A stretch of DNA of 64,000 nt. Source: Halarchaeum rubridurum (GTDB taxonomy: Archaea; Halobacteriota; Halobacteria; Halobacteriales; Halobacteriaceae). The stretch is from contig NZ_BMOO01000004.1 in assembly GCF_014647115.1 (NCBI RefSeq), positions 1 through 64,000 of the forward strand, read 5' to 3'. The position numbers and the translations under genes are program-made. The notes beneath the pieces are model-generated. The model searched no databases. It saw only the letters and a list, made by a program, of their open reading frames with translations, and had not been told where the DNA came from. Shown piece by piece: positions 1 through 64,000 of the stretch (position 1 is the first letter of the stretch; each line of letters opens with the position of its first letter).

Positions 1-71
1 AATCTCTCCGCTTCAACTCCTTTGATTTAGCGCCCCACCCCGACGCCGTCTAATGATTCAACACAGCCGTT

Positions 72-1433
72 TCAGGCCACCGCGACGACGATGTGCTTGA
101 GGACGACGATCCAGACGATGCTGACGATGCCGAGCGCGAGCGTGGCGAGCGTCCACGCCTGGTAGGCCGTGGCGGTCTCCATGTCGGAGAACTCGGTGAT
201 TATCCAGAAGTAGGAGTCGTTGGCGTGGCTGACCGTCATGCTCCCGGCGCCGATGGCGAGCACGGCGAAGACGCTCCCCCACGTGCCGGCGAGGCCGAGG
301 TTGGGGAGGAGCGGCGCGACGATGCCGGCGGTGGTGAGGATGGAGACGGTCGAGGAGCCGAGCGTCGTCTTGAGCGCGGCGGCGAGGATGAAGACGGCGA
401 TCAGGCCGAGCCCGAGGCCGCCGAGGGCGTTGCCGACGAAGTCCTGGAGCGGGAGCGCGCCGAGGACGCTCCCGAACGCGCCGCCCGCGCCGGTGACGGC
501 GAGGATGACGGCGGCGTTCGTCAGCCCCTCGCTGACCCACTCGCTCGACATCTCGTCGGTGTACGTCGGGACGGTGGCGAAGCCGACGAACGCGCCGATG
601 ATGAGCGCGACGGAGGGGTCGCCGACGAACTGGAGCGCGCTCTGGAGTTGGCCGGTGACGAACGCGGGGTTCTCCGCGCTCGGATAGGTGGCGACGCTGC
701 CGAGCGCGATGAGGACGATGGGGATGACGAGCGGGGCGAACGCGGCGGCCGGCGAGGGGAGCTGGCCGTACTCGGCCTCGATCTCCTCGACGGTCGTCTC
801 GGGTGCGGGGTCGATCTCGTAGTTCGAGGCGACGCGGTCGGCCCACTTCGCGGCGACGAATATCACGGGGACGCTGACGACGAGGCCCGTGAGCATCACG
901 AGGCCGATGGGTGCGCCGAGGATGCCCGCGGCCGCGATGGGGCCGGGCGTCGGCGGGACGAAGACGTGCGTCGTGTAGAGCCCGCCGGCGAGCGCGACGG
1001 AGACGGTGGCGAGCGAGAGCGACGAGCGCTCCGCGATGGCGCGGTTCAGCCCGGAGAGGATGACGAACCCGGAGTCACAGAAGACGGGGATGCTGACGAG
1101 CCCGCCCGTGGCCGCGAGCGCCTCGGTCGTCAGGTCCTCGCCGAAGAAGCCGAGGACGGTCTCGGCGATGACGATTGCGCCACCGGACTTCTCCAGGATG
1201 GTGCCGATGATGGTCCCGGCGAGGATGACGATGCCGATGTAGCCGAGCGTCCCGCCGAAGCCGTCGGTGACGAGCGTGGCGGCCTCGGCGGGGTCGATCC
1301 CGCCGAGGAGCGCCGTTCCGTACGCGGCGACGAGCAGCGTCAGGAACGCGTGCAGTTCGAGTCGCGCCGTCGCCACGACGATGAACGCGACGGCGAGCAA
1401 CAGTAACGCGAGCAGTGCGTAGCCCTGTAACAT
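72..1433 (-). CDS. GntP-family permease (gluconate or related organic acid symporter)
   Basis: This 453-residue protein is almost entirely hydrophobic, with roughly 12 membrane segments and one hydrophilic loop near residues 205-230 (IDPAPETTVEEIEAEYG), the pattern of GntP/CitMHS-type carriers. The length matches the family (about 440-460). GntP members import gluconate or similar sugar acids with protons; the substrate cannot be read from the sequence. It lies 48 bases downstream of the arsA-like gene on the same strand. An AT-rich stretch at about 1456-1471 (TAATAATCATTA) sits at TATA distance from the ATG, so it probably has its own promoter. Family fairly certain, substrate unknown. Confidence 0.85.
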   Translation of the reverse strand: MLQGYALLALLLLAVAFIVVATARLELHAFLTLLVAAYGTALLGGIDPAEAATLVTDGFGGTLGYIGIVILAGTIIGTILEKSGGAIVIAETVLGFFGEDLTTEALAATGGLVSIPVFCDSGFVILSGLNRAIAERSSLSLATVSVALAGGLYTTHVFVPPTPGPIAAAGILGAPIGLVMLTGLVVSVPVIFVAAKWADRVASNYEIDPAPETTVEEIEAEYGQLPSPAAAFAPLVIPIVLIALGSVATYPSAENPAFVTGQLQSALQFVGDPSVALIIGAFVGFATVPTYTDEMSSEWVSEGLTNAAVILAVTGAGGAFGSVLGALPLQDFVGNALGGLGLGLIAVFILAAALKTTLGSSTVSILTTAGIVAPLLPNLGLAGTWGSVFAVLAIGAGSMTVSHANDSYFWIITEFSDMETATAYQAWTLATLALGIVSIVWIVVLKHIVVAVA

Positions 1434-1481
1434 ACGCTCCGTACTGGGCGTCCGCTAGTAATAATCATTATGTTCGAGTCG

Positions 1482-2531
1482 TCAGGCGAGACAGGCCGCG
1501 ACGACGCGGAGGGCGTCGGGGCCCCGGACCTCCTCCGCGAGCAGCGGGACGCGCTTCACGTCGTGGCCCCGGAAGAGGTCCTGGGCCTCCGCGAGCGCGT
1601 CCTGCTGGACGTCCCAGCGGCGCTGGCAGAACGCACACGCATCGAGGTTCGGCGAGACGAACGTCTCCGCGGGGACCTCGGGCACCACGTCCACGAGCGG
1701 CTCCATCACCTTGTTCACGACGACGGTCGAGACCGGGATGCCGAACTCCGCCAGGCGCTCGCGGAGGCGCTTGGCCTCCGTCACGCTCATCCCCTCGGGG
1801 ACGGTGACGATACGGAAGTCCGTCCGCGCCGGGTCGGTCAGGACGGCGCGGAGTCGCGTCACGCGCTCGCGGACCTCCTCGACGCCGGCCATCCCCGCGT
1901 CCGCGTCCGCGCCGCCGCCGAACAGCCCCTTCATCGAGTCCATCATCCCGCCCATCTTCTCGCGGAACTGGAGCATCCGCCCCATCATCGAGTCCATCAG
2001 CTCCGGGAGTTCGAGCAGGCGGAGCGTGTGGCCCGTCGGCGCGGTGTCGACCACGACGCGCTCGAAGCGCTCGTCGTCGAGGTACTCCACGAGCAACTGC
2101 ATCGCCGCCGCCTCGTCCGCGCCCGGCATCGGCCCGCCGAGCGGGGTCGCCATCTCGTCGCCCGCGCCGCCGAGGAGGTCCCCGAGGCCGCCCATCGGCC
2201 CCGCACCGTCCTCCCCGCCGAGGCCCATCGCGCCCGCGCGCTCCATCGCCTCGTCCGGGTCGATCTCGACGCCCCAGAGCGGGACGTCCTCGCGGAGCCG
2301 CCCGGGCTGGCTCGGGACGTCCACCCCGTACGTGTCCGAGAGGCTGTGCGCCGGGTCCGTCGACACCACGAGCGTCGGCGTCCCGTCCGTCGCGCTCGCC
2401 AGCCCCGTCGCCGCCGCCATCGTCGTCTTTCCCACGCCGCCCTTCCCGCCGTAGAGGACGTACTCCGCCGTCCCCGCCGCCACGCTCGGCGCGTCGAGGT
2501 CCTCGACGGCCTCCACTTCGAGTTCGCTCAT
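1482..2531 (-). CDS. ArsA/GET3-family ATPase
   Basis: 349 residues. It has the deviant P-loop GKGGVGKT at residues 29-36, the A-type motif STDPAHSLSDTYG just after residue 56, and the DTAPTGHTLRLLELP switch motif in the middle. A CxxC pair (ACAFC, about residues 296-300) resembles the inter-subunit zinc site of GET3. A Met/Gly-rich segment (about 180-215) fits the family's hydrophobic client-binding insert. Eukaryotic GET3 targets tail-anchored membrane proteins; bacterial ArsA pumps arsenite. No arsenic genes are nearby, so a targeting or chaperone role is the better inference. The single ATPase domain, not a tandem pair, also favours the GET3 type. Confidence 0.87.
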   Translation of the reverse strand: MSELEVEAVEDLDAPSVAAGTAEYVLYGGKGGVGKTTMAAATGLASATDGTPTLVVSTDPAHSLSDTYGVDVPSQPGRLREDVPLWGVEIDPDEAMERAGAMGLGGEDGAGPMGGLGDLLGGAGDEMATPLGGPMPGADEAAAMQLLVEYLDDERFERVVVDTAPTGHTLRLLELPELMDSMMGRMLQFREKMGGMMDSMKGLFGGGADADAGMAGVEEVRERVTRLRAVLTDPARTDFRIVTVPEGMSVTEAKRLRERLAEFGIPVSTVVVNKVMEPLVDVVPEVPAETFVSPNLDACAFCQRRWDVQQDALAEAQDLFRGHDVKRVPLLAEEVRGPDALRVVAACLA

Positions 2532-2565
2532 ACGTGGGTGAGGGGGTTCCCGTCAGGTAGGTCCT

Positions 2566-2622
2566 CCGTCTTTTTCCCGTTCGGGTCGCACGAAGCGCGA
2601 ACCTCTCGAAGCAAAAACACGG
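2566..2622. repeat. Palindromic dispersed element, family 2, copy 1
   Basis: A 57-base inverted-repeat element. Its left end CCGTCTTTTT (2566-2575) pairs with its right end AAAAACACGG (2613-2622), with one mismatch. On the minus strand it reads CCGTGTTTTTGC, an interior, then CGAACGGGAAAAAGACGG. The copy at 42825-42896 has matching ends and a different interior. It lies just upstream of the arsA-like gene and before the low-GC ORFs. Confidence 0.55.
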
Positions 2623-2729
2623 TCCGCGCGAGCGAAGCGAGACGTGGGGCGAGCCGGGCCACAGGTCCCGCGAGAGAGAAAATCCCGCACGGTGAAACTC
2701 GCGCCCACGCCACGGGTGCGCTGGACCGG

Positions 2730-2837
2730 ATGCGTTCGATACAGACCCGTCTGGACCGAATCGAAGAGATGATTCCGCCACGACGTGACCGAAGCAGCCA
2801 GTGTATCTACTGTCGAAAAGGCTATTCGGTTACATAA
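2730..2837 (+). CDS. Possible 35-residue CxxC micro-protein
   Basis: An ATG-initiated ORF of 35 residues that begins MRSIQTRLDRIEEMIPPRR and ends with a single CIYC motif near the C terminus. The first half could form an amphipathic helix and shows a GC-rich third codon position. It ends 13 bases before an in-frame ATG (2851) of the next membrane protein, so the two could form a small operon. It overlaps the longer GTG-started form of that gene in another frame, so only one of the two arrangements can be right. I know of no family for it; this could be chance. Confidence 0.3.
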   Translation: MRSIQTRLDRIEEMIPPRRDRSSQCIYCRKGYSVT

Positions 2838-3069
2838 TCGAGTTGCCAGTATGGGGGAACATGATGGGGATAATGGCTTGAGAGAAACGATTGTAACATT
2901 TCTTGGAGAGTGGCAGCTAGGAGCGATCCTTCTAGTCGGTTCCACTATTGTCGGGTTTGTTTTTGGCGCTATTGTGGGATCGGTGTGGTCTGGATTTTTC
3001 GGGGTAGTTAGCGTCGTTATCGGCTCAATACTGGCATTTTCTCTATTCTCGTACTTGCTCTACGGGTGA
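2785..3069 (+). CDS. Small low-GC membrane protein, unknown function
   Basis: Up to 94 residues from a GTG at 2785. A shorter version of 72 residues starts at the ATG at 2851, and the overlap with the upstream micro-ORF makes that start at least as likely. The C-terminal half holds two predicted membrane helices rich in Gly (GSTIVGFVFGAIVG, then VVSVVIGSILAF) and ends LFSYLLYG. Base composition and codon use are clearly more AT-rich than the neighbours (tta, att, ttt codons), which suggests recent transfer. Palindromic elements lie on both sides (2566-2622 and 3298-3341). No family recognised. Confidence 0.6.
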   Translation: MTEAASVSTVEKAIRLHNRVASMGEHDGDNGLRETIVTFLGEWQLGAILLVGSTIVGFVFGAIVGSVWSGFFGVVSVVIGSILAFSLFSYLLYG

Positions 3070-3207
3070 TAAGGCATCACGTCTACTAAACAGTCGTTTC
3101 ACGACGAGCGACGACGCATCGAACGAGGCGGGCTAGCGTTCGCGGGACGAGCGGTCCAAGGGACCCGGTAGTCCCGCGGTTCACTCGCGCAAAGCGCGAG
3201 GCGCAAG

Positions 3208-3226
3208 GACCACCGGAGGTGGTCCG
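3208..3226. repeat. Perfect 8-bp hairpin in the 3070-3343 gap
   Basis: GGACCACC and GGTGGTCC form a perfect 8-bp inverted repeat around a GGA loop. The whole 3070-3343 gap lies between convergent genes and contains several short palindromes and no convincing ORF. This hairpin could serve as a folded 3' end for either neighbour. Confidence 0.4.
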
Positions 3227-3297
3227 CCGCGCTTTTGCGTGCGAGACGACGGAGTCGCCTCACTGCATAGGAAGAAACGACGCTTCTTCCGATGGCC

Positions 3298-3341
3298 GAC
3301 CGTTTGCCAGCGATGGCGAAGCCGTCGCACAGCAAACGGTC
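3298..3341. repeat. Palindromic dispersed element, family 1, copy D
   Basis: GACCGTTTGC (3298-3307) and GCAAACGGTC (3332-3341) form a perfect 10-bp inverted repeat. The interior continues the stem (GCGATGGC against GCCGTCGC, one G.T wobble). It lies between convergent genes, a few bases past the aminotransferase stop codon. It shares its outer arms and layout with the copies at 23249, 42172 and 57279. Confidence 0.6.
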
Positions 3342-3343
3342 GT

Positions 3344-4441
3344 TTAGAAGAACTCGACTAACCGTTCGGCAGCGGTCTCGACGCGCGGGGTGACGAGTGC
3401 GAAGCGGAGCCAGTCGCTGCGGGCGTCGCCGAAGGCTTCGCCGGGCATGCCGGCGACGCCGGCCTCGTCGATGAGGCGTTTGGCGTTCGCCATCGTGCCG
3501 GGGTAGTCGGGGAAGCGCGCGAGGACGTAGAAGGCTCCCTCGGGCGTCGTGTATTCGGCGCCGGCGCGGTCGAGGGCGGCGGTGAAGGTCCGAACGCGCT
3601 CGCGGAGGCGTTCGCGGTTCGCCTCGTGGTAGGACGCGTCAGTCGTTTCGAGGGCGCGGAGGACGGCGGCCTGGGCGGGCCTGCTGGTCGCCACGTTCGT
3701 GAGCATGTTGCGCGTTCGGGCGGCGGCGGCGTCGCGCTCGGGGAGGACGGCGTACCCCACCCGAAAGCCCGTGATGGCGTACGTCTTCGAGAAGGAGTTG
3801 GTGACGACGACGTGCTCGGAGTCGAAGGCGAGCGCGGAGGTGAAGGTGCCCGTGAAGTCGTAGTGGTCGTACACCTCGTCGGAGACGAGCATCGCGTCGT
3901 TCGCCTCGGCGATGCGGACGAACTCGCGCATCGTCTCCTCGCCGTACACCGCCCCCGTGGGGTTGTTCGGGGTGTTGACGACGATGCAGGCGGTCTCGTC
4001 GCTCGCGGCGGCGCGGACGTCCGCGGGGTCGAGGCCGCCGTCGTCGGCGACGGGGACGAAGCGCTGGACGCCGCCGAGCATCTCGGCCTTCCCGGGGTAG
4101 TAGGGGTAGACGGGGTCGGCCATGAGGACCTCGGAGCCGTCGAAGCGTTCGAGGGCGCGGGCCATCCCGAGGGTGTTCGCCATGCCGCCGCCGTTGGTGA
4201 CGATGACGCGCTCGGTGGCGACGCCGCGGCGCTCGGCGACGCGCTCGCGGAGCTCGCGGAGGCCGGCGCTCGGCGGATATTGGAACGCCTCGCCGCCGGT
4301 GTCGGCGTAGTCGTGGAGGCCCTCGCCGATGCCGTCGGGCGCGCCCCAGTCGGGGTTCCCCGAGACCATGTCGACGACGTCGCGGTCGGCGGCCTCCGCG
4401 TACTGCATCACCGTGAAGAAGAGCGGTTCCTCGTACTCCAT
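3344..4441 (-). CDS. Pyridoxal-phosphate aminotransferase, class I/II
   Basis: 365 residues from the ATG at 4441, where the protein reads MEYEEPLFFTVMQYAEAADR; upstream in-frame codons give an Arg-rich, non-protein-like extension. Fold type I marks are visible: VNTPNNPTGAVY, LVSDEVYDHYDF, and the lysine motif SFSKTYAITGFRVGY with the PLP-binding Lys near residue 217. The closing region LRFALVT supplies the usual substrate-binding Arg. The substrate is uncertain; aspartate or aromatic amino acids are typical. It follows the zinc-finger gene by 25 bases on the same strand and is likely co-transcribed with it. Confidence 0.87.
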   Translation of the reverse strand: MEYEEPLFFTVMQYAEAADRDVVDMVSGNPDWGAPDGIGEGLHDYADTGGEAFQYPPSAGLRELRERVAERRGVATERVIVTNGGGMANTLGMARALERFDGSEVLMADPVYPYYPGKAEMLGGVQRFVPVADDGGLDPADVRAAASDETACIVVNTPNNPTGAVYGEETMREFVRIAEANDAMLVSDEVYDHYDFTGTFTSALAFDSEHVVVTNSFSKTYAITGFRVGYAVLPERDAAAARTRNMLTNVATSRPAQAAVLRALETTDASYHEANRERLRERVRTFTAALDRAGAEYTTPEGAFYVLARFPDYPGTMANAKRLIDEAGVAGMPGEAFGDARSDWLRFALVTPRVETAAERLVEFF

Positions 4442-4466
4442 GCGGGGAACCGCGGCCGCGAGGGTG

Positions 4467-4751
4467 TTAAGCGCTTCCCGACGAGGACGAGGCCGCGTCG
4501 CGCGTCCACCCGGGGTCGCGGCCGGTCCGGGCGATGTGGCCGGCGCGACAGGCCGGACAGACGTCCGGCGTCTCGTCGGTGCTCCGCGGGACGTACACCG
4601 CCCCGCCGCACTCGACGCAGGCGTCCGCGACGACGGTCGCGCAGTCCGCACAGACGTTGAAGTCGTCGACCGTCAACTCGCGGAGAGGTTCGAGTCGTTT
4701 GTCCAGGACGTACTCGTCGATGACCGACCCGCAGTTCTGACACGATTGCAT
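4467..4751 (-). CDS. Small zinc-finger protein with CxxC pairs
   Basis: 94 residues starting MQSCQNCGSVIDEYVL. It carries four CxxC knuckles in order: CQNC, CADC, CVEC and CPAC, enough for two zinc sites. The C-terminal tail is unstructured and Ser-rich. Small proteins of this kind are abundant in haloarchaea and mostly uncharacterised; roles in nucleic acid or protein binding are only inferred. A TATA-like ACTATATG on the minus strand at about 4783-4791 lies at promoter distance from the ATG. It heads a probable two-gene unit with the aminotransferase. Confidence 0.75.
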   Translation of the reverse strand: MQSCQNCGSVIDEYVLDKRLEPLRELTVDDFNVCADCATVVADACVECGGAVYVPRSTDETPDVCPACRAGHIARTGRDPGWTRDAASSSSGSA

Positions 4752-4859
4752 AGCGATCCGTATTGGTGTCTGTTGGCACGGCACATATAGTTGTCCCCCG
4801 AGTGGCGAAGCGACGCGCGGGCCGAACCGCTTACGTGTGCGACGCGACCCACAACGGGT

Positions 4860-5219
4860 ATGACGAACAACGCGGACCCGGACGCGGCGCGACGCTACTA
4901 CGACCTCGTCGACGACGAGGACTACGAGGGCCTGCTCGGGCTGTTCAGCCCCGACATCGTCTACGAGCGCCCCGGTCAGCCCGCCATCGAGGGCCTCGCG
5001 GACATGGAGGCGTTCTACGAGACGGGCCGGCCCCTGGAGGACGGCGAGCACACGGTCTTCGACGTCGTCGCGGACGGGGACACCGTCGCCGTCCGCGGGC
5101 GCTTCGAGGGCGTGCAGGACGGCGAAACGGTCGCCTTCGGCTTCGCGGACTTCCACGAGTTCGACGACGAAGGGTTCATCGCGCGGCGCTACACCTACAC
5201 GGACCGGGACACGGTCTGA
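4860..5219 (+). CDS. NTF2/SnoaL-like fold protein
   Basis: 119 residues from the ATG at 4860. Residues 9-25 (ARRYYDLVDDEDYEGLL) and the phrase GLFSPDIVYERPGQPAIEGLADMEAFYE are typical of the SnoaL/DUF4440 cone fold, followed by alternating beta strands. Members include small isomerases, hydratases and ligand-binding proteins, so the reaction cannot be predicted. It is divergent from the zinc-finger gene and followed after 46 bases by the cinA-like gene in the same direction. Confidence 0.75.
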   Translation: MTNNADPDAARRYYDLVDDEDYEGLLGLFSPDIVYERPGQPAIEGLADMEAFYETGRPLEDGEHTVFDVVADGDTVAVRGRFEGVQDGETVAFGFADFHEFDDEGFIARRYTYTDRDTV

Positions 5220-5265
5220 GACGACACCCACAAGCGCAATACCGCTCCTCTCTCTACACCGGTGT

Positions 5266-5781
5266 ATGCGCGACTACGCCGACGACCCGCCGGTCGAGGA
5301 GCGTCTCGGCGACGCCCTCCGCGCGGCCGGTGACACCATCGCCACGACGGAATCCTGCACGGGCGGCCTCGTCGGGTCGCTCCTCACGGACGTCCCGGGC
5401 TCCTCGGACTACTTCGACCGGACGTACGTCACCTACACCTACGACGCGAAACTCGACACCGGCGTCTCCCGCGAGGCACTCGACGGCCACGGCGCGGTGA
5501 GCGAACCCGTCGCCCGCGAAATGGCGCGCGCCGTCCGCGACGCCGCGGGGACGACGTGGGGCGTCTCCACGACGGGAATCGCCGGCCCGACGGGCGGGAG
5601 CGAGACCAAGCCCGTCGGCACCGTCTACGTCGGCGTCGCGCACGCCGGCGCGTGGGGCGCGGACGACACCTACACGACCGTCGAGCGCTACGAGTTCGAC
5701 GGCGAGCGGACCGAAATCAAAGAGCAGATCGCCCGGCAGGCGCTCGACGACGCCCTCGCCGCCGTGGAGGCCCGCGAGTGA
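5266..5781 (+). CDS. CinA C-terminal family nicotinamide-nucleotide amidase
   Basis: 171 residues spanning one CinA C-terminal domain without the N-terminal MoaB-like domain. Diagnostic pieces are TTESCTGGLVGSLLTDVPGSS near residues 26-46 (the family's Ser/Cys region), SREALDGHGAVSEPVAREMA, and GVSTTGIAGPTGGSETKPVGTVYVG. Family enzymes deamidate nicotinamide mononucleotide in NAD recycling. Its stop codon overlaps the GTG start of the next gene (GTGA), which implies translational coupling. Confidence 0.87.
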   Translation: MRDYADDPPVEERLGDALRAAGDTIATTESCTGGLVGSLLTDVPGSSDYFDRTYVTYTYDAKLDTGVSREALDGHGAVSEPVAREMARAVRDAAGTTWGVSTTGIAGPTGGSETKPVGTVYVGVAHAGAWGADDTYTTVERYEFDGERTEIKEQIARQALDDALAAVEARE

Positions 5782-6290
5782 ACAAGAAAGACCACATCCT
5801 CAACGGCGGCCTGCTCGGGATCGGTCTCGGCTTCGTCCTCCACCCGGAGGGGAACGTCCAGACGCTCGTCACGATGGCCGCCGTCTTCGTCCCCGTCGTC
5901 CTCGGCGCGCTCTTCCCCGACATCGACACCGAGTTCGGCAAGCACAGAAAGACCCTGCACAACGTCTTCGTCGTCGCCCTCCTCTACGGCTACACGATCT
6001 ACTTCGGGAACCTCCAGTGGGTGTGGATCGGCGTCGTCTCCCACTTCGTCCTCGACGTCCTCGGCTCGAAGCGCGGCATCGCGCTCTTCTACCCGCTCTG
6101 GGACGAGGAGTTCGGCACGCCCGTCGGCGTCACGACGGCCTCGCAGTACGCGACGGTCATCACCATCGTCATCACGCTCGTCGAGCTCGCCGCGGTGTAC
6201 GCCCTCCTCACCTACGCGCCGAGCGTCATCCCGAACGTCGACCTCTCCGCGGTCTCCGTGCAGGCCCTCGGGCTCGCGCCGTGGGTGTGA
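5778..6290 (+). CDS. YdjM-like membrane-bound metal-dependent hydrolase
   Basis: 170 residues from a GTG that overlaps the preceding stop by four bases. It has several membrane helices and conserved polar residues: DHILNGG, PDIDTEFGKHRKTLHN and HFVLDVLGSKRG. These His/Asp motifs match the YdjM (COG1988, DUF457) family of integral membrane putative metal-dependent hydrolases. Substrate unknown; the bacterial relative is induced in the SOS response. Coupling to the CinA-type gene suggests a joint transcript, but no shared pathway is evident. Confidence 0.8.
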   Translation: MNKKDHILNGGLLGIGLGFVLHPEGNVQTLVTMAAVFVPVVLGALFPDIDTEFGKHRKTLHNVFVVALLYGYTIYFGNLQWVWIGVVSHFVLDVLGSKRGIALFYPLWDEEFGTPVGVTTASQYATVITIVITLVELAAVYALLTYAPSVIPNVDLSAVSVQALGLAPWV

Positions 6291-6300
6291 CCCCCAGTAC

Positions 6301-7056
6301 TCAGTAGACCCGGACGTCGTCGAAGCGCCCCTCGTAGGCGATGTGGCGCGGGTGGGTCGGCTCCATCCCCGAGAGCAGGACGCGGTCCATCTTCTCGTAG
6401 GTGTTCTCCCACGCGAGGTGACAGAACTCCGCGCGACAGCGCAGGGTGTGTCGCCACCCGGTGCGGTGTTCGACGCGCCGCGGCGCGCCGTCCTCGAAGG
6501 CCGCACAGAGGTCGGCCGCGCTCTCGATGTCGCGCTCGAACGTCGTCCACACCTCCCCGACCGTCGCGCGCCGGTGGGCGTAGCTCGACCCGAACGCCGG
6601 GAGCCCGTGGGCCTCGACGAGTTCGCGCGCCCGCTCGTTCTGGTACGGCCACTGCTTGGGGTTGTACACCTCGCCCGCGGCGAGTCGGTCGCCGTAGCGC
6701 TCGAAGTCGGCGGGCCCGAGGCTCACCGTCGCGAACGTCGGGTGCGGCGCGAGCACGGTCGCGTCCTGCTCGTCGAAGGCCCCGAACGCGCCGTCGAGCG
6801 TGATGAAGTCCGGGACCGGGTCCTCGAGGCCGAGCGCGAGCACGTGTCTGCGCGCCTGCCACGGGCCCGTGAAGACCTCGCGGGCCGGGACGACGAGGAG
6901 GTCGTCGTCGGTGAACGCCGCGGCGCGCTCGCGGATCGCCGGGAGGCGCGTGAAGTGCGGTGCGTACACGAGCACGTCGATGCCGCGGGCCTTCGCACGC
7001 GCCGCGACGTCGGCGTCCAGAACTTTCACGTGTGGGTCGACGCGGGTCTCCGTCAC
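6301..7056 (-). CDS. PHP-domain metal-dependent phosphoesterase
   Basis: 251 residues from a GTG at 7056 (VTETRVDPHVKVLD). The N-terminal DPHVK replaces the usual DxHxH, giving D7 and H9 of the first metal motif. Further on are VYAPHFTRLP, VPAREVF (metal Glu) and APHPTF, as in PHP proteins of the COG0613 type. The C-terminal part (AWENTYEKMDRVLLSG) is lineage-specific. PHP proteins include nucleases, RNases and histidinol phosphatases; the substrate is open. It converges on the YdjM-like gene with a 10-base gap. Confidence 0.78.
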   Translation of the reverse strand: MTETRVDPHVKVLDADVAARAKARGIDVLVYAPHFTRLPAIRERAAAFTDDDLLVVPAREVFTGPWQARRHVLALGLEDPVPDFITLDGAFGAFDEQDATVLAPHPTFATVSLGPADFERYGDRLAAGEVYNPKQWPYQNERARELVEAHGLPAFGSSYAHRRATVGEVWTTFERDIESAADLCAAFEDGAPRRVEHRTGWRHTLRCRAEFCHLAWENTYEKMDRVLLSGMEPTHPRHIAYEGRFDDVRVY

Positions 7057-7146
7057 GCGACGGCGTACGCGGGGCGAGGCTTTTAGCGTTACACTTTCGC
7101 GCGCCCGGCCGGACGCTTTTTCCGCGCGCCGCGAGACGCCCCGGTC

Positions 7147-7431
7147 ATGACCGACGACTGGCGCGACGACGACATCGACGCCGTGCTCCGCGTCCTCTCG
7201 CAGGGCGGACTCGGCGTCTCGCCCGCCGGAATCGCCGCGAACGCCGACGCGCTCCTCGACGAACACCTCTCGATAACCGACGTCGAGGCCGCCCTCGACG
7301 CCCTCGCCGAACGCGACATCGTCGAGACGCTCGACAGCGACGCCTCGGGCGCGTACTACCGGCTCACCGACCACGGCCGGGACTACGTCGACGCCGAGTT
7401 CGCGGCGAACGCCTTCGGCTACGTCGACTGA
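7147..7431 (+). CDS. Winged-helix DNA-binding protein
   Basis: 94 residues. IDAVLRVLSQGGLGVSPAGIAANADALL, LSITDVEAALDALAERDIVETLD and the wing GAYYRLTDHGRDYVDAEF form a complete winged helix-turn-helix of the small archaeal PhiH1/PadR-like type. It is probably a DNA-binding regulator with no ligand domain. The target is unknown. It is divergent from the PHP gene with about 90 bases between them, so it could act on that promoter. Confidence 0.72.
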   Translation: MTDDWRDDDIDAVLRVLSQGGLGVSPAGIAANADALLDEHLSITDVEAALDALAERDIVETLDSDASGAYYRLTDHGRDYVDAEFAANAFGYVD

Positions 7432-7502
7432 GCGGAGAGCCGAAGGGACGCGACGCGAACCGTCGTTCGGTCGGTTCGGCGGTCCGCGCCCCTCCGGGTC
7501 AC

Positions 7503-7675
7503 CGCGTTCCCCGCTCGTGTTCGTGTCGCCGGGGAACGCGTCGCGTCGCTCGGCGTTCCTCGAAGTCGTCTCACGGCGCTTCGCGCCGTTCGACGGGCGA
7601 CATCTCGCTCGTCGAGCCAGTGGGACGCGCCGCGTCCCCACCCTGTTCGACTGTTCGAGGAGCTATCGCTCCTCG
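7503..7675. repeat. Palindrome-dense convergent intergenic region
   Basis: The 7432-7717 gap separates convergent genes. It holds CGCGTTCCCCG (7503-7513) paired with CGGGGAACGCG (7530-7540), an ACGGCGC/GCGCCGT hairpin near 7573-7589, GGGACGCG/CGCGTCCC (7622-7638), and CGAGGAGC/GCTCCTCG (7656-7675). All are perfect arms. No coding potential is evident. The hairpins may shape transcript ends or be decayed mobile palindromes. Confidence 0.45.
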
Positions 7676-7717
7676 CTATCCGCGTGAATGAGAACGAACG
7701 CGGGGTCGGGGAACGCG

Positions 7718-8155
7718 CTAGCGTTCCTCGGAGTCGAGCACGCGAATCTGGTCCCCACGGACCGTGACGGGGATGGGGACGGTGGCCTCGTAGAGTTCGA
7801 CGGTGACCTGGTCTTTGCCCTCGTCGATGCGCTGGACCTGGGCCTTCTCACCCTTGAACGGGCCGGCGATGAGTTCGACGATGTCGCCCTCCGCGATGCC
7901 CTCGACGTCGGGCTTCGGGCTGAGGAAGTGCTCGACCTCGCTGATGGAGGACTCGCCGGGCACCATGCTGCGCGCGTGGGGGATCTCCTCCATGACGCGC
8001 GAGATGACGGCGTCGTTGTCCGCCTCGACCATCACGTAGCTGGTGAGCGCGTCGGGCGCGAGGACGGCGTGGATCTCGTTCTCCTCGCGGTTGGCGATCA
8101 TGCTCGCGACCGTCTGCTCCTGGCTCGCGGTCGTCTTGACGGCGAACACGCCCAT
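7718..8155 (-). CDS. spt5: Transcription elongation factor Spt5 (NusG homologue)
   Basis: 145 residues, the usual archaeal length. The NGN domain occupies about residues 1-85 ([34 protein letters not shown]). A KOW domain follows at about 88-140, with the core [21 protein letters not shown]. With Spt4, Spt5 binds the RNA polymerase clamp and aids processive elongation. It follows secE by three bases on the same strand; secE-spt5 is a conserved archaeal pair. Confidence 0.96.
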
Positions 8156-8158
8156 ACG

Positions 8159-8335
8159 TTAGACACCCGTCCCGGGGATGACGCCCATGACGAGGAAGAT
8201 GACGAAGCCGATGATGCCGATGAGGAGGATACCGGCCCCGGCGATGAGGGCGATCTGGGAGAACTCCTCCCACTCCGGGGTGCTGGCCAGTTTCAGCACC
8301 CGCGTGTACGCTGAAAGCTCTAGGGGAACGTCCAT
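8159..8335 (-). CDS. secE: Preprotein translocase subunit SecE
   Basis: 58 residues from the ATG at 8335. The N-terminal amphipathic part ELSAYTRVLKLASTPEWEEFS is the SecE/Sec61-gamma signature, followed by one membrane helix (IALIAGAGILLIGIIGFVIFLV). SecE clamps the SecY channel. It is immediately upstream of spt5. The start excludes a basic N-terminal extension that lies in the untranslated region; an A-rich GATAGAAAAGTA on the minus strand near 8354-8365 could be the promoter. Confidence 0.93.
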   Translation of the reverse strand: MDVPLELSAYTRVLKLASTPEWEEFSQIALIAGAGILLIGIIGFVIFLVMGVIPGTGV

Positions 8336-8401
8336 ACGGGCGATTCGGCGTCGGTACTTTTCTATCTTCCGCAACGCTCGCGGGGCGCGGCGACGCGATC
8401 C

Positions 8402-8857
8402 TCAGAGGCCTTCGAGGCTGCGGAGCTTCTGCTCGACGTCCGGGGGCGCGCCGCTCGGGGCGTCCCGGACGCAGTGGTCGGGGACGAGGAGGGGGACCGG
8501 GTTCTCGGCGAGCGCGGTGCGCGCGAGTTGTCGGTCGGCCTCCTCGTCGGCGTCGAGGCCGGGCGTCATGCGCGTGAGCGTCTCGACGGTCACCTGCTCG
8601 CCGTAGCCGACCTCGCGGACCTTCTCCAGCACCGCGCGCTGGTTCGTCGGCATCGTGAGCCCGACGGCGACGTCGGCGAAGTCGTCCTCGACGCCCTCGA
8701 AGTAGGCGCTCAGGCGCTCGAAGAGCGGGTGGTCGTCCCGGGCGTCCTCGTCGGGGTCCTTCGGGAAGGAGACGTCGATGACGCGGTCGCCGGCGACGCC
8801 GAGCTGCACGTAGCGGTCGAGGTACGTCGAGGCGAGCGCGTAGATGCCGGCGTCCAT
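8402..8857 (-). CDS. MGMT-fold (alkyltransferase-like) protein lacking the acceptor Cys
   Basis: 151 residues. The C-terminal domain resembles O6-alkylguanine-DNA alkyltransferase: the winged-helix part [17 protein letters not shown], then [12 protein letters not shown]. Where active enzymes have PCHRV, this protein reads PDHCV, so the acceptor Cys position is Asp and a Cys stands two residues later. Alkyltransferase-like proteins that lack the Cys bind alkylated DNA and recruit nucleotide excision repair; that is a possible role here. It lies upstream of secE on the same strand. An odd catalytic use of the displaced Cys cannot be ruled out. Confidence 0.72.
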
Positions 8858-8922
8858 ACGCGCCCGGTCGGCCAGCGCGGACTTGAAGGTTCGTGGTCCC
8901 GACGGTCGGAGGGAAACTCTCT

Positions 8923-8949
8923 TGTACAGATACGTGCATCAGTGTACAG
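8923..8949 (+). promoter_or_regulatory. Candidate trpC operator: two TGTACAG repeats
   Basis: TGTACAG occurs at 8923-8929 and again at 8943-8949, starting 20 bases apart (about two helical turns). Each contains the palindrome TGTACA. The second ends two bases before the trpC ATG, and the first sits where a TATA box would be expected for a leaderless transcript. A tryptophan-responsive repressor site is a plausible inference. Confidence 0.4.
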
Positions 8950-8951
8950 TA

Positions 8952-9719
8952 ATGGACGATAGTCTCGCACCACAGGTGCGTTCGATCCTGCGCGCGGCGC
9001 GCGAGCGCGACGTCGCGGACGGCCGGGTGTCGGTCGAGCCGCGCCCGCTCGGAGCGGCGTTCACGGACGCCGAGGCGGACGGACGCGTGCCCGTGATCGC
9101 GGAGGTGAAGCCGACGAGCCCGACGACGGAGGGCGAGCGGACGGACGACCCCGTCGAGCTCGCGGAGGCGATGGTCGCCGGCGGCGCGAGCGCGCTCTCC
9201 GTGCTCACCGAGCCCGAGCACTTCGGCGGCTCGACGGCGAACCTCGAACGGGTGCGGGCGGCCGTCGACGTCCCCGTGCTCCGCAAGGACTTCGTGGTGC
9301 GCGAGGCGCAACTCGACGCCGTCGAGGCCGACGTCGTGCTCCTCATCGCGCGCTTCATCGGCGACGACCTCGAACGGCTCCACGACGCGGCGCGCGAGCG
9401 CGGCTTCCAGGTGCTCGTCGAGGTCCACGACCGCGCAGAACTCGAACGCGCCCTCGACGCGGGTGCCGAGTACGTCGGCGTGAACAACCGCGACCTCGCC
9501 GAACTCGACGTGGACCTCGGGACGTTCGAGGACGTCGCGCCCGCGGCCCCCGAGGACGTGACGCTGATCGCGGAGAGCGGAATCAGCTCGCCCGCGGACG
9601 TCCGGCGGATGCGCGCGGCGGGCGCGGACGCGCTCCTCGTCGGCTCCGCGATCATGGACGGCGACGTCGCCGCGAACACCGAAGCGTTGGTGAACGCGGA
9701 GGTGGTGGAGTCCACATGA
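8952..9719 (+). CDS. trpC: Indole-3-glycerol phosphate synthase
   Basis: 255 residues from the ATG at 8952, a TIM barrel. The motifs are [11 protein letters not shown] (catalytic Lys), [20 protein letters not shown] (catalytic Lys), [14 protein letters not shown] and IAESGIS, all in canonical order. It converts carboxyphenylamino-deoxyribulose phosphate to indole-glycerol phosphate. It is the first gene of a trpCBA operon and overlaps trpB by ATGA. The remaining trp genes (trpD, E, F, G) are not in the window, consistent with a split pathway. Confidence 0.97.
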
Positions 9720-10984
9720 GCCGACGCGAGACCGCCGCGGACGCGGAGACGAACGCGGGCGCGAGCGCGGGGAAGTTCGGTCGCTACGGCGGCCAGTACG
9801 TCCCCGAGGTCCTGATGCCCGCGGTCGAGGAACTCACGGACGCCTACGAGCGCTACGTCCTGGAGAACGAGGACGGCTTCGTGGACGACTTCCGCGAGCG
9901 CCTGCGCGACTTCGGCGGGCGACCCACCCCGCTGGGACGCGCGGACAACCTCTCGGAGCGGTACGGGATCGACGTCTACCTCAAACGCGAGGACCTCCTG
10001 CACGGCGGCGCGCACAAGCTGAACAACGCGCTCGGGCAGGTCCTGCTGGCGAAGTACATGGGGAAAGAGCGGATCATCGCGGAGACGGGCGCGGGCCAGC
10101 ACGGCACCGCGACGGCGATGGCCGCCGCGTACCTCGACATGCCCTGCGAAATCTACATGGGTCGGACGGACATCAACCGCCAGCGCCCCAACGTCTTCCG
10201 GATGCGCACCCACGGTGCGGAGGTCAACCCCGTGACCGTCGGTTCCGGGACTCTGAAGGAGGCGACGAACGAGGCGATGCGCGACTGGGCGACGACCGTC
10301 GAGAACACCCACTACGTCATCGGGTCGGTGGTGGGTCCCCACCCCTTCCCGACGATGGTCCGGGAGTTCCAGTCCGTCATCAGCGAGGAGGCCCGCGAGC
10401 AGGCCCGCGAGCAACTCGGCGGGCTCCCCGCGGCCGTCATCGCCTGCGCGGGCGGCGGGTCGAACACGATGGGCGCGTTCCACGAGTTCGTCGGCGACGA
10501 GGACGTGGACCTCTACGCCGTCGAGGCAGGCGGCTCGGGCCTCGGCGTCGAGGAGTCGGAGAACTACGCGCCGAACTCCGCGAGCCTCGGCACGGGCTCC
10601 GTCGGCGTGCTCCACGGCGCGAAGACGAAGCTCCTCCAGACGGTCGAGGGCCAGATCGTCGAGTCCCACTCGGTGTCGGCGGGCCTCGACTACGCCGGTG
10701 TCGGCCCCGAGCTCGCCCACCTCGTCGACGAGGGGAGAGTGACGCCCGTGAACGTCGGCGACGACGCGGCGCTCGCGGCGTTCCACCGACTCTCGCGCGA
10801 GGAGGGGATCATCCCCGCGCTGGAGTCGAGTCACGCCATCGCCTACCTGGAGGCGTACGAGGGCGACGGCCCCGTCATCGTGAACGTCTCGGGGCGCGGC
10901 GACAAGGACCTCGACACCGTCATCGAGGAGTCCGAGAAGCGTGACCTCGATGAGGCCCCGGACATGGAGGTGTTCCGCGCGTGA
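9716..10984 (+). CDS. trpB: Tryptophan synthase beta chain
   Basis: 422 residues. The N-terminal extension ([16 protein letters not shown]) precedes [20 protein letters not shown]. The PLP lysine is in [14 protein letters not shown] and the phosphate-binding loop is [22 protein letters not shown] and [12 protein letters not shown] are also typical of the canonical TrpB1 type. It condenses indole with serine and works as a complex with TrpA. Start and stop both overlap the neighbouring genes, indicating translational coupling. Confidence 0.97.
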
Positions 10985-11814
10985 GCGCCGACGACGTCAC
11001 CGCGGCGTTCGCGGACGGCCCCGCGCTCGTGCCGTACGTCGTCGCGGGCGACCCGAGCGCCGACGCCACCGAGCGGTACGTCGAGGCGCTCGTCGACGGC
11101 GGCGCGGACGTAATCGAGCTCGGCCTCCCCTTCTCGGAGCCCATCGCGGACGGCCCGACGATTCAGGAGGGCATCCGGCGCGCGCTCGACGCCGGGATGA
11201 CGCCGGAGCGCTATCTCGACCTCGTGCGCGACCTCGACGTCGACGTCCCGGTCGTCTGCATGACGTACTACAACCTCCTCCTCCAGTACGGCGAGGGCGA
11301 CGAGGTCGAGACGTTCGTCGAGGCGGCGGCCGACGCGGGCGTCTCCGGGCTCATCGTCCCCGACCTCCCCGTCGAGGAGTCCGCGGAGCTCGAGGCCGCC
11401 TGCGAGGCGCACGACGTCGCGCTGATATTCATCGTCGCACCGACCACCACCGCGGAGCGCGTCGAGCGCATCCTCGGGCGGGCCTCGGGCTTCGTCTACG
11501 TGCAGGCGCGCATGGGGACGACGGGCGCGCGCACCGACGTCTCCGAGGACACCTACGAGAGTCTGGAGCGGCTTCCCGAGGGCGACCTCCCGTACGCGGT
11601 CGGCTTCGGCGTGAGCGAGCGCGAGCACGCGAGAGCCATCGTCGAGGGCGGCGCGGACGGCGTCGTCGCCGGCAGCGTCTTCGTCGACATCGTCGCGGAG
11701 GCCGAGAGCGTCGAGGCGGCCGCCGCGGCGCTGCGCGAGAAGGCCGCGGAGCTGACGGCCGGCATCGCGGACGCGACGCCGGGCGGAGCGCCCGAACCGG
11801 AAACGACAAAGTAG
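10981..11814 (+). CDS. trpA: Tryptophan synthase alpha chain
   Basis: 277 residues from a GTG that overlaps the trpB stop. Canonical motifs are present: [28 protein letters not shown] (catalytic Glu), [15 protein letters not shown] (catalytic Asp), and [13 protein letters not shown]. It cleaves indole-glycerol phosphate and passes indole to TrpB. The C-terminal tail ([13 protein letters not shown]) is a short haloarchaeal extension. It is last in the trpCBA unit; the next gene starts 26 bases later and may be co-transcribed. Confidence 0.96.
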
Positions 11815-11840
11815 CCCGTACGGTACCACGTACCAACACG

Positions 11841-12620
11841 ATGCACACGGGTACACGGGCACGCCTCGACCGGATCGGCACGGACGGCAACTACCTCACC
11901 GTCCCGATGGACCACGGCGTCACGCTCGGGCCGGTCGCGGGCCTGCGCGACATCGAGTCGACCATCGACGCGGTGACGAGCGGCGGCGCGGACGCCGTCC
12001 TCACCCAGAAGGGGATCGCCGAGCGCGTCCACCCGAACAAGAACGACGCGGGCTACATCGTCCACCTCAACGGCTCGACCGTCATCGGCCCGGACGAGAA
12101 CGACAAACGCCAGACGGCCACCGTCGAGGACGCCGTGCGCGCCGGCGCGGACGCCGTCTCCTTCCACATCAACGTCGGCAGCGACCACGAACCCGACCAG
12201 CTCACCGCGCTCTCCGAGGTGACGAGCGAGGCCCACCGGTTGGGACTGCCCGTGCTCGCCATGGCGTACGCCCGCGGCCCCGGCGTCGACGGCCACGACC
12301 CCGAGGCGCTCGGACACGCCGTCCGCCTCGCCGAGGAGCTCGGGGCGGACCTCGTGAAGACCGCCTACTCGGGCGACGCCGAGAGCTTCGCGCACGTCGT
12401 CGGCTCCACCGCCAAGCCCGTCATCATCGCCGGCGGCAGCCCCGAGGGCGACCGCGCGACGCTCGCCGCCGTCCGCGGCGCGATGGACGCCGGCGGCCGC
12501 GGCGTCTCGATGGGCCGTTCGATCTTCCAGCACGACGACCCCGGTGCGATGGCCAGCGCCGTCTCCGCCATCGTCCACGACGACGCGGCCGTCGACGACG
12601 CCCTCGCGCACTTCGACTGA
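11841..12620 (+). CDS. 2-amino-3,7-dideoxy-D-threo-hept-6-ulosonate synthase (archaeal ADH synthase)
   Basis: 259 residues, a class I aldolase-like TIM barrel. Seen are VPMDHGVTLGPVAGL, ADAVLTQKGIAERV, the DLVKTAYSGD motif with the Schiff-base Lys, and IIAGGSPEGD. In archaea lacking DAHP synthase this enzyme starts the alternative shikimate route, supplying substrate to 3-dehydroquinate synthase II, which is encoded just downstream. A related fructose-bisphosphate aldolase is the main alternative, but the trp/aro context favours ADH synthase. Confidence 0.9.
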   Translation: MHTGTRARLDRIGTDGNYLTVPMDHGVTLGPVAGLRDIESTIDAVTSGGADAVLTQKGIAERVHPNKNDAGYIVHLNGSTVIGPDENDKRQTATVEDAVRAGADAVSFHINVGSDHEPDQLTALSEVTSEAHRLGLPVLAMAYARGPGVDGHDPEALGHAVRLAEELGADLVKTAYSGDAESFAHVVGSTAKPVIIAGGSPEGDRATLAAVRGAMDAGGRGVSMGRSIFQHDDPGAMASAVSAIVHDDAAVDDALAHFD

Positions 12621-12631
12621 GTCCCCCGATT

Positions 12632-12640
12632 CCTTTTTTC
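12632..12640 (+). terminator. Poly-T tract after the ADH synthase gene
   Basis: CCTTTTTTC follows the ADH synthase stop by about 12 bases. Archaeal RNA polymerase terminates on short T runs, and this one would separate the trp/ADH unit from the SDR gene. Confidence 0.35.
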
Positions 12641-12662
12641 CGCCGCCGCGCTATCGGTCGCC

Positions 12663-13451
12663 GTGGGACGACTCAGCTACGACTTCGACGGCGAGACGGT
12701 GATCGTGACCGGCGGCAGTTCCGGTATCGGACGGGCGGTCGCGGCGCGCTTCGGCGAGGCGGGCGCGACGGTCGTGGTCGCCGACGTGGACGAGGAGCCG
12801 CGCGACGTGGACGCCATCGTGCCGACCGCCCAGCGCATCCGCGACGCCGGCGGCGAGGCGCACTTCGTCGAGACGGACGTCTCGGACCCCGACGACGTCG
12901 AGAGCGTCGTCGCGGCCGCCCGCGAGTTCGGCGGCGTCGACGTGATGGTGAACAACGCGGGAATCAGCCGGCAGGCCCCCTTCCTCGACATCGACCCGGA
13001 CGACCTCGACGCGCTCTACGAGGTGAACGTGAAGGGCGTCTTCGTCGGCACGCAGGCCGCCGGCCGCGACATGGTCGAGCGCGACGACCCCGGCTGTATC
13101 GTCAACACCGCCTCCATCAGCAGCGAGGTGAGCCAGTTCGGCCAGTCCGCCTACGACGTCTCGAAGGCCGCGGTACAGATGGCGACGCGCGGGGCCGCCC
13201 TCGAACTCGGCGAACACGGCGTCCGCGTGAACGCCGTCGCGCCCGGCCACATCGGCACCGAAATCACCGAGGGGTGGACCGAAGAGGCGCGCTCGTACGA
13301 CCGCGAGAGCGACCTCCTCAAGCCGTTGCCGCTCGGCCGCGCCGGCACGCCCGAGGACGTCGCGGGCGCGTTCTGCTGGCTGGCGAGCGAGGACGCGGCG
13401 TACGTGACGGGGGAGACGGTGACCGTCGACGGCGGCTGGCTCGTCACCTGA
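12663..13451 (+). CDS. Short-chain dehydrogenase/reductase (SDR)
   Basis: 262 residues from a GTG. It is a classical SDR: TGGSSGIGRAVA (NAD(P)-binding, residues 17-28), NNAGIS, the catalytic Ser in NTASISSEVS, and YDVSK with Tyr and Lys. The C terminus GAFCWLASEDAAYVTGETVTVDGG is standard. Substrate unknown; an Asp after the second strand (VVADVDEE) favours NAD over NADP. It sits between the two dedicated early genes of the archaeal shikimate route. Its last 80 or so bases are repeated directly downstream. Confidence 0.9.
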   Translation: MGRLSYDFDGETVIVTGGSSGIGRAVAARFGEAGATVVVADVDEEPRDVDAIVPTAQRIRDAGGEAHFVETDVSDPDDVESVVAAAREFGGVDVMVNNAGISRQAPFLDIDPDDLDALYEVNVKGVFVGTQAAGRDMVERDDPGCIVNTASISSEVSQFGQSAYDVSKAAVQMATRGAALELGEHGVRVNAVAPGHIGTEITEGWTEEARSYDRESDLLKPLPLGRAGTPEDVAGAFCWLASEDAAYVTGETVTVDGGWLVT

Positions 13452-13460
13452 CACCTCACG

Positions 13461-13603
13461 GTGCGTTCTGCTGGCTGGCGAGCGAGGTTCACGAGAGCGG
13501 CGCTCTCGTGAGCCAGCCGGGCCGGCGACGCCGGTCCGGCGCTGACGCGGCGTACGTGACGGGGGAGACGGTGACCGTCGACGGCGGCTGGCTCGTGACG
13601 TAA
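13461..13603 (+). pseudogene. Duplicated SDR 3' end interrupted by a hairpin insertion
   Basis: Starting 10 bases past the SDR stop, the sequence repeats the last part of that gene: GAFCWLASE at 13460-13486 and DAAYVTGETVTVDGGWLVT at 13544-13600, ending in TAA. Between them is a 57-base in-frame insertion with no counterpart in the intact gene. The copy lacks any start and the whole catalytic domain, so it is a remnant. The two copies are almost identical in DNA, which points to a recent event. Confidence 0.8.
13487..13543. repeat. 57-bp insertion made of two hairpins
   Basis: The insertion consists of TCACGAGAGC-GGC-GCTCTCGTGA (13489-13511; perfect 10-bp arms) followed by CCGGGCCGGC-GAC-GCCGGTCCGG (about 13518-13540; one G.T wobble). 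It is exactly 19 codons long, so it keeps the frame. It looks like a small palindromic mobile repeat. No other copy of this exact sequence was seen in the window. Confidence 0.65.
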
Positions 13604-13722
13604 CGCCCCGACGGCGCTCCCCCCATCGCTCGACGCACGGTCGCGTCGCGCCGCCGGCGATACCGACGGGCGGCGTGGCCGTAGTCGCCACGTTCAAGCC
13701 GCAGCGTACTGAGGTGCAACTA

Positions 13723-14889
13723 ATGACACGCGAAGTGTGGCTGAAGGCCGACGGTGCCGTCGGCGACTGGGAGGCGCGAAAGCGACGCATCACCGCCGGT
13801 CTCGAAGCCGGCGTCGACTGGGTGCTCGTCGACGAGGCCGACGTCGCGCGCGTCCGCGAACTCGGCCAGGTGAACGTCGCCGCGTTCACGAGCGAGGACG
13901 CCGACGTGATCGGCGAAGCGGAGGACGACGCCGCCGAGGCCGACGCCTACGTCGTCGGCAAGAACGGCGAGGGCGACGGCACCGTCGACCTCCCCAGCGA
14001 CTTCTCCGGGAGCGCGGACCTCACGACGCTCCGGCGGAACGACGACGTGACGGGCGCGTACGTCCGCATCCTCGGCAAGGAGTACGAGGCGTTCGCCGAG
14101 GCCGCCGCCGAGACGGCCGACTACACGTTCGTCGTCGGCGAGGACTGGACGATCATCCCCCTGGAGAACCTCATCGCGCGCATCGGCGAGGAGACGACGC
14201 TCGTCGCCGGCGTCACCACCGCCGAGGAGGCCGACACCGCCTTCGAGACGCTCGACATCGGCGCGGACGCCGTCCTCCTCGACAGCGACGACCCCGACGA
14301 GATCAGACGCACCGTCGGCGTCCGCGACCGGGCGGAGCGCGAGACGCTCGACCTCGAATGGGCGGAGGTCGTCGAAATCGCCGAGGCCGGCGCGGCCGAC
14401 CGCGTCTGCGTCGACACGGGGACGCTGATGGACGGCGACGAGGGGATGCTCGTCGGCTCGATGAGTCGGGGGCTCTTCTTCGTCTACGCCGAGACCGCGG
14501 AGTCGCCGTACGTCGCCTCGCGGCCCTTCCGCGTGAACGCCGGCGCCGTCCACGCCTACATCCGGACGCCCGGCGGCGGCACGAAGTACCTCGCCGAGCT
14601 CGAGAGCGGCGACGAGGTGCAGGTCGTCGACGTCGAGGGCCACACCCGCGAGGCCGTCGTCGGGCGCGCGAAGATCGAGCGCCGCCCGATGTTCCGCCTC
14701 ACCGCCGAGACCGACGACGGCGACCGCATCGACACCCTCATCCAGAACGCGGAGACCATCAAGGTCGAGACGGAGGACGGCCGCACCGCCATCACGGACG
14801 TCGAGGCCGGCGACCGCGTCAAGGTCTTCACGCAGGAGGGCGGCCGTCACTTCGGCGAGCAGGTCGAAGAGCGCATCATCGAGAAGTAG
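13723..14889 (+). CDS. aroB: 3-dehydroquinate synthase II (archaeal type)
   Basis: 388 residues from the ATG at 13723 (MTREVWLKADG); the longer in-frame extension is not protein-like. The sequence matches DHQ synthase II: VWLKADG, TFVVGEDWTIIPLENLIA, VCVDTGTLMDGDEGMLVGS and PFRVNAGAVHAYIRTPGG, followed by the beta-barrel C terminus. It oxidatively deaminates and cyclises ADH to 3-dehydroquinate using NAD, and so is unrelated to bacterial AroB. It shares this locus with ADH synthase. It converges on the zinc-ribbon gene with a 13-base gap. Confidence 0.95.
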   Translation: MTREVWLKADGAVGDWEARKRRITAGLEAGVDWVLVDEADVARVRELGQVNVAAFTSEDADVIGEAEDDAAEADAYVVGKNGEGDGTVDLPSDFSGSADLTTLRRNDDVTGAYVRILGKEYEAFAEAAAETADYTFVVGEDWTIIPLENLIARIGEETTLVAGVTTAEEADTAFETLDIGADAVLLDSDDPDEIRRTVGVRDRAERETLDLEWAEVVEIAEAGAADRVCVDTGTLMDGDEGMLVGSMSRGLFFVYAETAESPYVASRPFRVNAGAVHAYIRTPGGGTKYLAELESGDEVQVVDVEGHTREAVVGRAKIERRPMFRLTAETDDGDRIDTLIQNAETIKVETEDGRTAITDVEAGDRVKVFTQEGGRHFGEQVEERIIEK

Positions 14890-14902
14890 GGACCGACCCT
14901 CC

Positions 14903-15346
14903 CTAGGCGTCGCGGTCCGGATTCCGGTTCTCCTCGCCCGGATACTCCCACTCCAGTTCGGTCGTACACCACGGGCAGAAGTCGAGTTGGGTGTCGAGTT
15001 CCTTCCCGCAGACCGGGCAGGTCGGTTCGCCGCTCGCCGAACGCGCCGGCGTCGACTGACGGACGGCGAGGAAGTAGGCGTCGACGACGTTGCAGAGGCG
15101 CACGATGAGGAGCGCCGCGGCGGCCTCCGTGGGCAGCGTCGCGGCGCTGAGCGCGCCGAAGTCGCCGTTCGCGAGCGCGAGCTGGTACGTCTGGATGAGC
15201 GAGTCGGGGACGAGGACGTACGCGGTGGCGAAGGAGAGCACGACCCACCCGAGTGCGCGGAGCCACGCCCGAAGGTACGCGTGTCCGATCCCCGGGTATA
15301 TCACGGAGAGGGCGGCCGCGACGACGCCCCTGCGGTTGACACTCAC
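14903..15346 (-). CDS. Membrane protein with C-terminal zinc ribbon
   Basis: 147 residues from a GTG at 15346 (VSVNRRGVVAAALSVIYPGIGH), chosen because longer forms are Arg-rich. Two or three membrane helices occupy residues 8-95. A cytosolic zinc ribbon follows, CPVCGKELD and CPWCTTELEWEYPG. The PGIGHAYLRAWLRALGW segment resembles TM2/DUF6677-type domains. Function unknown. A TATA-like GTCTATA on the minus strand near 15356-15362 is very close to the start, so the true start is not certain. Confidence 0.7.
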   Translation of the reverse strand: MSVNRRGVVAAALSVIYPGIGHAYLRAWLRALGWVVLSFATAYVLVPDSLIQTYQLALANGDFGALSAATLPTEAAAALLIVRLCNVVDAYFLAVRQSTPARSASGEPTCPVCGKELDTQLDFCPWCTTELEWEYPGEENRNPDRDA

Positions 15347-15476
15347 GGTTACGCGGTATAGACCGGGGTGGCTCTTAAACGCGGTCCTCTCGGGCGACGC
15401 GCGGCGGGAGCGCACGATGCGACGGGAGGACGGAACGGAAAACCGGAAACCGAGAGCCGAGAACGAGCGCGCCGTC

Positions 15477-17516
15477 CTACTGCGGCGACGGGCTACCGCC
15501 CTGCGCACCGGCGCTGCCCTTCTCCAGGGCGCCGCCGGTGATGTTCTTCAGCCGGTCGACGAGCGAGTCCTTCTCGGGCTCGCCGACGAGCGCGAGGTCG
15601 AGGACCTCGCTGATGTGGCTGACCGGGATGACCTCGATCTGGTCTTTGTACTCGTCCTCGATCATGACGTCCTGCTCGTTCGCCTTCGGGATGATGACGC
15701 GGTCACAGCCCGCCTTCGCGGCGGCCTCGATCTTGTGCGTCACGCCCCCGACGGGGAGGACGTCGCCGCGCACGGAGAGACTGCCGGTCATGGCGAGGTC
15801 CTGCGCGATGGGAATGTCTTCCAGGGCGCTGATGACGGCGGTGGCGACCGTGATGGACGCGGAGTCACCCTCGACGCCCTCGTAGGACTGGACGAACTGG
15901 ATGTGGATGTCCTTGTCCGCGATGGATTCCCCGGTATATTTCTTGATGATGGCGGAGACGTTCTCGACGGCCTCCTGGGCGATTTCCTGGAGCTTCCCGG
16001 TGGCGTATATCTCGCCGCCCTCGCCCTGCCGGGGCGTGACTTCGGCCATGACGGGCATCATGATGCCGGAGTCCCCGCCCATGACGGCGAGGCCGTTGAC
16101 GCGGCCCACGGCTTCGCCGTCGGAGGTCTTCAGCTCGTAGTCCTTGCGGCGCGCGATGTAGTTGTCCGCGACCTGCTGCTCGATGGAGCGCGAGCGCTTC
16201 TTCGCCTCGAGGACGTCGTCGCGCTCGGTGTACTCGTGGCCCTTCGAGCGGGCGATGTCGCCCGCGACGCGGACGAGCCCGCCGAGGTTACGCAGTTCGA
16301 GCGTGAGGTGCTCCTTGCGGCCCGCGCGGCGTTTCGCCTCAAGGATGACCTCGCGGACGGCGTCCGGCGTGAAGTCCGGGAGCTGGCCGTCGCGTTCGAC
16401 CTCCTGGGCGACGAAGCGCGCGAACTTCCGGCGCATCTCCGGGGTGTCGTCGATGGTGTCGTCCATGTACACCTCGTAGCCGTACCCCTTGATGCGCGAG
16501 CGCAGCGCCGGGTGCATGTTCTCCATCGCGTCCATGTTCCCCGCGGCGACCATGATGAAGTCGCAGGGGACGGGCTCGGTCTGCACCATCGCGCCCGAGG
16601 AGCGCTCGGACTGGCCGGTGATGCCGAACTCGCCCTCCTGAATCGCCGTCATCAGGTGCTGTTGGGAGCGGACGTCGAGCGTGTTTATCTCGTCGATGAA
16701 CAGCACGCCCTTGTTGGACTTGTGTATCGCGCCGGCCTCGACGCGCTCGTGGGCCGGGGTCTCCATGCCGCCACTCTGGAACGGGTCGTGGCGAACGTCA
16801 CCGAGGAGCGCGCCGGCGTGCGCGCCCGTCGCGTCCTCGAAGGGCGCCGTCTGGCGCTCGGCGTTGTTGATGAGGAGCTTCGGAATCATCGCGTCGCTCC
16901 CGCGATTCGAGTAGCGGAACGCGAAGTAGATGATCCCGGCCGCGAGGATACCGAGGAGGATCGCGCCCTCGACGAGGAAGGCGTAGCCGACCACGACCGC
17001 GAGGACGATCCACATGAGGAAGGTGCGCATCTGGTTGCGCTTTCGCACCTCCTCCTGGTGGGCCTCGACGATCTGGTCGCCCTTCCCGGCGGGGACGGTC
17101 CGGACCTTCGGTTCGTTCGAGTCGTCCGGGTTGTGGTAGACGAGGACGTCCTGCAGACTCTCCTTCGGGAGGAGTTGGCTCATCGCCTTCGCCAGCATGG
17201 ACTTCCCCGTCCCCGGAGTGCCGATCATCATCACGTGACGGTGCTGTTTGGCCGCGCGCATCACGATGTCGCGGGCCTCCTCCTGGCCGATAACCTGATC
17301 GACCAGGCGGTCTGGCACCTTGATGTCCGCCGTCGAATCGACCTTGAGGCCGCCGAGGAGGTCGTCCTCCGCTGCGTCCTCGTCGATCTCGACGTCGCCC
17401 TCGACGTCCACTTCGCTACCGAGGTCGTCGAGGTCGCCGTCGGGCGAGGGGTCCGGGCGGGCGTCGGTGTCGTTCTCCCCCTCGTAGGGAGTGTCGGTCG
17501 TACGGTCGTTGCTCAT
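15477..17516 (-). CDS. lonB: Archaeal ATP-dependent Lon protease, LonB (membrane-bound)
   Basis: 679 residues. An acidic N terminus precedes Walker A (GTPGTGKSMLA, about 99-109). Two membrane helices inserted in the AAA+ module (about 165-205) are the LonB hallmark. Walker B is GVLFIDEINTL and the sensor region is VAAGNMDAM. The C-terminal protease domain has the catalytic Ser in VEGDSASITVA and Lys in THKIEAAAKAG. It degrades abnormal and regulatory proteins at the membrane; in Haloferax LonB is essential and controls carotenoid synthesis. A TATA-like box lies about 40 bases upstream. Confidence 0.96.
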   Translation of the reverse strand: MSNDRTTDTPYEGENDTDARPDPSPDGDLDDLGSEVDVEGDVEIDEDAAEDDLLGGLKVDSTADIKVPDRLVDQVIGQEEARDIVMRAAKQHRHVMMIGTPGTGKSMLAKAMSQLLPKESLQDVLVYHNPDDSNEPKVRTVPAGKGDQIVEAHQEEVRKRNQMRTFLMWIVLAVVVGYAFLVEGAILLGILAAGIIYFAFRYSNRGSDAMIPKLLINNAERQTAPFEDATGAHAGALLGDVRHDPFQSGGMETPAHERVEAGAIHKSNKGVLFIDEINTLDVRSQQHLMTAIQEGEFGITGQSERSSGAMVQTEPVPCDFIMVAAGNMDAMENMHPALRSRIKGYGYEVYMDDTIDDTPEMRRKFARFVAQEVERDGQLPDFTPDAVREVILEAKRRAGRKEHLTLELRNLGGLVRVAGDIARSKGHEYTERDDVLEAKKRSRSIEQQVADNYIARRKDYELKTSDGEAVGRVNGLAVMGGDSGIMMPVMAEVTPRQGEGGEIYATGKLQEIAQEAVENVSAIIKKYTGESIADKDIHIQFVQSYEGVEGDSASITVATAVISALEDIPIAQDLAMTGSLSVRGDVLPVGGVTHKIEAAAKAGCDRVIIPKANEQDVMIEDEYKDQIEVIPVSHISEVLDLALVGEPEKDSLVDRLKNITGGALEKGSAGAQGGSPSPQ

Positions 17517-17553
17517 AGAACCCTTATCGCTAGCTGTTCGAAGGGGTGCGCGA

Positions 17554-17566
17554 TTGATATACTTTC
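17554..17566 (-). promoter_or_regulatory. TATA-like box of lonB
   Basis: On the minus strand the sequence reads GAAAGTATATCAA. Its centre is about 44 bases before the lonB ATG, which would give a short leader of roughly 18 bases. It stands out as AT-rich in a GC-rich surrounding. Confidence 0.5.
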
Positions 17567-17693
17567 TCCCTCCGCGGAGCGACGAAAACGCCCGACACCG
17601 GCGCGGAGCGCCGGATATTCGCGGGGCGGTGAGGACGTCTCGCCACGCTTATGCGGGCCCGGTGGGTGAGTGTGGGTACCGAATCACTACACC

Positions 17694-18221
17694 ATGACTC
17701 GTGGGTTCTACATCGGGCGGTTCCAGCCGTACCACCAGGGTCACCACCGCGTCGTGGCGGACATCGCCGAGGAGGTCGACGAGCTCGTCGTCGGCATCGG
17801 AAGCGCGGACCAGTCCCACAGCGTCCGCAACCCCTTCACGGGCGGCGAGCGCATCATGATGATCACGAAGGCGCTCGCCGACCTCGACCTCGTGACGTAC
17901 GCCGTCCCCCTCGAGGACATCAACCGCAACGCCGTCTGGGTGAGTCACGTCCGCTCGATGAGCCCGAACTTCGACGTCGCGTACTCCAACAACCCGCTCG
18001 TCGTCCGCCTCTTCGAGGAGGCCGGCATCGAGGTCCGGGGCTCCCCGATGTTCGACCGCGAGGTCCTGCGGGGCACCGAGATACGCGAGCGGATGATCGC
18101 GGGCGACGACTGGACCGAACTCGTCCCCGACGCCGTCGAGAACGTCGTCTCCGAGGTCGACGGCGTCGAGCGGATTCGACAGGTGAGCGACACGGACGTC
18201 GAGGCAACCCCGAACGACTGA
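17694..18221 (+). CDS. nadM: Nicotinamide-nucleotide adenylyltransferase (archaeal NadM)
   Basis: 175 residues from the ATG at 17694 (MTRGFYIGRFQPYHQGHH). The nucleotidyltransferase HxGH motif (HQGHH) is at residues 16-20, and the second ATP-binding motif, normally ISSTxIR, is LRGTEIRERM near residue 128. NPFTGGERIMMI is typical of archaeal NMNATs. It joins NMN and ATP into NAD. The next gene, SAM hydrolase, starts 43 bases later in the same direction, an arrangement I recall from other haloarchaea. Confidence 0.94.
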   Translation: MTRGFYIGRFQPYHQGHHRVVADIAEEVDELVVGIGSADQSHSVRNPFTGGERIMMITKALADLDLVTYAVPLEDINRNAVWVSHVRSMSPNFDVAYSNNPLVVRLFEEAGIEVRGSPMFDREVLRGTEIRERMIAGDDWTELVPDAVENVVSEVDGVERIRQVSDTDVEATPND

Positions 18222-18264
18222 GCGACCCCCGCGCTTTTCTCGCTCGCTCGCGTTCGGCCCCGAC

Positions 18265-19017
18265 GTGATAACCCTCGCCTCCGACTTCGGCTCGCCCTAT
18301 CCGGCGGCGATGCGCGGCGTCCTCTGTGCGCGCACCGACGCCCGCCTCGTCGACGTCGCACACGACTTCCCGAGACAGGACGTCCGCACCGCGGCGTTCT
18401 GGCTCCGCGAGCTCCTCCCGACCTTCCCGGCCGCCGTCCACCTCGCCGTCGTCGACCCGGGCGTCGGCACCGACCGCCGGCCGCTCGTCGTCGAGGCGGG
18501 CGAACACGCCCTCGTCGGCCCCGACAACGGGCTCCTCCTGCCCGCCGCCCGCGCGCTCGCCGACGGCGCGGACGTATCGTGCTACGAGATACCCGTCGAG
18601 GACCCCGAGAGCGCGACGTTCCACGGCCGCGACGTCTTCGCGCCCGCCGCGGCCGCCGTCCACGACGACGGACGAGCGGCCCTCGACTATCCGCCCGTCG
18701 ACGACCCGGTCGACCTCGCCTTCCCGGAGCCGACCGTTCGCGGCGACGAGGCACGCGGCGAGGTGCTCGTCGTCGACGGCTTCGGGAACGCCATCACCAA
18801 CGTCCCGGGCGACGTCCTGACCGGACGCTGGGGGACGTACGCTCACGTCGACGGCGAACGCGTCCCGGTCGCGCGGACGTACGACGCCGTCGGGGCGGAC
18901 GAGCGACTGCTGACGGTCGGGAGCCACGGGAACGTCGAACTCGCGGTGAACAGGGGACGGGGCGACGCGGCCTTCGGCGTCGAGGCCGGGAGTCGAGTCC
19001 GGCTCGCGCTCCCGTGA
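18265..19017 (+). CDS. SAM hydrolase / SAM hydroxide adenosyltransferase (DUF62)
   Basis: 250 residues from a GTG. The N terminus MITLASDFGSPYPAAMRGV carries the DUF62 Asp. HLAVVDPGVGTDRRPLVV, LVGPDNGLLLPA and FHGRDVFAPAAA follow, then the C-terminal barrel VDGFGNAITNVPG. Family enzymes hydrolyse S-adenosylmethionine to adenosine and methionine, or use halide in the fluorinase branch. The haloarchaeal version most likely uses water. Its stop abuts the stop of the convergent AglD-like gene with no gap. Confidence 0.9.
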   Translation: MITLASDFGSPYPAAMRGVLCARTDARLVDVAHDFPRQDVRTAAFWLRELLPTFPAAVHLAVVDPGVGTDRRPLVVEAGEHALVGPDNGLLLPAARALADGADVSCYEIPVEDPESATFHGRDVFAPAAAAVHDDGRAALDYPPVDDPVDLAFPEPTVRGDEARGEVLVVDGFGNAITNVPGDVLTGRWGTYAHVDGERVPVARTYDAVGADERLLTVGSHGNVELAVNRGRGDAAFGVEAGSRVRLALP

Positions 19018-20856
19018 TCAGTCGGTCGTCCGGGTCTCGGTCTCCGTCTCGACCGCATCGGCACCCGCGCCCTCGACGGCCTCGGTGAGCGAGACGTTGA
19101 GCGTGAGCATGCTGACGACGCCGCCGGCGACCGTGACGACGTTCTTCACGGCGTGGTCGACGATGGCGACGGCGAGCGCCGCGGGCGCGGTGACGGGCGT
19201 GAGCGCGACGACGAGCAGGGTGAACGCGCCCTCGTAGAGCCCGATGCCGCCGGGCGAGAGCGGGAGGACCTTCGCGAGGTTCCCCACGGAGACGGCGAAG
19301 AAGCCCGTGGCGAGGAGCGTCCAGAGCGGGAGGTCGACCCCGAACGCGACGAGGACGCAGAGCGCGGTGACGACGTCGATGACCCAGACGAGGACGCTCG
19401 TCGCGCCGACGCGCGCGAACGCCGGGCCGTCCGCGGCGACGGTCTGCACGTCCGCGACGAACGACTCCACGACGCCCGCGACGAGCTCGACGTAGCCGTC
19501 GTCGCTCGCCCACTCGACCACGCGGCGGACGTAGCCGCCCTCCATCCGGGCGGACGCGACGATGACGACGACGGCCGCGATGGCGAGCGCGCCCACGAGC
19601 CCCGCGACGGCGAGGGCGGTCTCCGCACTCCGCTGGTCGGCGCCGAGCGCGTCGCCCGACACCGCTCCGAGAATCGCCGCCACCTGCTCGGGCGCGAAGG
19701 CCGCGAGACCGAGCAGAACCGACCCCGCGAGGAGCGTGATCGTGAGCAGGTCGAAGACGCGCTCGACGGCGAGCGACGCGAACCCGGACGTGTAGGGGAC
19801 GCGACGACGGGCCTTCACGACGTACGCGCGGATGAAGTCGCCCCCACGCATCGGGAAGACGAGGTTCCCGGTCTGCGAGACGAACACCGCTCCGGTGAGG
19901 AACCCGACGTCCGCCCTGTAGCCCAGTTCCGAGAGGATGTCCCGGTAGCGGAGCCCGCGCAGCGGCCACGAGAGCGCGTAGACGGCCGCGCCGAGCGCGA
20001 CGAGCGCGGGGTCGGCGTCCGCCATCGCGGCGAGCACCGAACTCGGGTCGAGGTAGAAGAGCATCAACCCGAGCGCGACGAGCGTGAGCGCGATGCCCGC
20101 GAGCGCGCCCGTCCGCCGGTTCACGTACGGGGCGACGCTGAACTCCCACCAGCAGCGCACGACCTGCGAGCCCATCCCGAAGACGTCGCGCACCAGATCG
20201 ACCTTCGAGTCGCCCTTCGGCTCCCAGTCGACCGGGAACTCGTGGACGCGGAGGCCCCGGCGTTGCGCGCGGACGAGCATCTCCGTGTCCCAGAACCAGT
20301 GGTCGTCCTCGACGTCGGGTTCGAGCGTCTCGAAGGCCCGGCGCGAGAACGCCTTGAAGCCACACTGGTGGTCGCGCAAGTCGGAGCCGAGGAAGAGGCG
20401 CGCAGCGAGGTTGAACCCGCGGGAGGGGACGCCGCGTTTCGCCGGCCGGTCCGCGACGTTCTCCGACATCCACCGCGACCCGGTGGCGACGTCGTACTCG
20501 CCCGAGCGGACGCTCTCCACGAGGTGTTCGAGGTGGCGCATGTCCGTCGCCAGGTCCGTATCGAAGTAGACGAGGACGTCGCCGTGTGCGGCTTCGAAGG
20601 CCGCGTCGAGCGCGCCGCCGCGACCGAGGCGCTCGTCGCTGTGGAAGTGCCGGACGTCGTCGAACGCCGCGGCGAGTTCGTCCGCGATCTCGGGCGTGCG
20701 GTCGTCGCAGCCGTCCTCGGCCACGACGACCTCGTAGCTCCCGGCGGGGAGGAACGCACCGAGCGCGTCGCGCGTCGTGCGGACGGTGTGTTCGATGGTG
20801 TCCTCCTCGTTGTACGCGGGGAGGACGACGCTGACCTCGATCTGCCGGTCGCTCAT
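19018..20856 (-). CDS. aglD: AglD-like dolichol-phosphate glycosyltransferase fused to a flippase-type membrane domain
   Basis: 612 residues. Residues 1-240 form a GT2 glycosyltransferase: VSVVLPAYNEEDTIE, VVVAEDGCDDRTPE, and the DxD motif YFDTDLATDM, with the acceptor region DHWFWDTEMLVRAQ. Residues 250-600 hold about eight membrane helices of the UPF0104/LPG-synthase-like domain (RGLRYRDILSELGY, LVFPMRGGDFIRAYVV). This is the layout of Haloferax AglD, which loads mannose onto dolichol phosphate for S-layer N-glycosylation. No other agl genes are adjacent, so a paralogue with another sugar is possible. Confidence 0.83.
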   Translation of the reverse strand: MSDRQIEVSVVLPAYNEEDTIEHTVRTTRDALGAFLPAGSYEVVVAEDGCDDRTPEIADELAAAFDDVRHFHSDERLGRGGALDAAFEAAHGDVLVYFDTDLATDMRHLEHLVESVRSGEYDVATGSRWMSENVADRPAKRGVPSRGFNLAARLFLGSDLRDHQCGFKAFSRRAFETLEPDVEDDHWFWDTEMLVRAQRRGLRVHEFPVDWEPKGDSKVDLVRDVFGMGSQVVRCWWEFSVAPYVNRRTGALAGIALTLVALGLMLFYLDPSSVLAAMADADPALVALGAAVYALSWPLRGLRYRDILSELGYRADVGFLTGAVFVSQTGNLVFPMRGGDFIRAYVVKARRRVPYTSGFASLAVERVFDLLTITLLAGSVLLGLAAFAPEQVAAILGAVSGDALGADQRSAETALAVAGLVGALAIAAVVVIVASARMEGGYVRRVVEWASDDGYVELVAGVVESFVADVQTVAADGPAFARVGATSVLVWVIDVVTALCVLVAFGVDLPLWTLLATGFFAVSVGNLAKVLPLSPGGIGLYEGAFTLLVVALTPVTAPAALAVAIVDHAVKNVVTVAGGVVSMLTLNVSLTEAVEGAGADAVETETETRTTD

Positions 20857-21088
20857 CTATCAGTACTCGCCGCGCTCGGAGTAAGTACCTTCTGCTCTCC
20901 GGTATCGCGGGTGTGGACCGCGGGGGACGTCGTCGTTTTCGCCTTCCTACCACGTCGGCCCCGAGCGGGCTCGCGTGCGCCGACTTCGAAGTACCGGAAG
21001 TCGCGTTTCGACAGGCTAGGACGCCTGAGGAGCGCGTTTCGATGGCTGTACCAAACCCCCTATAGCCGTTCCCGCCCTTCCGAGACGT

Positions 21089-21331
21089 ATGAGCACGAGC
21101 GCGGCCACGGCGACGAGCACCCTCACCCCGAAACAGGAGCGCATCCTCGCGTACCTCCGCGAACACGCCGGCACGCGGACCTACTTCAAGTCGCGGCTCA
21201 TCGGCGACGCGCTCGACCTCTCGGCGAAGGAGGTCGGGACGAACATGACCGCGATACAGCAGGGCGACTACGGGGTCGACGTCGAGAAGTGGGGCTACTC
21301 CTCCGCGACGACGTGGAAGGTCTCGCTCTGA
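21089..21331 (+). CDS. Small winged-helix-like protein (DUF7123 type)
   Basis: 80 residues. The core LTPKQERILAYLREHAGTRT, then LIGDALDLSAKEVGTNMTAI and a beta wing, fits a winged helix that senses or binds DNA. The N terminus is Ala/Thr/Ser-rich. The family is restricted to haloarchaea as far as I know. The CCCCTATAGCCG at about 21057-21067 is a likely TATA box near the ATG. Function unknown. Confidence 0.72.
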   Translation: MSTSAATATSTLTPKQERILAYLREHAGTRTYFKSRLIGDALDLSAKEVGTNMTAIQQGDYGVDVEKWGYSSATTWKVSL

Positions 21332-21344
21332 CTCGCGGGTCCCC

Positions 21345-21941
21345 TCAGGGGTCGTACGCGAGGAGCGTGTCGGCCTCGCGGGCGAGCGCGGCCGCCCGGT
21401 CACCGAACGAGTTCGCGTAGCGCACCACGAGGACGAGCACCGTCTCCGGCCGCGTGATCGCGTAACCGCCCTCGCGGGTGAGGAGGCCGACGCCGTCGAG
21501 TTCCGCCGCGTACTTGCTGATCGTGCCGCGCGAGACGCCCGCGGCCTCCGCGAGCGCCGCACCGTCCGCGTCCGGGTCGCGCAGGAGCGTCACGAGCATC
21601 GCCCGGGGCGTCTCGCGGCGGAGGTAGCCGAGCGTCACCTTCTCGAAGTCGGCGAACTCCCCCGCCGGGTAGAAGCGCCGGTAGTCGCCGTCCCGGTAGC
21701 TCTCGACCGCGCCGGCCTCGACGAGCCGCCGGAGGTGGTGTTGAGCCTCGCCGGTCCCGAGTTGGAGGTCGTCGCGGAGCTTCGAGAAGTGCGCGCCGGG
21801 CGTCGTCGTCAAGTAGCCGCCAATCGCGCCCCGGACGTCGCTCTCGCCCGCCGCCTCGTCCGCGAGACCGACGAGCGGGCTCGCCGCCCCGACCGCGGCG
21901 AACCGTCTGAGGGTGGCGCGCTTGCTCTCGTCGATCCCCAT
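21345..21941 (-). CDS. Transcriptional regulator with two winged-helix domains
   Basis: 198 residues. The first wHTH (about 38-98) reads ESDVRGAIGGYLTTTPGAHFSKLRDDLQLGTGEAQHHLRRL in pieces of the ArsR/MarR type; the second (about 104-170) reads PRAMLVTLL, GAALAEAAGVSRGTISKYAAEL. Double-wHTH regulators of this sort are common in haloarchaea. The short hydrophobic stretch near residue 20 is too weak to call a membrane anchor. Convergent with the DUF7123 gene; target unknown. Confidence 0.8.
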   Translation of the reverse strand: MGIDESKRATLRRFAAVGAASPLVGLADEAAGESDVRGAIGGYLTTTPGAHFSKLRDDLQLGTGEAQHHLRRLVEAGAVESYRDGDYRRFYPAGEFADFEKVTLGYLRRETPRAMLVTLLRDPDADGAALAEAAGVSRGTISKYAAELDGVGLLTREGGYAITRPETVLVLVVRYANSFGDRAAALAREADTLLAYDP

Positions 21942-22001
21942 TCGAGTACGGCTAGGTCGGGCGCGCGCAAAAAGTTTCGGACGCCCGCGGACGCGCCGGC
22001 G

Positions 22002-23207
22002 TTACGAGCGCTCCGACTCGGTCTCGGCGTCGTCGGGCGCGTCGGTCGGCGCGTCGGACGACCCCGCGGGCGACGCGCCCCCGGTCCCGCCCTCGAACTC
22101 GGCATCCATCTCCTCGATGACCTGGTCGGTCTCCTCGGCGCCCGTGTCCTGCCCGGCCATCACTTCCTCCGCCTGCTGTTCGAGCTGCTCCGGGTCGACG
22201 TCCGCCTCCTCGCTGATCTCGTTCAGCAGTTCGTCGATGCTGTCGAGCCCGAGGAGCTCGCGGGTCTCCTCGTCGAAGTCGAGGCTGTCCAGCCCCTCGG
22301 ACTGCGTCGCCACGTCGCTGTCCGTGAGGTGTTTGCCGTAGCGCCCGACGAGGCTCGTGAGCTCCTGCGGGAGGACGAACGTCGTCGACTCGCTCTCGCC
22401 CATGTGCTCGATGGCCTCCATCCCGCGCTCGATGACGGCGCGCTCGCCCATCGACTCCGCGGACTTCGCGCGAAGGACGGTGGAGACGGCGTCACCTTGC
22501 GCTTCGAGGACCTGCGACTGCTTCTGGCCCTGCGCGCGGATGATGTCGGACTGCTTTTGGCCCTGAGCCTCCTCGATGGAGGACTGGCGTTCCCCCTGCG
22601 CTTCGAGGATCATCGCGCGGCGCTTGCGCTCCGCCGACGTCTGTTGCTCCATCGCCTGCTGGACGTCCTTCGAGGGGTTGACCTCCCGCACTTCCACGCT
22701 CTCGACCCGGATACCCCACTCGTCCGTTGGCTCGTCGAGCTCCTTGCGGATGCGCGCGTTTATCTCCTGGCGCTTGTTCAGCGTGTCATCGAGCTCCATG
22801 TCGCCGATGACGGCACGCAGCGTCGTCTGCGCGAGGTTGGAGACGGCGCGTTTGTAGTCGTCGACCTCGAGGAAGGCCCGCTTCGCGTCCATCACGCGGA
22901 TGTAGACGACCGCGTCCGCCGTCACCGGCGAGTTGTCGCGCGTGATGGCTTCCTGACGCGGTACGTCGATAGTCTGCGTCCGCATGTCGAACGTGTACGT
23001 CCGCGAGACGAACGGCGGGATGAAGTTGATACCCGGTTCGAGGAGCCCGCGGTACTCCCCGAAGACCGTGAGGGCCTTCTTCTCGTAGGCGTCCACGATC
23101 TCCACCATCTGATAGACCGTGACCGCCGCGAGCGCGACGAGGAGCACCGCCACGACCGTAAGCGGCAGGCTCCCGCCGACCGTCTGCAGCGGAACAGCTG
23201 GGACCAT
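22002..23207 (-). CDS. Stomatin/prohibitin-like SPFH (band 7) protein
   Basis: 401 residues from the ATG at 23207. One N-terminal membrane helix (about 12-33) precedes the SPFH domain (YEKKALTVFGEYRGLLEPGINFIPP, MRTQTIDVPRQEAITRDN). A long coiled coil with repeated AQGQKQS units and an acidic tail follow. SPFH proteins build membrane microdomain scaffolds and pair with NfeD proteins. The partner nfeD gene lies directly upstream on the same strand, but the usual tight spacing is broken by 293 bases of repeats. Confidence 0.92.
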   Translation of the reverse strand: MVPAVPLQTVGGSLPLTVVAVLLVALAAVTVYQMVEIVDAYEKKALTVFGEYRGLLEPGINFIPPFVSRTYTFDMRTQTIDVPRQEAITRDNSPVTADAVVYIRVMDAKRAFLEVDDYKRAVSNLAQTTLRAVIGDMELDDTLNKRQEINARIRKELDEPTDEWGIRVESVEVREVNPSKDVQQAMEQQTSAERKRRAMILEAQGERQSSIEEAQGQKQSDIIRAQGQKQSQVLEAQGDAVSTVLRAKSAESMGERAVIERGMEAIEHMGESESTTFVLPQELTSLVGRYGKHLTDSDVATQSEGLDSLDFDEETRELLGLDSIDELLNEISEEADVDPEQLEQQAEEVMAGQDTGAEETDQVIEEMDAEFEGGTGGASPAGSSDAPTDAPDDAETESERS

Positions 23208-23248
23208 ACGTGCACGGTCACACAAGTCGGGGATAAATCTTCGCCCCA

Positions 23249-23299
23249 ACCGTTTGCTGTGAGCGCCCTGCGGGCGCTCCGGCAAAAGCTCGACCAAAA
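23249..23299. repeat. Palindromic dispersed element, family 1, copy A
   Basis: ACCGTTTGC, a GAGCGCCC/GGGCGCTC stem (23261-23279) and GGCAAAAGCTCGACCAAAA. TTTGC and GCAAA close the outer stem. The 16-mer AAAAGCTCGACCAAAA is identical in the copy at 42172. It sits in the spacer between nfeD and the stomatin gene. Confidence 0.6.
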
Positions 23300-23441
23300 C
23301 CCGTCGAGCCTCCCGACGGTCGGCTCTCGGGTCCGCTCGCTCCCGGCGGTCGCTCGCGGGAGGGACACCGACTGCGTCCGCGTCCGCCTCCCGCCCCCGC
23401 TCAGCCGCCGCCCACCGCTTCACCTCCCGCACCCATCGACC

Positions 23442-23522
23442 GCTCCCGCCTCGCCTACCGCTCCGCTCCCGCCTCGCCTACCGCTCCGCTCCCGCCTCGC
23501 CTACCGCTCCGCTCCCGCCTCG
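23442..23522. repeat. Tandem repeat of 23 bp, about 3.5 copies
   Basis: Three exact copies of a 23-base unit beginning GCTCCCGCCTCG (23442, 23465, 23488) and a partial fourth (23511-23522). The period is not a multiple of three. The array runs into the last codons of the nfeD gene, so the C terminus of that protein ends inside it. Confidence 0.85.
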
Positions 23523-24073
23523 CTTTCCGCGTCCGCATCCGTCCCGCTTTCCGCATCCGCCTCACGTCCCGCGGCGAGTTCGCGGTCGATGTCGTCCACA
23601 CCGTCGGCTTCCGCGACGGTGAGCACGTTCCCCCCACCGGGGTCGACGACGAGCACCTCGACGCCGTCCTCGATTGCGTCCGCGCCGTCGATGGTGCGCG
23701 CGGCGTACGTCGGGTCGAAGCCGCCGGCGTCGCGCAGGCGTATCTGCCCCGTCGAACCCGTGACGCGCTCGGTGACGACGCCGCGCGCGCCGCGCAGCGA
23801 CGTCGACCCCTCCGTCTTCCCGCGCCCCGTCCCCTCGTAGAACTCGAAGCGCCGGTAGCCCCAGAGCGCGAGCGCGCCCACGGCGAAGACGAGGACGGCG
23901 AGGACGACGGGCGTGACGACGCCCGGGAGGAGCACGCCGGCGAGGCCCGCCGCGAGGAGCGCGACGCCGATGACGACGAAGTGCGCGCCCGGCGCGAACG
24001 CCTCCGCGATGCAGAGTGCGACCCCCGCGACGACGAGGACGAGCGAGAGCGACGCCCCGAATAGGTTCGCCAT
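23501..24073 (-). CDS. NfeD-like membrane protein
   Basis: 190 residues from the ATG at 24073 (MANLFGASLSLVLVV); a GTG nine bases earlier is the alternative. Three or four membrane helices fill residues 1-80, followed by an OB-like domain (SLRGARGVVTERVTG, VLVVDPGGGNVLTV). NfeD proteins associate with stomatins. The C-terminal tail is acidic and Ala-rich and ends within a 23-bp tandem repeat, so its length is probably variable between strains. The stomatin partner follows downstream. Confidence 0.85.
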   Translation of the reverse strand: MANLFGASLSLVLVVAGVALCIAEAFAPGAHFVVIGVALLAAGLAGVLLPGVVTPVVLAVLVFAVGALALWGYRRFEFYEGTGRGKTEGSTSLRGARGVVTERVTGSTGQIRLRDAGGFDPTYAARTIDGADAIEDGVEVLVVDPGGGNVLTVAEADGVDDIDRELAAGREADAESGTDADAESEAGAER

Positions 24074-24142
24074 GGGTGTCACTCGGGGTGCGACCGGGAA
24101 GAACGTTACCCGCGAGCGGGCGCGACGGTCGGCGACCGCGAC

Positions 24143-24343
24143 TCAGAGGAGCAAGAGCGCGAAGGTGCCGACGGCGAGCGCGACGCCGACGACGAAGAAC
24201 GCGACGTTCTCGGCGCTCGGCGAGCCGGGCTCGACCGGCGGGCTCTCGGGCTCCTGCGCCACGGCGCCGTCCTCGCCGACCTCGTCGACGCCGAACCGCC
24301 ACTCCCCGTCGTCCGTCGCGTCGTCACCACCGGTCCCGGCCAT
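24143..24343 (-). CDS. Small single-span membrane protein (DUF7312 type)
   Basis: 66 residues: an acidic, disordered N-terminal 45 residues (EWRFGVDEVGED) and one C-terminal helix ending VGTFALLLL. Haloarchaeal proteins of this plan are small membrane proteins without known function. Its ATG overlaps the pyruvate kinase stop (TGATG), so the two are translationally coupled. Confidence 0.68.
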   Translation of the reverse strand: MAGTGGDDATDDGEWRFGVDEVGEDGAVAQEPESPPVEPGSPSAENVAFFVVGVALAVGTFALLLL

Positions 24344-26094
24344 CAGCGTTCACCCTCGCCGCTGACGCGGCCGCCGTAGACGACGCCGCGTTCGCCGTCG
24401 ACGGTGACGACGTCGCCGTCCGCGACCGCCTCGCTGAGCGCCGCGCTCCCGACCATCGGGAGGTCGAGTTCGCGCGCGACCATCGCCGCGTACCCGGTCA
24501 AGCCGGTGTCGGCGCTGATGACGCCCGCGAGTCGCTCCAGGTCGCCCTCGAACTCGCCCTCGAAGTCGGCGGAGAGGACGGCGATGGCACCGTCGGGGGC
24601 GTCCGCGAGGTCGCCGTCCGCGACGCGGTAGACGGGGCCGCTCACGCGACCGCCGACGACCGACCGGCCGGTGGCGACCGTCTCGGCCGCGACGTGGACC
24701 TTCAGCGTGTTCGTCGTGTCCGTCCCGTCGAGTTCGGTCATCATCCCGGAGATGACGACGACGGTGTCGCCGGAGTCGACGACGCCGGCGTCGATGGCCG
24801 CCGAGACGGCGTTCTCGATAACGGCGGAGGCCCCGCCGGTCGTGTAGTCGGCGTACTGGGGCGCGATGCCACAGGAGAGCGCGAGGTGCCGCCGAACGTC
24901 GTCGTTCGGCGTCGTCGCCACGACCGGCATCGCGGGACGGAACTTCGCGGCCTTCCGCGCGGTGTAGCCGGATTCGGAGGCGACGACGACCGCGCTCGCG
25001 TCCACGTCGCGCGCGAGGTAGCGCGCGGAGCGCGCGAGCGCGTCCGTCCGTGAGTCGTCCGCCTTCGGGACGCGCTGTTCGCGGAGTTCGTCGTACTCGT
25101 CGCTCGCCTCGGCCTCGCGGACGATGCGGTCCATCGTCTCGACGACGTGGACCGGGTCGTCGCCGACCGCGGTCTCCGCCGAGAGCATCACGCCGTCCGT
25201 GCCGTCGAGGACGGCGTTGGCGACGTCACTCGCCTCCGCGCGGGTGGGCCGGCGGGAGTGGACCATCGAGTCCAGCATCTCCGTCGCCGTGATGACCGGC
25301 GACCCCGCCTCGCGGCACTTGCGGATGATTCGCTTTTGGGTCACCGGGACGTCCTCCATCGGGCACTCGACGCCGAGGTCGCCGCGCGCGACCATCACGC
25401 CGTAGGCGGCGTCGATTATCTCGTCGAGGTTCTCGACCGCGCCCGCCCGCTCGATCTTGGCGATTATCGGGATGTCCGCGCCGAACTCCTCCAGCGTCGA
25501 GGAAATCTCGTAGACGTCGTCCGCGCTCCGGACGAACGACGCCGCGACGAAGTCCGCGTGCTCCTCCGCGGCGAGTTCGAGGTCGCGGCGGTCCTTCTCC
25601 GTGACGACGTCGAGGTCGAGGTCGACGCCCGGGACGTTCACGCCCTTTCGGGAGCCGAGTTCGCCGCCGCTGACGACGTGTGCGGTGACGACGCCGTCCG
25701 CGACGGCCTCGACCCGCGTCTCGATGCGGCCGTCGTCGAGCAGGACGACGTCGCCGGGTTCGACCGCCGTGATGTCGTTCGAGAGGCCGATGCGCTCGGG
25801 CGTCGCGGTGTCGCCGACGGCGAACTCCACGGTCGCGTCCGTCTCGATCTCGATCGGGGCGTCTATCTCCGCCGTGCGGACCTCCGGACCCTGCGTGTCG
25901 AGCATCACCGCGAGGGGTTCGTCGGTGACGTCGTCGACCTGCCGGACGGTGTGAATCCGCTCGCGGCGGTCCGCCACCGTTCCGTGGCTCGCGTTCAGTC
26001 GTGCGACGCTCATCCCGGCGTCCGCGAGTTCGCGGACCGTCTCCCGGTCGTCCGTCGCCGGGCCGAGAGTGCAGATTATCTTCGCGTTCCTCAT
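24343..26094 (-). CDS. pyk: Pyruvate kinase with extra C-terminal domain
   Basis: 583 residues. The N-terminal barrel shows AKIICTLGPATDD, LNASHG, VMLDTQGPEVRT, AKIERAGAVENLDEI (catalytic Lys) and VARGDLGVE. The alpha/beta C domain is at about 345-475. Residues about 480-583 form a PEP-utiliser mobile domain as in some Bacillus enzymes, but the phosphohistidine motif (usually G-G-x-T-S-H) reads TGLTGYAA, so the His is lost. It makes pyruvate and ATP from phosphoenolpyruvate. Coupled to the small membrane protein downstream. Confidence 0.95.
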   Translation of the reverse strand: MRNAKIICTLGPATDDRETVRELADAGMSVARLNASHGTVADRRERIHTVRQVDDVTDEPLAVMLDTQGPEVRTAEIDAPIEIETDATVEFAVGDTATPERIGLSNDITAVEPGDVVLLDDGRIETRVEAVADGVVTAHVVSGGELGSRKGVNVPGVDLDLDVVTEKDRRDLELAAEEHADFVAASFVRSADDVYEISSTLEEFGADIPIIAKIERAGAVENLDEIIDAAYGVMVARGDLGVECPMEDVPVTQKRIIRKCREAGSPVITATEMLDSMVHSRRPTRAEASDVANAVLDGTDGVMLSAETAVGDDPVHVVETMDRIVREAEASDEYDELREQRVPKADDSRTDALARSARYLARDVDASAVVVASESGYTARKAAKFRPAMPVVATTPNDDVRRHLALSCGIAPQYADYTTGGASAVIENAVSAAIDAGVVDSGDTVVVISGMMTELDGTDTTNTLKVHVAAETVATGRSVVGGRVSGPVYRVADGDLADAPDGAIAVLSADFEGEFEGDLERLAGVISADTGLTGYAAMVARELDLPMVGSAALSEAVADGDVVTVDGERGVVYGGRVSGEGER

Positions 26095-26203
26095 TGTCGC
26101 CCGCTTCGCTCGCGGTGCGGTAAAAGGTCGGGGGTTACTACGTCCCGAGTTCCATTTCTCGAACTGGCGCTACGCTCTTCCCCACGGGGCGCCTACGCGG
26201 CGT

Positions 26204-26689
26204 ATGGGCCCGAGGACACGAATCGTCAGCGTACTGCTCGTCGCCGCGTTCCTCGTCGCCGTCGCACCCGGGAGCGTCGCGGCGGCCGGCGACTGCACCA
26301 CCGGTGAGGTCGCGCACTCGGACGTCGAGGCGTTCGTCGCCGGCTACAACGACAGCACGGACCGGCTCCCCGGGCTGCTCCGCGACCGCCTCGCGGACGA
26401 GCGCGTCGCCGTCGACGTCGGCGGCGTGAACGCCACCTACACCCTGCACACGAACGGGAGCGCGCACGTCACGACGGTCGAGAACGGGAGCGTCGACCCG
26501 ACGCTCCGCGTGACGACGACCGCGAGCGTCGTCTGTAACGCCACGGCGTCCGACGACCCCGCGGGCGCGATGCTCGCCGCCTACGACCGCGGTGACGTCG
26601 ACGTCGAGGGCGTCGGCATCGTCCGCGGCGCGGCCGTCACGGTCGGGAAGGCCGCCTACGGCGTCGGGAGCGCCCTCGGCATCTGGTGA
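26204..26689 (+). CDS. Secreted protein of unknown function
   Basis: 161 residues from the ATG at 26204. A Sec-type signal peptide (RTRIVSVLLVAAFLVAVAPG, cleavage after SVAAA near residue 27) precedes an exported domain with two cysteines (DCTTGEV, VVCNATAS) that could form a disulfide and several NxS/T sequons (NDST, NATY, NGS, NATA) for N-glycosylation. The C terminus GVGIVRGAAVTVGKAAYGVGSALG is amphipathic. No catalytic motif is visible. Confidence 0.7.
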   Translation: MGPRTRIVSVLLVAAFLVAVAPGSVAAAGDCTTGEVAHSDVEAFVAGYNDSTDRLPGLLRDRLADERVAVDVGGVNATYTLHTNGSAHVTTVENGSVDPTLRVTTTASVVCNATASDDPAGAMLAAYDRGDVDVEGVGIVRGAAVTVGKAAYGVGSALGIW

Positions 26690-26710
26690 GGGCGAGAGTG
26701 AGGAGCGACC

Positions 26711-27769
26711 TCAGACGACCCCGGTTTTCGCCACGGCCTCGCGCGCCGCGGCCTCGCTGAGACCGTTCCCGAGAATCGTGTAGCGGTCCCTGATCTCGTG
26801 GGCGGTCGTGAGCGCCTCCAGGAGTTCGTCGTCGTCGATGCCGAGCGCCGCGGCCGTCGTCGGCGCGTCGATGGCGTCGAGGGCGTCGCGGACGGCGCGC
26901 CAGTCGCCGCGCTCGCCGCTGTGGAGGTACTCGGTGACGATGGCGGCGACGCCGACCTGGTGGCCGTGGAGCGCCTTCCCGGGCGCGATGCGGTCGAGCT
27001 GGTGGCTCACGAGGTGCTCCGCGCCCGACGCCGGCCGCGAGGAGCCCGCGATGCTCATGGCGACGCCCGAGGAGACGAGCGCCTTCACGACCATCCACGC
27101 CGCCTCCTCCAGGCCCGGTCGGACGCTGTCCGCGCTCTCCACGAGGAGTTCGGCGGTCATCTCCGCGAGCGCCGCCGCGTACTCGCTGTATTCGACGTTC
27201 TTCAGCCGGTTCGCCAGCCGCCAATCCTTCACGGCGGTGTAGTTCGAGATGATGTCCGCACAACCCGCGGTCGTGAGCTCCCACGGCGCGTCGGCGAGCA
27301 CGCCCGTGTCCGCGACGACGGCGACCGGCGGGTCCGCGGCCACGCTGTGACGCGTATCGCCCTCGGGGACGGAGCCGCGCCCGGAGACGATGCCGTCGTG
27401 GCTCGCCGCCGTCGGGACGGAGACGAATCCGAGGTCGCAGCGGTCGCTCGCCATCTTGGCGATGTCGATGGCCTTCCCGCCGCCGACGCCGATCAGGTAC
27501 GCGACCTCGGCGGCCTCGGCGGCGTCGATGACGCGCTCCACCGCGTCGAAGCTCGCGGTGTCGACCTCGACGAGACCGGGGTCCGTGCCGGCCGCCTCGT
27601 ACTGCGCGACGATGTCCGCCGCCGCCACCTCCTTCGGCGTCGGGCTCGTGACGACGAGCGGCCGCCCGCGGAGGTGCGTGTCCGCGACGACGTCCCGGAC
27701 GTCCCCGAGGACGTCGTGGCCGACCACCACGTTCCGCGGGAGCTTGATCCACGACGTTTTGGTGAACAT
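26711..27769 (-). CDS. egsA: sn-glycerol-1-phosphate dehydrogenase
   Basis: 352 residues. The NAD-binding GVGGGKAIDIAK, VPTAASHDGIVSGRGS, and metal ligands in CADIISNYTA, GAEHLVSHQLD and LHGHQVG match archaeal G1P dehydrogenase. The enzyme makes the glycerol backbone of ether lipids with archaeal stereochemistry from dihydroxyacetone phosphate. It stands alone, convergent with the secreted-protein gene. Confidence 0.95.
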   Translation of the reverse strand: MFTKTSWIKLPRNVVVGHDVLGDVRDVVADTHLRGRPLVVTSPTPKEVAAADIVAQYEAAGTDPGLVEVDTASFDAVERVIDAAEAAEVAYLIGVGGGKAIDIAKMASDRCDLGFVSVPTAASHDGIVSGRGSVPEGDTRHSVAADPPVAVVADTGVLADAPWELTTAGCADIISNYTAVKDWRLANRLKNVEYSEYAAALAEMTAELLVESADSVRPGLEEAAWMVVKALVSSGVAMSIAGSSRPASGAEHLVSHQLDRIAPGKALHGHQVGVAAIVTEYLHSGERGDWRAVRDALDAIDAPTTAAALGIDDDELLEALTTAHEIRDRYTILGNGLSEAAAREAVAKTGVV

Positions 27770-27815
27770 ACCGGCCCGTCGGGGGCGCGCGACAAAGCGG
27801 TTGTCCTCTCCGCCC

Positions 27816-28805
27816 TCAGATAGTGTCGAGGACGGAGAGGACCGTCTCCTCCGCCGCCCGGTCCGGGCCGTGTTCGGTCCCGGTCCGGTCGCTCTCGCGG
27901 TGGTCGGCGGCCGTGCGCGCCATCGCCTCCCCGACGGGCGTCGAGGACCAGCCGAGCGCGGCCAGCTTGTGCGTATCGAGCAGGTGCGGCGCGGGCCGGT
28001 AGAGCGGGAACGACCCGAGGTCGAGGCCCGCGGTCGAGAGTTCGCGGTCGCTCGCGCGGACGAGTTCGACGTCGGTGTCGAGGGCGTCCGCCGCCGCGCG
28101 CACCGTGTCCGCGAGCGTGAGCGCGTTCCGGTCCCCGACGTTGTACGCCTCCCCCGGCGTCCCCGACTCGGCGACGATTCGGAGCGCGGACGCGACGTCC
28201 TCGACGTACGCGCGCTGCCAGAGGTTCGTCCCGTCGCCGGGGACGACGACCCGGTCGTGCGTCCCGACGCGGTGCAGCCAGTAGTCGAGGCGCTCCGTGT
28301 AGTCGTGGGGGCCGTAGACGACCGTCGGGCGCACCGCCATCGCGTTCACGCCGCGCTCGGCCGCGCGAAAGACCATCCGGTCGCCCTCCGCCTTCCGGTT
28401 GCCGTACGTCGCGTCGGTATCGTCGGCGGCCTGGTCCGCCGAGCAGTCCCGAAGCGGCGTCTCCCCCTCGCGCTTCGGGACATCGTCGGCCGCGTACGAC
28501 GCCCCCGAGGAGACGTAGACGTACGCGCCGACGTCCGCGAATATCTCCGTCGCCTTCCGGACGTCCCGCGGGTGGTAGGCCGCGCAGTCGACCACGACCT
28601 CGGGTTCGACCTCCCGTTTCGCCGTGAGGAGTTCGCGGTCGTTCGCCCGGTCCCCCTCGTAGTGATGAACGCCGTCCCGCTCCGCGAAGGGGTTCGCGTG
28701 CTCCCCGCGGTTGAACACCGTCACCCGGTAGTCGTGCGCCAGTAACTCCTCGACCGTGTGCCGGCCGATGAACCGCGTCCCGCCGACGACGAGCGCTTCG
28801 TCCAT
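27816..28805 (-). CDS. NAD-dependent epimerase/dehydratase (extended SDR)
   Basis: 329 residues from the ATG at 28805 (MDEALVVGGTRFIGRHT). GGTRFIG is the dinucleotide motif, and VDCAAYHPRDV, YVSSGASYAADD, TYGNRKAEGD (catalytic Tyr, Lys) and VRPTVVYGPHDY follow. It resembles the archaeal and plastid CSP41-like epimerases. The substrate may be a nucleotide sugar, which is not provable here. It lies 46 bases upstream of egsA on the same strand. Confidence 0.85.
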   Translation of the reverse strand: MDEALVVGGTRFIGRHTVEELLAHDYRVTVFNRGEHANPFAERDGVHHYEGDRANDRELLTAKREVEPEVVVDCAAYHPRDVRKATEIFADVGAYVYVSSGASYAADDVPKREGETPLRDCSADQAADDTDATYGNRKAEGDRMVFRAAERGVNAMAVRPTVVYGPHDYTERLDYWLHRVGTHDRVVVPGDGTNLWQRAYVEDVASALRIVAESGTPGEAYNVGDRNALTLADTVRAAADALDTDVELVRASDRELSTAGLDLGSFPLYRPAPHLLDTHKLAALGWSSTPVGEAMARTAADHRESDRTGTEHGPDRAAEETVLSVLDTI

Positions 28806-28856
28806 ACCGACGGATCGCGCGGCCCGCAAAAAGGGGTGACGGGCTCGGTCGATAGC

Positions 28857-29420
28857 TCAGACGACGCGGAAGCGCGCGACGTACGCCGTCCATCCGTCGT
28901 CGCCCTGCGCCGCGACGCTGAACGCGTACGTCCCGTCGTCGAGGTCGAGCGGCCCGCAGCCAATCGCGTCGTCCTCGGGCGTCGGTGCCGTCCCCACGCC
29001 GAGCAGCCACGCCTGCGACGCCCCCGGCGGGAGCTCGCGCCACGGTTCGACCGTCGCGTCCGGCGCGACCCGTTCCCAGCCGGCCGCCGTCTCGCGGTGG
29101 ACCGCCCAGTCGTAGGGGTTCGTGCCGAGCGTCGACGCGCCGCCGTTCGACAGCGTGAAGCGAAGCGTCCCCGGCGCACCGAGGGACGTCGCCGACGGCC
29201 GGAGGACGACGGGCGCATCCGCGCCCGTCGTTGCCGCACAGACCGTCCGGTCGGCGTCGCGGAGCGCCGGACAGCTCTCCTCGACGGGGGTCGTGGTCGT
29301 CCCGTCGCCCCCGCCGTCGGTGCCGTTCCCGTCGGTCCCCGAGCCGTTCGTGCAGCCGGCGAGCGCGACGCTCACCGAACCGGCGAGTACGGCACAGAGA
29401 CGGCGTCGTGAGAGCGGCAT
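28857..29420 (-). CDS. Lipoprotein of unknown function
   Basis: 187 residues. RRR near the N terminus, a hydrophobic run and the lipobox LAGC (Cys about residue 22) mark a twin-arginine-like haloarchaeal lipoprotein signal. A Gly/Thr/Asp-rich linker follows. The mature domain (LRFTLSNGGASTLGTNPYDWAVHRE, LPPGASQAWLLG) looks like an Ig-like beta sandwich. No enzyme motif is seen. Confidence 0.72.
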   Translation of the reverse strand: MPLSRRRLCAVLAGSVSVALAGCTNGSGTDGNGTDGGGDGTTTTPVEESCPALRDADRTVCAATTGADAPVVLRPSATSLGAPGTLRFTLSNGGASTLGTNPYDWAVHRETAAGWERVAPDATVEPWRELPPGASQAWLLGVGTAPTPEDDAIGCGPLDLDDGTYAFSVAAQGDDGWTAYVARFRVV

Positions 29421-29486
29421 ACCGTCGTCGACGCGTCGGACGCGAAAAGCCGTTTCGGGGGGTGAAACGCGCGTTTCAGCCGGCGG

Positions 29487-32400
29487 TTAGTCCGCGCGGC
29501 CGGTCGCCTCGGGTTCGCTCGCCGCGGGCGCGGGGAGCGACTTGCGCGCGTCGTCCTCCGGGCGCTCCGCGATGGCGTCCGCGTAGGCGTCCGGCATGAC
29601 CTTCACGAAGTCGTCGCGGGCGTCCGACCACGTGCCGAGGAGGGTGGCGGCGCGGTCCGAGTCCGTGTACGCCTCGTGGTTCTGCACGAGCCGGCGGAGC
29701 ATCGCCTCGTCCTTATCGGAGAGGTCGTCTTCCAGGGTGACCATCCCGGCGTTGGCCTTCTCGGCGAGTTCGTCGTCGGGGTCGTAGACGTAGGCGATCC
29801 CGCCGCTCATCCCGGCCGCGAAGTTGCGCCCGACGTCGCCCAGCACGGCGACGACGCCGCCCGTCATGTACTCGCAGCCGTGGTCGCCGACGCCCTCGAC
29901 GACGGCCTTGACGCCGGAGTTCCGGACGCCAAAGCGCTCGCCGGCCGTCCCGTTGACGTAGAGTTCGCCGTCGGTCGCGCCGTAGAGCGCGACGTTCCCG
30001 ATGAGGGTGTTCGTCGCGGGGTCGAAGGGGGCCTCGTTGGGCGTGTTCACGACGACCTTCCCGCCGGACATGCCCTTGCCGACGTAGTCGTTCGCCGCGC
30101 CCGTGAGGTTGAGCGTGACGCCCTGCGCGAGCCACGCGCCGAAGGACTGCCCGGCGATGCCGTCGAGGTCGAGCGACACCGTGTCGTCCGGGAGCCCGTC
30201 GCCGCCGTGCGCCGTCGAGACGGCGTTCGAGAGCACGCCGCCGACCGCGCGGTCGACGTTCGTCACGTCGGTCTCGACGCGGACGGAGTCGCCGGCCTCG
30301 ATGGCGTCGCCGACCGCCTCCAGGACGTCCCAGTCGAAGTGCTCGTCGTGGTCGGTGTCCTGCTCGCGCGTCCGGTGGCGGTCGTCGTTGTCGACGGGGT
30401 CCGCGATGACGCGCGAGAGGTCGAGCGTCCGGGCCTTCGGGTGGTCGACGTCGCGCTGGTCGAGCAGCTCGGTCCGCCCGACCATCTCGTCGAGCTCCGT
30501 GAAGCCGAGCTCGGCCATGATCTCACGCAGCTCCTGCGCGACGAACATCATGAAGTTCACGACGTGCTCGGGCTGGCCGGGGAAGCGCTCGCGGAGCTTC
30601 TCGGACTGCGTCGCGATGCCGACCGGGCAGGTGTTCGCGTGACACTGCCGGGCCATCACGCACCCCGAGGTGACGAGGCTGCCCGTCCCGAAGGCGAACT
30701 CCTCGGCGCCGAGGAGCGCGCCGATGGCGACGTCGCGGCCCGTCTTGAGCCCGCCGTCGACGCGGAGCGTGACCCGGGAACGCAGGCCGGTCTCGCGGAG
30801 GAGCTGGTTCGCCTCCGCGAGGCCGAGCTCCCACGGGAGGCCGGCGTGCTTGATCGAGGTCTTCGGGGACGCGCCCGTCCCGCCGGCGTGCCCGGAGATG
30901 TGGATGCAGTCCGCCTTCGCCTTGGCGACGCCGGCGGCGATGGTGCCGATGCCGGCCTCGGAGACGAGCTTCACGTGCACGCGGGCGTCCGGGTTGCCCG
31001 AGCGCAGGTCGTAGATGAGCTGCTTGAGGTCCTCGATGGAGTAGATGTCGTGTTGGGGCGGCGGGCTGATGAGGCCGACGCCGGGCGTCGAGTAGCGGAC
31101 GCCCGCGATCATCTCGTTCACCTTCGAGCCGGGGAGGTGGCCGCCCTCACCGGGTTTGGACCCCTGCGCCATCTTGATCTGCAGGTCCTCGGCCTCGGAG
31201 AGGTACTCCGAGGTGACGCCGAAGCGCCCGGAGGCGACCTGCTTGATCTTGCACTCGCGCTCGGTGTCGAAGCGCTCCGGGGGCTCGCCGCCCTCGCCGG
31301 TGTTCGCCTTCGCACCGATGGAGTTCATCGCCTCCGCGTTGTTCTCGTGGGCCTCGGGGCTCAGACTCCCGAGGCTCATCGCGGCCGTCGAGAAGCGCTC
31401 GACGATGTCCGCGGCGGGCTCGACGTCTTCGAGCGGGACGGCGTCGCGCTCCGAGCCGTCGATGTCGATGAGCCCGCGCAGCGTCTGGAGCTGCTGGGTC
31501 TGGTCGTCTATCAGCTCGGAGAACTCGCCGAACTGCTCGTAGTCGTCCGAGCGGACCGCGGCCTGCAGGGCGTTGACCGTCTGCGGGTTCCACTGGTGGA
31601 AGCGGCCGTTCGAGGTGTTCGTGAACTCGCCCTGTCGTTCGAGGTCGACGTCCTCGCTGCCGTACCCCTGCTGGTGGCGTTCGCGGAGGTCGTCCTCGAT
31701 CTCGTCGAGGCCGATGCCGCTCGTCTTGTTCGGCGTCCCCTCGAAGTACTCGTCGACGAGCCCGTCGTTCAGGCCGACCGCCTCGAATATCTGCGCGCCG
31801 CGGTAGGATTCGACCGTCGAGATGCCCATCTTGGACATCACCTTCAGCAGGCCCTGTTCGAGCGCGTCGACGTACGTGTCGACGGCTTCGGCGTCGTCCA
31901 TCCCGTCCGGGCCGGCGACGAGGTCCGTCACCGTCTCCATGGCGAGATAGGGGTTGACCGCGCCCGCGCCGTAGCCGACGAGCGTCGATATCTGGTGGAC
32001 GGTCCGGGGGTCGCCGGACTCGACGACGAGGCCGGCGCGCGTGCGCAGGCCCTCGCGGACGAGGTGGTGGTGGACGGCGCTCGTCGCCAGCAGGCTCGGG
32101 ACCGCGAGCCGGTCGCGCCCGACGTCGCGGTCGGAGAGCACGACGATCTCCGCGCCGTCGCGGATCGCGGCCTCGACCTCCGCCCGGACGTCCTCGACGG
32201 CGTCTTCGAGGTCCGTCTCGGGGTCGTAGGTGATGTCGACCGTGACGTCCGGGACGTCGGTGTCGCGGACGCGCGCGAGGTCGTTGTCCGTGAGGACCGG
32301 GGAGTCGAGGACGACCTGGTTCGCGTGCGCGGGCGTCTCGTCGAGGAGGTTGCGTTCGCGGCCCAGTCGGGTCTGGAGGGAGGTGACGACGTCCTCGCGG

Positions 32401-33971
32401 ATGTAGTCGATGGGCGGGTTCGTCACCTGCGCGAACATCTGGCGGAAGTAGCTGAACAGCGGGATGTTGAACTTCGAGAGCACCGCCAGCGGCGTGTCGT
32501 CGCCCATCGAGCCGACGGGGTCCTTCCCGGCGTCGAGCATCGGTTCGAGGACCTCGTTCAGCTCGTCGTGCGTGTAGCCGAAGGCGGCCTGGCGGGCGCG
32601 CAGCGCGTCGCCGTCACCGCTCGGGAGCGGGTTCTCGGCGTGCCCCTCGTAGTGGGTCTGCTCGGCGTCGACCCACTCGCCGTACTTCTCGTCGGTGAGG
32701 TCGTCGAAGACCTCCTCGTCGGGGATGACGCGCCCCTCGGCGGGGTCGGCGACGAAGAGCTGGCCGGGCTGGAGGCGGCCGCGCTCGGCCACCTCGGCCG
32801 CGGGCGTCTCGATGGCGCCCGCCTCGCTGCCCATGACGAGCGTGTTGTCCGTGGTGACCTCGTAGCGACACGGCCGGAGGCCGTTTCGGTCGAGGGCCGC
32901 GCCGACGCGGTCACCGTCGGTGCCGACGACGAGCGCGGGGCCGTCCCACGGCTCGATGAGCGAGGCGTGGTAGTCGTACCACTCCTGGCGCTCGTCGTCC
33001 ATCGCGTCGTCGCCCTCCCAGGCCTCCGGGATAAGCATCCGGAGGGCGTGGGGGAGGTCGCGCCCGCCTTGCATCAGGAGTTCGAGGGCGTTGTCGACGC
33101 TCGCGGTGTCGGACTGGTCGGGGTCGGGGATGACCGGCCGGACCGTGTCGAGTTCCTCGTCGCTGAAGCGCTCGCTCTCGACGTCGGACTCGCGGGCGCG
33201 CATCCAGTTGACGTTGCCCTTGATGGTGTTGAACTCGCCGTTGTGGACGATGTTCCGATAGGGGTGTGCGAGGTGCCACGCGCCGAGGGTGTTCGTGGAG
33301 AAGCGAGCGTGCACGAGGACGAACGTCGAGGCGAGACGCTCGTCCTGCAGGTCGAGGTAGTAGTCGCGGACCTGGTCGCCCTTCAGGAGGCCCTTGTAGA
33401 CGAGGGTCTGTCGGTCGAGCGAACAGACGTAGAAGCGCTCGTGGTCGACGGCCTTCTCGACGGCGCGTCGGCCGACGTAGAGCGCGCGGTCGAAGTCGTC
33501 GTCGTCCATGTAGTCGGCGGGGGTGACGACGAGCTGGGCGACGTGGGGTTCGGAGTCGAGGGCCGTCTGCCCGAGGTCGGCGTTGTCGGTCGGGACGTCG
33601 CGCCAGGCGACGACGTCGAGGCCGTGCTCGTCGAGGGCCTCGGCGACGGCGTCCTTGCTGTCGGCGCGCTCGTCGGCGTCCTGCGGGAGGAAGAACGACC
33701 CGACGGCGTACTGCTCGGGCAGGTCATCGATCTCGTCGGCGAAGAAGTCGTCGGGTATCTGAACGAGGATGCCGGCCCCGTCGCCGGTCTTCTTCTCCGC
33801 GCCGGTCGTGCCGCGGTGTTCGAGGTTCGCCAGAAGGTCGAGACCGTCGGAAACGACGTCGTGGCCGCCCTCACCGTCGAGGTCCATGACGACCCCGACG
33901 CCGCAGTTCGAGCGTGCCTCGGCCGGGTCCGCGAGGCGCCGGCCGCCGCTCCGTGCGTCGTGCTCAGTCAT
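29487..33971 (-). CDS. gltB: Glutamate synthase, large subunit type
   Basis: 1494 residues from the ATG at 33971. The class II glutaminase begins at SNCGVGVV with the catalytic Cys at residue 23, implying removal of a 22-residue propeptide. The central domain, FMN barrel (AGVRYSTPGVGLISPPPQHDIYS, GGTGASPKTSIKHAGLPWELG) and a 3Fe-4S site (CVMARQCHANTCPVG) follow, and the GxGxG helix (GMSGG repeats) closes the protein. No small subunit is adjacent, so a ferredoxin-dependent enzyme is likely, as in Haloferax mediterranei. The promoter carries two direct repeats. Confidence 0.96.
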   Translation of the reverse strand: MTEHDARSGGRRLADPAEARSNCGVGVVMDLDGEGGHDVVSDGLDLLANLEHRGTTGAEKKTGDGAGILVQIPDDFFADEIDDLPEQYAVGSFFLPQDADERADSKDAVAEALDEHGLDVVAWRDVPTDNADLGQTALDSEPHVAQLVVTPADYMDDDDFDRALYVGRRAVEKAVDHERFYVCSLDRQTLVYKGLLKGDQVRDYYLDLQDERLASTFVLVHARFSTNTLGAWHLAHPYRNIVHNGEFNTIKGNVNWMRARESDVESERFSDEELDTVRPVIPDPDQSDTASVDNALELLMQGGRDLPHALRMLIPEAWEGDDAMDDERQEWYDYHASLIEPWDGPALVVGTDGDRVGAALDRNGLRPCRYEVTTDNTLVMGSEAGAIETPAAEVAERGRLQPGQLFVADPAEGRVIPDEEVFDDLTDEKYGEWVDAEQTHYEGHAENPLPSGDGDALRARQAAFGYTHDELNEVLEPMLDAGKDPVGSMGDDTPLAVLSKFNIPLFSYFRQMFAQVTNPPIDYIREDVVTSLQTRLGRERNLLDETPAHANQVVLDSPVLTDNDLARVRDTDVPDVTVDITYDPETDLEDAVEDVRAEVEAAIRDGAEIVVLSDRDVGRDRLAVPSLLATSAVHHHLVREGLRTRAGLVVESGDPRTVHQISTLVGYGAGAVNPYLAMETVTDLVAGPDGMDDAEAVDTYVDALEQGLLKVMSKMGISTVESYRGAQIFEAVGLNDGLVDEYFEGTPNKTSGIGLDEIEDDLRERHQQGYGSEDVDLERQGEFTNTSNGRFHQWNPQTVNALQAAVRSDDYEQFGEFSELIDDQTQQLQTLRGLIDIDGSERDAVPLEDVEPAADIVERFSTAAMSLGSLSPEAHENNAEAMNSIGAKANTGEGGEPPERFDTERECKIKQVASGRFGVTSEYLSEAEDLQIKMAQGSKPGEGGHLPGSKVNEMIAGVRYSTPGVGLISPPPQHDIYSIEDLKQLIYDLRSGNPDARVHVKLVSEAGIGTIAAGVAKAKADCIHISGHAGGTGASPKTSIKHAGLPWELGLAEANQLLRETGLRSRVTLRVDGGLKTGRDVAIGALLGAEEFAFGTGSLVTSGCVMARQCHANTCPVGIATQSEKLRERFPGQPEHVVNFMMFVAQELREIMAELGFTELDEMVGRTELLDQRDVDHPKARTLDLSRVIADPVDNDDRHRTREQDTDHDEHFDWDVLEAVGDAIEAGDSVRVETDVTNVDRAVGGVLSNAVSTAHGGDGLPDDTVSLDLDGIAGQSFGAWLAQGVTLNLTGAANDYVGKGMSGGKVVVNTPNEAPFDPATNTLIGNVALYGATDGELYVNGTAGERFGVRNSGVKAVVEGVGDHGCEYMTGGVVAVLGDVGRNFAAGMSGGIAYVYDPDDELAEKANAGMVTLEDDLSDKDEAMLRRLVQNHEAYTDSDRAATLLGTWSDARDDFVKVMPDAYADAIAERPEDDARKSLPAPAASEPEATGRAD

Positions 33972-34020
33972 ATGTGACTGTAAGACACGCATCGGCGCAT
34001 AAAACACCTTCCATCAGCAC

Positions 34021-34057
34021 CTTAGGACATATAACCACAGCCTTAGACAATATAAGG
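34021..34057 (-). promoter_or_regulatory. gltB promoter with two 21-bp-spaced direct repeats
   Basis: On the plus strand, CTTAGGACATATAACC starts at 34021 and CTTAGACAATATAAGG at 34042. CTTAG and ATATAA recur exactly 21 bases apart (two helical turns). Read for gltB, each unit supplies a TTATAT box. The proximal one is about 60 bases before the ATG. The arrangement suggests a regulator binding cooperatively on one DNA face, for example an Lrp-type nitrogen regulator. Confidence 0.5.
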
Positions 34058-34100
34058 CCGACCCCTTCACAATCAATAACGAGAAACGGGGCGCGTCGCG

Positions 34101-35606
34101 TCAGTACGAGCGGGCGAAGTAGGCCGTCTCGACCGCGTCGTCGCCGCAGACCGTACACTCGTCGTCCTCGCCGTGGATGGCCTCCGCGCGGTGGGCGTTG
34201 TCGCGGTGGTCGCCCTCGACGGCCGACTCGTCGAGCGGGACGGCGACGATCTCCGCGTGGACCTTCTCCTTGATGGCCGCCTCGCAGGCCTCGTCGCCGC
34301 ACCACGGCGTGCGGACGTAGCCGCCGTGTTGGCCGATGGTTCCCATGATGTCCTCGGGGCTCTCCGCCTCCCGGACGTTCTCCTCCAGGTTCTCCTCGGC
34401 GGCGGCGTAGAGTTTCGCGTAGACCGTATCGAGGTGGTCCTCGACGTCCGCGACGAGCGTGTCGCGCTCCGTCGTCGTCTGCTCGCCGTCGGGGCGGTGG
34501 ACGGCCGTGACCTCCGCGTCCGCGACCTCGTTCGGGCCGATTTCCAGGCGGAGGGGGACGCCCTTCAGCTCCCACTCGTTGTACTTGAAGCCGGGGTTGC
34601 GCTCGTCGCGGTCGTCGAGGTGGACGCGGACCCCCGCCTCTTCGAGTTCCGCCGCGATCTCCGCCGAGTACTGGAGGACCTCCTCTTTCGTGTCCTCCTG
34701 CCAGATCGGGACGATGACGACCTGCTCGGGCGCGACCGTCGGCGGCAGGACGAGGCCCTGATCGTCCGAGTGCGTCATGATGAGCGCGCCGAGCGCGCGC
34801 CACGAGAGCCCCCACGAGGTCGTGTGCGCGACGCGCTCCTCCTCGTCCTCGTCGCTGTAGGTGAGGTCGAAGGCCTCCGCGAAGGACTGCCCGAGGTTGT
34901 GCGACGTCGCGCCCTGCACGGACTTCCCGTCCGGCATCAGGGCCTCGACCGTCGTCGTCGTGTCCGCCCCCGGGAACTTGTCGTGGTCCGGCTTCGCGCC
35001 GCGCATCACGGGCATGGCGAAGACGTCCTCGTAGAGTCGCTGGTACTGATCGAGGCGCGTCAGGGTCTCCTCCCACGCGCCCGCCTCGTCCTCGTGGGCC
35101 GTGTGGCCCTCCTGCCAGAGGAACTCCTTCGTGCGGAAGAACGGTTTCGTCTCCGTCGCCTCCCAGCGGACGACGCTACACCACTGATTGAGCCGCATGG
35201 GCAGGTCGCGGTGCGAGCGCACCCACTGGGCCATGTAGGGCGCGATGATGGACTCGGAGGTCGGCCGGACGGCGAGGCGCTCTTCTAGTTCGTCGTGGCC
35301 GCCGTGGGTCACCCACGCGACCTCGGGGTCGAACCCCTCGACGACGTCCTTCTCGCGTTCGAGGTAATCCTCGGGGATGAACAGCGGGAAGTAGGCGTTC
35401 TCGACGCCCGTCTCGTCGAACCACTGATCGAGGTTGTCCTGGACGCTCTCCCAGAGGCTGTACCCGCGCGGGCGCGTGACGATGAAGCCACCCATCCCCT
35501 CGGGGGCGTAACTCGCCAGTTCGGCCTTCTCGACGACCTCGGCGTACCACTCGCCGGGGTTGTACTCCTTTTGCTCGGTGATGCCGAGCTCCTGGTCCTC
35601 GCTCAT
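34101..35606 (-). CDS. proS: Prolyl-tRNA synthetase (archaeal/eukaryal type)
   Basis: 501 residues. Class II motifs are seen at YFPLFIPEDYLEREKD, NQWCSVVRWE (motif 2 with ETKPFFRTKEFLWQEGHTAH) and GLSWRALGALIMTHSDDQGLVLPP (motif 3). The anticodon domain follows. The C-terminal zinc-binding extension has four Cys (CGDEACE, CTVCGD) and the chain ends in Tyr (FARSY), as in archaeal-type ProRS. A TTAAAT box 25-30 bases upstream fits a leaderless message. Confidence 0.97.
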   Translation of the reverse strand: MSEDQELGITEQKEYNPGEWYAEVVEKAELASYAPEGMGGFIVTRPRGYSLWESVQDNLDQWFDETGVENAYFPLFIPEDYLEREKDVVEGFDPEVAWVTHGGHDELEERLAVRPTSESIIAPYMAQWVRSHRDLPMRLNQWCSVVRWEATETKPFFRTKEFLWQEGHTAHEDEAGAWEETLTRLDQYQRLYEDVFAMPVMRGAKPDHDKFPGADTTTTVEALMPDGKSVQGATSHNLGQSFAEAFDLTYSDEDEEERVAHTTSWGLSWRALGALIMTHSDDQGLVLPPTVAPEQVVIVPIWQEDTKEEVLQYSAEIAAELEEAGVRVHLDDRDERNPGFKYNEWELKGVPLRLEIGPNEVADAEVTAVHRPDGEQTTTERDTLVADVEDHLDTVYAKLYAAAEENLEENVREAESPEDIMGTIGQHGGYVRTPWCGDEACEAAIKEKVHAEIVAVPLDESAVEGDHRDNAHRAEAIHGEDDECTVCGDDAVETAYFARSY

Positions 35607-35629
35607 TGTCGGTTTCGAGGCCGACTGCG

Positions 35630-35640
35630 GCCTTAAATCT
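35630..35640 (-). promoter_or_regulatory. TATA box of proS
   Basis: On the minus strand AGATTTAAGG lies with its centre about 29 bases before the ATG at 35606, the spacing expected for a leaderless transcript. Confidence 0.5.
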
Positions 35641-35672
35641 CCTGAAGGGGCCCGCCGACCGGACGGGGGATA

Positions 35673-35701
35673 GAGTTAAGTGGTATGCGGACCCATACCA
35701 C
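35673..35701 (+). promoter_or_regulatory. Promoter and hairpin before the 50-residue basic protein
   Basis: GAGTTAAGT (35673-35681) is TATA-like. It overlaps the perfect 8-bp inverted repeat GTGGTATG (35680-35687) and CATACCAC (35694-35701). The ATG is at 35708. The repeat spans the likely transcription start, so it could be an operator. Confidence 0.4.
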
Positions 35702-35707
35702 GATGTA

Positions 35708-35860
35708 ATGGGAGATACGAAACGCGGCCGCGAACGGAAGGGCATGGGCAAGCGCCAGCAGCGTCGCGAGCGCGAGATGTATCGAGCGCTCCGCGAGGAC
35801 GACGAGCCCTCGGAGCCGTTCGTGCCCGAGGACACCGAGCTCTCCATCGGAAGCGACTGA
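35708..35860 (+). CDS. Small basic protein of 50 residues
   Basis: The ATG at 35708 gives MGDTKRGRERKGMGKRQQRR as the first 20 residues, a strongly basic half. The second half is acidic (REDDEPSEPF, PEDTEL). This charge split is unusual in an acidic haloarchaeal proteome and suggests nucleic acid or ribosome binding. No family recognised. It has its own TATA-like box and an inverted repeat at the start site, which supports it being real. Confidence 0.65.
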   Translation: MGDTKRGRERKGMGKRQQRREREMYRALREDDEPSEPFVPEDTELSIGSD

Positions 35861-35954
35861 GGGGGCGCTCGCCGCGGTCGCATCGGTGTCGGTCACTGGT
35901 CTGGTCATTCTTCCCGCGCGCCGGGAACGGTAGGTCCCGGCGACGCGGTCGTCG

Positions 35955-36434
35955 CTACGGCTCGAAGGGGTTCTCGCGCTCGCGCCACGCCCACCCGGGG
36001 AGCCGCGTCTGCACGCCCGCCGCGAGCGCCGCGTCGAGGTCGTCGAGACCCGCGCGGCCCGGCGTGTCCGCGACCGCCGTCACGTCCGCGTAGTGGAACG
36101 TCGCCTCCGCGAGCAGTCGGAGGGGCTGCTCGCCCGCGAGCGTCGCCGCGAGTTCGCGCCCGAGCAGTTCGTCCACGACGAACCCCGGGTAGTCGTCCGC
36201 GACGTCGAGTTCGCGCAGGCACATGGCGAGGCCGGTGACGTTGACCGCCCGGTCGCCGTCCGCGAAGACCGCGTCGATGGCGTCCCGGTAGTCCGTCTCG
36301 TCGATACCCGGCACCTCGGTGTCGAACGCCGCCCCGAGGTCCGCGCGGACGGCGTTCACGACCGGAACGACCGCGTCGGCGCGCTCGCGGAGGCGCTCGT
36401 GTTCCGCGCGAACCGTCGTCGGTGTCACGTCCAT
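35955..36434 (-). CDS. Conserved haloarchaeal protein, unknown function
   Basis: 159 residues, predicted mostly alpha-helical: VRAEHERLRERADAVVPVVN, ETDYRDAIDAVFADGDRAV, FVVDELLGRELAATL. It is soluble and has no visible catalytic residues or cofactor motifs. Its start faces that of aCPSF1 with a 242-base divergent spacer between them. I do not recognise the family. Confidence 0.68.
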   Translation of the reverse strand: MDVTPTTVRAEHERLRERADAVVPVVNAVRADLGAAFDTEVPGIDETDYRDAIDAVFADGDRAVNVTGLAMCLRELDVADDYPGFVVDELLGRELAATLAGEQPLRLLAEATFHYADVTAVADTPGRAGLDDLDAALAAGVQTRLPGWAWRERENPFEP

Positions 36435-36476
36435 GGGACACCTCCCGGGGCGGCGACCGTCTACCTTGCGAAGGTG

Positions 36477-36676
36477 TTTTATAACCGCACGGGTATAGAC
36501 CCGGGCAAGCGGGTTTTCACGACTGCTCCCGCGGGACCCACGGGCGACACCCGTGGGTCGACCGCACTCACTACGATGACATCTCTCGGCCAGTCACCGA
36601 GCACGGGACGTGCGGACGGTGCGTCCCGTCCGCGCGCTCGTGCCGTGACGCCCCGACGAAGCCCGCCAGGTTCACT
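36477..36676 (+). promoter_or_regulatory. Promoter and long structured leader of aCPSF1/FttA
   Basis: TTTTATAAC (36477-36485) is a good TATA box. It would start RNA near 36510, leaving a leader of about 165 bases, long for a haloarchaeon. The leader includes a perfect 10-bp hairpin (GACCCACGGG 36535-36544, CCCGTGGGTC 36550-36559). A 34-codon ORF from the ATG at 36576 ends in ATGA at the aCPSF1 start. Regulation through the leader is an inference. Confidence 0.45.
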
Positions 36677-38596
36677 ATGAGCTCCGTAGACACGCAACTC
36701 GAAGAACTACAGCAGACGATTGCGGACGAAGTGCCACCGGACATCTCGGTTACCGAGGTCAAGTACGAGGGTCCCGAACTCGTCGTCTACACCCGCGACC
36801 CGAAGAAGTTCGCGGAGAACGGCGACCTCATCCGTCGGCTCGCCTCCCAGCTCCGCAAGCGCATCACCGTCCGGCCCGACCCGGACGTCCTCTCCCCGCC
36901 CCGCGAGGCCCGCGAGGAGATAATGGACGTCGTCCCCGAGGACGCCGGCGTCACCGACCTCGACTTCCACGAGGACACCGGCGAGGTCGTCATCGAGGCC
37001 TCGAAGCCGGGCATGGTCATCGGACGCCACGGCTCGACGCTCCGCGAAATCACCCAGCGCGCGGGCTGGACCCCCGAGGTCGTCCGCACGCCGCCCATCG
37101 AGTCCTCCACCGTCCGGAACGTCCGGAACTTCCTGAAGACCGAGCGCGACGACCGCCGCGATATATTGGAAAAAGTCGGGCGACAGATTCACCGCGAGGA
37201 GATGTCGGACGACGAGTACGTCCGCATCACGACGCTCGGCTGCTGTCGCGAGGTCGGGCGCGCGAGCTTCATCCTCTCGACGCCCGAAACGCGCGTCCTC
37301 ATCGACTGTGGGGACAAGCCCGGCAGCGAGGACGAGGTGCCCTATCTGCAGGTCTCGGAGGCGCTCGGCGCCGGCGCGAACACCATCGACGCCGTCGTCC
37401 TCACCCACGCGCACCTCGACCACTCCGCGTTCATCCCGCTGCTCTTCAAGTACGGCTACGACGGCCCGATCTACTGCACGGAACCCACTCGGGACCTGAT
37501 GGGGCTCCTGACGCTCGACTACCTCGACGTCGCCGCCAAGGAGGGCCGAACGCCGCCCTACGACTCAGAGATGGTCCGAGAGGCCATCAAACACTGCATC
37601 ACGCTCGACTACGGCGACGTCACGGACATCGCGCCGGACGTCAAGCTCACCTTCCACAACGCCGGCCACATCCTCGGGAGCGCCGTCACGCACTTCCACA
37701 TCGGCGACGGCCTCTACAACGTCGCGTTCAGCGGCGACATCCACTACGAGGACACTCGCCTGTTCAACGGCGCCGTCAACGACTTCCCGCGCGTCGAGAC
37801 GCTCGTCCTCGAATCCACGTACGGTGGCCGGAACGACTACCAGACCGACCAGGAGGACTCGGAGCGCAAGCTCCTCGAAGTCATCAACGAGACCTACGAG
37901 CGCGGCGGGAAAGTGGTGATTCCGGCGTTCGCCGTCGGGCGCTCCCAGGAGCTCATGCTCGTCCTGGAAGAGGCGATGCGCAACGACAAGATTCCGACCA
38001 TGCCTATCCACCTCGACGGGATGATATGGGAGGCCACCGCGATTCACACCACCTACCCCGAGTACCTCCGCGACGACCTCCGCGACCGCATCTTCCACGA
38101 GGACGAGAACCCGTTCCTCGCCGAGCAGTTCAACCACATCGACGGCGGCGAGGACGAACGCATGGACGTCGCCGAGGGTGAGGAGTGTATCGTCCTCTCC
38201 ACCTCCGGGATGGTCACCGGCGGCCCCATCATGTCCTGGCTCGAACACCTCGGGCCCCAGGAGGACAACCAGATGATCTTCGTCGGCTACCAGGCCCAGG
38301 GGACGATGGGTCGGCGCATCCAGAGCGGCTGGGACGAGATTCCCATGGGCGGTTCCGGTGGTCGGACCCAGCACCTTCAGCTCAACATGGACGTCGCCAC
38401 CGTCGACGGCTTCTCCGGCCACGCCGACCGGCAAGGCCTCGAGAACTTCGTGCGCACGATGAACCCGCGCCCCGAGAAGGTCCTCTGCGTGCACGGCGAC
38501 GAGCGCTCCACGCAGGACCTCTCCAGCGCCCTCTACCACGACTACAACATGCGGACGTTCGCTCCGAAGAACCTCGAAACGTTCCGCTTCCTGTAG
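36677..38596 (+). CDS. fttA: aCPSF1/FttA: KH-domain beta-CASP ribonuclease and termination factor
   Basis: 639 residues. Two N-terminal KH-like domains occupy about 1-170 (GMVIGRHGSTLREITQRAGW contains the GxxG loop). The metallo-beta-lactamase core has HAHLDHS and FSGDIHYEDTRL, and the beta-CASP insert follows (VIPAFAVGRSQELMLVLEE). The last motifs are SGHADRQGLENF and VHGDE. This is the conserved archaeal CPSF73 homologue that cleaves nascent RNA and terminates transcription with Spt4/5. It has an unusually long apparent leader. Confidence 0.96.
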   Translation: MSSVDTQLEELQQTIADEVPPDISVTEVKYEGPELVVYTRDPKKFAENGDLIRRLASQLRKRITVRPDPDVLSPPREAREEIMDVVPEDAGVTDLDFHEDTGEVVIEASKPGMVIGRHGSTLREITQRAGWTPEVVRTPPIESSTVRNVRNFLKTERDDRRDILEKVGRQIHREEMSDDEYVRITTLGCCREVGRASFILSTPETRVLIDCGDKPGSEDEVPYLQVSEALGAGANTIDAVVLTHAHLDHSAFIPLLFKYGYDGPIYCTEPTRDLMGLLTLDYLDVAAKEGRTPPYDSEMVREAIKHCITLDYGDVTDIAPDVKLTFHNAGHILGSAVTHFHIGDGLYNVAFSGDIHYEDTRLFNGAVNDFPRVETLVLESTYGGRNDYQTDQEDSERKLLEVINETYERGGKVVIPAFAVGRSQELMLVLEEAMRNDKIPTMPIHLDGMIWEATAIHTTYPEYLRDDLRDRIFHEDENPFLAEQFNHIDGGEDERMDVAEGEECIVLSTSGMVTGGPIMSWLEHLGPQEDNQMIFVGYQAQGTMGRRIQSGWDEIPMGGSGGRTQHLQLNMDVATVDGFSGHADRQGLENFVRTMNPRPEKVLCVHGDERSTQDLSSALYHDYNMRTFAPKNLETFRFL

Positions 38597-38762
38597 CCCG
38601 ACCGTTCGCGCCGCGAACGGCCTTCGGGCGTGCCGGTACCGCCCGAGCGAGCGTGGCCCCGTTCCTCGGCCGGAGCGAGGCGCCTCCGCTCACTCGCCGC
38701 GACGGCCGGGAAGGAGCCGACGTGGACACTAGCTTCTTACTCCCACCCCCCGGAGTGTCGGT

Positions 38763-39146
38763 ATGCGTATCGCGCTCATCGCGCACGACGAGAAGAAACC
38801 GGCCCTCATCGACTTCGCGCAGACCCACGAGGAGCGCCTGGCGCAGTTCGACCTCATCGGGACGGGGACGACGGGGAAGCGGATCATGGAAGAGACGGAT
38901 CTGGAGGTCGAGCGGAAGGCCTCGGGGCCGTACGGCGGGGACATGATGATCGGTGCGGAGGTCGCCGAAGGGACGTGTGAGGCGATAATCTTCATCCGCG
39001 ACGTGTTGACCGCCCAGCCCCACGAGCCCGACATCTCGGCGCTGTTGCGCATCTGCGACGTCCACGACGTCCCGCTGGCGACGAACCTCGCGTCGGCGGA
39101 GCACGTCATCGACGGCCTCGCCGCCGAGGTCGGGGCGGACGGGTAA
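38763..39146 (+). CDS. mgsA: Methylglyoxal synthase
   Basis: 127 residues, the family length. MRIALIAHDEKKPAL, LIGTGTTGKRIMEE (phosphate-binding), the catalytic Asp in YGGDMMIGAEVAEG, VLTAQPHEPDISALLRICDVHDVPLATN. It converts dihydroxyacetone phosphate to methylglyoxal, bypassing lower glycolysis. It stands as a single gene; the 166-base spacer after aCPSF1 holds no ORF I can support. Confidence 0.95.
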   Translation: MRIALIAHDEKKPALIDFAQTHEERLAQFDLIGTGTTGKRIMEETDLEVERKASGPYGGDMMIGAEVAEGTCEAIIFIRDVLTAQPHEPDISALLRICDVHDVPLATNLASAEHVIDGLAAEVGADG

Positions 39147-39197
39147 AGCACCCGGGACGGCCAACGTGGTTAAAGGGCTCCTGTCACAACTACCGGT

Positions 39198-39725
39198 GTG
39201 TTCTCGTCCCGTCACGTTCTGATCGCGTTGAGCGTTCTGGTGGTCCTCGCACCCGCGGGTGCACTCGCCCAACCGACCGGCACCCCCGCGGCGACGGACC
39301 GGCCCGGCGGGGCGAATCAAGTCTGCTTCGACGAACCCGGCCACGAACTCGGGATGGGCAACGAGAGTCGGGGCGTCACCATCGACGGCGTCGTCCACAC
39401 GTCGCTGTTCGAGCACCTCATGACGCGCGGCGGCGTCGGCGTCGAGATGTACGGGAAGCTGAACGGGTCGACGATACTCGCGCTCCGGACGGGCGTCGTC
39501 TTCGACGGCGTGCAGAATCCCGGGCGGTTCGTCTCGAATCCCTTCGACTCGTTCGCGGTCGTCTACGATTACCGCTTCCAGTTCCCGATGTTCTCGGCGC
39601 TGACCGGGAACGACTTCGGACACAGTTCGAGTGACGCCGGCATCGAGGGCGTCGAGGAGGCGGAGTGCAGTTGGGGTGATGGGGGCGCGTCGAACGCGAG
39701 CGGCCACTCGAACGCGGGCGCTTAG
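39198..39725 (+). CDS. Secreted haloarchaeal protein, unknown function
   Basis: 175 residues from a GTG at 39198. The signal peptide VLIALSVLVVLAPAGALAQ is followed by a Thr/Pro-rich linker and an exported domain with two Cys (QVCFDEPG, EAECSWGD) at either end, suggesting a disulfide. Sequons NES, NGS and NAS are present. The middle (LFEHLMTRGGVGVEMYGKLNG) may be beta-rich. Its stop overlaps the stop of the convergent nth gene by three bases. Confidence 0.68.
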   Translation: MFSSRHVLIALSVLVVLAPAGALAQPTGTPAATDRPGGANQVCFDEPGHELGMGNESRGVTIDGVVHTSLFEHLMTRGGVGVEMYGKLNGSTILALRTGVVFDGVQNPGRFVSNPFDSFAVVYDYRFQFPMFSALTGNDFGHSSSDAGIEGVEEAECSWGDGGASNASGHSNAGA

Positions 39726-40573
39726 TCGGCCGTGTCGGTCGCGTCCGCCGGGTCGACCACCTCCCCCGTGTCGGGGTAGACGCCGACCTGCGCGCAGCAG
39801 TCGGCCATCGGGCAGGCCTCCGGGTCGTCGAGGCACGCGGGTTTCCGGGCGCTGCAGAAGTCCCGTCCGAACTGGATCATCGCCGTGTGGCCGAAGCCGC
39901 ACTTCTCCGCGGGGAGGTCGCGCTCGATAGCTTCCCGTACCGCCTCGTGGTCGGCGTCGGGCGGCGCGAACCCCATCCGGCGCGCGATCCGGTGGACGTG
40001 GGTGTCCACGGGGAAGACGCCGTCGCGCCCGCCCGCGAAGAGGAGGACGCAGTCGGCCGTCTTCGGCCCGACGCCCTTCATGTCGAGGAGCGCGTCGCGG
40101 ACGTCGTCGGGGTCCTCCCGCTTGACGAACGCGTCGAAGCCGGCCGCCCCGCCGTACTCGTCCAGCACGCGCTCGGCGAGGCGGACGAGCGTCTCCGACT
40201 TCCGGTTGTAGAGGCCCGCCGAACTGATAGTCTCCGCGAGGTCCGGCTGGTGGGCGTCCGCGAGCGCCGCAGCGAGGTCGTCGTCGGCGTCGACGTCGGC
40301 GTCATCGGCGGGTTCGGGGCCGTAGCGCGCCATCAGGGCGTCGTGGGCGGGCTGGCTCGCCGTATCGGAGGTGTTCTGCGAGAGGACGGTGCGGACGAGA
40401 CACTCGAAGGCGTCCTGTCCACCGTAGGTCTTCTGCCAGTAGCGTTCGCCGAGGCGGTCGACGACGCGCTCGACGAGCGGCGCGTCCGGGTCTTCGCTCG
40501 CGTCGAAGGCCGCGGCCGCGCCGCCGCCCGCGTCGCCGCCCGAGATGTTCCGGGTCGGCTCGTCGTCGCTCAT
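39722..40573 (-). CDS. nth: Endonuclease III
   Basis: 283 residues from the ATG at 40573. The HhH motif DMKGVGPKTADCVLLFAGG includes the catalytic Lys, and PVDTHVHRIARRMG holds the catalytic Asp. The C-terminal Fe-S cluster cysteines are CSARKPACLDDPEACPMADCC, but the second gap has six residues where most enzymes have two. It removes oxidised pyrimidines in base excision repair. An N-terminal acidic, Ala/Gly-rich extension of about 30 residues is lineage-specific. Confidence 0.93.
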   Translation of the reverse strand: MSDDEPTRNISGGDAGGGAAAAFDASEDPDAPLVERVVDRLGERYWQKTYGGQDAFECLVRTVLSQNTSDTASQPAHDALMARYGPEPADDADVDADDDLAAALADAHQPDLAETISSAGLYNRKSETLVRLAERVLDEYGGAAGFDAFVKREDPDDVRDALLDMKGVGPKTADCVLLFAGGRDGVFPVDTHVHRIARRMGFAPPDADHEAVREAIERDLPAEKCGFGHTAMIQFGRDFCSARKPACLDDPEACPMADCCAQVGVYPDTGEVVDPADATDTAD

Positions 40574-40636
40574 ACCCGCCGAAACGAGCGGGGGATACAC
40601 GTACGTACCGGCCACGGCCGCGGGTACTCGCGGCCC

Positions 40637-41281
40637 TCAGTCACCGAGGCCGGCCACGAGGTCGTTCACGGCGTCGACCTCGTCCGCGAAGATGCCGTGA
40701 GGCGCGTCCGGGTAGAGGCGCTCGTCGACGGCCGCCCCGAGGTCGTCGAGGACGTCGGTCGTCTCGTGGACGCGCGACTCCGGAATGTGGGGGTCGGAAT
40801 CGCTGCAGCCGACGAAGGCGGGCGTCCCATCGAAGTCGCCACCGTAGCGCTCGCGCTCGATGGTCTCGCCTATGAGCCCCCCGGAGAGGGCGACGACGCC
40901 GCCGTAGCGCCGGGCGTTCCGCGCGGCGTACTCGGTCGTGAGACACGCCCCCTGCGAGAACCCCAGCAGGAGGACGTTTCGATACGCGATTCCGGCGTCC
41001 GTCAGCGTCCCGACGGCGCGCTCGACGACCCCGAGCGCGGAGTCGAGGTGCGGTTGGTTCGATTCGGTCGGCGCGGTGAACGGGTTCGGGTACCACGTCC
41101 GGTTCGCGGCCTGCGGGGCGACGCACGCGACGTCGTCGCGCTCGAACTCGTCGGCGAGCCCGAGGACGCTCCCCGCGGTCGCACCGCGGCCGTGAATCAG
41201 CACCACGCCGACGTCGGCGTCCGCGGGGTCGGGACCCGCGGTGGCGAACCCGGCGTCCGCGTGGGGGTCGTTCGCCGCCAT
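40637..41281 (-). CDS. Phospholipase/carboxylesterase family alpha/beta hydrolase
   Basis: 214 residues. VVLIHGRGATAGSVLGLADEF begins the fold and gives the oxyanion loop; GFSQGACLTTEYAARN contains the catalytic Ser (G-x-S-x-G). GCSDSDPHIPESRV supplies the Asp and DAPHGIF the His. The substrate is unknown. Start and stop are adjacent to the DoxX gene without a gap, so the two form an operon; DoxX is upstream of it or downstream depending on the promoter, with transcription running leftward from DoxX. Confidence 0.88.
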   Translation of the reverse strand: MAANDPHADAGFATAGPDPADADVGVVLIHGRGATAGSVLGLADEFERDDVACVAPQAANRTWYPNPFTAPTESNQPHLDSALGVVERAVGTLTDAGIAYRNVLLLGFSQGACLTTEYAARNARRYGGVVALSGGLIGETIERERYGGDFDGTPAFVGCSDSDPHIPESRVHETTDVLDDLGAAVDERLYPDAPHGIFADEVDAVNDLVAGLGD

Positions 41282-41704
41282 CTAGAACAACCCGACGTTG
41301 AGCGCGTACTGCCAGTCGACGCCGCCGAGCGCGAGGAAGCAGAGCGCGCCGCCCGCGAGCCCGACGTTCTTCAGGAACGCCGTCTGCTCGTCGCTGCGCT
41401 GGTCCTCCGGTGCGGCCCAGTAGTCGTGAATCGTGACGGCGGAGACGAGCAGGAAGACGGCGAGCGCGCCCGCCGCGAGCACCGGGAACGCGCCGACGAC
41501 GATGGCGAGGCCGCCGAGGACGAGCATCCCGCCGGAGACGAGGACCCCCGCCGTCGGCGCGGGGACGCCCTTCGACTCCGCGTAGCCCGCCATGTAGTCG
41601 GTCGCGCGGAAGTGGTTGAGCCCCATGTAGGCCAGCGTGAGGCCGAAACAGAGCCGCGCGAGGAGGAAGACCTCGCCGGCGAGCGGCGTGTTCGCGACCG
41701 CCAT
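41282..41704 (-). CDS. DoxX-family membrane protein
   Basis: 140 residues from the ATG at 41704 with four membrane helices: FLLARLCFGLTLAYMGLNHFR, then VLVSGGMLVLGGLAIVVGAFP, and two more. The DoxX/SURF4 fold occurs in quinone- or thiol-linked redox membrane proteins; this member is not assigned. It is first in a two-gene unit with the esterase and divergent from an HxlR regulator, which is the usual arrangement for regulator and target. Confidence 0.82.
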   Translation of the reverse strand: MAVANTPLAGEVFLLARLCFGLTLAYMGLNHFRATDYMAGYAESKGVPAPTAGVLVSGGMLVLGGLAIVVGAFPVLAAGALAVFLLVSAVTIHDYWAAPEDQRSDEQTAFLKNVGLAGGALCFLALGGVDWQYALNVGLF

Positions 41705-41796
41705 CAGAGCGCACCTCCCGTCCGGCCGCTGGTCGTCGTTCGGTCCGCCGCGGTGTCGCACACTGGTTGCATCACGTCACCTGATACGGTGGCGAA

Positions 41797-41830
41797 CTAC
41801 TTATTCGCACGCGAACGTACACGTAAGTAG
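41797..41830. promoter_or_regulatory. Nested palindromic operator between doxX and hxlR
   Basis: CTACTTA (41797-41803) and TAAGTAG (41824-41830) are perfect inverted arms. Inside them TTCGC-AC-GCGAA (41804-41815) is a second palindrome. The right arm abuts the hxlR GTG. This divergent spacer is the natural place for autoregulation and for control of doxX. Confidence 0.5.
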
Positions 41831-42166
41831 GTGACACCCGTGTCAGTAGGTTCCGAGGTCGAGGTCGAGAACGAGGAGGCCTGCGCGGCCGTCGACTCCC
41901 TGGAGTTGATCGGCTCGCAGTGGCGACTCATCGTCCTCTACGCCCTCCAGGACGGCGAGAAACGGTTCAACGAACTCAAACGCGCCACCGGCGCGAACGC
42001 CCGCACGCTCTCGCGCGTCCTCGACGACCTCGGCGACGCCGGCCTCGTCTCCCGGCGCGTCGAGGAGGACGCCCCCATCGCCACCTACTACGCTCTCACG
42101 GAGAAGGGCGGCGCGCTCTGCCCCGTCTTCGACGAGATAGAGGCGTGGGCGGACGAGTGGCTCTAA
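41831..42166 (+). CDS. HxlR-family transcriptional regulator
   Basis: 111 residues from a GTG at 41831; a second GTG at 41840 is possible. The winged helix is typical: LELIGSQWRLIVLYALQDGEKRFNELKRATGANARTLSRVL in two stretches, then a wing and TYYALTEKGGALCPVFDEIEAW. One Cys (CAAVDS) lies in the usual N-terminal redox-sensing position. HxlR proteins often sense oxidants or electrophiles. The divergent doxX-esterase unit is the probable target. Confidence 0.88.
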   Translation: MTPVSVGSEVEVENEEACAAVDSLELIGSQWRLIVLYALQDGEKRFNELKRATGANARTLSRVLDDLGDAGLVSRRVEEDAPIATYYALTEKGGALCPVFDEIEAWADEWL

Positions 42167-42171
42167 CGCAC

Positions 42172-42224
42172 GACCGTTTACTCTGCGCGCGGCTTCGCCG
42201 CGCTCGGTAAAAGCTCGACCAAAA
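42172..42224. repeat. Palindromic dispersed element, family 1, copy B
   Basis: GACCGTTTAC, stem GCGCGGC-TTC-GCCGCGC (42187-42203) and GGTAAAAGCTCGACCAAAA. Here the outer stem reads TTTAC and GTAAA instead of TTTGC and GCAAA, a compensatory change. It sits just past the hxlR stop, before the convergent low-GC membrane gene. Confidence 0.6.
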
Positions 42225-42399
42225 GCGCGTCGCGCTCCCGTTGGTCGCGCTCGCGCCTCGCCTACGGCGAGTGAACCGGCGACCGTCCGGGCTCTCCGAG
42301 CCACTCGGTCGCCGGACGCTAACTCCGTAGTTTGACCCAGCGTTCTCGCGGTAGAACGTCCGCTAGGTGGGTGTGCGTACTTCTCAAGACAGACTCCAC

Positions 42400-42693
42400 T
42401 CACTCAGCCCAGATTACCTCTGGAGCCAGTATGAGGAGGCCGAGAAAGACGATGAGGACACCGAGGCCAACTATTCGAAGCACTCCTGCTGAACGCTGTC
42501 GGGTCGGCGGAAGAGATTCGGCTATCCCGGTGAACGCGAACGCGATACCCAAAAAGAGCATATTGTGAGGGCCGTCGAGCACAATGGCGAAATACGCCCA
42601 GCAGAGGAGGCAAATGACGGAGAAGAGTGAGAAGAGGAGCCCCTTCCGCCGTCCATCTGGCTCACGAAACAATATCCGGCGAACTGTGTTCAC
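42400..42693 (-). CDS. Small low-GC membrane protein, unknown function
   Basis: 97 residues from a GTG at 42693; a TTG at 42717 would add eight residues. An AT-rich CAATTTACTT at about 42718-42727 lies at TATA distance from the GTG. Three membrane helices are predicted (LFSLFSVICLLCWAYFAIV, MLFLGIAFAFTGIAES, VGLGVLIVFLGLLILA). A basic stretch (REPDGRRKG) precedes the first. Codon use is more AT-rich than the neighbours. Palindromic elements of both families flank the gene. No family recognised. Confidence 0.62.
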   Translation of the reverse strand: MNTVRRILFREPDGRRKGLLFSLFSVICLLCWAYFAIVLDGPHNMLFLGIAFAFTGIAESLPPTRQRSAGVLRIVGLGVLIVFLGLLILAPEVIWAE

Positions 42694-42824
42694 ACGTACT
42701 AACAGATGTTTGACCAAGTAAATTGTTCGACTGTATCTAACATAGTCGGGGCGGTCTGCGGTCTATCGTACTCGCGCCGGTCGGCGCGAGTTTCGACGCG
42801 AATCTCCGATTCGTGCTTTTTTCA

Positions 42825-42896
42825 CCCGTGTTTTTGCGGGGAGGGGTCCCCACAGCGAGCGAAGCGAGCGAGGAAACCCGACCCGGAAAAACAGGG
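42825..42896. repeat. Palindromic dispersed element, family 2, copy 2
   Basis: CCCGTGTTTTTGCGGGG at the left end pairs with CCCGGAAAAACAGGG at the right end (42882-42896). The interior has a GCGAGC-GAAGCGAGCG palindrome. The copy at 2566-2622 has matching ends. It finishes two bases before the DUF371 stop codon. Confidence 0.55.
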
Positions 42897-42898
42897 TT

Positions 42899-43315
42899 CT
42901 ACTCGACGGTGAGGGTGAACGTCGCCTCGGCGCCGTCGGCGAGGGCGGCGACGAGGGCGTCGTCGAACCCGTCGGCGGCGTATTCGGCGTCGAGCATGAC
43001 TGTCCGGTCGTCGACGTAGTCGCTCGTGCGCCCGACCATGGAGCGCTCGCTCGCGTAGGTGAGGGCGGGGTCGCCGCGACCTTCGACGGAGACCTCGTGG
43101 CCGTGGGCTTCGAGCGTCGCGGTGACGGTCGCGTCGGCGTCGCTCACGGCGGCGACGAACGCCTCGTCGAAGTCGGCGGGGGCGCGGTCGGCCTCGACGG
43201 CGAGGATGCAGTCGCCGGCGGGCGTGAGGTAGTCGTCGGTCGTGACTTCGAACGTACTCGCGTGCGCGGCGGTGACGTTCTCGTGCCCGTGCGCGCGGAC
43301 GACCTCGCGGTGCAT
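42899..43315 (-). CDS. DUF371 protein
   Basis: 138 residues. The start MHREVVRAHGHENVTAAHASTFEVT matches DUF371, an archaeal family that opens with a conserved E-V-x-x-x-G-H-x-N-[VI]-x-x-x-H-x-x-T segment. Two similar halves (about 1-70 and 75-138), each ending in a beta-rich stretch, give a near-duplicate shape. The function is unknown; the conserved His/Asn at the start could bind metal or ligand. Confidence 0.83.
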   Translation of the reverse strand: MHREVVRAHGHENVTAAHASTFEVTTDDYLTPAGDCILAVEADRAPADFDEAFVAAVSDADATVTATLEAHGHEVSVEGRGDPALTYASERSMVGRTSDYVDDRTVMLDAEYAADGFDDALVAALADGAEATFTLTVE

Positions 43316-43430
43316 GTCCCGGAGTAGCCCGCGGGGCGTATTTCAGTCCGTCCGTTCGGCCGCGGCGCGGACCGGCGAGGCTGCCACGTACGCGCGGTGT
43401 GCTAGCTGTTTACAACACCTCAGACAGCGG

Positions 43431-43594
43431 AAATTTTAAGTGCGGGAAACCCATACGTGGGAGTACCAGAACGCCGCGGGCGTTCGTCAGCACCGTTCGA
43501 GAATGAACCGACGCTCTCCTTACGACGGGCAACAGGACACCACGAGCGGTCGCCGTGCGCGACGCTCCGGCGGTATGGAACCGAGGATCAAACA
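43431..43594 (+). promoter_or_regulatory. Promoter and leader of the coiled-coil gene
   Basis: AAATTTTAAG (43431-43440) is a strong TATA box in an otherwise GC-rich spacer. Transcription would begin near 43462, leaving about 130 bases of leader. A 32-codon ORF runs from the ATG at 43503 to a TAG at 43600-43602 and overlaps the start of the main gene. The rest of the 43316-43430 gap shows nothing I can name. Confidence 0.42.
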
Positions 43595-44494
43595 ATGGTA
43601 GAGGAAGCAACTCTCGAAGTATCCGACGCGGACGAACTGATCACCGACGAAGAGCTCCAGGAGAAGTCCAAGGGGCAGCTCATCAAGAAGGCGGGTCAGT
43701 TCCGCGACCGACGTAACGAACTCAATCAACTCGCTTCTTCGCGCGCCTCCGACCGCGACGACCTCAACGCCAAGACGCGCGAGAAGGTCGACGAGGCCCA
43801 GGAGCACCGCGAGAAGCGCGACGAGCTCAACGAGCGCGTCCAGGAGCACAAGGAGCAGCGCAACGAGCTGAACGCGAAGGCCAACGAGCTCTTCGACAAG
43901 GTCGACGAGCGCAAGGGCGACCTCGAACTCGACGAGGGCAAGGACCTCGACGAGCTCAAGGAGGACATCGAGCAGCTGGAGTTCAAACAGCAGACCGAGG
44001 TCCTCTCCCCCGAGGACGAGCGCGAGCTCATCGAGAAGATCGAGAACAAGCGCGAGGAGTACCAGAAGCGCAAGGAGACCCTCGAGGACAACGACGACCT
44101 CGAAGACCTCGTCGACGAGGCCGAGGAGGTCCGCGCCGAGGCCTCGAACCACCACGAGAAGGTCACGGAGCTCGCTGACGAGGCTCAGCAGCACCACAAC
44201 CAGATGATCGAGGCCTATCGGGAGGCCGACGATATCCGCGACGAGGCCGACGAGATGCACGAGAGCTTCGTCGAGGCCCAGGAGTCCGCCGACGCCCACC
44301 ACGAGGCCTTCGTCCGCGTCCAGAAGCGCCTGCGCGAACTCGACAAGCAGGAAGAAGAGGAGCGCAAGGACGAGCGCGCCGCGAAGCAGGAGGAGGCCCG
44401 CGAGGAGGCCGAGGAGATTTACGAGCGGTTCAAGGAGGGCGAGACGGTCGACACCGAGGACCTCCGCAAGCTCCAGAAGTCCGGCCTGCTGTAA
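43595..44494 (+). CDS. Archaeal coiled-coil protein (COG1340-like)
   Basis: 299 residues from the ATG at 43595 (MVEEATLEVSDADELITDEE). Nearly the whole chain is a heptad-rich helix dense in Glu, Lys, Arg and Asp (AQEHREKRDELNERVQEHKE, EELIEKIENKREEYQKRK-like segments), with a hinge near EDNDDLEDL. The final 30 residues (KEGETVDTEDLRKLQKSGLL) form a short terminal module. Such proteins are widespread in archaea and unassigned; a scaffold or ring-forming role has been proposed for relatives. Confidence 0.82.
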   Translation: MVEEATLEVSDADELITDEELQEKSKGQLIKKAGQFRDRRNELNQLASSRASDRDDLNAKTREKVDEAQEHREKRDELNERVQEHKEQRNELNAKANELFDKVDERKGDLELDEGKDLDELKEDIEQLEFKQQTEVLSPEDERELIEKIENKREEYQKRKETLEDNDDLEDLVDEAEEVRAEASNHHEKVTELADEAQQHHNQMIEAYREADDIRDEADEMHESFVEAQESADAHHEAFVRVQKRLRELDKQEEEERKDERAAKQEEAREEAEEIYERFKEGETVDTEDLRKLQKSGLL

Positions 44495-44510
44495 GTCCGG
44501 CATCGACGCA

Positions 44511-44537
44511 GTCTTTCCCCGTTTTCTCTTGTTTTCC
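44511..44537 (+). terminator. T-rich terminator after the coiled-coil gene
   Basis: Several T runs (CTTTCC, GTTTTCTC, TTGTTTTCC) follow the stop codon within about 45 bases. T clusters without a required hairpin terminate archaeal RNA polymerase. The remaining bases before 44700 hold no gene. Confidence 0.45.
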
Positions 44538-44699
44538 ACCCGGCGAGTGGCTACCACGCGCCGCGCTACGTGACGGCGGGCCGAGCGTGCCGCGCCACCC
44601 GGTGAGTGGAGCGCGACGCCGTCCGACAACAGGTAACGTGACGACGCGTACGCGACCGTGACCCGTGCGTTTAGGTGACTCGCGCACCCCGAACGCGGT

Positions 44700-45701
44700 A
44701 TGGACACCTTCGGGAAGCGACTGGGGCGGTTCGGGCTCGTCGTCGTCGCCGTGCTCGTCGCGCTCGTCGTCGGCTGGACGGTCTTCGTGCGGGTGCCGGG
44801 CGACGTCGCCGACCTGCTCGGCGTCGTGCTCGTCCTCGCGCTCGGGGTCGCGACCGCGCGGGCGGCGGCTCGAATCGGTCGGCGGTGGCTCGCCGCGTAC
44901 GACGTCGCGGAGGTCGCGGTCGAGGGGCCGATCACCCGCGACGGGAACACGGGCGGGGTGACGGGCGGGGTGGTGACGCCGCCCGCCGACGCCGTCGTCG
45001 AGCAGATAGAGCGGGCGGACGACGACCCGAACGTGGAGGGGCTGCTCGTGGAGCTGAACACCCCGGGGGGCGAAATCGTCCCGAGCGACGACATCCGGCT
45101 CGCCGTGGAGCGCTTCGAGGGGCCCGTGGTCGCCTACGCGACCGACCAGTGCGCGAGCGGCGGCTACTGGATCGCGTCGGCGTGCGACCGGCTGTTCGCC
45201 CGCGAGGGGAGCCTCGTCGGGAGCATCGGCGTCATCGGCTCGACGGTGAACGCGGCGGAGCTCGCCGAGGAGCTCGGCGTCTCCTACGAGCGCTTCGCCG
45301 CGGGGAAGTACAAGGACGCCGGCCAACCCCTCAAGGAGCTCGACGCGGACGACCGCGACTACCTCCAGGGGATCGTCGACGACTACTACGACGACTTCGT
45401 CGAGCGCGTCGCGGAGGGCCGCGGCCTTGACCCCGAGACCGTCCGGGAGACGGAGGCGCGCGTCTTCCTCGGCGGGGAGGCCGAAACGCGCGGCCTCGTC
45501 GACGAGCTCGGGACGGCGCGCGACGCGGAGGAGACGCTCGCGGACGAGCTGGGTCACGAGGTGACGGTGGAGGCGTTCCACGCGTCGCCCGGCCTGTTCC
45601 GACGGCTCCAGGGCGGTGGACGCGCGCTCGCACGGGCCGCGGGGGCGGGCGTCGCGGACGCGCTCGCGGGCGACGACGACGCCGAGTTCCGCCTGCGCTG
45701 A
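44700..45701 (+). CDS. SppA-type signal peptide peptidase (S49)
   Basis: 333 residues. Two N-terminal membrane helices (about 11-31 and 38-56) are followed by an S49 serine protease domain: VEVAVEGPI-type start (VAVEGPITRDGN), GLLVELNTPGGEIVPSDDIRLAVE, the catalytic Ser in DQCASGGYWIASACD, SLVGSIGVI and the catalytic Lys in FAAGKYKDAGQP. It cleaves remnant signal peptides in the membrane. DUF373 follows in the same direction after about 106 bases. Confidence 0.92.
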   Translation: MDTFGKRLGRFGLVVVAVLVALVVGWTVFVRVPGDVADLLGVVLVLALGVATARAAARIGRRWLAAYDVAEVAVEGPITRDGNTGGVTGGVVTPPADAVVEQIERADDDPNVEGLLVELNTPGGEIVPSDDIRLAVERFEGPVVAYATDQCASGGYWIASACDRLFAREGSLVGSIGVIGSTVNAAELAEELGVSYERFAAGKYKDAGQPLKELDADDRDYLQGIVDDYYDDFVERVAEGRGLDPETVRETEARVFLGGEAETRGLVDELGTARDAEETLADELGHEVTVEAFHASPGLFRRLQGGGRALARAAGAGVADALAGDDDAEFRLR

Positions 45702-45807
45702 CGCGCGGTTTCGCGCGTCGAGCGCACGGGGCCGGCGACGCCGAGGGCGCGAGCGGCGCGCGAGTGTGAGTCTTTTTACGCGGCGCGCGCGAGGAACGGA
45801 ACGTTCG

Positions 45808-46935
45808 ATGCGTACGTTGGTCGTGTGTGTCGACCGCGCGGGCGACGTCGCGCGGTCGACGGAAGTGGCGCTGCCGGTCGTCGGCCGGGACGCCGTCGAG
45901 TCCCTGGTCGTCGACCTCGGGTACCGCGACCCGGAGGACTCCACCGTCAACTGCCTCCTGGAGGCGCTGCGCGTCGGCGCGGACGTCGAGGACGGCGGCG
46001 ACGAGGCGGTCGTCGCGGTCGTCTCCGGCGCGGCGGACACCGCGGTCGGGGCGGACCGCGCGCTCGCCGCCCAACTCGACGAACTCGTCGCCGCGCACGA
46101 CCCGGACACCGCGGTGGTCGTCATCGACACCGCGGGCGACGAGGGCGTCGTCCCGCTCGTGGAGAGCCGCGTCCCCGTGGACGCCGTCGACCGCGTCGTC
46201 GTCCGGCAGGCCCGCGACATCGAGAGCACGTACTACCTCCTGAAGCAGTTCCTCGCGGACGAGGAGCTGCGCGAGAGCGTCCTCGTCCCCCTCGGGGTCG
46301 TCCTCCTCGTCTTCCCCGTCCTCCTCACGGTCACGGGGAGCCTCGCGCTCGCCATCGCCTCCATCACGGCCGTCATCGGCGCGTTCCTCCTCTATAAGGG
46401 CCTGAGCGTCGACGAGCGCCTCGGAGCCGTCTCCTCGCAGGCCCGCGAGGCGCTCTACTCGGGGCGCGTCTCCATCGTCACCTACGTCATCGCGGCCGGG
46501 TTGACGCTCGTCGGGGCGTTCGCGGGCGCGCTCGGCGTCTCCGGGCTCGGCGACGCCGGCGCGTTCGTCGCCGCGATGGCGTTCGTCTACCACAGCGTGC
46601 CGTGGCTCGCGCTCGCCGCGCTCGCGGGCGCGACCGGCCGGCTCACCGACGAGTTCATCCGCGAGGAGGGGGTGCGCGCCTCCTACCTCAACCTCCCCTT
46701 CGGCGCGGTCTCGGTCGGCCTCGTCGTTCGGGGGTTCAGCGCGTACTTCGTCGAGCAGGCGGGCGTCATCGCGCCCGTACACACGCCCGCGCTCCCGCTC
46801 GTCGCCGCGAGCGTCCTCTCCCCCGAGGAGCGCCTCACGGCGTACGTGTTGCTCGGCGTCCTCGTCAGTCTCGTCGGCATCCGGGTGTCGAGTCGGCTCA
46901 CCGCCGACGGCCGCGGGCGCGACGAGACGCCGTAG
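45808..46935 (+). CDS. DUF373 integral membrane protein
   Basis: 375 residues from the ATG at 45808. The cytosolic N-terminal domain begins MRTLVVCVDRAGDVARS, typical of DUF373 (COG2237), with GYRDPEDSTVNCLLEALRVG and VVSGAADTAVGADRAL. The segment ARDIESTYYLLKQFLADEELR precedes six or seven membrane helices. The function is unknown; the conserved V-C-V-D-R start and Asp residues suggest nucleotide or metal binding. It may be co-transcribed with the sppA-like gene and with dph6, 43 bases downstream. Confidence 0.88.
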   Translation: MRTLVVCVDRAGDVARSTEVALPVVGRDAVESLVVDLGYRDPEDSTVNCLLEALRVGADVEDGGDEAVVAVVSGAADTAVGADRALAAQLDELVAAHDPDTAVVVIDTAGDEGVVPLVESRVPVDAVDRVVVRQARDIESTYYLLKQFLADEELRESVLVPLGVVLLVFPVLLTVTGSLALAIASITAVIGAFLLYKGLSVDERLGAVSSQAREALYSGRVSIVTYVIAAGLTLVGAFAGALGVSGLGDAGAFVAAMAFVYHSVPWLALAALAGATGRLTDEFIREEGVRASYLNLPFGAVSVGLVVRGFSAYFVEQAGVIAPVHTPALPLVAASVLSPEERLTAYVLLGVLVSLVGIRVSSRLTADGRGRDETP

Positions 46936-46978
46936 GCCGGAGCGCGGGACCTTTAGCCGTCGGGGCGTACGGGAGCGT

Positions 46979-47743
46979 ATGAGCGACGGCGACGCGAACG
47001 GCGGCGACGGGCGGGGGAGCGAGGCGGCCGACGGCGAGTGGGTGGCGCTGTTCTCCGGCGGAAAGGACTCCAGTTGGGCGCTCTACGAGGCCCTGCGAGC
47101 GGGGATGAACGTCACGCACCTGCTCACCGTCCACCCGAGCGAGGACTCCTACATGTACCACGTGCCGGCGACGCGCCTCACGAGCCTCGCCGCCGAGAGC
47201 ATCGGTATCGAGCACGTGAACGTCGAACCCGACGACTTCGACGCGCCGAACGCCGTGGACGCGGGCGCGCAGGGCGACGCCGAGCTCGAACCGCTGGAGC
47301 GCGCGCTGCGCGACCTCGCCGACGACCTGGAGGGAGGGCTCGCGGGCGTCACCGCGGGCGCAATCGAGAGCGAGTTCCAAACCTCGCGCATCGAGGCGAT
47401 GGCCGACCGCCTCGGCTGTGAGGTGTTCGCGCCCCTGTGGGAGGAGGACCCCCGCGAACTCGGCGAGGCGATGCTCGAGGCGGGTTTCGAAATCACGATC
47501 CTCCAAGTCGCCGCGTACGGCCTCGACGAGTCGTGGCTGGGCCGAACGCTCGACCACGACGCGCTCGACGAACTCGACGCGCTCAACGACGAGTACGGCG
47601 TCCATCCGCTCGGCGAGGGCGGGGAGTTCGAGACCTTCGTCACCGACGGCCCACACATGGAGCGCCCCATCGAGCTGGCGTACGACACCGTCTGGGAGGG
47701 GAACCGCGGCCACGTCGAGATTACCGACGCGCGACTCGTCTGA
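46979..47743 (+). CDS. dph6: Diphthine-ammonia ligase
   Basis: 254 residues. After a Gly/Asp-rich N terminus of about 20 residues comes the PP-loop of N-type ATP pyrophosphatases (ALFSGGKDSSWALYEAL). GVTAGAIESEFQTSRIE, LWEEDPRELG, GLDESWLGR and GEGGEFETFVTDGP are diagnostic of Dph6. It catalyses the last step of diphthamide formation on elongation factor 2. Third of a same-strand series with sppA and DUF373. Confidence 0.93.
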   Translation: MSDGDANGGDGRGSEAADGEWVALFSGGKDSSWALYEALRAGMNVTHLLTVHPSEDSYMYHVPATRLTSLAAESIGIEHVNVEPDDFDAPNAVDAGAQGDAELEPLERALRDLADDLEGGLAGVTAGAIESEFQTSRIEAMADRLGCEVFAPLWEEDPRELGEAMLEAGFEITILQVAAYGLDESWLGRTLDHDALDELDALNDEYGVHPLGEGGEFETFVTDGPHMERPIELAYDTVWEGNRGHVEITDARLV

Positions 47744-47827
47744 GCGTTCGACGGCGGTGCGGGGCGGTTCCAGCGGGGACGAGTGAGGCCGGAAACCATT
47801 AACAGCCGGTGCCCCGAGTACGTCCGT

Positions 47828-48895
47828 ATGGGGGACGTCGCGGATTTCGTTCGGGCCGGGGGATCGCTCCGCGAGGAGTCGGAGTTCCTTCGGGTGCTCG
47901 TTGAGAACAGCTCACAGGGGATTCTGACAATCGACACGGACAGCGTCGTGTTGTTCGCCAACCCGGCAATCGAGCGCATCCTCGGCTACACGCCCGAGGA
48001 GTTGGTCGGGAGTTCGAAGATGACGATAATCCCGGAGCGCCTGCGCTCGGCGCACCAGAGCGGGCTGGACGCGTTCGTGGAGACGGGCGAGAAACACATC
48101 GACTGGGACGGGGCCGAGTTCCCGGCGCTCCACAAGGACGGCCACGAGGTTCCCGTCTCCGTGAGTATCCGCACGCACGAGTACGACGGCGAGCAGGTGT
48201 TCACGGGGATGTTCACGGACATCACCGAGCGCAAACACCGGGAGGCGGCGCTCCGCGAGCAGAAGGCCGAACTGGAGGAGTTCGCGGACGTGCTCTCGCA
48301 CGACCTGCGCAACCCGTTGCAGGTGGCGAAGGCACAGCTGGCGCTCGGGCGACACGCGGAGGACGCCGCGGAGCGCGAGGAGTTCTTCGACACCGTCGAC
48401 AAGTCGCTCGACCGGATCGACGCGATAATCGAGGACATGCTGGCGCGCGCCCGCGACGAGGGGGAGGCGCGGACGCCCGACACGCTCCTGTTGCACGCGA
48501 GTGCGCGCGCGGCGTGGGACACGGTGGCGACGCGGAACGCGACGCTGACGCTCCCGGACGGCGCGTGGCAGGTGCGGGCGAGTCGGAGCCGGCTCAGGCA
48601 ACTCTTCGAGAACCTCTTTCGCAACGCGGTGGAGCACGGCGGCGACGACGTCGCGGTCCGCGTCGGTGTTCTCGACGACGGCTCCGGGTTCTACGTCGCC
48701 GACGACGGCCCCGGGTTCGACGACGGCGTGAAGGCGAAGTCGGTGACGGGTGAGGGCCCCGTCGGGGGCCACTACGGCCTCCACATAGTCGGGACGGTCG
48801 CGTCCGAGCACGGGTGGGAGATGCGCCTCGCGGACGCCGTCGGGGGCGGCGCGCGAGTCGAGTTCCACGACGTGACGCTGGTCGAGAAGGAGTGA
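47828..48895 (+). CDS. PAS-domain sensor histidine kinase
   Basis: 355 residues from the ATG at 47828; an ATG-independent longer form is possible but the Met fits a CCATTAACAG box upstream. A PAS domain (about 22-138: ENSSQGILTIDTDSVVLFAN, GYTPEELVGSS) leads to the H-box DVLSHDLRNPLQVAK (phospho-His about residue 160). The HATPase has NLFRNAVEHG (N box), VADDGPGFDD (G1) and GGHYGLHIVGTVASEHGW (G2). No membrane span, so a cytosolic sensor. No response regulator is adjacent. Confidence 0.92.
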   Translation: MGDVADFVRAGGSLREESEFLRVLVENSSQGILTIDTDSVVLFANPAIERILGYTPEELVGSSKMTIIPERLRSAHQSGLDAFVETGEKHIDWDGAEFPALHKDGHEVPVSVSIRTHEYDGEQVFTGMFTDITERKHREAALREQKAELEEFADVLSHDLRNPLQVAKAQLALGRHAEDAAEREEFFDTVDKSLDRIDAIIEDMLARARDEGEARTPDTLLLHASARAAWDTVATRNATLTLPDGAWQVRASRSRLRQLFENLFRNAVEHGGDDVAVRVGVLDDGSGFYVADDGPGFDDGVKAKSVTGEGPVGGHYGLHIVGTVASEHGWEMRLADAVGGGARVEFHDVTLVEKE

Positions 48896-48896
48896 G

Positions 48897-49871
48897 CTAC
48901 TCGCCGTCGTCGTTCGTGATGTGCGTGTGCGCGCCGACGAGCGCGCCCGAGAAGTCGATGTTTTCGAGGCGGGTGTCGCGGTCGATGATGGAGTTGCGGA
49001 CGTCGCACTCGTAGAGGGTGGCGTCCGGGAAGACGACGGCGCGGTCGAGGCTGGAGTCGAAGACCTCCGCGCCGCCCATGACGTGGACGTCGTCGCCGAC
49101 GACGGTGTTCTCGACGGTGGCGTCGTCGTCGACGAGCGAGTCGCCGTCGAGGGTCCACGCGACGGCGTCGAGGTAGGACTCGGGCGTCCCGATGTCGAAC
49201 CACGCGCCCTCGAAGGTGTAGGCGTGGACGCCGGTCCGGGCCTGGAGCCACTGGATGAACCACCCGGGTTCGTCGGGGTTCTCGCCGGCCGCGAGATACT
49301 CGTCGAAGAGCGGCACGACGTCCTCGGGGAAGGCGTAGCAGGCGATGGAGACGAGCGTGCTCTTCGGGTCGTCGGGTTTCTCCTGGAAGTCGACGACCTC
49401 GTCGCCGTCGAGGTCGACGAGCCCGTAGGACTTCGCGCGCTCGTAGCTCCCGACGTCGTAGGCGGCGAGCGTCGGCGTCTCCTTCGACTCGAAGAAGTCG
49501 AGGAAGTCAGCGACGTCGAAGCTGATGAGGTTGTCGCCGGCGATGACGAGCGTGTCGTCCGCGACGTTCTCGCGCTCGAAGAGCTGGGCGAGCGCGCCGA
49601 CGACGCCGAACTTCTCGTCCTCCTCGCTCGTGTCCTCGATGGAGAGCGTCGGCTTCTCGTACGCCGAGTCGGCGAGGTGCTCGCGGAAGTCCTCGGCGAA
49701 GCGCTCGTTCGTCGAGACGTACACCTCGTCGATTCGGTCGTCGGCCTCCAGCTCGCCGAATATCCGGTCGATGACCGTTGAGTCCCCGACGGGGAGGAAC
49801 ATCTTCGGGCGGTTCTTCGTGATGGGCCAGAGCCTCGTCGCGTACCCGCCCGCCAGCACGACGGCTTTCAT
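48897..49871 (-). CDS. Sugar-1-phosphate nucleotidyltransferase
   Basis: 324 residues from the ATG at 49871 (MKAVVLAGGYATRLWPIT). The nucleotide-binding loop and KNRPKMFLPVG lysine are canonical. AGDNLISFDVADFLDFFE gives the metal Asp, and GLVDLDGDEVVDFQEKPDDP and WFDIGTPESYLDA complete the catalytic domain. The C terminus (about 235-324) carries hexapeptide-like turns. It makes an NDP-sugar, probably UDP- or dTDP-glucose; in haloarchaea such genes often serve N-glycosylation. Its stop is one base from the kinase stop. Confidence 0.9.
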   Translation of the reverse strand: MKAVVLAGGYATRLWPITKNRPKMFLPVGDSTVIDRIFGELEADDRIDEVYVSTNERFAEDFREHLADSAYEKPTLSIEDTSEEDEKFGVVGALAQLFERENVADDTLVIAGDNLISFDVADFLDFFESKETPTLAAYDVGSYERAKSYGLVDLDGDEVVDFQEKPDDPKSTLVSIACYAFPEDVVPLFDEYLAAGENPDEPGWFIQWLQARTGVHAYTFEGAWFDIGTPESYLDAVAWTLDGDSLVDDDATVENTVVGDDVHVMGGAEVFDSSLDRAVVFPDATLYECDVRNSIIDRDTRLENIDFSGALVGAHTHITNDDGE

Positions 49872-49964
49872 ACGCGCACCGACCACCGCGCTCGGTAAGT
49901 CCTTTTTGCTCTTCCGGGGTGTACGCACCGCTAGCGCTAAATCGCGAGACGCCCCAGTGGAGGT

Positions 49965-50255
49965 ATGGAGTCACGGACGACGCGAGAGCGCATCGCCGAC
50001 GCGCTCCGCGAGGGCCCGGAGACGCCGAGTTCGCTCGCGGAGGCGTTCGAGGTGACGCCGCACGCGGCGCTCGGGCACGTCGAGCACGTCGCACAGTCCG
50101 TTCGGAGCGCCGCCGACGAGGAGTTGCTCGTACGCCCGCCCGAGTGTCGGGAGTGCGGCTTCTCGGGGTTCGACGACCCGCTGAACCTCCCCTCGCGCTG
50201 TCCGGAGTGCAAACACGAGGGCATCGAGGAACCCGCGTTCGTCGTCGAGGACTAG
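49965..50255 (+). CDS. HTH and zinc-ribbon regulator (COG3357-like)
   Basis: 96 residues. A wHTH (ESRTTRERIADALREGPETP, LAEAFEVTPHAALGHVEHVA) is followed by a zinc ribbon with CRECGFSGF and CPECKHEG. This two-part layout is a known archaeal predicted regulator. Its stop TAG is shared inside the CTAG that also ends the convergent Rieske gene. Confidence 0.8.
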   Translation: MESRTTRERIADALREGPETPSSLAEAFEVTPHAALGHVEHVAQSVRSAADEELLVRPPECRECGFSGFDDPLNLPSRCPECKHEGIEEPAFVVED

Positions 50256-50692
50256 AAGCCGAGGCGCTCGCCGGGGTTCGTCGAGCGCCCGCGGTCGGCG
50301 TCGGCGCCGGTCGCACGCTCGCTCTCGCCGACGCGGACGACGTCGTAGTCGTCGTCGACGAGGTGGACGGCCCCGTCGGCGACCGCGACGTCGGCCGCGT
50401 CGAGCGTCGCGCCCTCGGGCGGCCCGAAGTCGCAGTAGCCGCTGTCGCAGTCGAAGGTCGCGCCGTGTTTCTTGCAGACGAGTTCGTCGTTCCGGACCGT
50501 CGCGCCGTCGCCCGCGTCGAAGCGGACGTCCGTCCAGTGGGGACAGACGTTGCGCCACGCCGCGACATCCCCGCCGCCGACGCGCACGAGGACGAACTCG
50601 ACCTCCTCGCCCGCGGCGTTCCGGAGCGTGACGAGCAGCGTCGACTCGGGCGGGACGTCGTCGAGAGCCGCGAGTCGGGTGCCCGCCGCCAT
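50252..50692 (-). CDS. Rieske [2Fe-2S] protein
   Basis: 146 residues with one Rieske domain. The cluster ligands are CPH (in NVCPHWTDVRFD) and CKKH (in ELVCKKHGATFDCDSG), spaced as in ferredoxin-type Rieske proteins. There is no membrane anchor or signal, so it is a soluble electron carrier or oxygenase-type ferredoxin. The C-terminal tail ERATGADADRGRSTNPGERL is disordered. Its ATG overlaps the upstream gene's stop (TGATG), so it is coupled to the HhH protein. Confidence 0.88.
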   Translation of the reverse strand: MAAGTRLAALDDVPPESTLLVTLRNAAGEEVEFVLVRVGGGDVAAWRNVCPHWTDVRFDAGDGATVRNDELVCKKHGATFDCDSGYCDFGPPEGATLDAADVAVADGAVHLVDDDYDVVRVGESERATGADADRGRSTNPGERLGF

Positions 50693-51465
50693 CAGTCGAG
50701 GCGGTCGGCCGCGTCGTCCACCCAGCGGCGGATGCGCTTGGGCGAGAGGCCGGTCTCGTCGGCGAGGTCCGCGACGTCCGCGTCGGCGAGGTCCGCGACG
50801 GTCTCGACGCCGGCGTCAGCGAGGCGCTCGGCGTACGCGGGGCCGACGCCCGAGATTATCTCGACGGATTCCGCGCCCTCGGTGTCGGGGACGTCGTCGG
50901 TGTCGTCGGGTTCGACGTCGTCGACGTCGGTCTCCATGTCGGCCTCGCTCGGCCCCGCGGCCTCCGCGGGTTCGGCGGCGTCCGCGGGCGAGGCGGGTTC
51001 GGCCTCCTCGACGGCGTCGTCGACGAGCGATTCGGTGGACGCCGCCGCGTCGGTCGCCGCGGCGGACGGGTCCCCGTCCTCGTCTTCGTCCTTGCTGTCC
51101 ACGCTCTCGGATTTCTCGGTACCGGCGTCGCTCTCGACCTCGCTTTGGGAACTCGCACCCTCGGCCTCGCTGTCCGCACTCTCCGCCACGTCCTCGGTCG
51201 GATCAACGTCGTCGACGTCGGTCGTCACGTCGTCCGCGCCGGGGCCGGCGGCCTCCGCGGGTTCGGCGGCCTCGGCGGGCGAAGCGGGGTCGCCCTCCTC
51301 GACGGACTCCTCGACGAGCGACTCCGTGGACGCCGTCGCGTCCGTCGCCGCGGCCGGCGGTTCGTCGACGCCGTCACGGTCGTCGGTGACGGTGGCGTCG
51401 TGCCCCCGTCCGGACCCGCCGGAGCCGAGTCCGAGCAGCGTCTTGAGTTTCGAGATGAGGCTCAT
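50692..51465 (-). CDS. Acidic protein with internal repeat and C-terminal helix-hairpin-helix
   Basis: 257 residues from the ATG at 51465 (MSLISKLKTLLGLGSG). Most of the chain is disordered and rich in Asp, Glu, Ala, Ser. Residues 38-89 and 135-186 are near-duplicates (39 of 52 identical by my count). Residues about 200-257 form a tandem helix-hairpin-helix (VEIISGVGPAYAERLADAGV, VADLADETGLSPKRIRRWVD) of the DUF4332/ribosomal-S13-like DNA-binding type. Possibly a nucleoid or repair accessory protein. Coupled to the Rieske gene. Confidence 0.75.
   Translation of the reverse strand: MSLISKLKTLLGLGSGGSGRGHDATVTDDRDGVDEPPAAATDATASTESLVEESVEEGDPASPAEAAEPAEAAGPGADDVTTDVDDVDPTEDVAESADSEAEGASSQSEVESDAGTEKSESVDSKDEDEDGDPSAAATDAAASTESLVDDAVEEAEPASPADAAEPAEAAGPSEADMETDVDDVEPDDTDDVPDTEGAESVEIISGVGPAYAERLADAGVETVADLADADVADLADETGLSPKRIRRWVDDAADRLD
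50908..51063 (-). repeat. Intragenic repeat, second copy
   Basis: Encodes residues 135-186 of the acidic HhH protein (AAATDAAASTESLV to VDDVEP). It is the diverged partner of 51199-51354, in the same orientation and frame, offset by 97 codons. Confidence 0.75.
51199..51354 (-). repeat. Intragenic repeat, first copy
   Basis: Encodes residues 38-89 of the acidic HhH protein (AAATDATASTESLV to VDDVDP). By my count 39 of 52 residues match the second copy, with most changes conservative (Glu/Asp, Thr/Ala). Confidence 0.75.
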
Positions 51466-51491
51466 ACACCCGGGTAACACCCGGGGAGGAC

Positions 51492-52289
51492 TTAAACCCG
51501 GTCCCGGAGCGCGGCGTTCATCGCGTCGACGGGCGCGTCGCGGCCGGTCCAGCGCTCGAAGGCGGCGACGCCCTGATAGAGGAGCATCCACGCGCCGTCG
51601 ATGGTCGTCGCGCCCGCCGCGTCGGCCTCGCGGAGGAGGCGAGTCTCCAGGGGCGAGTAGACGGCGTCGAGCACCGCGAGGTCGCCGTGGAGGGCGTCCG
51701 CGGGGACGGGCGAGACGTCCTCCTCCATTCCGACGCTGGTCGCGTTCACGAGGACGTCCGCGTCCGCGAGGACGTCCGGGAGGGCGTCGAGTCCGGAGGC
51801 CGTCGCGCCGACGTCGTCGGCGAGGGCCTCGGCGCGCTCCACCGTCCGGTTGGCGACGTGGACGCTCGCACCGTCCTCGACGAGCGCGACGGCGGCCGCG
51901 CGGGCCGCCCCGCCCGCACCGACGAGCACGGCGTCGGCACCCGCGAGCGGCACGTCGAAGCGCTCGAAGGAGCGTCTGACGCCCGCGACGTCCGTGTTGT
52001 GGCCGGTCGGGACCGGCCCGGAGAAATCGACGGTGTTGACCGCGCCGACGCGGCGCGCGAGGTCGTCCGGTTCGACGGCGTCGAGGGCGTCCCGCTTGAA
52101 CGGGATGGTGACGTTGAGGCCGGCGAGGCCGAGCGTGTCGGCGGCGGTGATCGCCGCCGCGCCGTCCGCGGCGTCGGGTTCGAGCGTGACGTAGCGCGCG
52201 TCCATGTCGCGGGCGGCGTAGGCGGCCTCGTGCATCGGCGGGGAGAGCGAGTGCCCCACGGGGTTCCCGATGAGTCCGTAGACGTCCAT
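51492..52289 (-). CDS. aroE: Shikimate dehydrogenase
   Basis: 265 residues from the ATG at 52289 ([20 protein letters not shown]). The catalytic Lys is in [12 protein letters not shown], the Asp in [10 protein letters not shown], and [13 protein letters not shown] is the NADP loop with [28 protein letters not shown] closes the enzyme. It reduces 3-dehydroshikimate. It is separated from the aro cluster at 12-15 kb and from aroD at 57.4 kb. It lies upstream of the HhH gene on the same strand by about 26 bases. Confidence 0.95.
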
Positions 52290-52393
52290 GGCGGTGCGGG
52301 GGCGGCCGGCGGCAAAAGTCCCCCGCTCGCGCGCCGTGGGGTCGACGGAGGGTGCGGACGTCGAGGCGGAGCGACGACGGCGTCGGCGTGCGC

Positions 52394-53533
52394 TCAGTGG
52401 CCGGCGCTGGCGGTGACGCCGAGCACGAGCACGAAGTAGACGACGAGGGCGATGAAGACGGCGTAGAAGAGCCCGCCGACGAGGAAGGGGCGGGGCTTCA
52501 TCGGGTCCTCGGCGGCGGTGCGCGCGCGGAGGTAGAGGATGCCGCCGGAGACGACGGCGAGGACGACGGAGACGGCGTTGAGGAAGCCCGAGGTTCCCCA
52601 GGCGAGCGAGAGGTCCCAGTCCGTGAAGACGATGCCGAGGGTGACGGGGAGGGTCCCCTGGAACGCCATCGCGCCCGTGATGTTGCCGAGCGCGAGGGTG
52701 TCCTTGTCGCGGCTGATCCAGAGGACGGAGTTGAACTTCTCGGGGAGTTCGGTGGCGAGCGGTGCGATGAGGAGCGCGACGATGGCGATGGGGACGTCGA
52801 GGACGTGCGTGGAGAGCCACTGGACCTCGCTGACGAAGAGGTGCGCGCCGCCGACGATGACGGCCAGCGCGAACAGCGTCTGGGCGGCGACGAGGACGAA
52901 TCGGGGGTTCTCGCCGTGCTCGCGCGGGTCGTAGCCGAGTCCGGCGAGGGCGCGCTCGACGAGGAGGCCGAGGTGGAGGGCGTCGATGTCCTCGCTCTCC
53001 GTGAGTTCCCCGCTGCGGAGCGAGCGGACGAGGTAGACGAGGTAGAGGACGAGGAGGAACGCGGCCATCGCGTACTCGACCGGGCGGGCGTCGACGAACG
53101 CCGCGGCGAACGCGACGACGTAGCCGACGAGGAAGAAGGAGAGGTCGCGGCGGGTCGCGGCGTCGTTGAAGTGCATCTCGTCGCCGAACGTCCGGCGGTC
53201 GCGAAAGCGGAGGACGCTCGCGCCGACGAGGAACATGGCGATGGTAGCGAGCATGAAGGGCGCGCCGAGTATCGCACCGACGCCGACGTGCGCGGCCTCC
53301 TCGCCGCCCTGCAGGATGGCGAGCACGGGGATGAGGGTCTCGGGGAGCGCGGTGCCGACGGCCGCGAGGATGCTCCCGGTCGCGGATTCGCTGACGCCGA
53401 GGCGGTGGCCGAGCCACTCGACGCCGTTGGTGAACACCTCCGCGCCGGCGAGGAGGAGGGCGAACGAGCCGAGGAGGAGGAGCGAGCGGTCGGCCGTCGC
53501 GGAGAGGAGCGCCGGCGCGAGCCCGTGATACAT
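52394..53533 (-). CDS. Sodium/calcium exchanger family membrane protein
   Basis: 379 residues from the ATG at 53533; another in-frame ATG at 53572 would add 13 residues, but a TTACAAA box about 25 bases before 53533 favours the shorter form. About ten membrane helices fall in two halves, each with an alpha-repeat: [15 protein letters not shown] in the first and [18 protein letters not shown] in the second, the G/A-T-x-L/P-E pattern of the NCX/CaCA superfamily. A hydrophilic loop joins the halves. It exports Ca2+ or exchanges another cation; the ion cannot be fixed. Confidence 0.87.
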
Positions 53534-53639
53534 GCCTCCGCGTAGCGCGAGCGGCTTTGTAAGCGCGTCCATTCCCCCGCCCCCACCCCGGGTTCTGCCG
53601 ACCCGACGGCCCTAAGCGCGCCCGCGCCGTTCGCCCGGT

Positions 53640-55091
53640 ATGACTGTCGGAATCATCGTGAGTCGCGCCGACAGCGCGTCGGTACGGATCGGCGAACAGC
53701 TACGCGAGCGCGCCGACTGGGAGCGTGCGGGAACGGGCGCGGACGGCGCGAGCGAGGAGGCGGCGAACGCGGAGGCGGCCGAGGGGGAGGAGACGAACAC
53801 CGAGAGCGCGGCGAGCGCGGACGACGTCCCCGCGCCCGTCGCGCGCTACGTCCGCGAGGGCTTCGAGCTCCTCGCGTTCGAGCCGTGGCACCTCGAACTC
53901 GACGGGGTCGCGGCGGCGTTCGACGACCCCGACGTCGTCGTCTTCGCGTCGCGCCACGCGGGCGAGACGGGCCCGCTCCTCACCGCGCACTTCACGGGGA
54001 ACTTCGGCGCGGCGGAGCACGGCGGGTCGGACCGCGCGCTCGCGCCGGCGTGCCCGAACGCCCACCGCGCGGTCGTGCGGGCGCTGGCCGAGCACGCCCC
54101 AGAGGGGTACGACGTCGGGATGGAGTGCACCCACCACGGCCCGACCGAGGTCGGCGCGCCCTCGATGTTCGTCGAGCTCGGCTCGTCGGAGGCGGAGTGG
54201 GGGGACGACGCGGGCGCGGCGGCGGTCGCGGACGCCATCCTCGACCTGGAGGGGGTCGCGCCCGAGACCGAGCGGACCGTCGCGGCCTTCGGCGGCGGCC
54301 ACTACGTCCCGCGTCCCACCCGAATCGTCGAGGAGACGGACTGGGCGGTCGGGCACGTCGCGGCCGAGTGGTGTCTGGACGACCTGGGCGACCCCCGCGA
54401 GCACCGGGACGTGGTCGAGCGCGTCTTCGCGGCGAGCGGCGCGACGCGCGCCGTCGTGGACGGCGAGAAACCCCGACTTCGTGACGTGATCGACGACCTC
54501 GGCTACGGCGTCGTGAGCGAGACGTGGCTCCGCGAGACGACGGGCGTCGCCCTTGACGTCGTCGCGGCGCTCGAAGGGGAGCTGACGGGCGTCGACGAGG
54601 GACTGCGCTTCGGCGACCCGGCGCGCGAGGCGGGCGCGGACGGGGCGGAGCCGGCCACCGACGCCCTCATCGTCGACCACCCGGACGACCTCTGGGCGGA
54701 CGCGCACAGCGTCGACCCGGACGCGGCGCTGGCGGCGGCCCGGGAGCACGCGCTCGCGTACACGACCGAGGAGAACGGCAACCGCGTCGCGGGCGACATC
54801 GCGTTCCCGGACGCGGACGCGTACGACGCCTACGTGGACGCGCTCGTCGGGCTCCTGCGCGAGAAGTACGACGAGGTCGGGCGCGACGACGGGACGGTCC
54901 GGATCACCGACACCGCCTTCGACCCCGCGGCGGCGGCCGAACGCGGCGTCCCCGAGGGCCCGAAGTTCGGGCGGTTGGCAGACGGGGCGGCCGTCGAGGT
55001 GGACGGCGAGACGGTCACGCCCGCCGACGTCGCGCGCGAACGGACGGAGACGTACGGGCTCTCGAATCCGAGCGAGGGAAAAGGTAATTAA
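53640..55091 (+). CDS. dtdA: D-aminoacyl-tRNA deacylase (archaeal DTD2 type)
   Basis: 483 residues. [20 protein letters not shown] begins the domain. [37 protein letters not shown] and [19 protein letters not shown] carry the conserved His/Glu residues of archaeal GEK1/DtdA. An Ala/Glu/Asn-rich insert (about 33-62) is a haloarchaeal addition, as is the long C-terminal region (about 300-483). It releases D-amino acids from mischarged tRNA. ftsZ1 starts 26 bases downstream. Confidence 0.93.
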
Positions 55092-55093
55092 AC
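55083..55093 (+). promoter_or_regulatory. TATA-like box of ftsZ1
   Basis: GGTAATTAAAC overlaps the dtdA stop codon and is centred about 30 bases before the ftsZ1 ATG. It is one of few AT-rich stretches nearby and would give ftsZ1 a nearly leaderless message of its own. Confidence 0.5.
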
Positions 55094-55117
55094 ACTTCTC
55101 GTTTACTGTATAGGCAA

Positions 55118-56257
55118 ATGGACTCCATCGTGCAGGACGCAATCGACGAGGCCGAGGAGGACGAGGCGTCCTCCACCGGCGTCTCCCCCGACGCAGGCGG
55201 TGGGGGTGGCGGGGGCGACTCCGGACGGATGTCCGACGAGGAGCTGCTCGGGGTGCTCGAAGAGCTCCAGACGAACATCACGGTCGTCGGCTGTGGCGGC
55301 GCGGGCTCGAACACGGTCAACCGGATGTTCGAGGAGGGCATCGAGGGCGCGAAGCTCGTCGCCGCGAACACCGACGTCCAACACCTCGTCGACATCGAGG
55401 CGGACACGAAGATTCTCATCGGCCAGGAGAAGACCCGCGGGCGCGGCGCCGGGTCGCTCCCGCAGGTCGGCGAGGAGGCCGCGCTGGAGTCCCAGGACGA
55501 GATCAAGGAGGCCATCTCGGGCTCCGACATGGTCTTCGTCACCGCCGGACTCGGCGGCGGCACCGGCACGGGGAGCGCCCCCGTCGTCGCCGAGGCCGCC
55601 CGCGAGGCCGGCGCGCTCACCATCAGCATCGTCACGACGCCGTTCACCGCGGAGGGCGAGGTCCGCCGGAACAACGCCGAGGCCGGCCTGGAGCGTCTGC
55701 GCGACGTTTCTGATACAGTTATCGTCGTCCCGAACGACCGCCTGCTCGACTCCGTCGGGAAGCTCCCGGTCCGGCAGGCGTTCAAGGTCTCCGACGAGGT
55801 GCTGATGCGCTCCGTGAAGGGGATCACGGAGCTCATCACGAAACCCGGCCTCGTCAACCTCGACTTCGCCGACGTGCGTACCGTCATGGAGAAGGGCGGC
55901 GTCGCCATGATCGGCCTCGGGGAGTCCGACAGCGAGTCGAAGGCGGTCGACTCGGTCAAGAGCGCCCTCCGCAGCCCGCTCCTCGACGTCGACATCGGCC
56001 AGGCGAACTCCGCGCTCGTGAACGTCACCGGCGGCCCAGACATGTCCATCGAGGAGGCGGAAGGCGTCGTCGAGGAGATTTACGACCGCATCGACCCCGA
56101 CGCGCGCATCATCTGGGGGACCTCGGTCGACGAGGAACTCGACGGCGAGATGCGCACGATGGTCGTCGTCACCGGCGTCGAGTCCCCGCAGATATACGGG
56201 CACAGCGACGACGCCGAACTCGACACGAGCGGCCGCGACATCGACTACGTCGAATAG
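55118..56257 (+). CDS. ftsZ1: Cell division protein FtsZ1
   Basis: 379 residues. The N terminus [16 protein letters not shown] fits haloarchaeal FtsZ1, followed by a Gly-rich linker. The tubulin/FtsZ core begins [17 protein letters not shown]; the GTP signature is [16 protein letters not shown], and [10 protein letters not shown] and [14 protein letters not shown] follow. In Haloferax FtsZ1 polymerises at midcell and recruits FtsZ2 to the division ring. The secE-spt5 pair, a frequent ftsZ neighbour in euryarchaea, is 47 kb away here. Confidence 0.96.
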
Positions 56258-56355
56258 AATCGGCCCGGTTTCCCGTTCGTGACGGCCGCGTCGCCCGCCG
56301 CGATGTCGCCGTCGCGTGGCAGAATCGTTATGTATCGAGGCGATGACCGACAGGT

Positions 56356-57249
56356 ATGCGCGAGACCGACGTACTCTGTCCGCTCGTCACGCCGATGGAC
56401 GCCGACGGGGAGATCGACGACGAGGGCCTCGACGCCGTCGTGCGCGGCGTCCGCGACGCCGGCCTCGACGGCTTCGTCCCCTGCGGGACGACCGGGGAGT
56501 TCGCCAGCCTGACGCGCGCGGAGAACCGTGCGGTCGTCGAGCGCGTGCGGGAGAGCGCGGGCGACGACGCGACGGTGATCGCCGGCGCGGGCGCGACGTC
56601 CGTCCCGGACACCGTCGACGCGCTGACCGACGCCGCGGAGGCGGGCGCGGACGCCGGCCTCGTCGTCGTCCCCTACTTCCACACGGCGAACGCCGCGGAC
56701 GGGAACGCCCGCTTCCTCCGCCGCGTCGCCGAGCGGAGCCCCCTCCCCATCTACCTCTACAACATCCCGGCGTGCACGGGGAGCGAAATCCCCGTCGAGA
56801 CCGTCGTCGAACTCGCCGGGCGCGACGACGTCCACGGGCTGAAGGATTCGAGCGGCAACTTCGGCTACTTCACCGACGCCCTCGCGGCGACGCCCGACGA
56901 CTTCGCGGTGTACCAGGGCGTCGACGACCAGCTCGTCCCCGCGGGGCTGATGGGGGCGAGCGGCGGCATCAACGCCCTCTCGAACGCGGTGCCGGAAGTG
57001 TTCGCGGCCGTCCGCGAGGCCCTGAACGCGGGCGACGACGAGCGGGCGCGCGAGCTCGGCCGCGGCGCGCTCAAACCGCTGTTCGCCTTCTGTGCGGACC
57101 ACGGGTTCGCGCCGGCGACGAAGGCCGCGCTCGCCGCGCGCGGCCGTATCGACGACGACGCCGTCCGCCCCCCGCTCGTCGAACTCGACGAGGGCGCGCG
57201 GGCGGCACTCGACGCGGCCGTCGAGGACGCGCTCGCGCTCGTCGACTAG
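56356..57249 (+). CDS. DapA-family aldolase (dihydrodipicolinate synthase or sugar-acid aldolase)
   Basis: 297 residues, a Schiff-base TIM barrel. PCGTTGEFASLTRAEN is the phosphate/carboxylate loop, YNIPACTGSEIP carries the catalytic Tyr, and VHGLKDSSGNFGYF the Schiff-base Lys near residue 160. Both dihydrodipicolinate synthase and 2-keto-3-deoxygluconate aldolase have this fold. The haloarchaeal KDG aldolase is a DapA type, and no other lysine genes are present here, so either is possible. Confidence 0.87.
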   Translation: MRETDVLCPLVTPMDADGEIDDEGLDAVVRGVRDAGLDGFVPCGTTGEFASLTRAENRAVVERVRESAGDDATVIAGAGATSVPDTVDALTDAAEAGADAGLVVVPYFHTANAADGNARFLRRVAERSPLPIYLYNIPACTGSEIPVETVVELAGRDDVHGLKDSSGNFGYFTDALAATPDDFAVYQGVDDQLVPAGLMGASGGINALSNAVPEVFAAVREALNAGDDERARELGRGALKPLFAFCADHGFAPATKAALAARGRIDDDAVRPPLVELDEGARAALDAAVEDALALVD

Positions 57250-57278
57250 CCCTCTGAGCGTCGCCAACTCAGGTACTC

Positions 57279-57330
57279 GACCGTTTGCTGCGAGCGCGCG
57301 GCGGCGCGCTCTGGCAAACCCTCGGCGAAA
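57279..57330. repeat. Palindromic dispersed element, family 1, copy C
   Basis: GACCGTTTGC, stem GAGCGCGC/GCGCGCTC (57292-57311) and GGCAAAC followed by CTCGGCGAAAAGCG. GTTTGC and GCAAAC form the outer stem. It lies between the convergent aldolase and aroD genes; the rest of that spacer has a CACCCCCTCC-GGGGGTG-type palindrome and no gene. Confidence 0.58.
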
Positions 57331-57385
57331 AGCGCTGCGCACCCCCTCCGGGGGTGCTTGCGCCTCGCGCTCCCGCGCGAGTCGG

Positions 57386-58066
57386 TTACGCCCCGCGGAG
57401 GTCGTCGACTAACCCTCTCAGCGTCGCCAGGTCGTACTGGCCGGGGGCCGTGGCGTCGGCGGGGTCGACGGGCGCGTAGCCGATCCGTGAGCCGTAGACG
57501 GGGCAGACGGCGCGGGAGTGGCGGCCGGCCTCACCCATCGCCATCGTGGCGACGCGTTCGCCCTCGACGTCGTACTCGTGGGTCACGCTGACGAGGTCGA
57601 GGACGTCGGTGCGCTCGACGGCCGTGACTGCGAGTTTGGCGACGTCGCCGTACTCCAGGGCGTTCCCGAGAATCCCGCGCATGTCCTGGCGGAGCGGCGT
57701 CCCGTCGAAGTCGTGTGCGGAGACGACGACGGACGCGCCGTGCTCGCGGGCGGCCTCGCGGACGGTCCGGCCGCGACCGTCGAGACAGGTGTCGAGTTCG
57801 AGGTCGATGGCACCGACGGCGTCGTGCTCGACGGCGTCGCGGAGCGCGTCGAGGCGCGCCTCGTCGTCCGCGGCCTCGCCACCCTGGCCGTCGTGGCGGT
57901 TCGTCACGAGGAGCGGGAGGTCGCCGTCGTAGTCGCGGAGCTGTGCGGTCGGGTTCTCGGCGAGGTCCATGCGGAACTCGACGGCGTCGGCGTGCCCGCG
58001 GGCGGCGGGCTCGTCGGCGAGGTCGGCCGTCGCGGCGCAGAGCGTGAAGTCGTCGAAGGGGAGCAC
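57386..58066 (-). CDS. aroD: 3-Dehydroquinate dehydratase, type I
   Basis: 226 residues. The catalytic His is in VVVSAHDFDGTP and the Schiff-base Lys in DVAKLAVTAVE. ADAVEFRMDLAENP at the start is the substrate-binding strand, and ERVATMAMGEAGRHSRAVCPVYGS closes the barrel. It converts 3-dehydroquinate to 3-dehydroshikimate, between aroB at 13.7 kb and aroE at 51.5 kb. It lies alone among unrelated genes, with a small membrane protein upstream. Confidence 0.95.
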   Translation of the reverse strand: MLPFDDFTLCAATADLADEPAARGHADAVEFRMDLAENPTAQLRDYDGDLPLLVTNRHDGQGGEAADDEARLDALRDAVEHDAVGAIDLELDTCLDGRGRTVREAAREHGASVVVSAHDFDGTPLRQDMRGILGNALEYGDVAKLAVTAVERTDVLDLVSVTHEYDVEGERVATMAMGEAGRHSRAVCPVYGSRIGYAPVDPADATAPGQYDLATLRGLVDDLRGA

Positions 58067-58090
58067 GAGCGGGGTTCGCCCGCCGCGCTC

Positions 58091-58480
58091 TTAGGCGCGG
58101 GGGATTCGCTCCAGGACGAACCGCCCGCCGTACTCCGCGGCGAGGAACGTCGCGGCGGCGGTGAGCCCGATGGTGGCGTACTGGCCGAGCGCGAGCGCGA
58201 GGACGAGCGCGCCGACGACACAGCCGGCGACGATGCCGCAGAGCGCGGCGACGACGCCGACGGCGAGCGCGCGCTCGCGCTCCGCGGGGACGGTCTCGGG
58301 GTCGAGCGCGACGTCCATCACGGGAACGGCGACGGCGAGGCCGACGGCGAACGGGAACGGCGTCGGCGCGACGGTCGAGACGACGCCGGCGACGGCCCCG
58401 GCGAGGAGCGCGCCGGCGACGAAGACGGCGGCGCGGACGTGGAGGGCGGGCGTGTGCACGGCCGCGTGTTGGCGCGCCAC
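58091..58480 (-). CDS. Small membrane protein, unknown function
   Basis: 129 residues with about four membrane helices (AAVFVAGALLAGAVAGVVS, FAVGLAVAVPVMDVAL, LAVGVVAALCGIVAGCVVGA, IGLTAAATFLAAEYGG). The polar loop DPETVPAERERAL lies between the second and third. No catalytic motif. Same strand as aroD and 24 bases before it, so probably co-transcribed with it. Confidence 0.7.
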   Translation of the reverse strand: MARQHAAVHTPALHVRAAVFVAGALLAGAVAGVVSTVAPTPFPFAVGLAVAVPVMDVALDPETVPAERERALAVGVVAALCGIVAGCVVGALVLALALGQYATIGLTAAATFLAAEYGGRFVLERIPRA

Positions 58481-58555
58481 GGCCTAAAAGCGACGGTCGG
58501 CGGCGGCACGGCTGAGGGGGAGACGGGACGGCGCGCAGAAGGGAGTGCCGCGGCG

Positions 58556-59524
58556 TTACGCGGGGAGGGTGTCCTCGGCTTCGAGGAGCTCGTGGTAGCG
58601 GTTGCGGATGGTGACCTCGCTGATGTCCGCGACTTCGCTGACCTTCGCCTGCGTCGTCTTCTCGTTGGTGAGGAGCGCGGCGGCGTAGACGGCGGCGGCG
58701 GCGAGGCCGACCGGCGACTTGCCGGAGTGGACGCCCTTGTCCTTCGCGGTCTTGAGGAGGTCGCGCGCGCGGTGTTCGGCCTCGTCGCTGAGACCGAGCG
58801 AGGAGGCGAAGCGCGGGACGTAGCTCTCGGGGTCCGCGGGCCGGACTTCGAGGCCGAGCTCCCGGATAACGTAGCGGTAGGTCCGGGCGATTTCGGCCTT
58901 CTCGACGCGCGAGACGTCGGTAATCTCGTCGAGGCTGCGCGGGACGCCGGCCTGTCGGGCGGCGGCGTACACGCAGGAGGTGGAGACGCCCTCGATGGAG
59001 CGCCCCGGGAGGAGGTCCTCCTCCAGCGCGCGGCGATAGATGACGGACGCCGTCTCGCGGACGTTGTCGGGGAGCCCGAGCGCCGACGCCATCCGGTCGA
59101 TTTCGCCGAGCGCCTGCTTGAGGTTGCGCTCCTTGGCGTCGCGGGTGCGGAAGCGCTCGTTCCACTTGCGCAGGCGCTGCATCTTCTGGCGCTGGTTCGA
59201 GGAGAGGCTGTTGCCGTAGGCGTCCTTGTCGCGCCAGTCGATGTTCGTGGAGAGCCCCTTGTCGTGCATCGTGTTCGTCGTCGGGGCTCCGACGCGCGAC
59301 TTCTGGTCCTTCTCCTGGGAGTCGAACGCGCGCCACTCGGGGCCGCGGTCGATGTCGTCCTCGTCGACGACGAGGCCGCAGTCCATGCAGACGGACTCGC
59401 CGTGCTCCTCGTCGGCGACGACGAGGCCGCCACACTCCGGACACTCGTCGGTCGATTCGGTGGTGTCTTCCTGCTCCGTTTCGCGCTCTCCGTGCTGTCG
59501 TGCTCTGGTGCGTGCGTTTTGCAT
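58556..59524 (-). CDS. tfb: Transcription initiation factor TFB
   Basis: 322 residues from the ATG at 59524. The N-terminal zinc ribbon (CPECGGLV, CMDCGLVVDE) is followed by the B-reader/linker (GPEWRAFDSQEKDQKSRVGAP). Two cyclin-like repeats (about 115-210 and 215-310) contain LPGRSIEGVSTSCVYAAARQ and SPVGLAAAAVYAAALLTNEK. The wHTH-like end VSEVADISEVTIRNRYHEL contacts the BRE. Haloarchaea have several TFBs that differ in promoter choice; which paralogue this is cannot be told. Confidence 0.97.
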   Translation of the reverse strand: MQNARTRARQHGERETEQEDTTESTDECPECGGLVVADEEHGESVCMDCGLVVDEDDIDRGPEWRAFDSQEKDQKSRVGAPTTNTMHDKGLSTNIDWRDKDAYGNSLSSNQRQKMQRLRKWNERFRTRDAKERNLKQALGEIDRMASALGLPDNVRETASVIYRRALEEDLLPGRSIEGVSTSCVYAAARQAGVPRSLDEITDVSRVEKAEIARTYRYVIRELGLEVRPADPESYVPRFASSLGLSDEAEHRARDLLKTAKDKGVHSGKSPVGLAAAAVYAAALLTNEKTTQAKVSEVADISEVTIRNRYHELLEAEDTLPA

Positions 59525-59648
59525 ACTGCGTGTGCCCCCGGAAAACCCGGAAATCGTCGTGACGTCTTCCTTTTCGCAAAACACACTTAACGGTTCCGTA
59601 ATAGACCGACAGCGGTATGCGTAGGCGGGCCATACTCGGGCATCGTTC

Positions 59649-60386
59649 GTGAGAGTCTGTTCGCTCGCGCCGGCCGCGACAGCGACCGTCGTCGCGCTCG
59701 GCGCCGAGGCCGACCTCGTCGGCGTGACGCACAACGCGACCGTCGAGGTCGATGCACCCCCGGTTGGGGGGTGGCTGAACCCCGACTACGACCGCCTCGC
59801 CGACGTCGACCCGGACGTCGTCCTCACCGGTGACGCCCTCCAGCGCGACGTCCGCGACGAGCTCGACGCGCGCGGATACGACGTCCGACACCGCGAGCCG
59901 ACGCGCCTCGCCGACGTCCTCGCGGGGTTCGCGGCGCGGGGCAACGACGTGGGTCGGGCGGCGGCGGGCGAGCGCCTCGAAGCCGACTGCCGCGCGCGAG
60001 TCGAACGCGTCCGCGAGGCCGTCGCGGGTGCGGAGCGCCCGACCGTCTACTGCGAGGAGTGGGACGACCCGCCGATGGCCGCGGGCAACTGGGTGCCGGA
60101 CGCGGTGCGCGCGGCGGGCGGGCGCCACCCGTTCGTCGAGCCGGGGGCGCGCTCCCGGGAGGTCGAGCGAGAGGTGGTCGAGGACGCAGACCCCGACCAC
60201 GTCGTCGCGCACTACTGCGGGCGCGGGGGCCGCGGGGGGCGCGCCCGGCCGGACTTCGACGCGCGCGGGTGGGACGTCGACGCCGCGGTGCACGTCCTCG
60301 ACGACGCGCTGCTCAATCAGCCGAGTCCGGCGCTCGTCGACGGCATCGAGGCGCTCGCACGGCGACTCCACCCGGAGCGCGCGTGA
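59649..60386 (+). CDS. Cobalamin-binding-like (BtuF/PBP type) protein without a signal
   Basis: 245 residues from a GTG. VRVCSLAPAATATVVALGAEADLVGVT and LADVDPDVVLTGDALQ are typical of type III periplasmic binding folds (COG0614). AGNWVPDAVRAAGGRHPF and PDHVVAHYCG follow. The start has no signal peptide or lipobox, so the protein looks cytosolic. The partner permease and ATPase genes are absent. It could be a cofactor-binding or scavenging protein; the ligand is unknown. Confidence 0.8.
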   Translation: MRVCSLAPAATATVVALGAEADLVGVTHNATVEVDAPPVGGWLNPDYDRLADVDPDVVLTGDALQRDVRDELDARGYDVRHREPTRLADVLAGFAARGNDVGRAAAGERLEADCRARVERVREAVAGAERPTVYCEEWDDPPMAAGNWVPDAVRAAGGRHPFVEPGARSREVEREVVEDADPDHVVAHYCGRGGRGGRARPDFDARGWDVDAAVHVLDDALLNQPSPALVDGIEALARRLHPERA

Positions 60387-60431
60387 CCGGGGCGTCCGGG
60401 GCGGGCGACACGCGCGACGCGTCCGCGGTCG

Positions 60432-61757
60432 CTACACGAGGCGCTCGAACTCCTCGATGCCCTCGCTGATGGTGTCGCGCTCCGTGAAGTAGAGGAGTTC
60501 GAGGGCGAGGACGGCGGCGGCGACGACGCAGACGACCCAGAAGACGTGGCGCTCCGCACTCCAGAGGTGGTAGACGAGGAGCGGGACGAAGCAGGCCATC
60601 CCGAGCGCGCCGAGGGCGGGCGGGATGGGGTTGATGTCGTCGTCGTCGCGTTCGCGGACGGCGAGGTAGCACATCGCGCCGAAGACGACCATGAACGCGA
60701 TGGAGCCGAAGGAGGTGATACCGTTGAGGCTCCCGTAGGCGGCGAACGCGGCCGAGAGGACGCCGATGAGGAGGACCGTGCGCTCGGGGACGCCGTCGGC
60801 GTCGCCGTCGCCGGCCTCCTCGGGGAGGAGCGAGTCCGAAATCATCCCCTTGGCGAGGTTCGCGCTGGAGAAGAGGGTGCCGTTTATCGCCGAGCCCGTG
60901 GAGAAGAGCGCGGCGACGGAGACGACGACGAAGCCCGCGTGGCCGACGAAGGTCTGCTCGACGGCGTACGCGAGCGCGCGGTCGGGTTCGGACGCGATGA
61001 GGTCGGGGCTGACGAGGCTCGTGACGACGACGGCGATGAGCGCGTCGATGACGATGCAGATGAGTATCGAGGAGTAGACGCCGATGGGGAGGTTCTTCAG
61101 TGGGTCTGCGATCTGGTCCTGGTCGTACATCAGGAGCTGCCACCCCTGAAAGGAGACGAAGCTGATCGCGGTCGCCATGATGACCGGCGTCCCCTGCCGG
61201 ACCGTCGAGAGCCCGTATTCGAGGCTGGCGTTCTTCCAGCCGTACCAGAGCCCGAGGCCGATGAAGGCGACGAGGATGGAGACCTTGGTGACGACGAGCG
61301 CCTCCTCGGAGGTGCCGGTGGCGCGCGCCCCGAGGAGGTTGAAGCCGACGAAGATGCCGACGGCGACGACGGCGAGTATCGGGTGGAGCGGGAGGCCCGC
61401 GACGGCCGTCCGGCCGACGAGACCGATGGCGAAGCTCCCGAAGGCGTAGGCGTACATGGCGATGGCGCCGACGTAGCCGAAGAGGAGCGTCCACCCCACC
61501 ATCCCCGAGAGCGTCGTGTTGTCGACGAACTCCTGGAGTTGCGCGACGCTCCCCCCGCGGTTCTCGCCCTTCGCGTTGAGCTTGAGGTACGAGTAGGCCG
61601 CGCACAGCGACCCGAGGCTGGCGAGCGTGAACGCGAGCCACGACGCGGCGTGCGATATCTGGACGACGACGCCGAGCACGGAGAAGACCCCGCCCCCGAT
61701 CATGCCGCCGACGGCGATGCTGACCGCGCCGAACAAGCCGAGTCGGTCGTCACCCAT
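60432..61757 (-). CDS. APC-family amino acid permease
   Basis: 441 residues from the ATG at 61757 (MGDDRLGLFGAVSIAVGGMI). About 12 membrane helices; the first contains GGMIGGGVFSVLG, the substrate-binding G-x-G unwound helix of APC transporters. ISFVSFQGWQLLMYD is helix 6-like. The related permease immediately upstream is a paralogue. Substrate unknown; the family moves amino acids or polyamines. Confidence 0.9.
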   Translation of the reverse strand: MGDDRLGLFGAVSIAVGGMIGGGVFSVLGVVVQISHAASWLAFTLASLGSLCAAYSYLKLNAKGENRGGSVAQLQEFVDNTTLSGMVGWTLLFGYVGAIAMYAYAFGSFAIGLVGRTAVAGLPLHPILAVVAVGIFVGFNLLGARATGTSEEALVVTKVSILVAFIGLGLWYGWKNASLEYGLSTVRQGTPVIMATAISFVSFQGWQLLMYDQDQIADPLKNLPIGVYSSILICIVIDALIAVVVTSLVSPDLIASEPDRALAYAVEQTFVGHAGFVVVSVAALFSTGSAINGTLFSSANLAKGMISDSLLPEEAGDGDADGVPERTVLLIGVLSAAFAAYGSLNGITSFGSIAFMVVFGAMCYLAVRERDDDDINPIPPALGALGMACFVPLLVYHLWSAERHVFWVVCVVAAAVLALELLYFTERDTISEGIEEFERLV

Positions 61758-61833
61758 ACACCCGCCCGTTCGGCGGACCGCCATTTCGGTCCTGTGGCCG
61801 TCGTGCCCCCGAATAACCAAAGAATCGGACGTA

Positions 61834-63147
61834 TCAGAGGCGGTCCTCTGCGCGCTTGGCGGCGCGGGCGAGGCGGGTGCGCTCGAAGTACGTGAGCTCG
61901 ACGACGAAGAGCGCCGCGAGCGTGAGGACGACGAAGCCGAACGTCTCGGGTTCGTGGGCGGCGAGGTGGTAGCAGAGCAGCGGGAAGAGACAGGCGGCCC
62001 CGACGACCCCGACCGCGGGCGGGAGCGGGTGGACGCCGTCGTGGTCGCGCTCGCTGAACGCGATGGCGCTCATCGTGCCGAAGACGACGAGGAAGGCGAA
62101 GGAGGCGAGCGCCGTGATACCATCGAGCGTCCCGTAGACGGTGAGCCCGAGCGTGACGATGCCGAGGAGGAGGACGGTGCGCTGTGGGACGCCGTCGCCG
62201 TCGCTCGACGCGACGCGGTCGGGGAGGACGTCCTCGTCCGTCATCCCGTTCGCGAAGTGCGCCGCGGAGAAGAGCGTCGCGTTGATGGCGCTCCCCGTCG
62301 AGACGACGGCCGCGACGGCGATGACCGTGAAGCCGAGCGACCCGAGGACGGGTTCGGCGGCCTTCGCCAGCGCTATCTCGCCGTATCGGGCGATCTGTGC
62401 GGGCGTGAGGAGGCTCGTCGTCGTGACGCCGACGAGGACGTACGTGGCGACGGCGGTCGGGATAGCGACGTAGACGGCGCGCGGAATCGTCGTCTCGGCG
62501 TCGGCGATGCTCTCCCGGTCGTAGAAGAGCAGCTGCCATCCCTGGAAGGCGACGAAGGAGACGCCGGCGGCGACGACGGGCGCGACCGTCGCGGCCCCCG
62601 CGGTCCCGAAGTCGAGCAGGCCGTTCGCGCTCCCGTAGACCGCCGCGAGGACGCCGAAGCCGACGAGGACGAGCATCTTCGCGGCGACGAGGACGTTCTC
62701 CGCGGTGCCGGTGGCGCGCGCGCCCATACGGTTGAGCGCGACGAAACCCACGACGGCGAGCGCGGAGACGAGCGGCCGCGCGAGCCCGCCGAGGACCTCG
62801 CGCAGCCCGAGGAGGCCGACTGTGTACTCGCCGAAGGCGTAGGCGTACATCGCCATCGAGCCGACGTAGCCGAAGAGGAGCGTCCACCCCACCATCCCCG
62901 CGACCGTCGTGTTGTCCGTGTAGCGCTGGACGAAGGTGACCGAAGCACCCGTCCGGTCCGACACCGCGTTGAGACGGTTGTACGAGTAGCCCGCACAGAG
63001 CGCGACGACGCCCGCGACGACGAACGCGAGCCACGTCCGCGTGCCGGCGATCCGCGCGACGACGCCGAGGACGGAGAAAATCCCGCCGCCGATCATCCCG
63101 CCGAGCGCGATGGAGACCGCCGAGGGGAGCCCGAGTCGTTCCGACAT
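61834..63147 (-). CDS. APC-family amino acid permease, tandem paralogue
   Basis: 437 residues from the ATG at 63147 (MSERLGLPSAVSIALGGMIG). It shares many stretches with the downstream permease: GGMIGGGIFSVLGVVARI, NTTVAGMVGWTLLFGYVGSMAMYAYAFG, GVSFVAFQGWQLLFYDRE and STGSAINATLFSAAHFANGM, so the two arose by tandem duplication. About 12 membrane helices. A 76-base gap separates them and they are probably one transcript. Substrates unknown. Confidence 0.9.
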   Translation of the reverse strand: MSERLGLPSAVSIALGGMIGGGIFSVLGVVARIAGTRTWLAFVVAGVVALCAGYSYNRLNAVSDRTGASVTFVQRYTDNTTVAGMVGWTLLFGYVGSMAMYAYAFGEYTVGLLGLREVLGGLARPLVSALAVVGFVALNRMGARATGTAENVLVAAKMLVLVGFGVLAAVYGSANGLLDFGTAGAATVAPVVAAGVSFVAFQGWQLLFYDRESIADAETTIPRAVYVAIPTAVATYVLVGVTTTSLLTPAQIARYGEIALAKAAEPVLGSLGFTVIAVAAVVSTGSAINATLFSAAHFANGMTDEDVLPDRVASSDGDGVPQRTVLLLGIVTLGLTVYGTLDGITALASFAFLVVFGTMSAIAFSERDHDGVHPLPPAVGVVGAACLFPLLCYHLAAHEPETFGFVVLTLAALFVVELTYFERTRLARAAKRAEDRL

Positions 63148-63272
63148 CACGCCGCCGTAGGGCGAGGGGACGCTTAGGGGTACGGGCCGGCGGGGGTGAC
63201 GGAGCGGACACGCGAAGCGAGGCGCGCCGCGGCCCCGAACGCTAAACGAGCCCCGGCCGTACGCCGTCGCGT

Positions 63273-64000
63273 ATGCGCTTTGGCTACCACAACGCCTCGT
63301 TCCACTACCCCGACGCCGACGACGCCTTCGAGGGCGCGATGGCGCTCGCGCGACGCCTGGAGGGCGCGGGCTTCGAGTGGGTCTCCGTCATGGACCACCT
63401 CTGGCAGCTCCCCTTCGTCGGCGTCCGCGACGAGCCGTTCTTCGACGCCTACACGACGCTCCCGGCGCTCGCCCGCGAAACCGGGTCGATGGACCTCTCC
63501 GCGCTCGTGACGAGCCCGCACTACCGCAACCCCGCGATGCTCGGCCGCCAGCTCGCCACGCTCGACCACGCGAGCGGCGGGCGCGCCGTCCTCGGCATCG
63601 GCGCGGGCTGGTTCGAGGAGGAGTACGACGCCTACGGCTTCGACTTCCCCGAGATTCCCACGCGCGTCCACCAGCTCCGCGACACCGTGAACCTCGTGCG
63701 TGCGATGTGGACCGAGGAATCCCCCGTCACCTTCGAGTCCGACTACCACGACGTCGAGGAGCTCTACCTCGAACCCAAGCCCGTCCAGGACGGCGGCCCG
63801 GACGTCCTCGTCGGCGGCGGTGGCGAGGACCTCACCCTGAAGGCCGTCGCGGACCTCGCCGACCGCTGGAACGTCCCCGGCGTGAGCCCCGAGGCGTTCG
63901 CGCACAAACTCGACGTCCTAGAGGGGTACTGCGAGGACTTCGGGACCGACTACGACGCCATCGAGAAGACCGTGCTCCAGACGGTCATCGTCCGCGACGA
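63273..64000 (+). CDS. LLM-class F420-dependent oxidoreductase (5' part)
   Basis: 242 codons are visible; the gene runs past the window end. MRFGYHNASFHYPDADDAFEGA begins a luciferase-like barrel; EWVSVMDHLWQLPFVG, SALVTSPHYRNPAMLGRQLATLDHASGGRAVLGIGAGWFEEEYDAYG and VQDGGPDVLVGGGGEDLTL are characteristic of F420-dependent enzymes of the methylene-H4MPT reductase-like family. The natural substrate is unknown. Confidence 0.9.
   Translation, partial: MRFGYHNASFHYPDADDAFEGAMALARRLEGAGFEWVSVMDHLWQLPFVGVRDEPFFDAYTTLPALARETGSMDLSALVTSPHYRNPAMLGRQLATLDHASGGRAVLGIGAGWFEEEYDAYGFDFPEIPTRVHQLRDTVNLVRAMWTEESPVTFESDYHDVEELYLEPKPVQDGGPDVLVGGGGEDLTLKAVADLADRWNVPGVSPEAFAHKLDVLEGYCEDFGTDYDAIEKTVLQTVIVRD

Follow-up and report, generated by a model that had tools for sequence, protein, structure and literature searches.

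Small genes of low GC content are exchanged at fixed chromosomal sites in this haloarchaeal genus, and the sites are marked by two types of hairpin-rich intergenic module, here named F1 and F2. The modules stand in facing pairs, and between them orthologous sites may be empty, filled, or filled with a different gene. One such gene is shared across families, and DNA between elements has been inverted. F1 and F2 are, slightly more likely than not, the shared recombination arms of exchangeable cargo slots.

The window is a stretch of 64,000 nucleotides (contig C4:1-64000) from genome G000, a 2.8 Mb assembly in 25 contigs, which GC content, genes and plasmid relatives mark as haloarchaeal. It was compared with three further genomes of the genus (G003, G004 and G005) and 22 more of the family; part of the genomes are drafts, and G000 was read as contig C4 and the stretches around element copies.

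Structure and census of the modules

Two genes of the window, A and B, each lie between one F2 and one F1 module (Table 1). Re-reading of the sequence confirmed the original observation that two AT-rich genes are accompanied by four palindromes and share the same bracket, F2 upstream and F1 downstream. Each palindrome forms the outer end of a longer structured module; F2 modules measure about 180-200 nt and F1 modules about 160-210 nt. At site A the F1 module abuts the stop codon of the aminotransferase gene (as judged by the stop-to-T-tract distance), and at site B the outer end of F2 adjoins that of the DUF371 gene.

Table 1. Features of the two bracketed loci and solo F1 copies (window positions)
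Feature	Position	Strand	Evidence or remark
Flanking core gene, site A: ArsA-type ATPase	1482..2531	-	PF02374, E 1.9e-75
F2 module, site A	2566..2745	+	Model R1 match 133.8 bits; outer palindrome 2566-2622
F2 inner box, site A, GTTCGATACAG	about 2734-2744	+	Sequence
Gene A (cargo)	2785..3069	+	94 aa small hydrophobic protein, about 2 TM segments
F1 inner extension, site A, GTTTCACGACG... box	3074..3129	+	F1 inner flanks compared
F1 module, site A	about 3130..3343	+	Hairpins, then outer palindrome 3298-3341; model R2 match 3130-3308, 112.6 bits
Flanking core gene, site A: class I/II aminotransferase	3344..4651	-	PF00155, E 4e-57
Solo degenerate F1 copy	23247..23393	-	Model R2 match 33.4 bits
Flanking gene, site B: HxlR-type regulator	41831..42166	+	PF01638; F1 after its stop codon
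F1 module, site B	42172..42325	-	Model R2 match 42206-42325, 126.3 bits; outer palindrome 42172-42224
Transferred block (gene B and flanks)	42373..42742	-	96% identical to Halorhabdus tiamatea plasmid pHTIA
Gene B (cargo)	42400..42693	-	97 aa small membrane protein, about 2 TM segments
F2 module, site B	42730..42896	-	Model R1 match 149 bits; palindrome first noted at 42825-42896
Flanking gene, site B: DUF371 protein	42899..43315	-	PF04027, E 2.1e-47
Solo diverged F1 copy	57277..57415	-	Model R2 match 47.1 bits

Both genes encode small membrane proteins, which are unrelated to each other, as had been claimed. When the two sites are aligned, similarity is confined to the F1 and F2 modules in the flanks. 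Their GC contents are 0.47 (A) and 0.56 (B), against a mean of 0.70 for the genes of contig C4, and they are the only low-GC segments in its first 120 kb. Gene A has an alternative in-frame start at 2851 (ATG), gave no family above cut-off in a Pfam search, and was not found on plasmids. A phage or viral origin was considered for both genes and rejected, with no match for either in viral contigs; P0001 likewise had no match among phages.

Profile models (R1 for F2, R2 for F1) gave 114 F1 and 76 F2 matches over the four genomes of the genus, with 28, 33, 19 and 34 copies of F1 and 26, 19, 10 and 21 of F2 in G000, G003, G004 and G005, respectively; these counts may be low, and some weak matches are cross-matches between the two types. 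At E 1e-6, F1 is found in 37 of 89 genomes of the order. In three genera of this family most genomes carry 14-36 copies, and there are few or none elsewhere. The modules thus make up a large family of structured repeats with copies across one haloarchaeal family; the window has no Rfam match at the gathering cut-off, and no description of F1/F2 elements was found in the open-licence literature.

The facing of the modules is strict. Once overlapping matches are removed, the four genomes have 41 pairs of neighbours no more than 2 kb apart, and in 35 of them the outer ends point outward (18 F1-F1, 14 F2-F1 and 3 F2-F2); the remaining six are direct tandems, and none faces the opposite way. The predicted excess of F2-F1 brackets was borne out, with 14 against about 0.3 expected, although F1 facing F1 (about 0.4 expected) is the commoner type; both expectations come from arithmetic on the match numbers rather than simulation. 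Contig C1 of G000, which makes up 23% of the assembly, carries 19 of the genome's 28 F1 matches. Such clustering makes the chance expectation somewhat higher, but it would raise opposite facing equally.

F1 folds into several hairpins and a terminal palindrome. Over 90 copies, 94.2% of pair cells are standard pairs, compared with 70.5% in shuffled and 34-45% in slid controls; the alignment was fitted to the structure, which accounts for part of this covariation, but the slid controls remain far below. In 25 of the 29 pairs, changes are seen on both sides of the stem.

An empty bracket has a centre of about 20 bp; a filled one has 0.3-1.3 kb of DNA that is mostly low in GC and mostly contains one small ORF. 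Empty centres are 17-22 bp long in five elements of this genus, and in other genera five elements have about 18-20 bp. In a crude hydropathy test most bracketed ORFs show a predicted transmembrane segment or begin like a lipoprotein; by the same test, 24% of 84 small C4 genes have a transmembrane segment. The expectation that small, low-GC, variable membrane genes would lie between the palindromes holds for most of the cargo, which varies between species, with lipoprotein genes included. The exceptions are L028, with a ParE/ribbon-helix-helix pair beside a gene B relative (Pfam scores just below cut-off), and the soluble ORFs of L152 and L125, the latter a DUF7522 protein. No defence gene was recognised by PADLOC among ten cargos.

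Exchange of cargo and inversion of DNA between elements

Comparison of orthologous sites across species shows that the core neighbours keep their place while the content between them changes. At the site between arsA and the aminotransferase gene, gene A is found in G000 and, on the opposite strand, a lipoprotein-like gene in G005. G004 has an F2 and an F1 module separated by 21 bp with no gene, and in G003 an F2-like hairpin is accompanied by a cold-shock-like gene; in G009, from another genus, the site is about 40 bp with nothing in it. Between the HxlR and DUF371 genes there is gene B in G000, F1 alone in G003, no element in G004, and two facing F1 modules with a further gene in G005. A third site holds three different cargos, L107 in G000, L125 in G005 and L028 in G003 (one flank seen), and a fourth is empty in G000 (L110) and occupied by a membrane gene in G005 (L132). 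Neither gene A nor gene B is a syntenic core gene, the case in which the prediction would have failed. Some sites have the same content in two species (L120/L122, L114/L129 and L035/L139), so elements also persist; L035/L139 and L120/L122 are simply inherited.

Cargo has also crossed between families. Positions 42373-42742 of the window match pHTIA of Halorhabdus tiamatea, a member of another family, at 96% identity; the best relative within the own family reaches 71% at the protein level. The homology begins in the inner box of F2 and ends at GTACGCAC, about 45 bp before F1, and pHTIA has neither an F1 nor an F2 module at this block, which argues that at least the arrival of gene B did not proceed by full-arm recombination. 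The relatives of gene A on contigs C6 and C8 share only positions 2755-3073, from just inside F2 to just past the stop codon, and they too are without modules. From these limits, the boundaries of the cargo fall at the modules' inner edges or near them.

A degenerate inner box (about GAACGTTCCACG; in a longer version TACGCACACCCACCTA) recurs at cargo edges, for example at window positions 3081-3106 and 42350-42380, and is also seen near loci without F1 or F2. As a marker of more cassettes in contig C4 it was too degenerate to use.

The gene A paralog lies in a near-identical region in G000 (L021 and L022, on C6 and C8), G003 and G005 (L025 and L026). The corresponding region of G004 (L149) has an F1 module, which is 98% identical over 134 bp to the F1 module at the arsA site. 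In contig C5 of G017 (L024:8300-11000), a cluster of small low-GC genes includes relatives of both gene A and gene B in a stretch of about 1.2 kb; F1 and F2 were not seen there, and it is possibly a cargo reservoir. On Halorhabdus and Haloarcula plasmids (L161 and L162), genes for DUF5518 proteins lie at most about 3 kb from gene B relatives.

Two segments are inverted between species. In G000, a 10-kb segment of C1 (about 149.6-159.7 kb) is turned round within its flanks when compared with G005, and each of the two breakpoints falls at an element. On one side G003 has the arrangement of G005; on the other its flank does not match, which makes a further change likely there. A segment with a release-factor gene is likewise inverted between G000 and G005, and F1 modules lie at its edges. 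Recombination between inverted copies would explain both inversions, and the exchange of small membrane genes is thereby linked to chromosome inversion. Of the original suggestion of a palindrome-mobilised or recombining cassette, the cassette idea and the recombination thus find support, the latter in the inversions with breakpoints at elements; mobilisation of cargo by the palindromes themselves does not.

Proposed arm recombination and its alternatives

The reading that we favour is recombination between dispersed copies of the arms. Two facing modules would form one element, with a centre that is empty or holds a small imported gene; the modules number tens per genome and often lie flush with a stop codon. 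Incoming DNA, or DNA from an ectopic site, would recombine at the slot if it had the same arms or the short inner boxes alone; cargo could in this way be replaced, acquired or lost at one fixed position without disturbing the core genes on either side. Two inverted elements on one chromosome could recombine in the same way and invert the DNA between them. We infer that the host machinery carries out the exchange, by ordinary homologous recombination or gene conversion of the RadA type. The strict facing, the recurring short centres, the differing content of orthologous sites, the pHTIA match, the inversions and the covariation of F1 speak for this reading. When arms from different sites are compared, most share 85-93% identity over about 120 bp, and some up to 94-98%. 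The lower range is poor for homologous recombination and counts against recombination through the arms, as does the finding that an arm's closest match is in its own genome in only 16 of 54 cases. By the same count, concerted evolution of arms within a genome is unsupported.

A dedicated site-specific system is rather unlikely, but several features speak for it. A recombinase would recognise the folded arms or an inner box of the GAACGTTCCACG type, much as an integron integrase acts on attC. This would suit the constant centres of about 20 bp, the strict facing of the arms, structure conserved above sequence, and the short inner boxes at cargo edges, including the F2 box at which the pHTIA homology starts. 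However, no recombinase gene was seen in any bracket, the inner boxes are degenerate, and the cargos do not all point the same way: genes A and B read from F2 towards F1, and the cargos of L023 and L081 are reversed. The extended form of this idea, a haloarchaeal gene-cassette system in which a putative recombinase recognises the folded arms and a short inner box, trades small membrane genes at fixed slots and inverts the DNA between them, is a tentative proposal and as doubtful. Integron cassettes carry single small genes, and their fold-back attC sites are recognised by structure. The present elements resemble them in the folding site, in the conservation of structure over sequence, and in their single small cargo genes. 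In integrons the site lies at the 3' end of the cassette gene in a fixed orientation; here the modules adjoin the core gene at the flank and not the cargo gene, cargo orientation varies, and no integrase or array was seen in the brackets.

Recombination of the arms does not account for the fixed spacing of 6 nt after stop codons. In 52 cases of F1 at gene 3' ends, the first T-tract begins at a median of 6 nt past the stop codon (taaACGACCTTTTGC), and 11 cases of F2 mostly have a similar spacing; in 334 C4 genes (crude gene calls), TTTT occurs within 10 nt of the stop in 1.5%. The HxlR protein of G004, where the site has no element, has the same last residue, which marks the stop codon as native there. 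The T-tracts run in both directions, and the modules may thus end transcription from both sides. Together with the strong covariation of F1, these features would fit structured terminators or 3'-UTR RNA elements of the flanking genes, with cargo and rearrangements being tolerated at intergenic 3' ends. This explanation is improbable, since many copies abut gene 5' ends (20 of 88 for F1, 20 of 39 for F2), only tens of genes carry modules, and arms up to 98% shared between sites are left unexplained. Under arm recombination, the T-tracts of the arms might in addition terminate transcription and so insulate the cargo.

Relation to known mobile and repeated elements

It is likewise improbable that F1 and F2 are non-autonomous transposable elements (of MITE, PATE or BIME type) which are moved by a transposase in trans and of which some copies picked up a gene. 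They are dispersed, multicopy and palindromic, F1-F1 copies form inverted repeats, one module is 98% identical at two G004 sites, and the palindromes are near-terminal as in PATEs (PMC3119063). Transposition leaves different cargo at the same site unexplained, however. No transposase was found in any bracket below 2 kb. Nor was a target duplication established; the outer ends abut stop codons, and no orthologous site was both cleanly free of the element and close enough to align. Positions of tnpA and tnpB have no consistent link with those of F1 and F2 in the four genomes: tnpB genes do not adjoin modules (with one possible exception in G004:C7), and the Y1_Tnp matches, none of them linked, number 2, 1, 2 and 0 in genomes with 28, 33, 19 and 34 F1 copies, so that G005, which has most copies, lacks a Y1 transposase match. 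IS200/IS605 ends were thus rejected as a simple source, and involvement of this group is unlikely.

Similarities with individual repeat types are partial. F1-F1 elements have terminal inverted repeats, as MITEs do. REP/BIME sequences are palindromic units in facing pairs downstream of genes, and the modules share this arrangement; they differ in being longer, with several hairpins, a fixed short post-stop spacing and exchangeable genes, and no linked Y1 transposase (RAYT), by which REP/BIME sequences are mobilised, was found in the four genomes. Haloarchaeal PATEs have palindromes near their ends, no inverted terminal repeats, and ends in common with IS605 transposons (PMC3119063). The likeness to PATEs and IS200/IS605 elements lies in palindromes near both ends and many copies, some without a gene; the differences are the inverted repeats of the 18 F1-F1 pairs and the non-transposase cargo. 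For PATEs, BIMEs and integron cassettes alike, at least one tested defining feature is absent here, and F1/F2 can be described instead as an intergenic fold-back element that would act as an exchangeable cargo slot.

In Haloquadratum walsbyi, deletion-coupled insertions too put unrelated sequences in one position while the flanks are shared, a pattern also seen here. They reach 104 kb, no conserved targeting sequence was found for them, and their mechanism was left undescribed (PMC3119063). The present case differs in the defined structured modules that bracket small cargo. Same-position differences of haloarchaeal DNA, reported without a mechanism (PMC3119063), here carry recognisable arms, which makes exchange predictable and testable: slots can be listed for each genome and their cargo read. 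Just beyond the window, at C4:69538-69951 (L037:5538-5951), a gene 3' end and F2-type palindromes recur in tandem, with three copies of GGCACGCGGTACGAGGCGGAATAGCTCTCGACGG.
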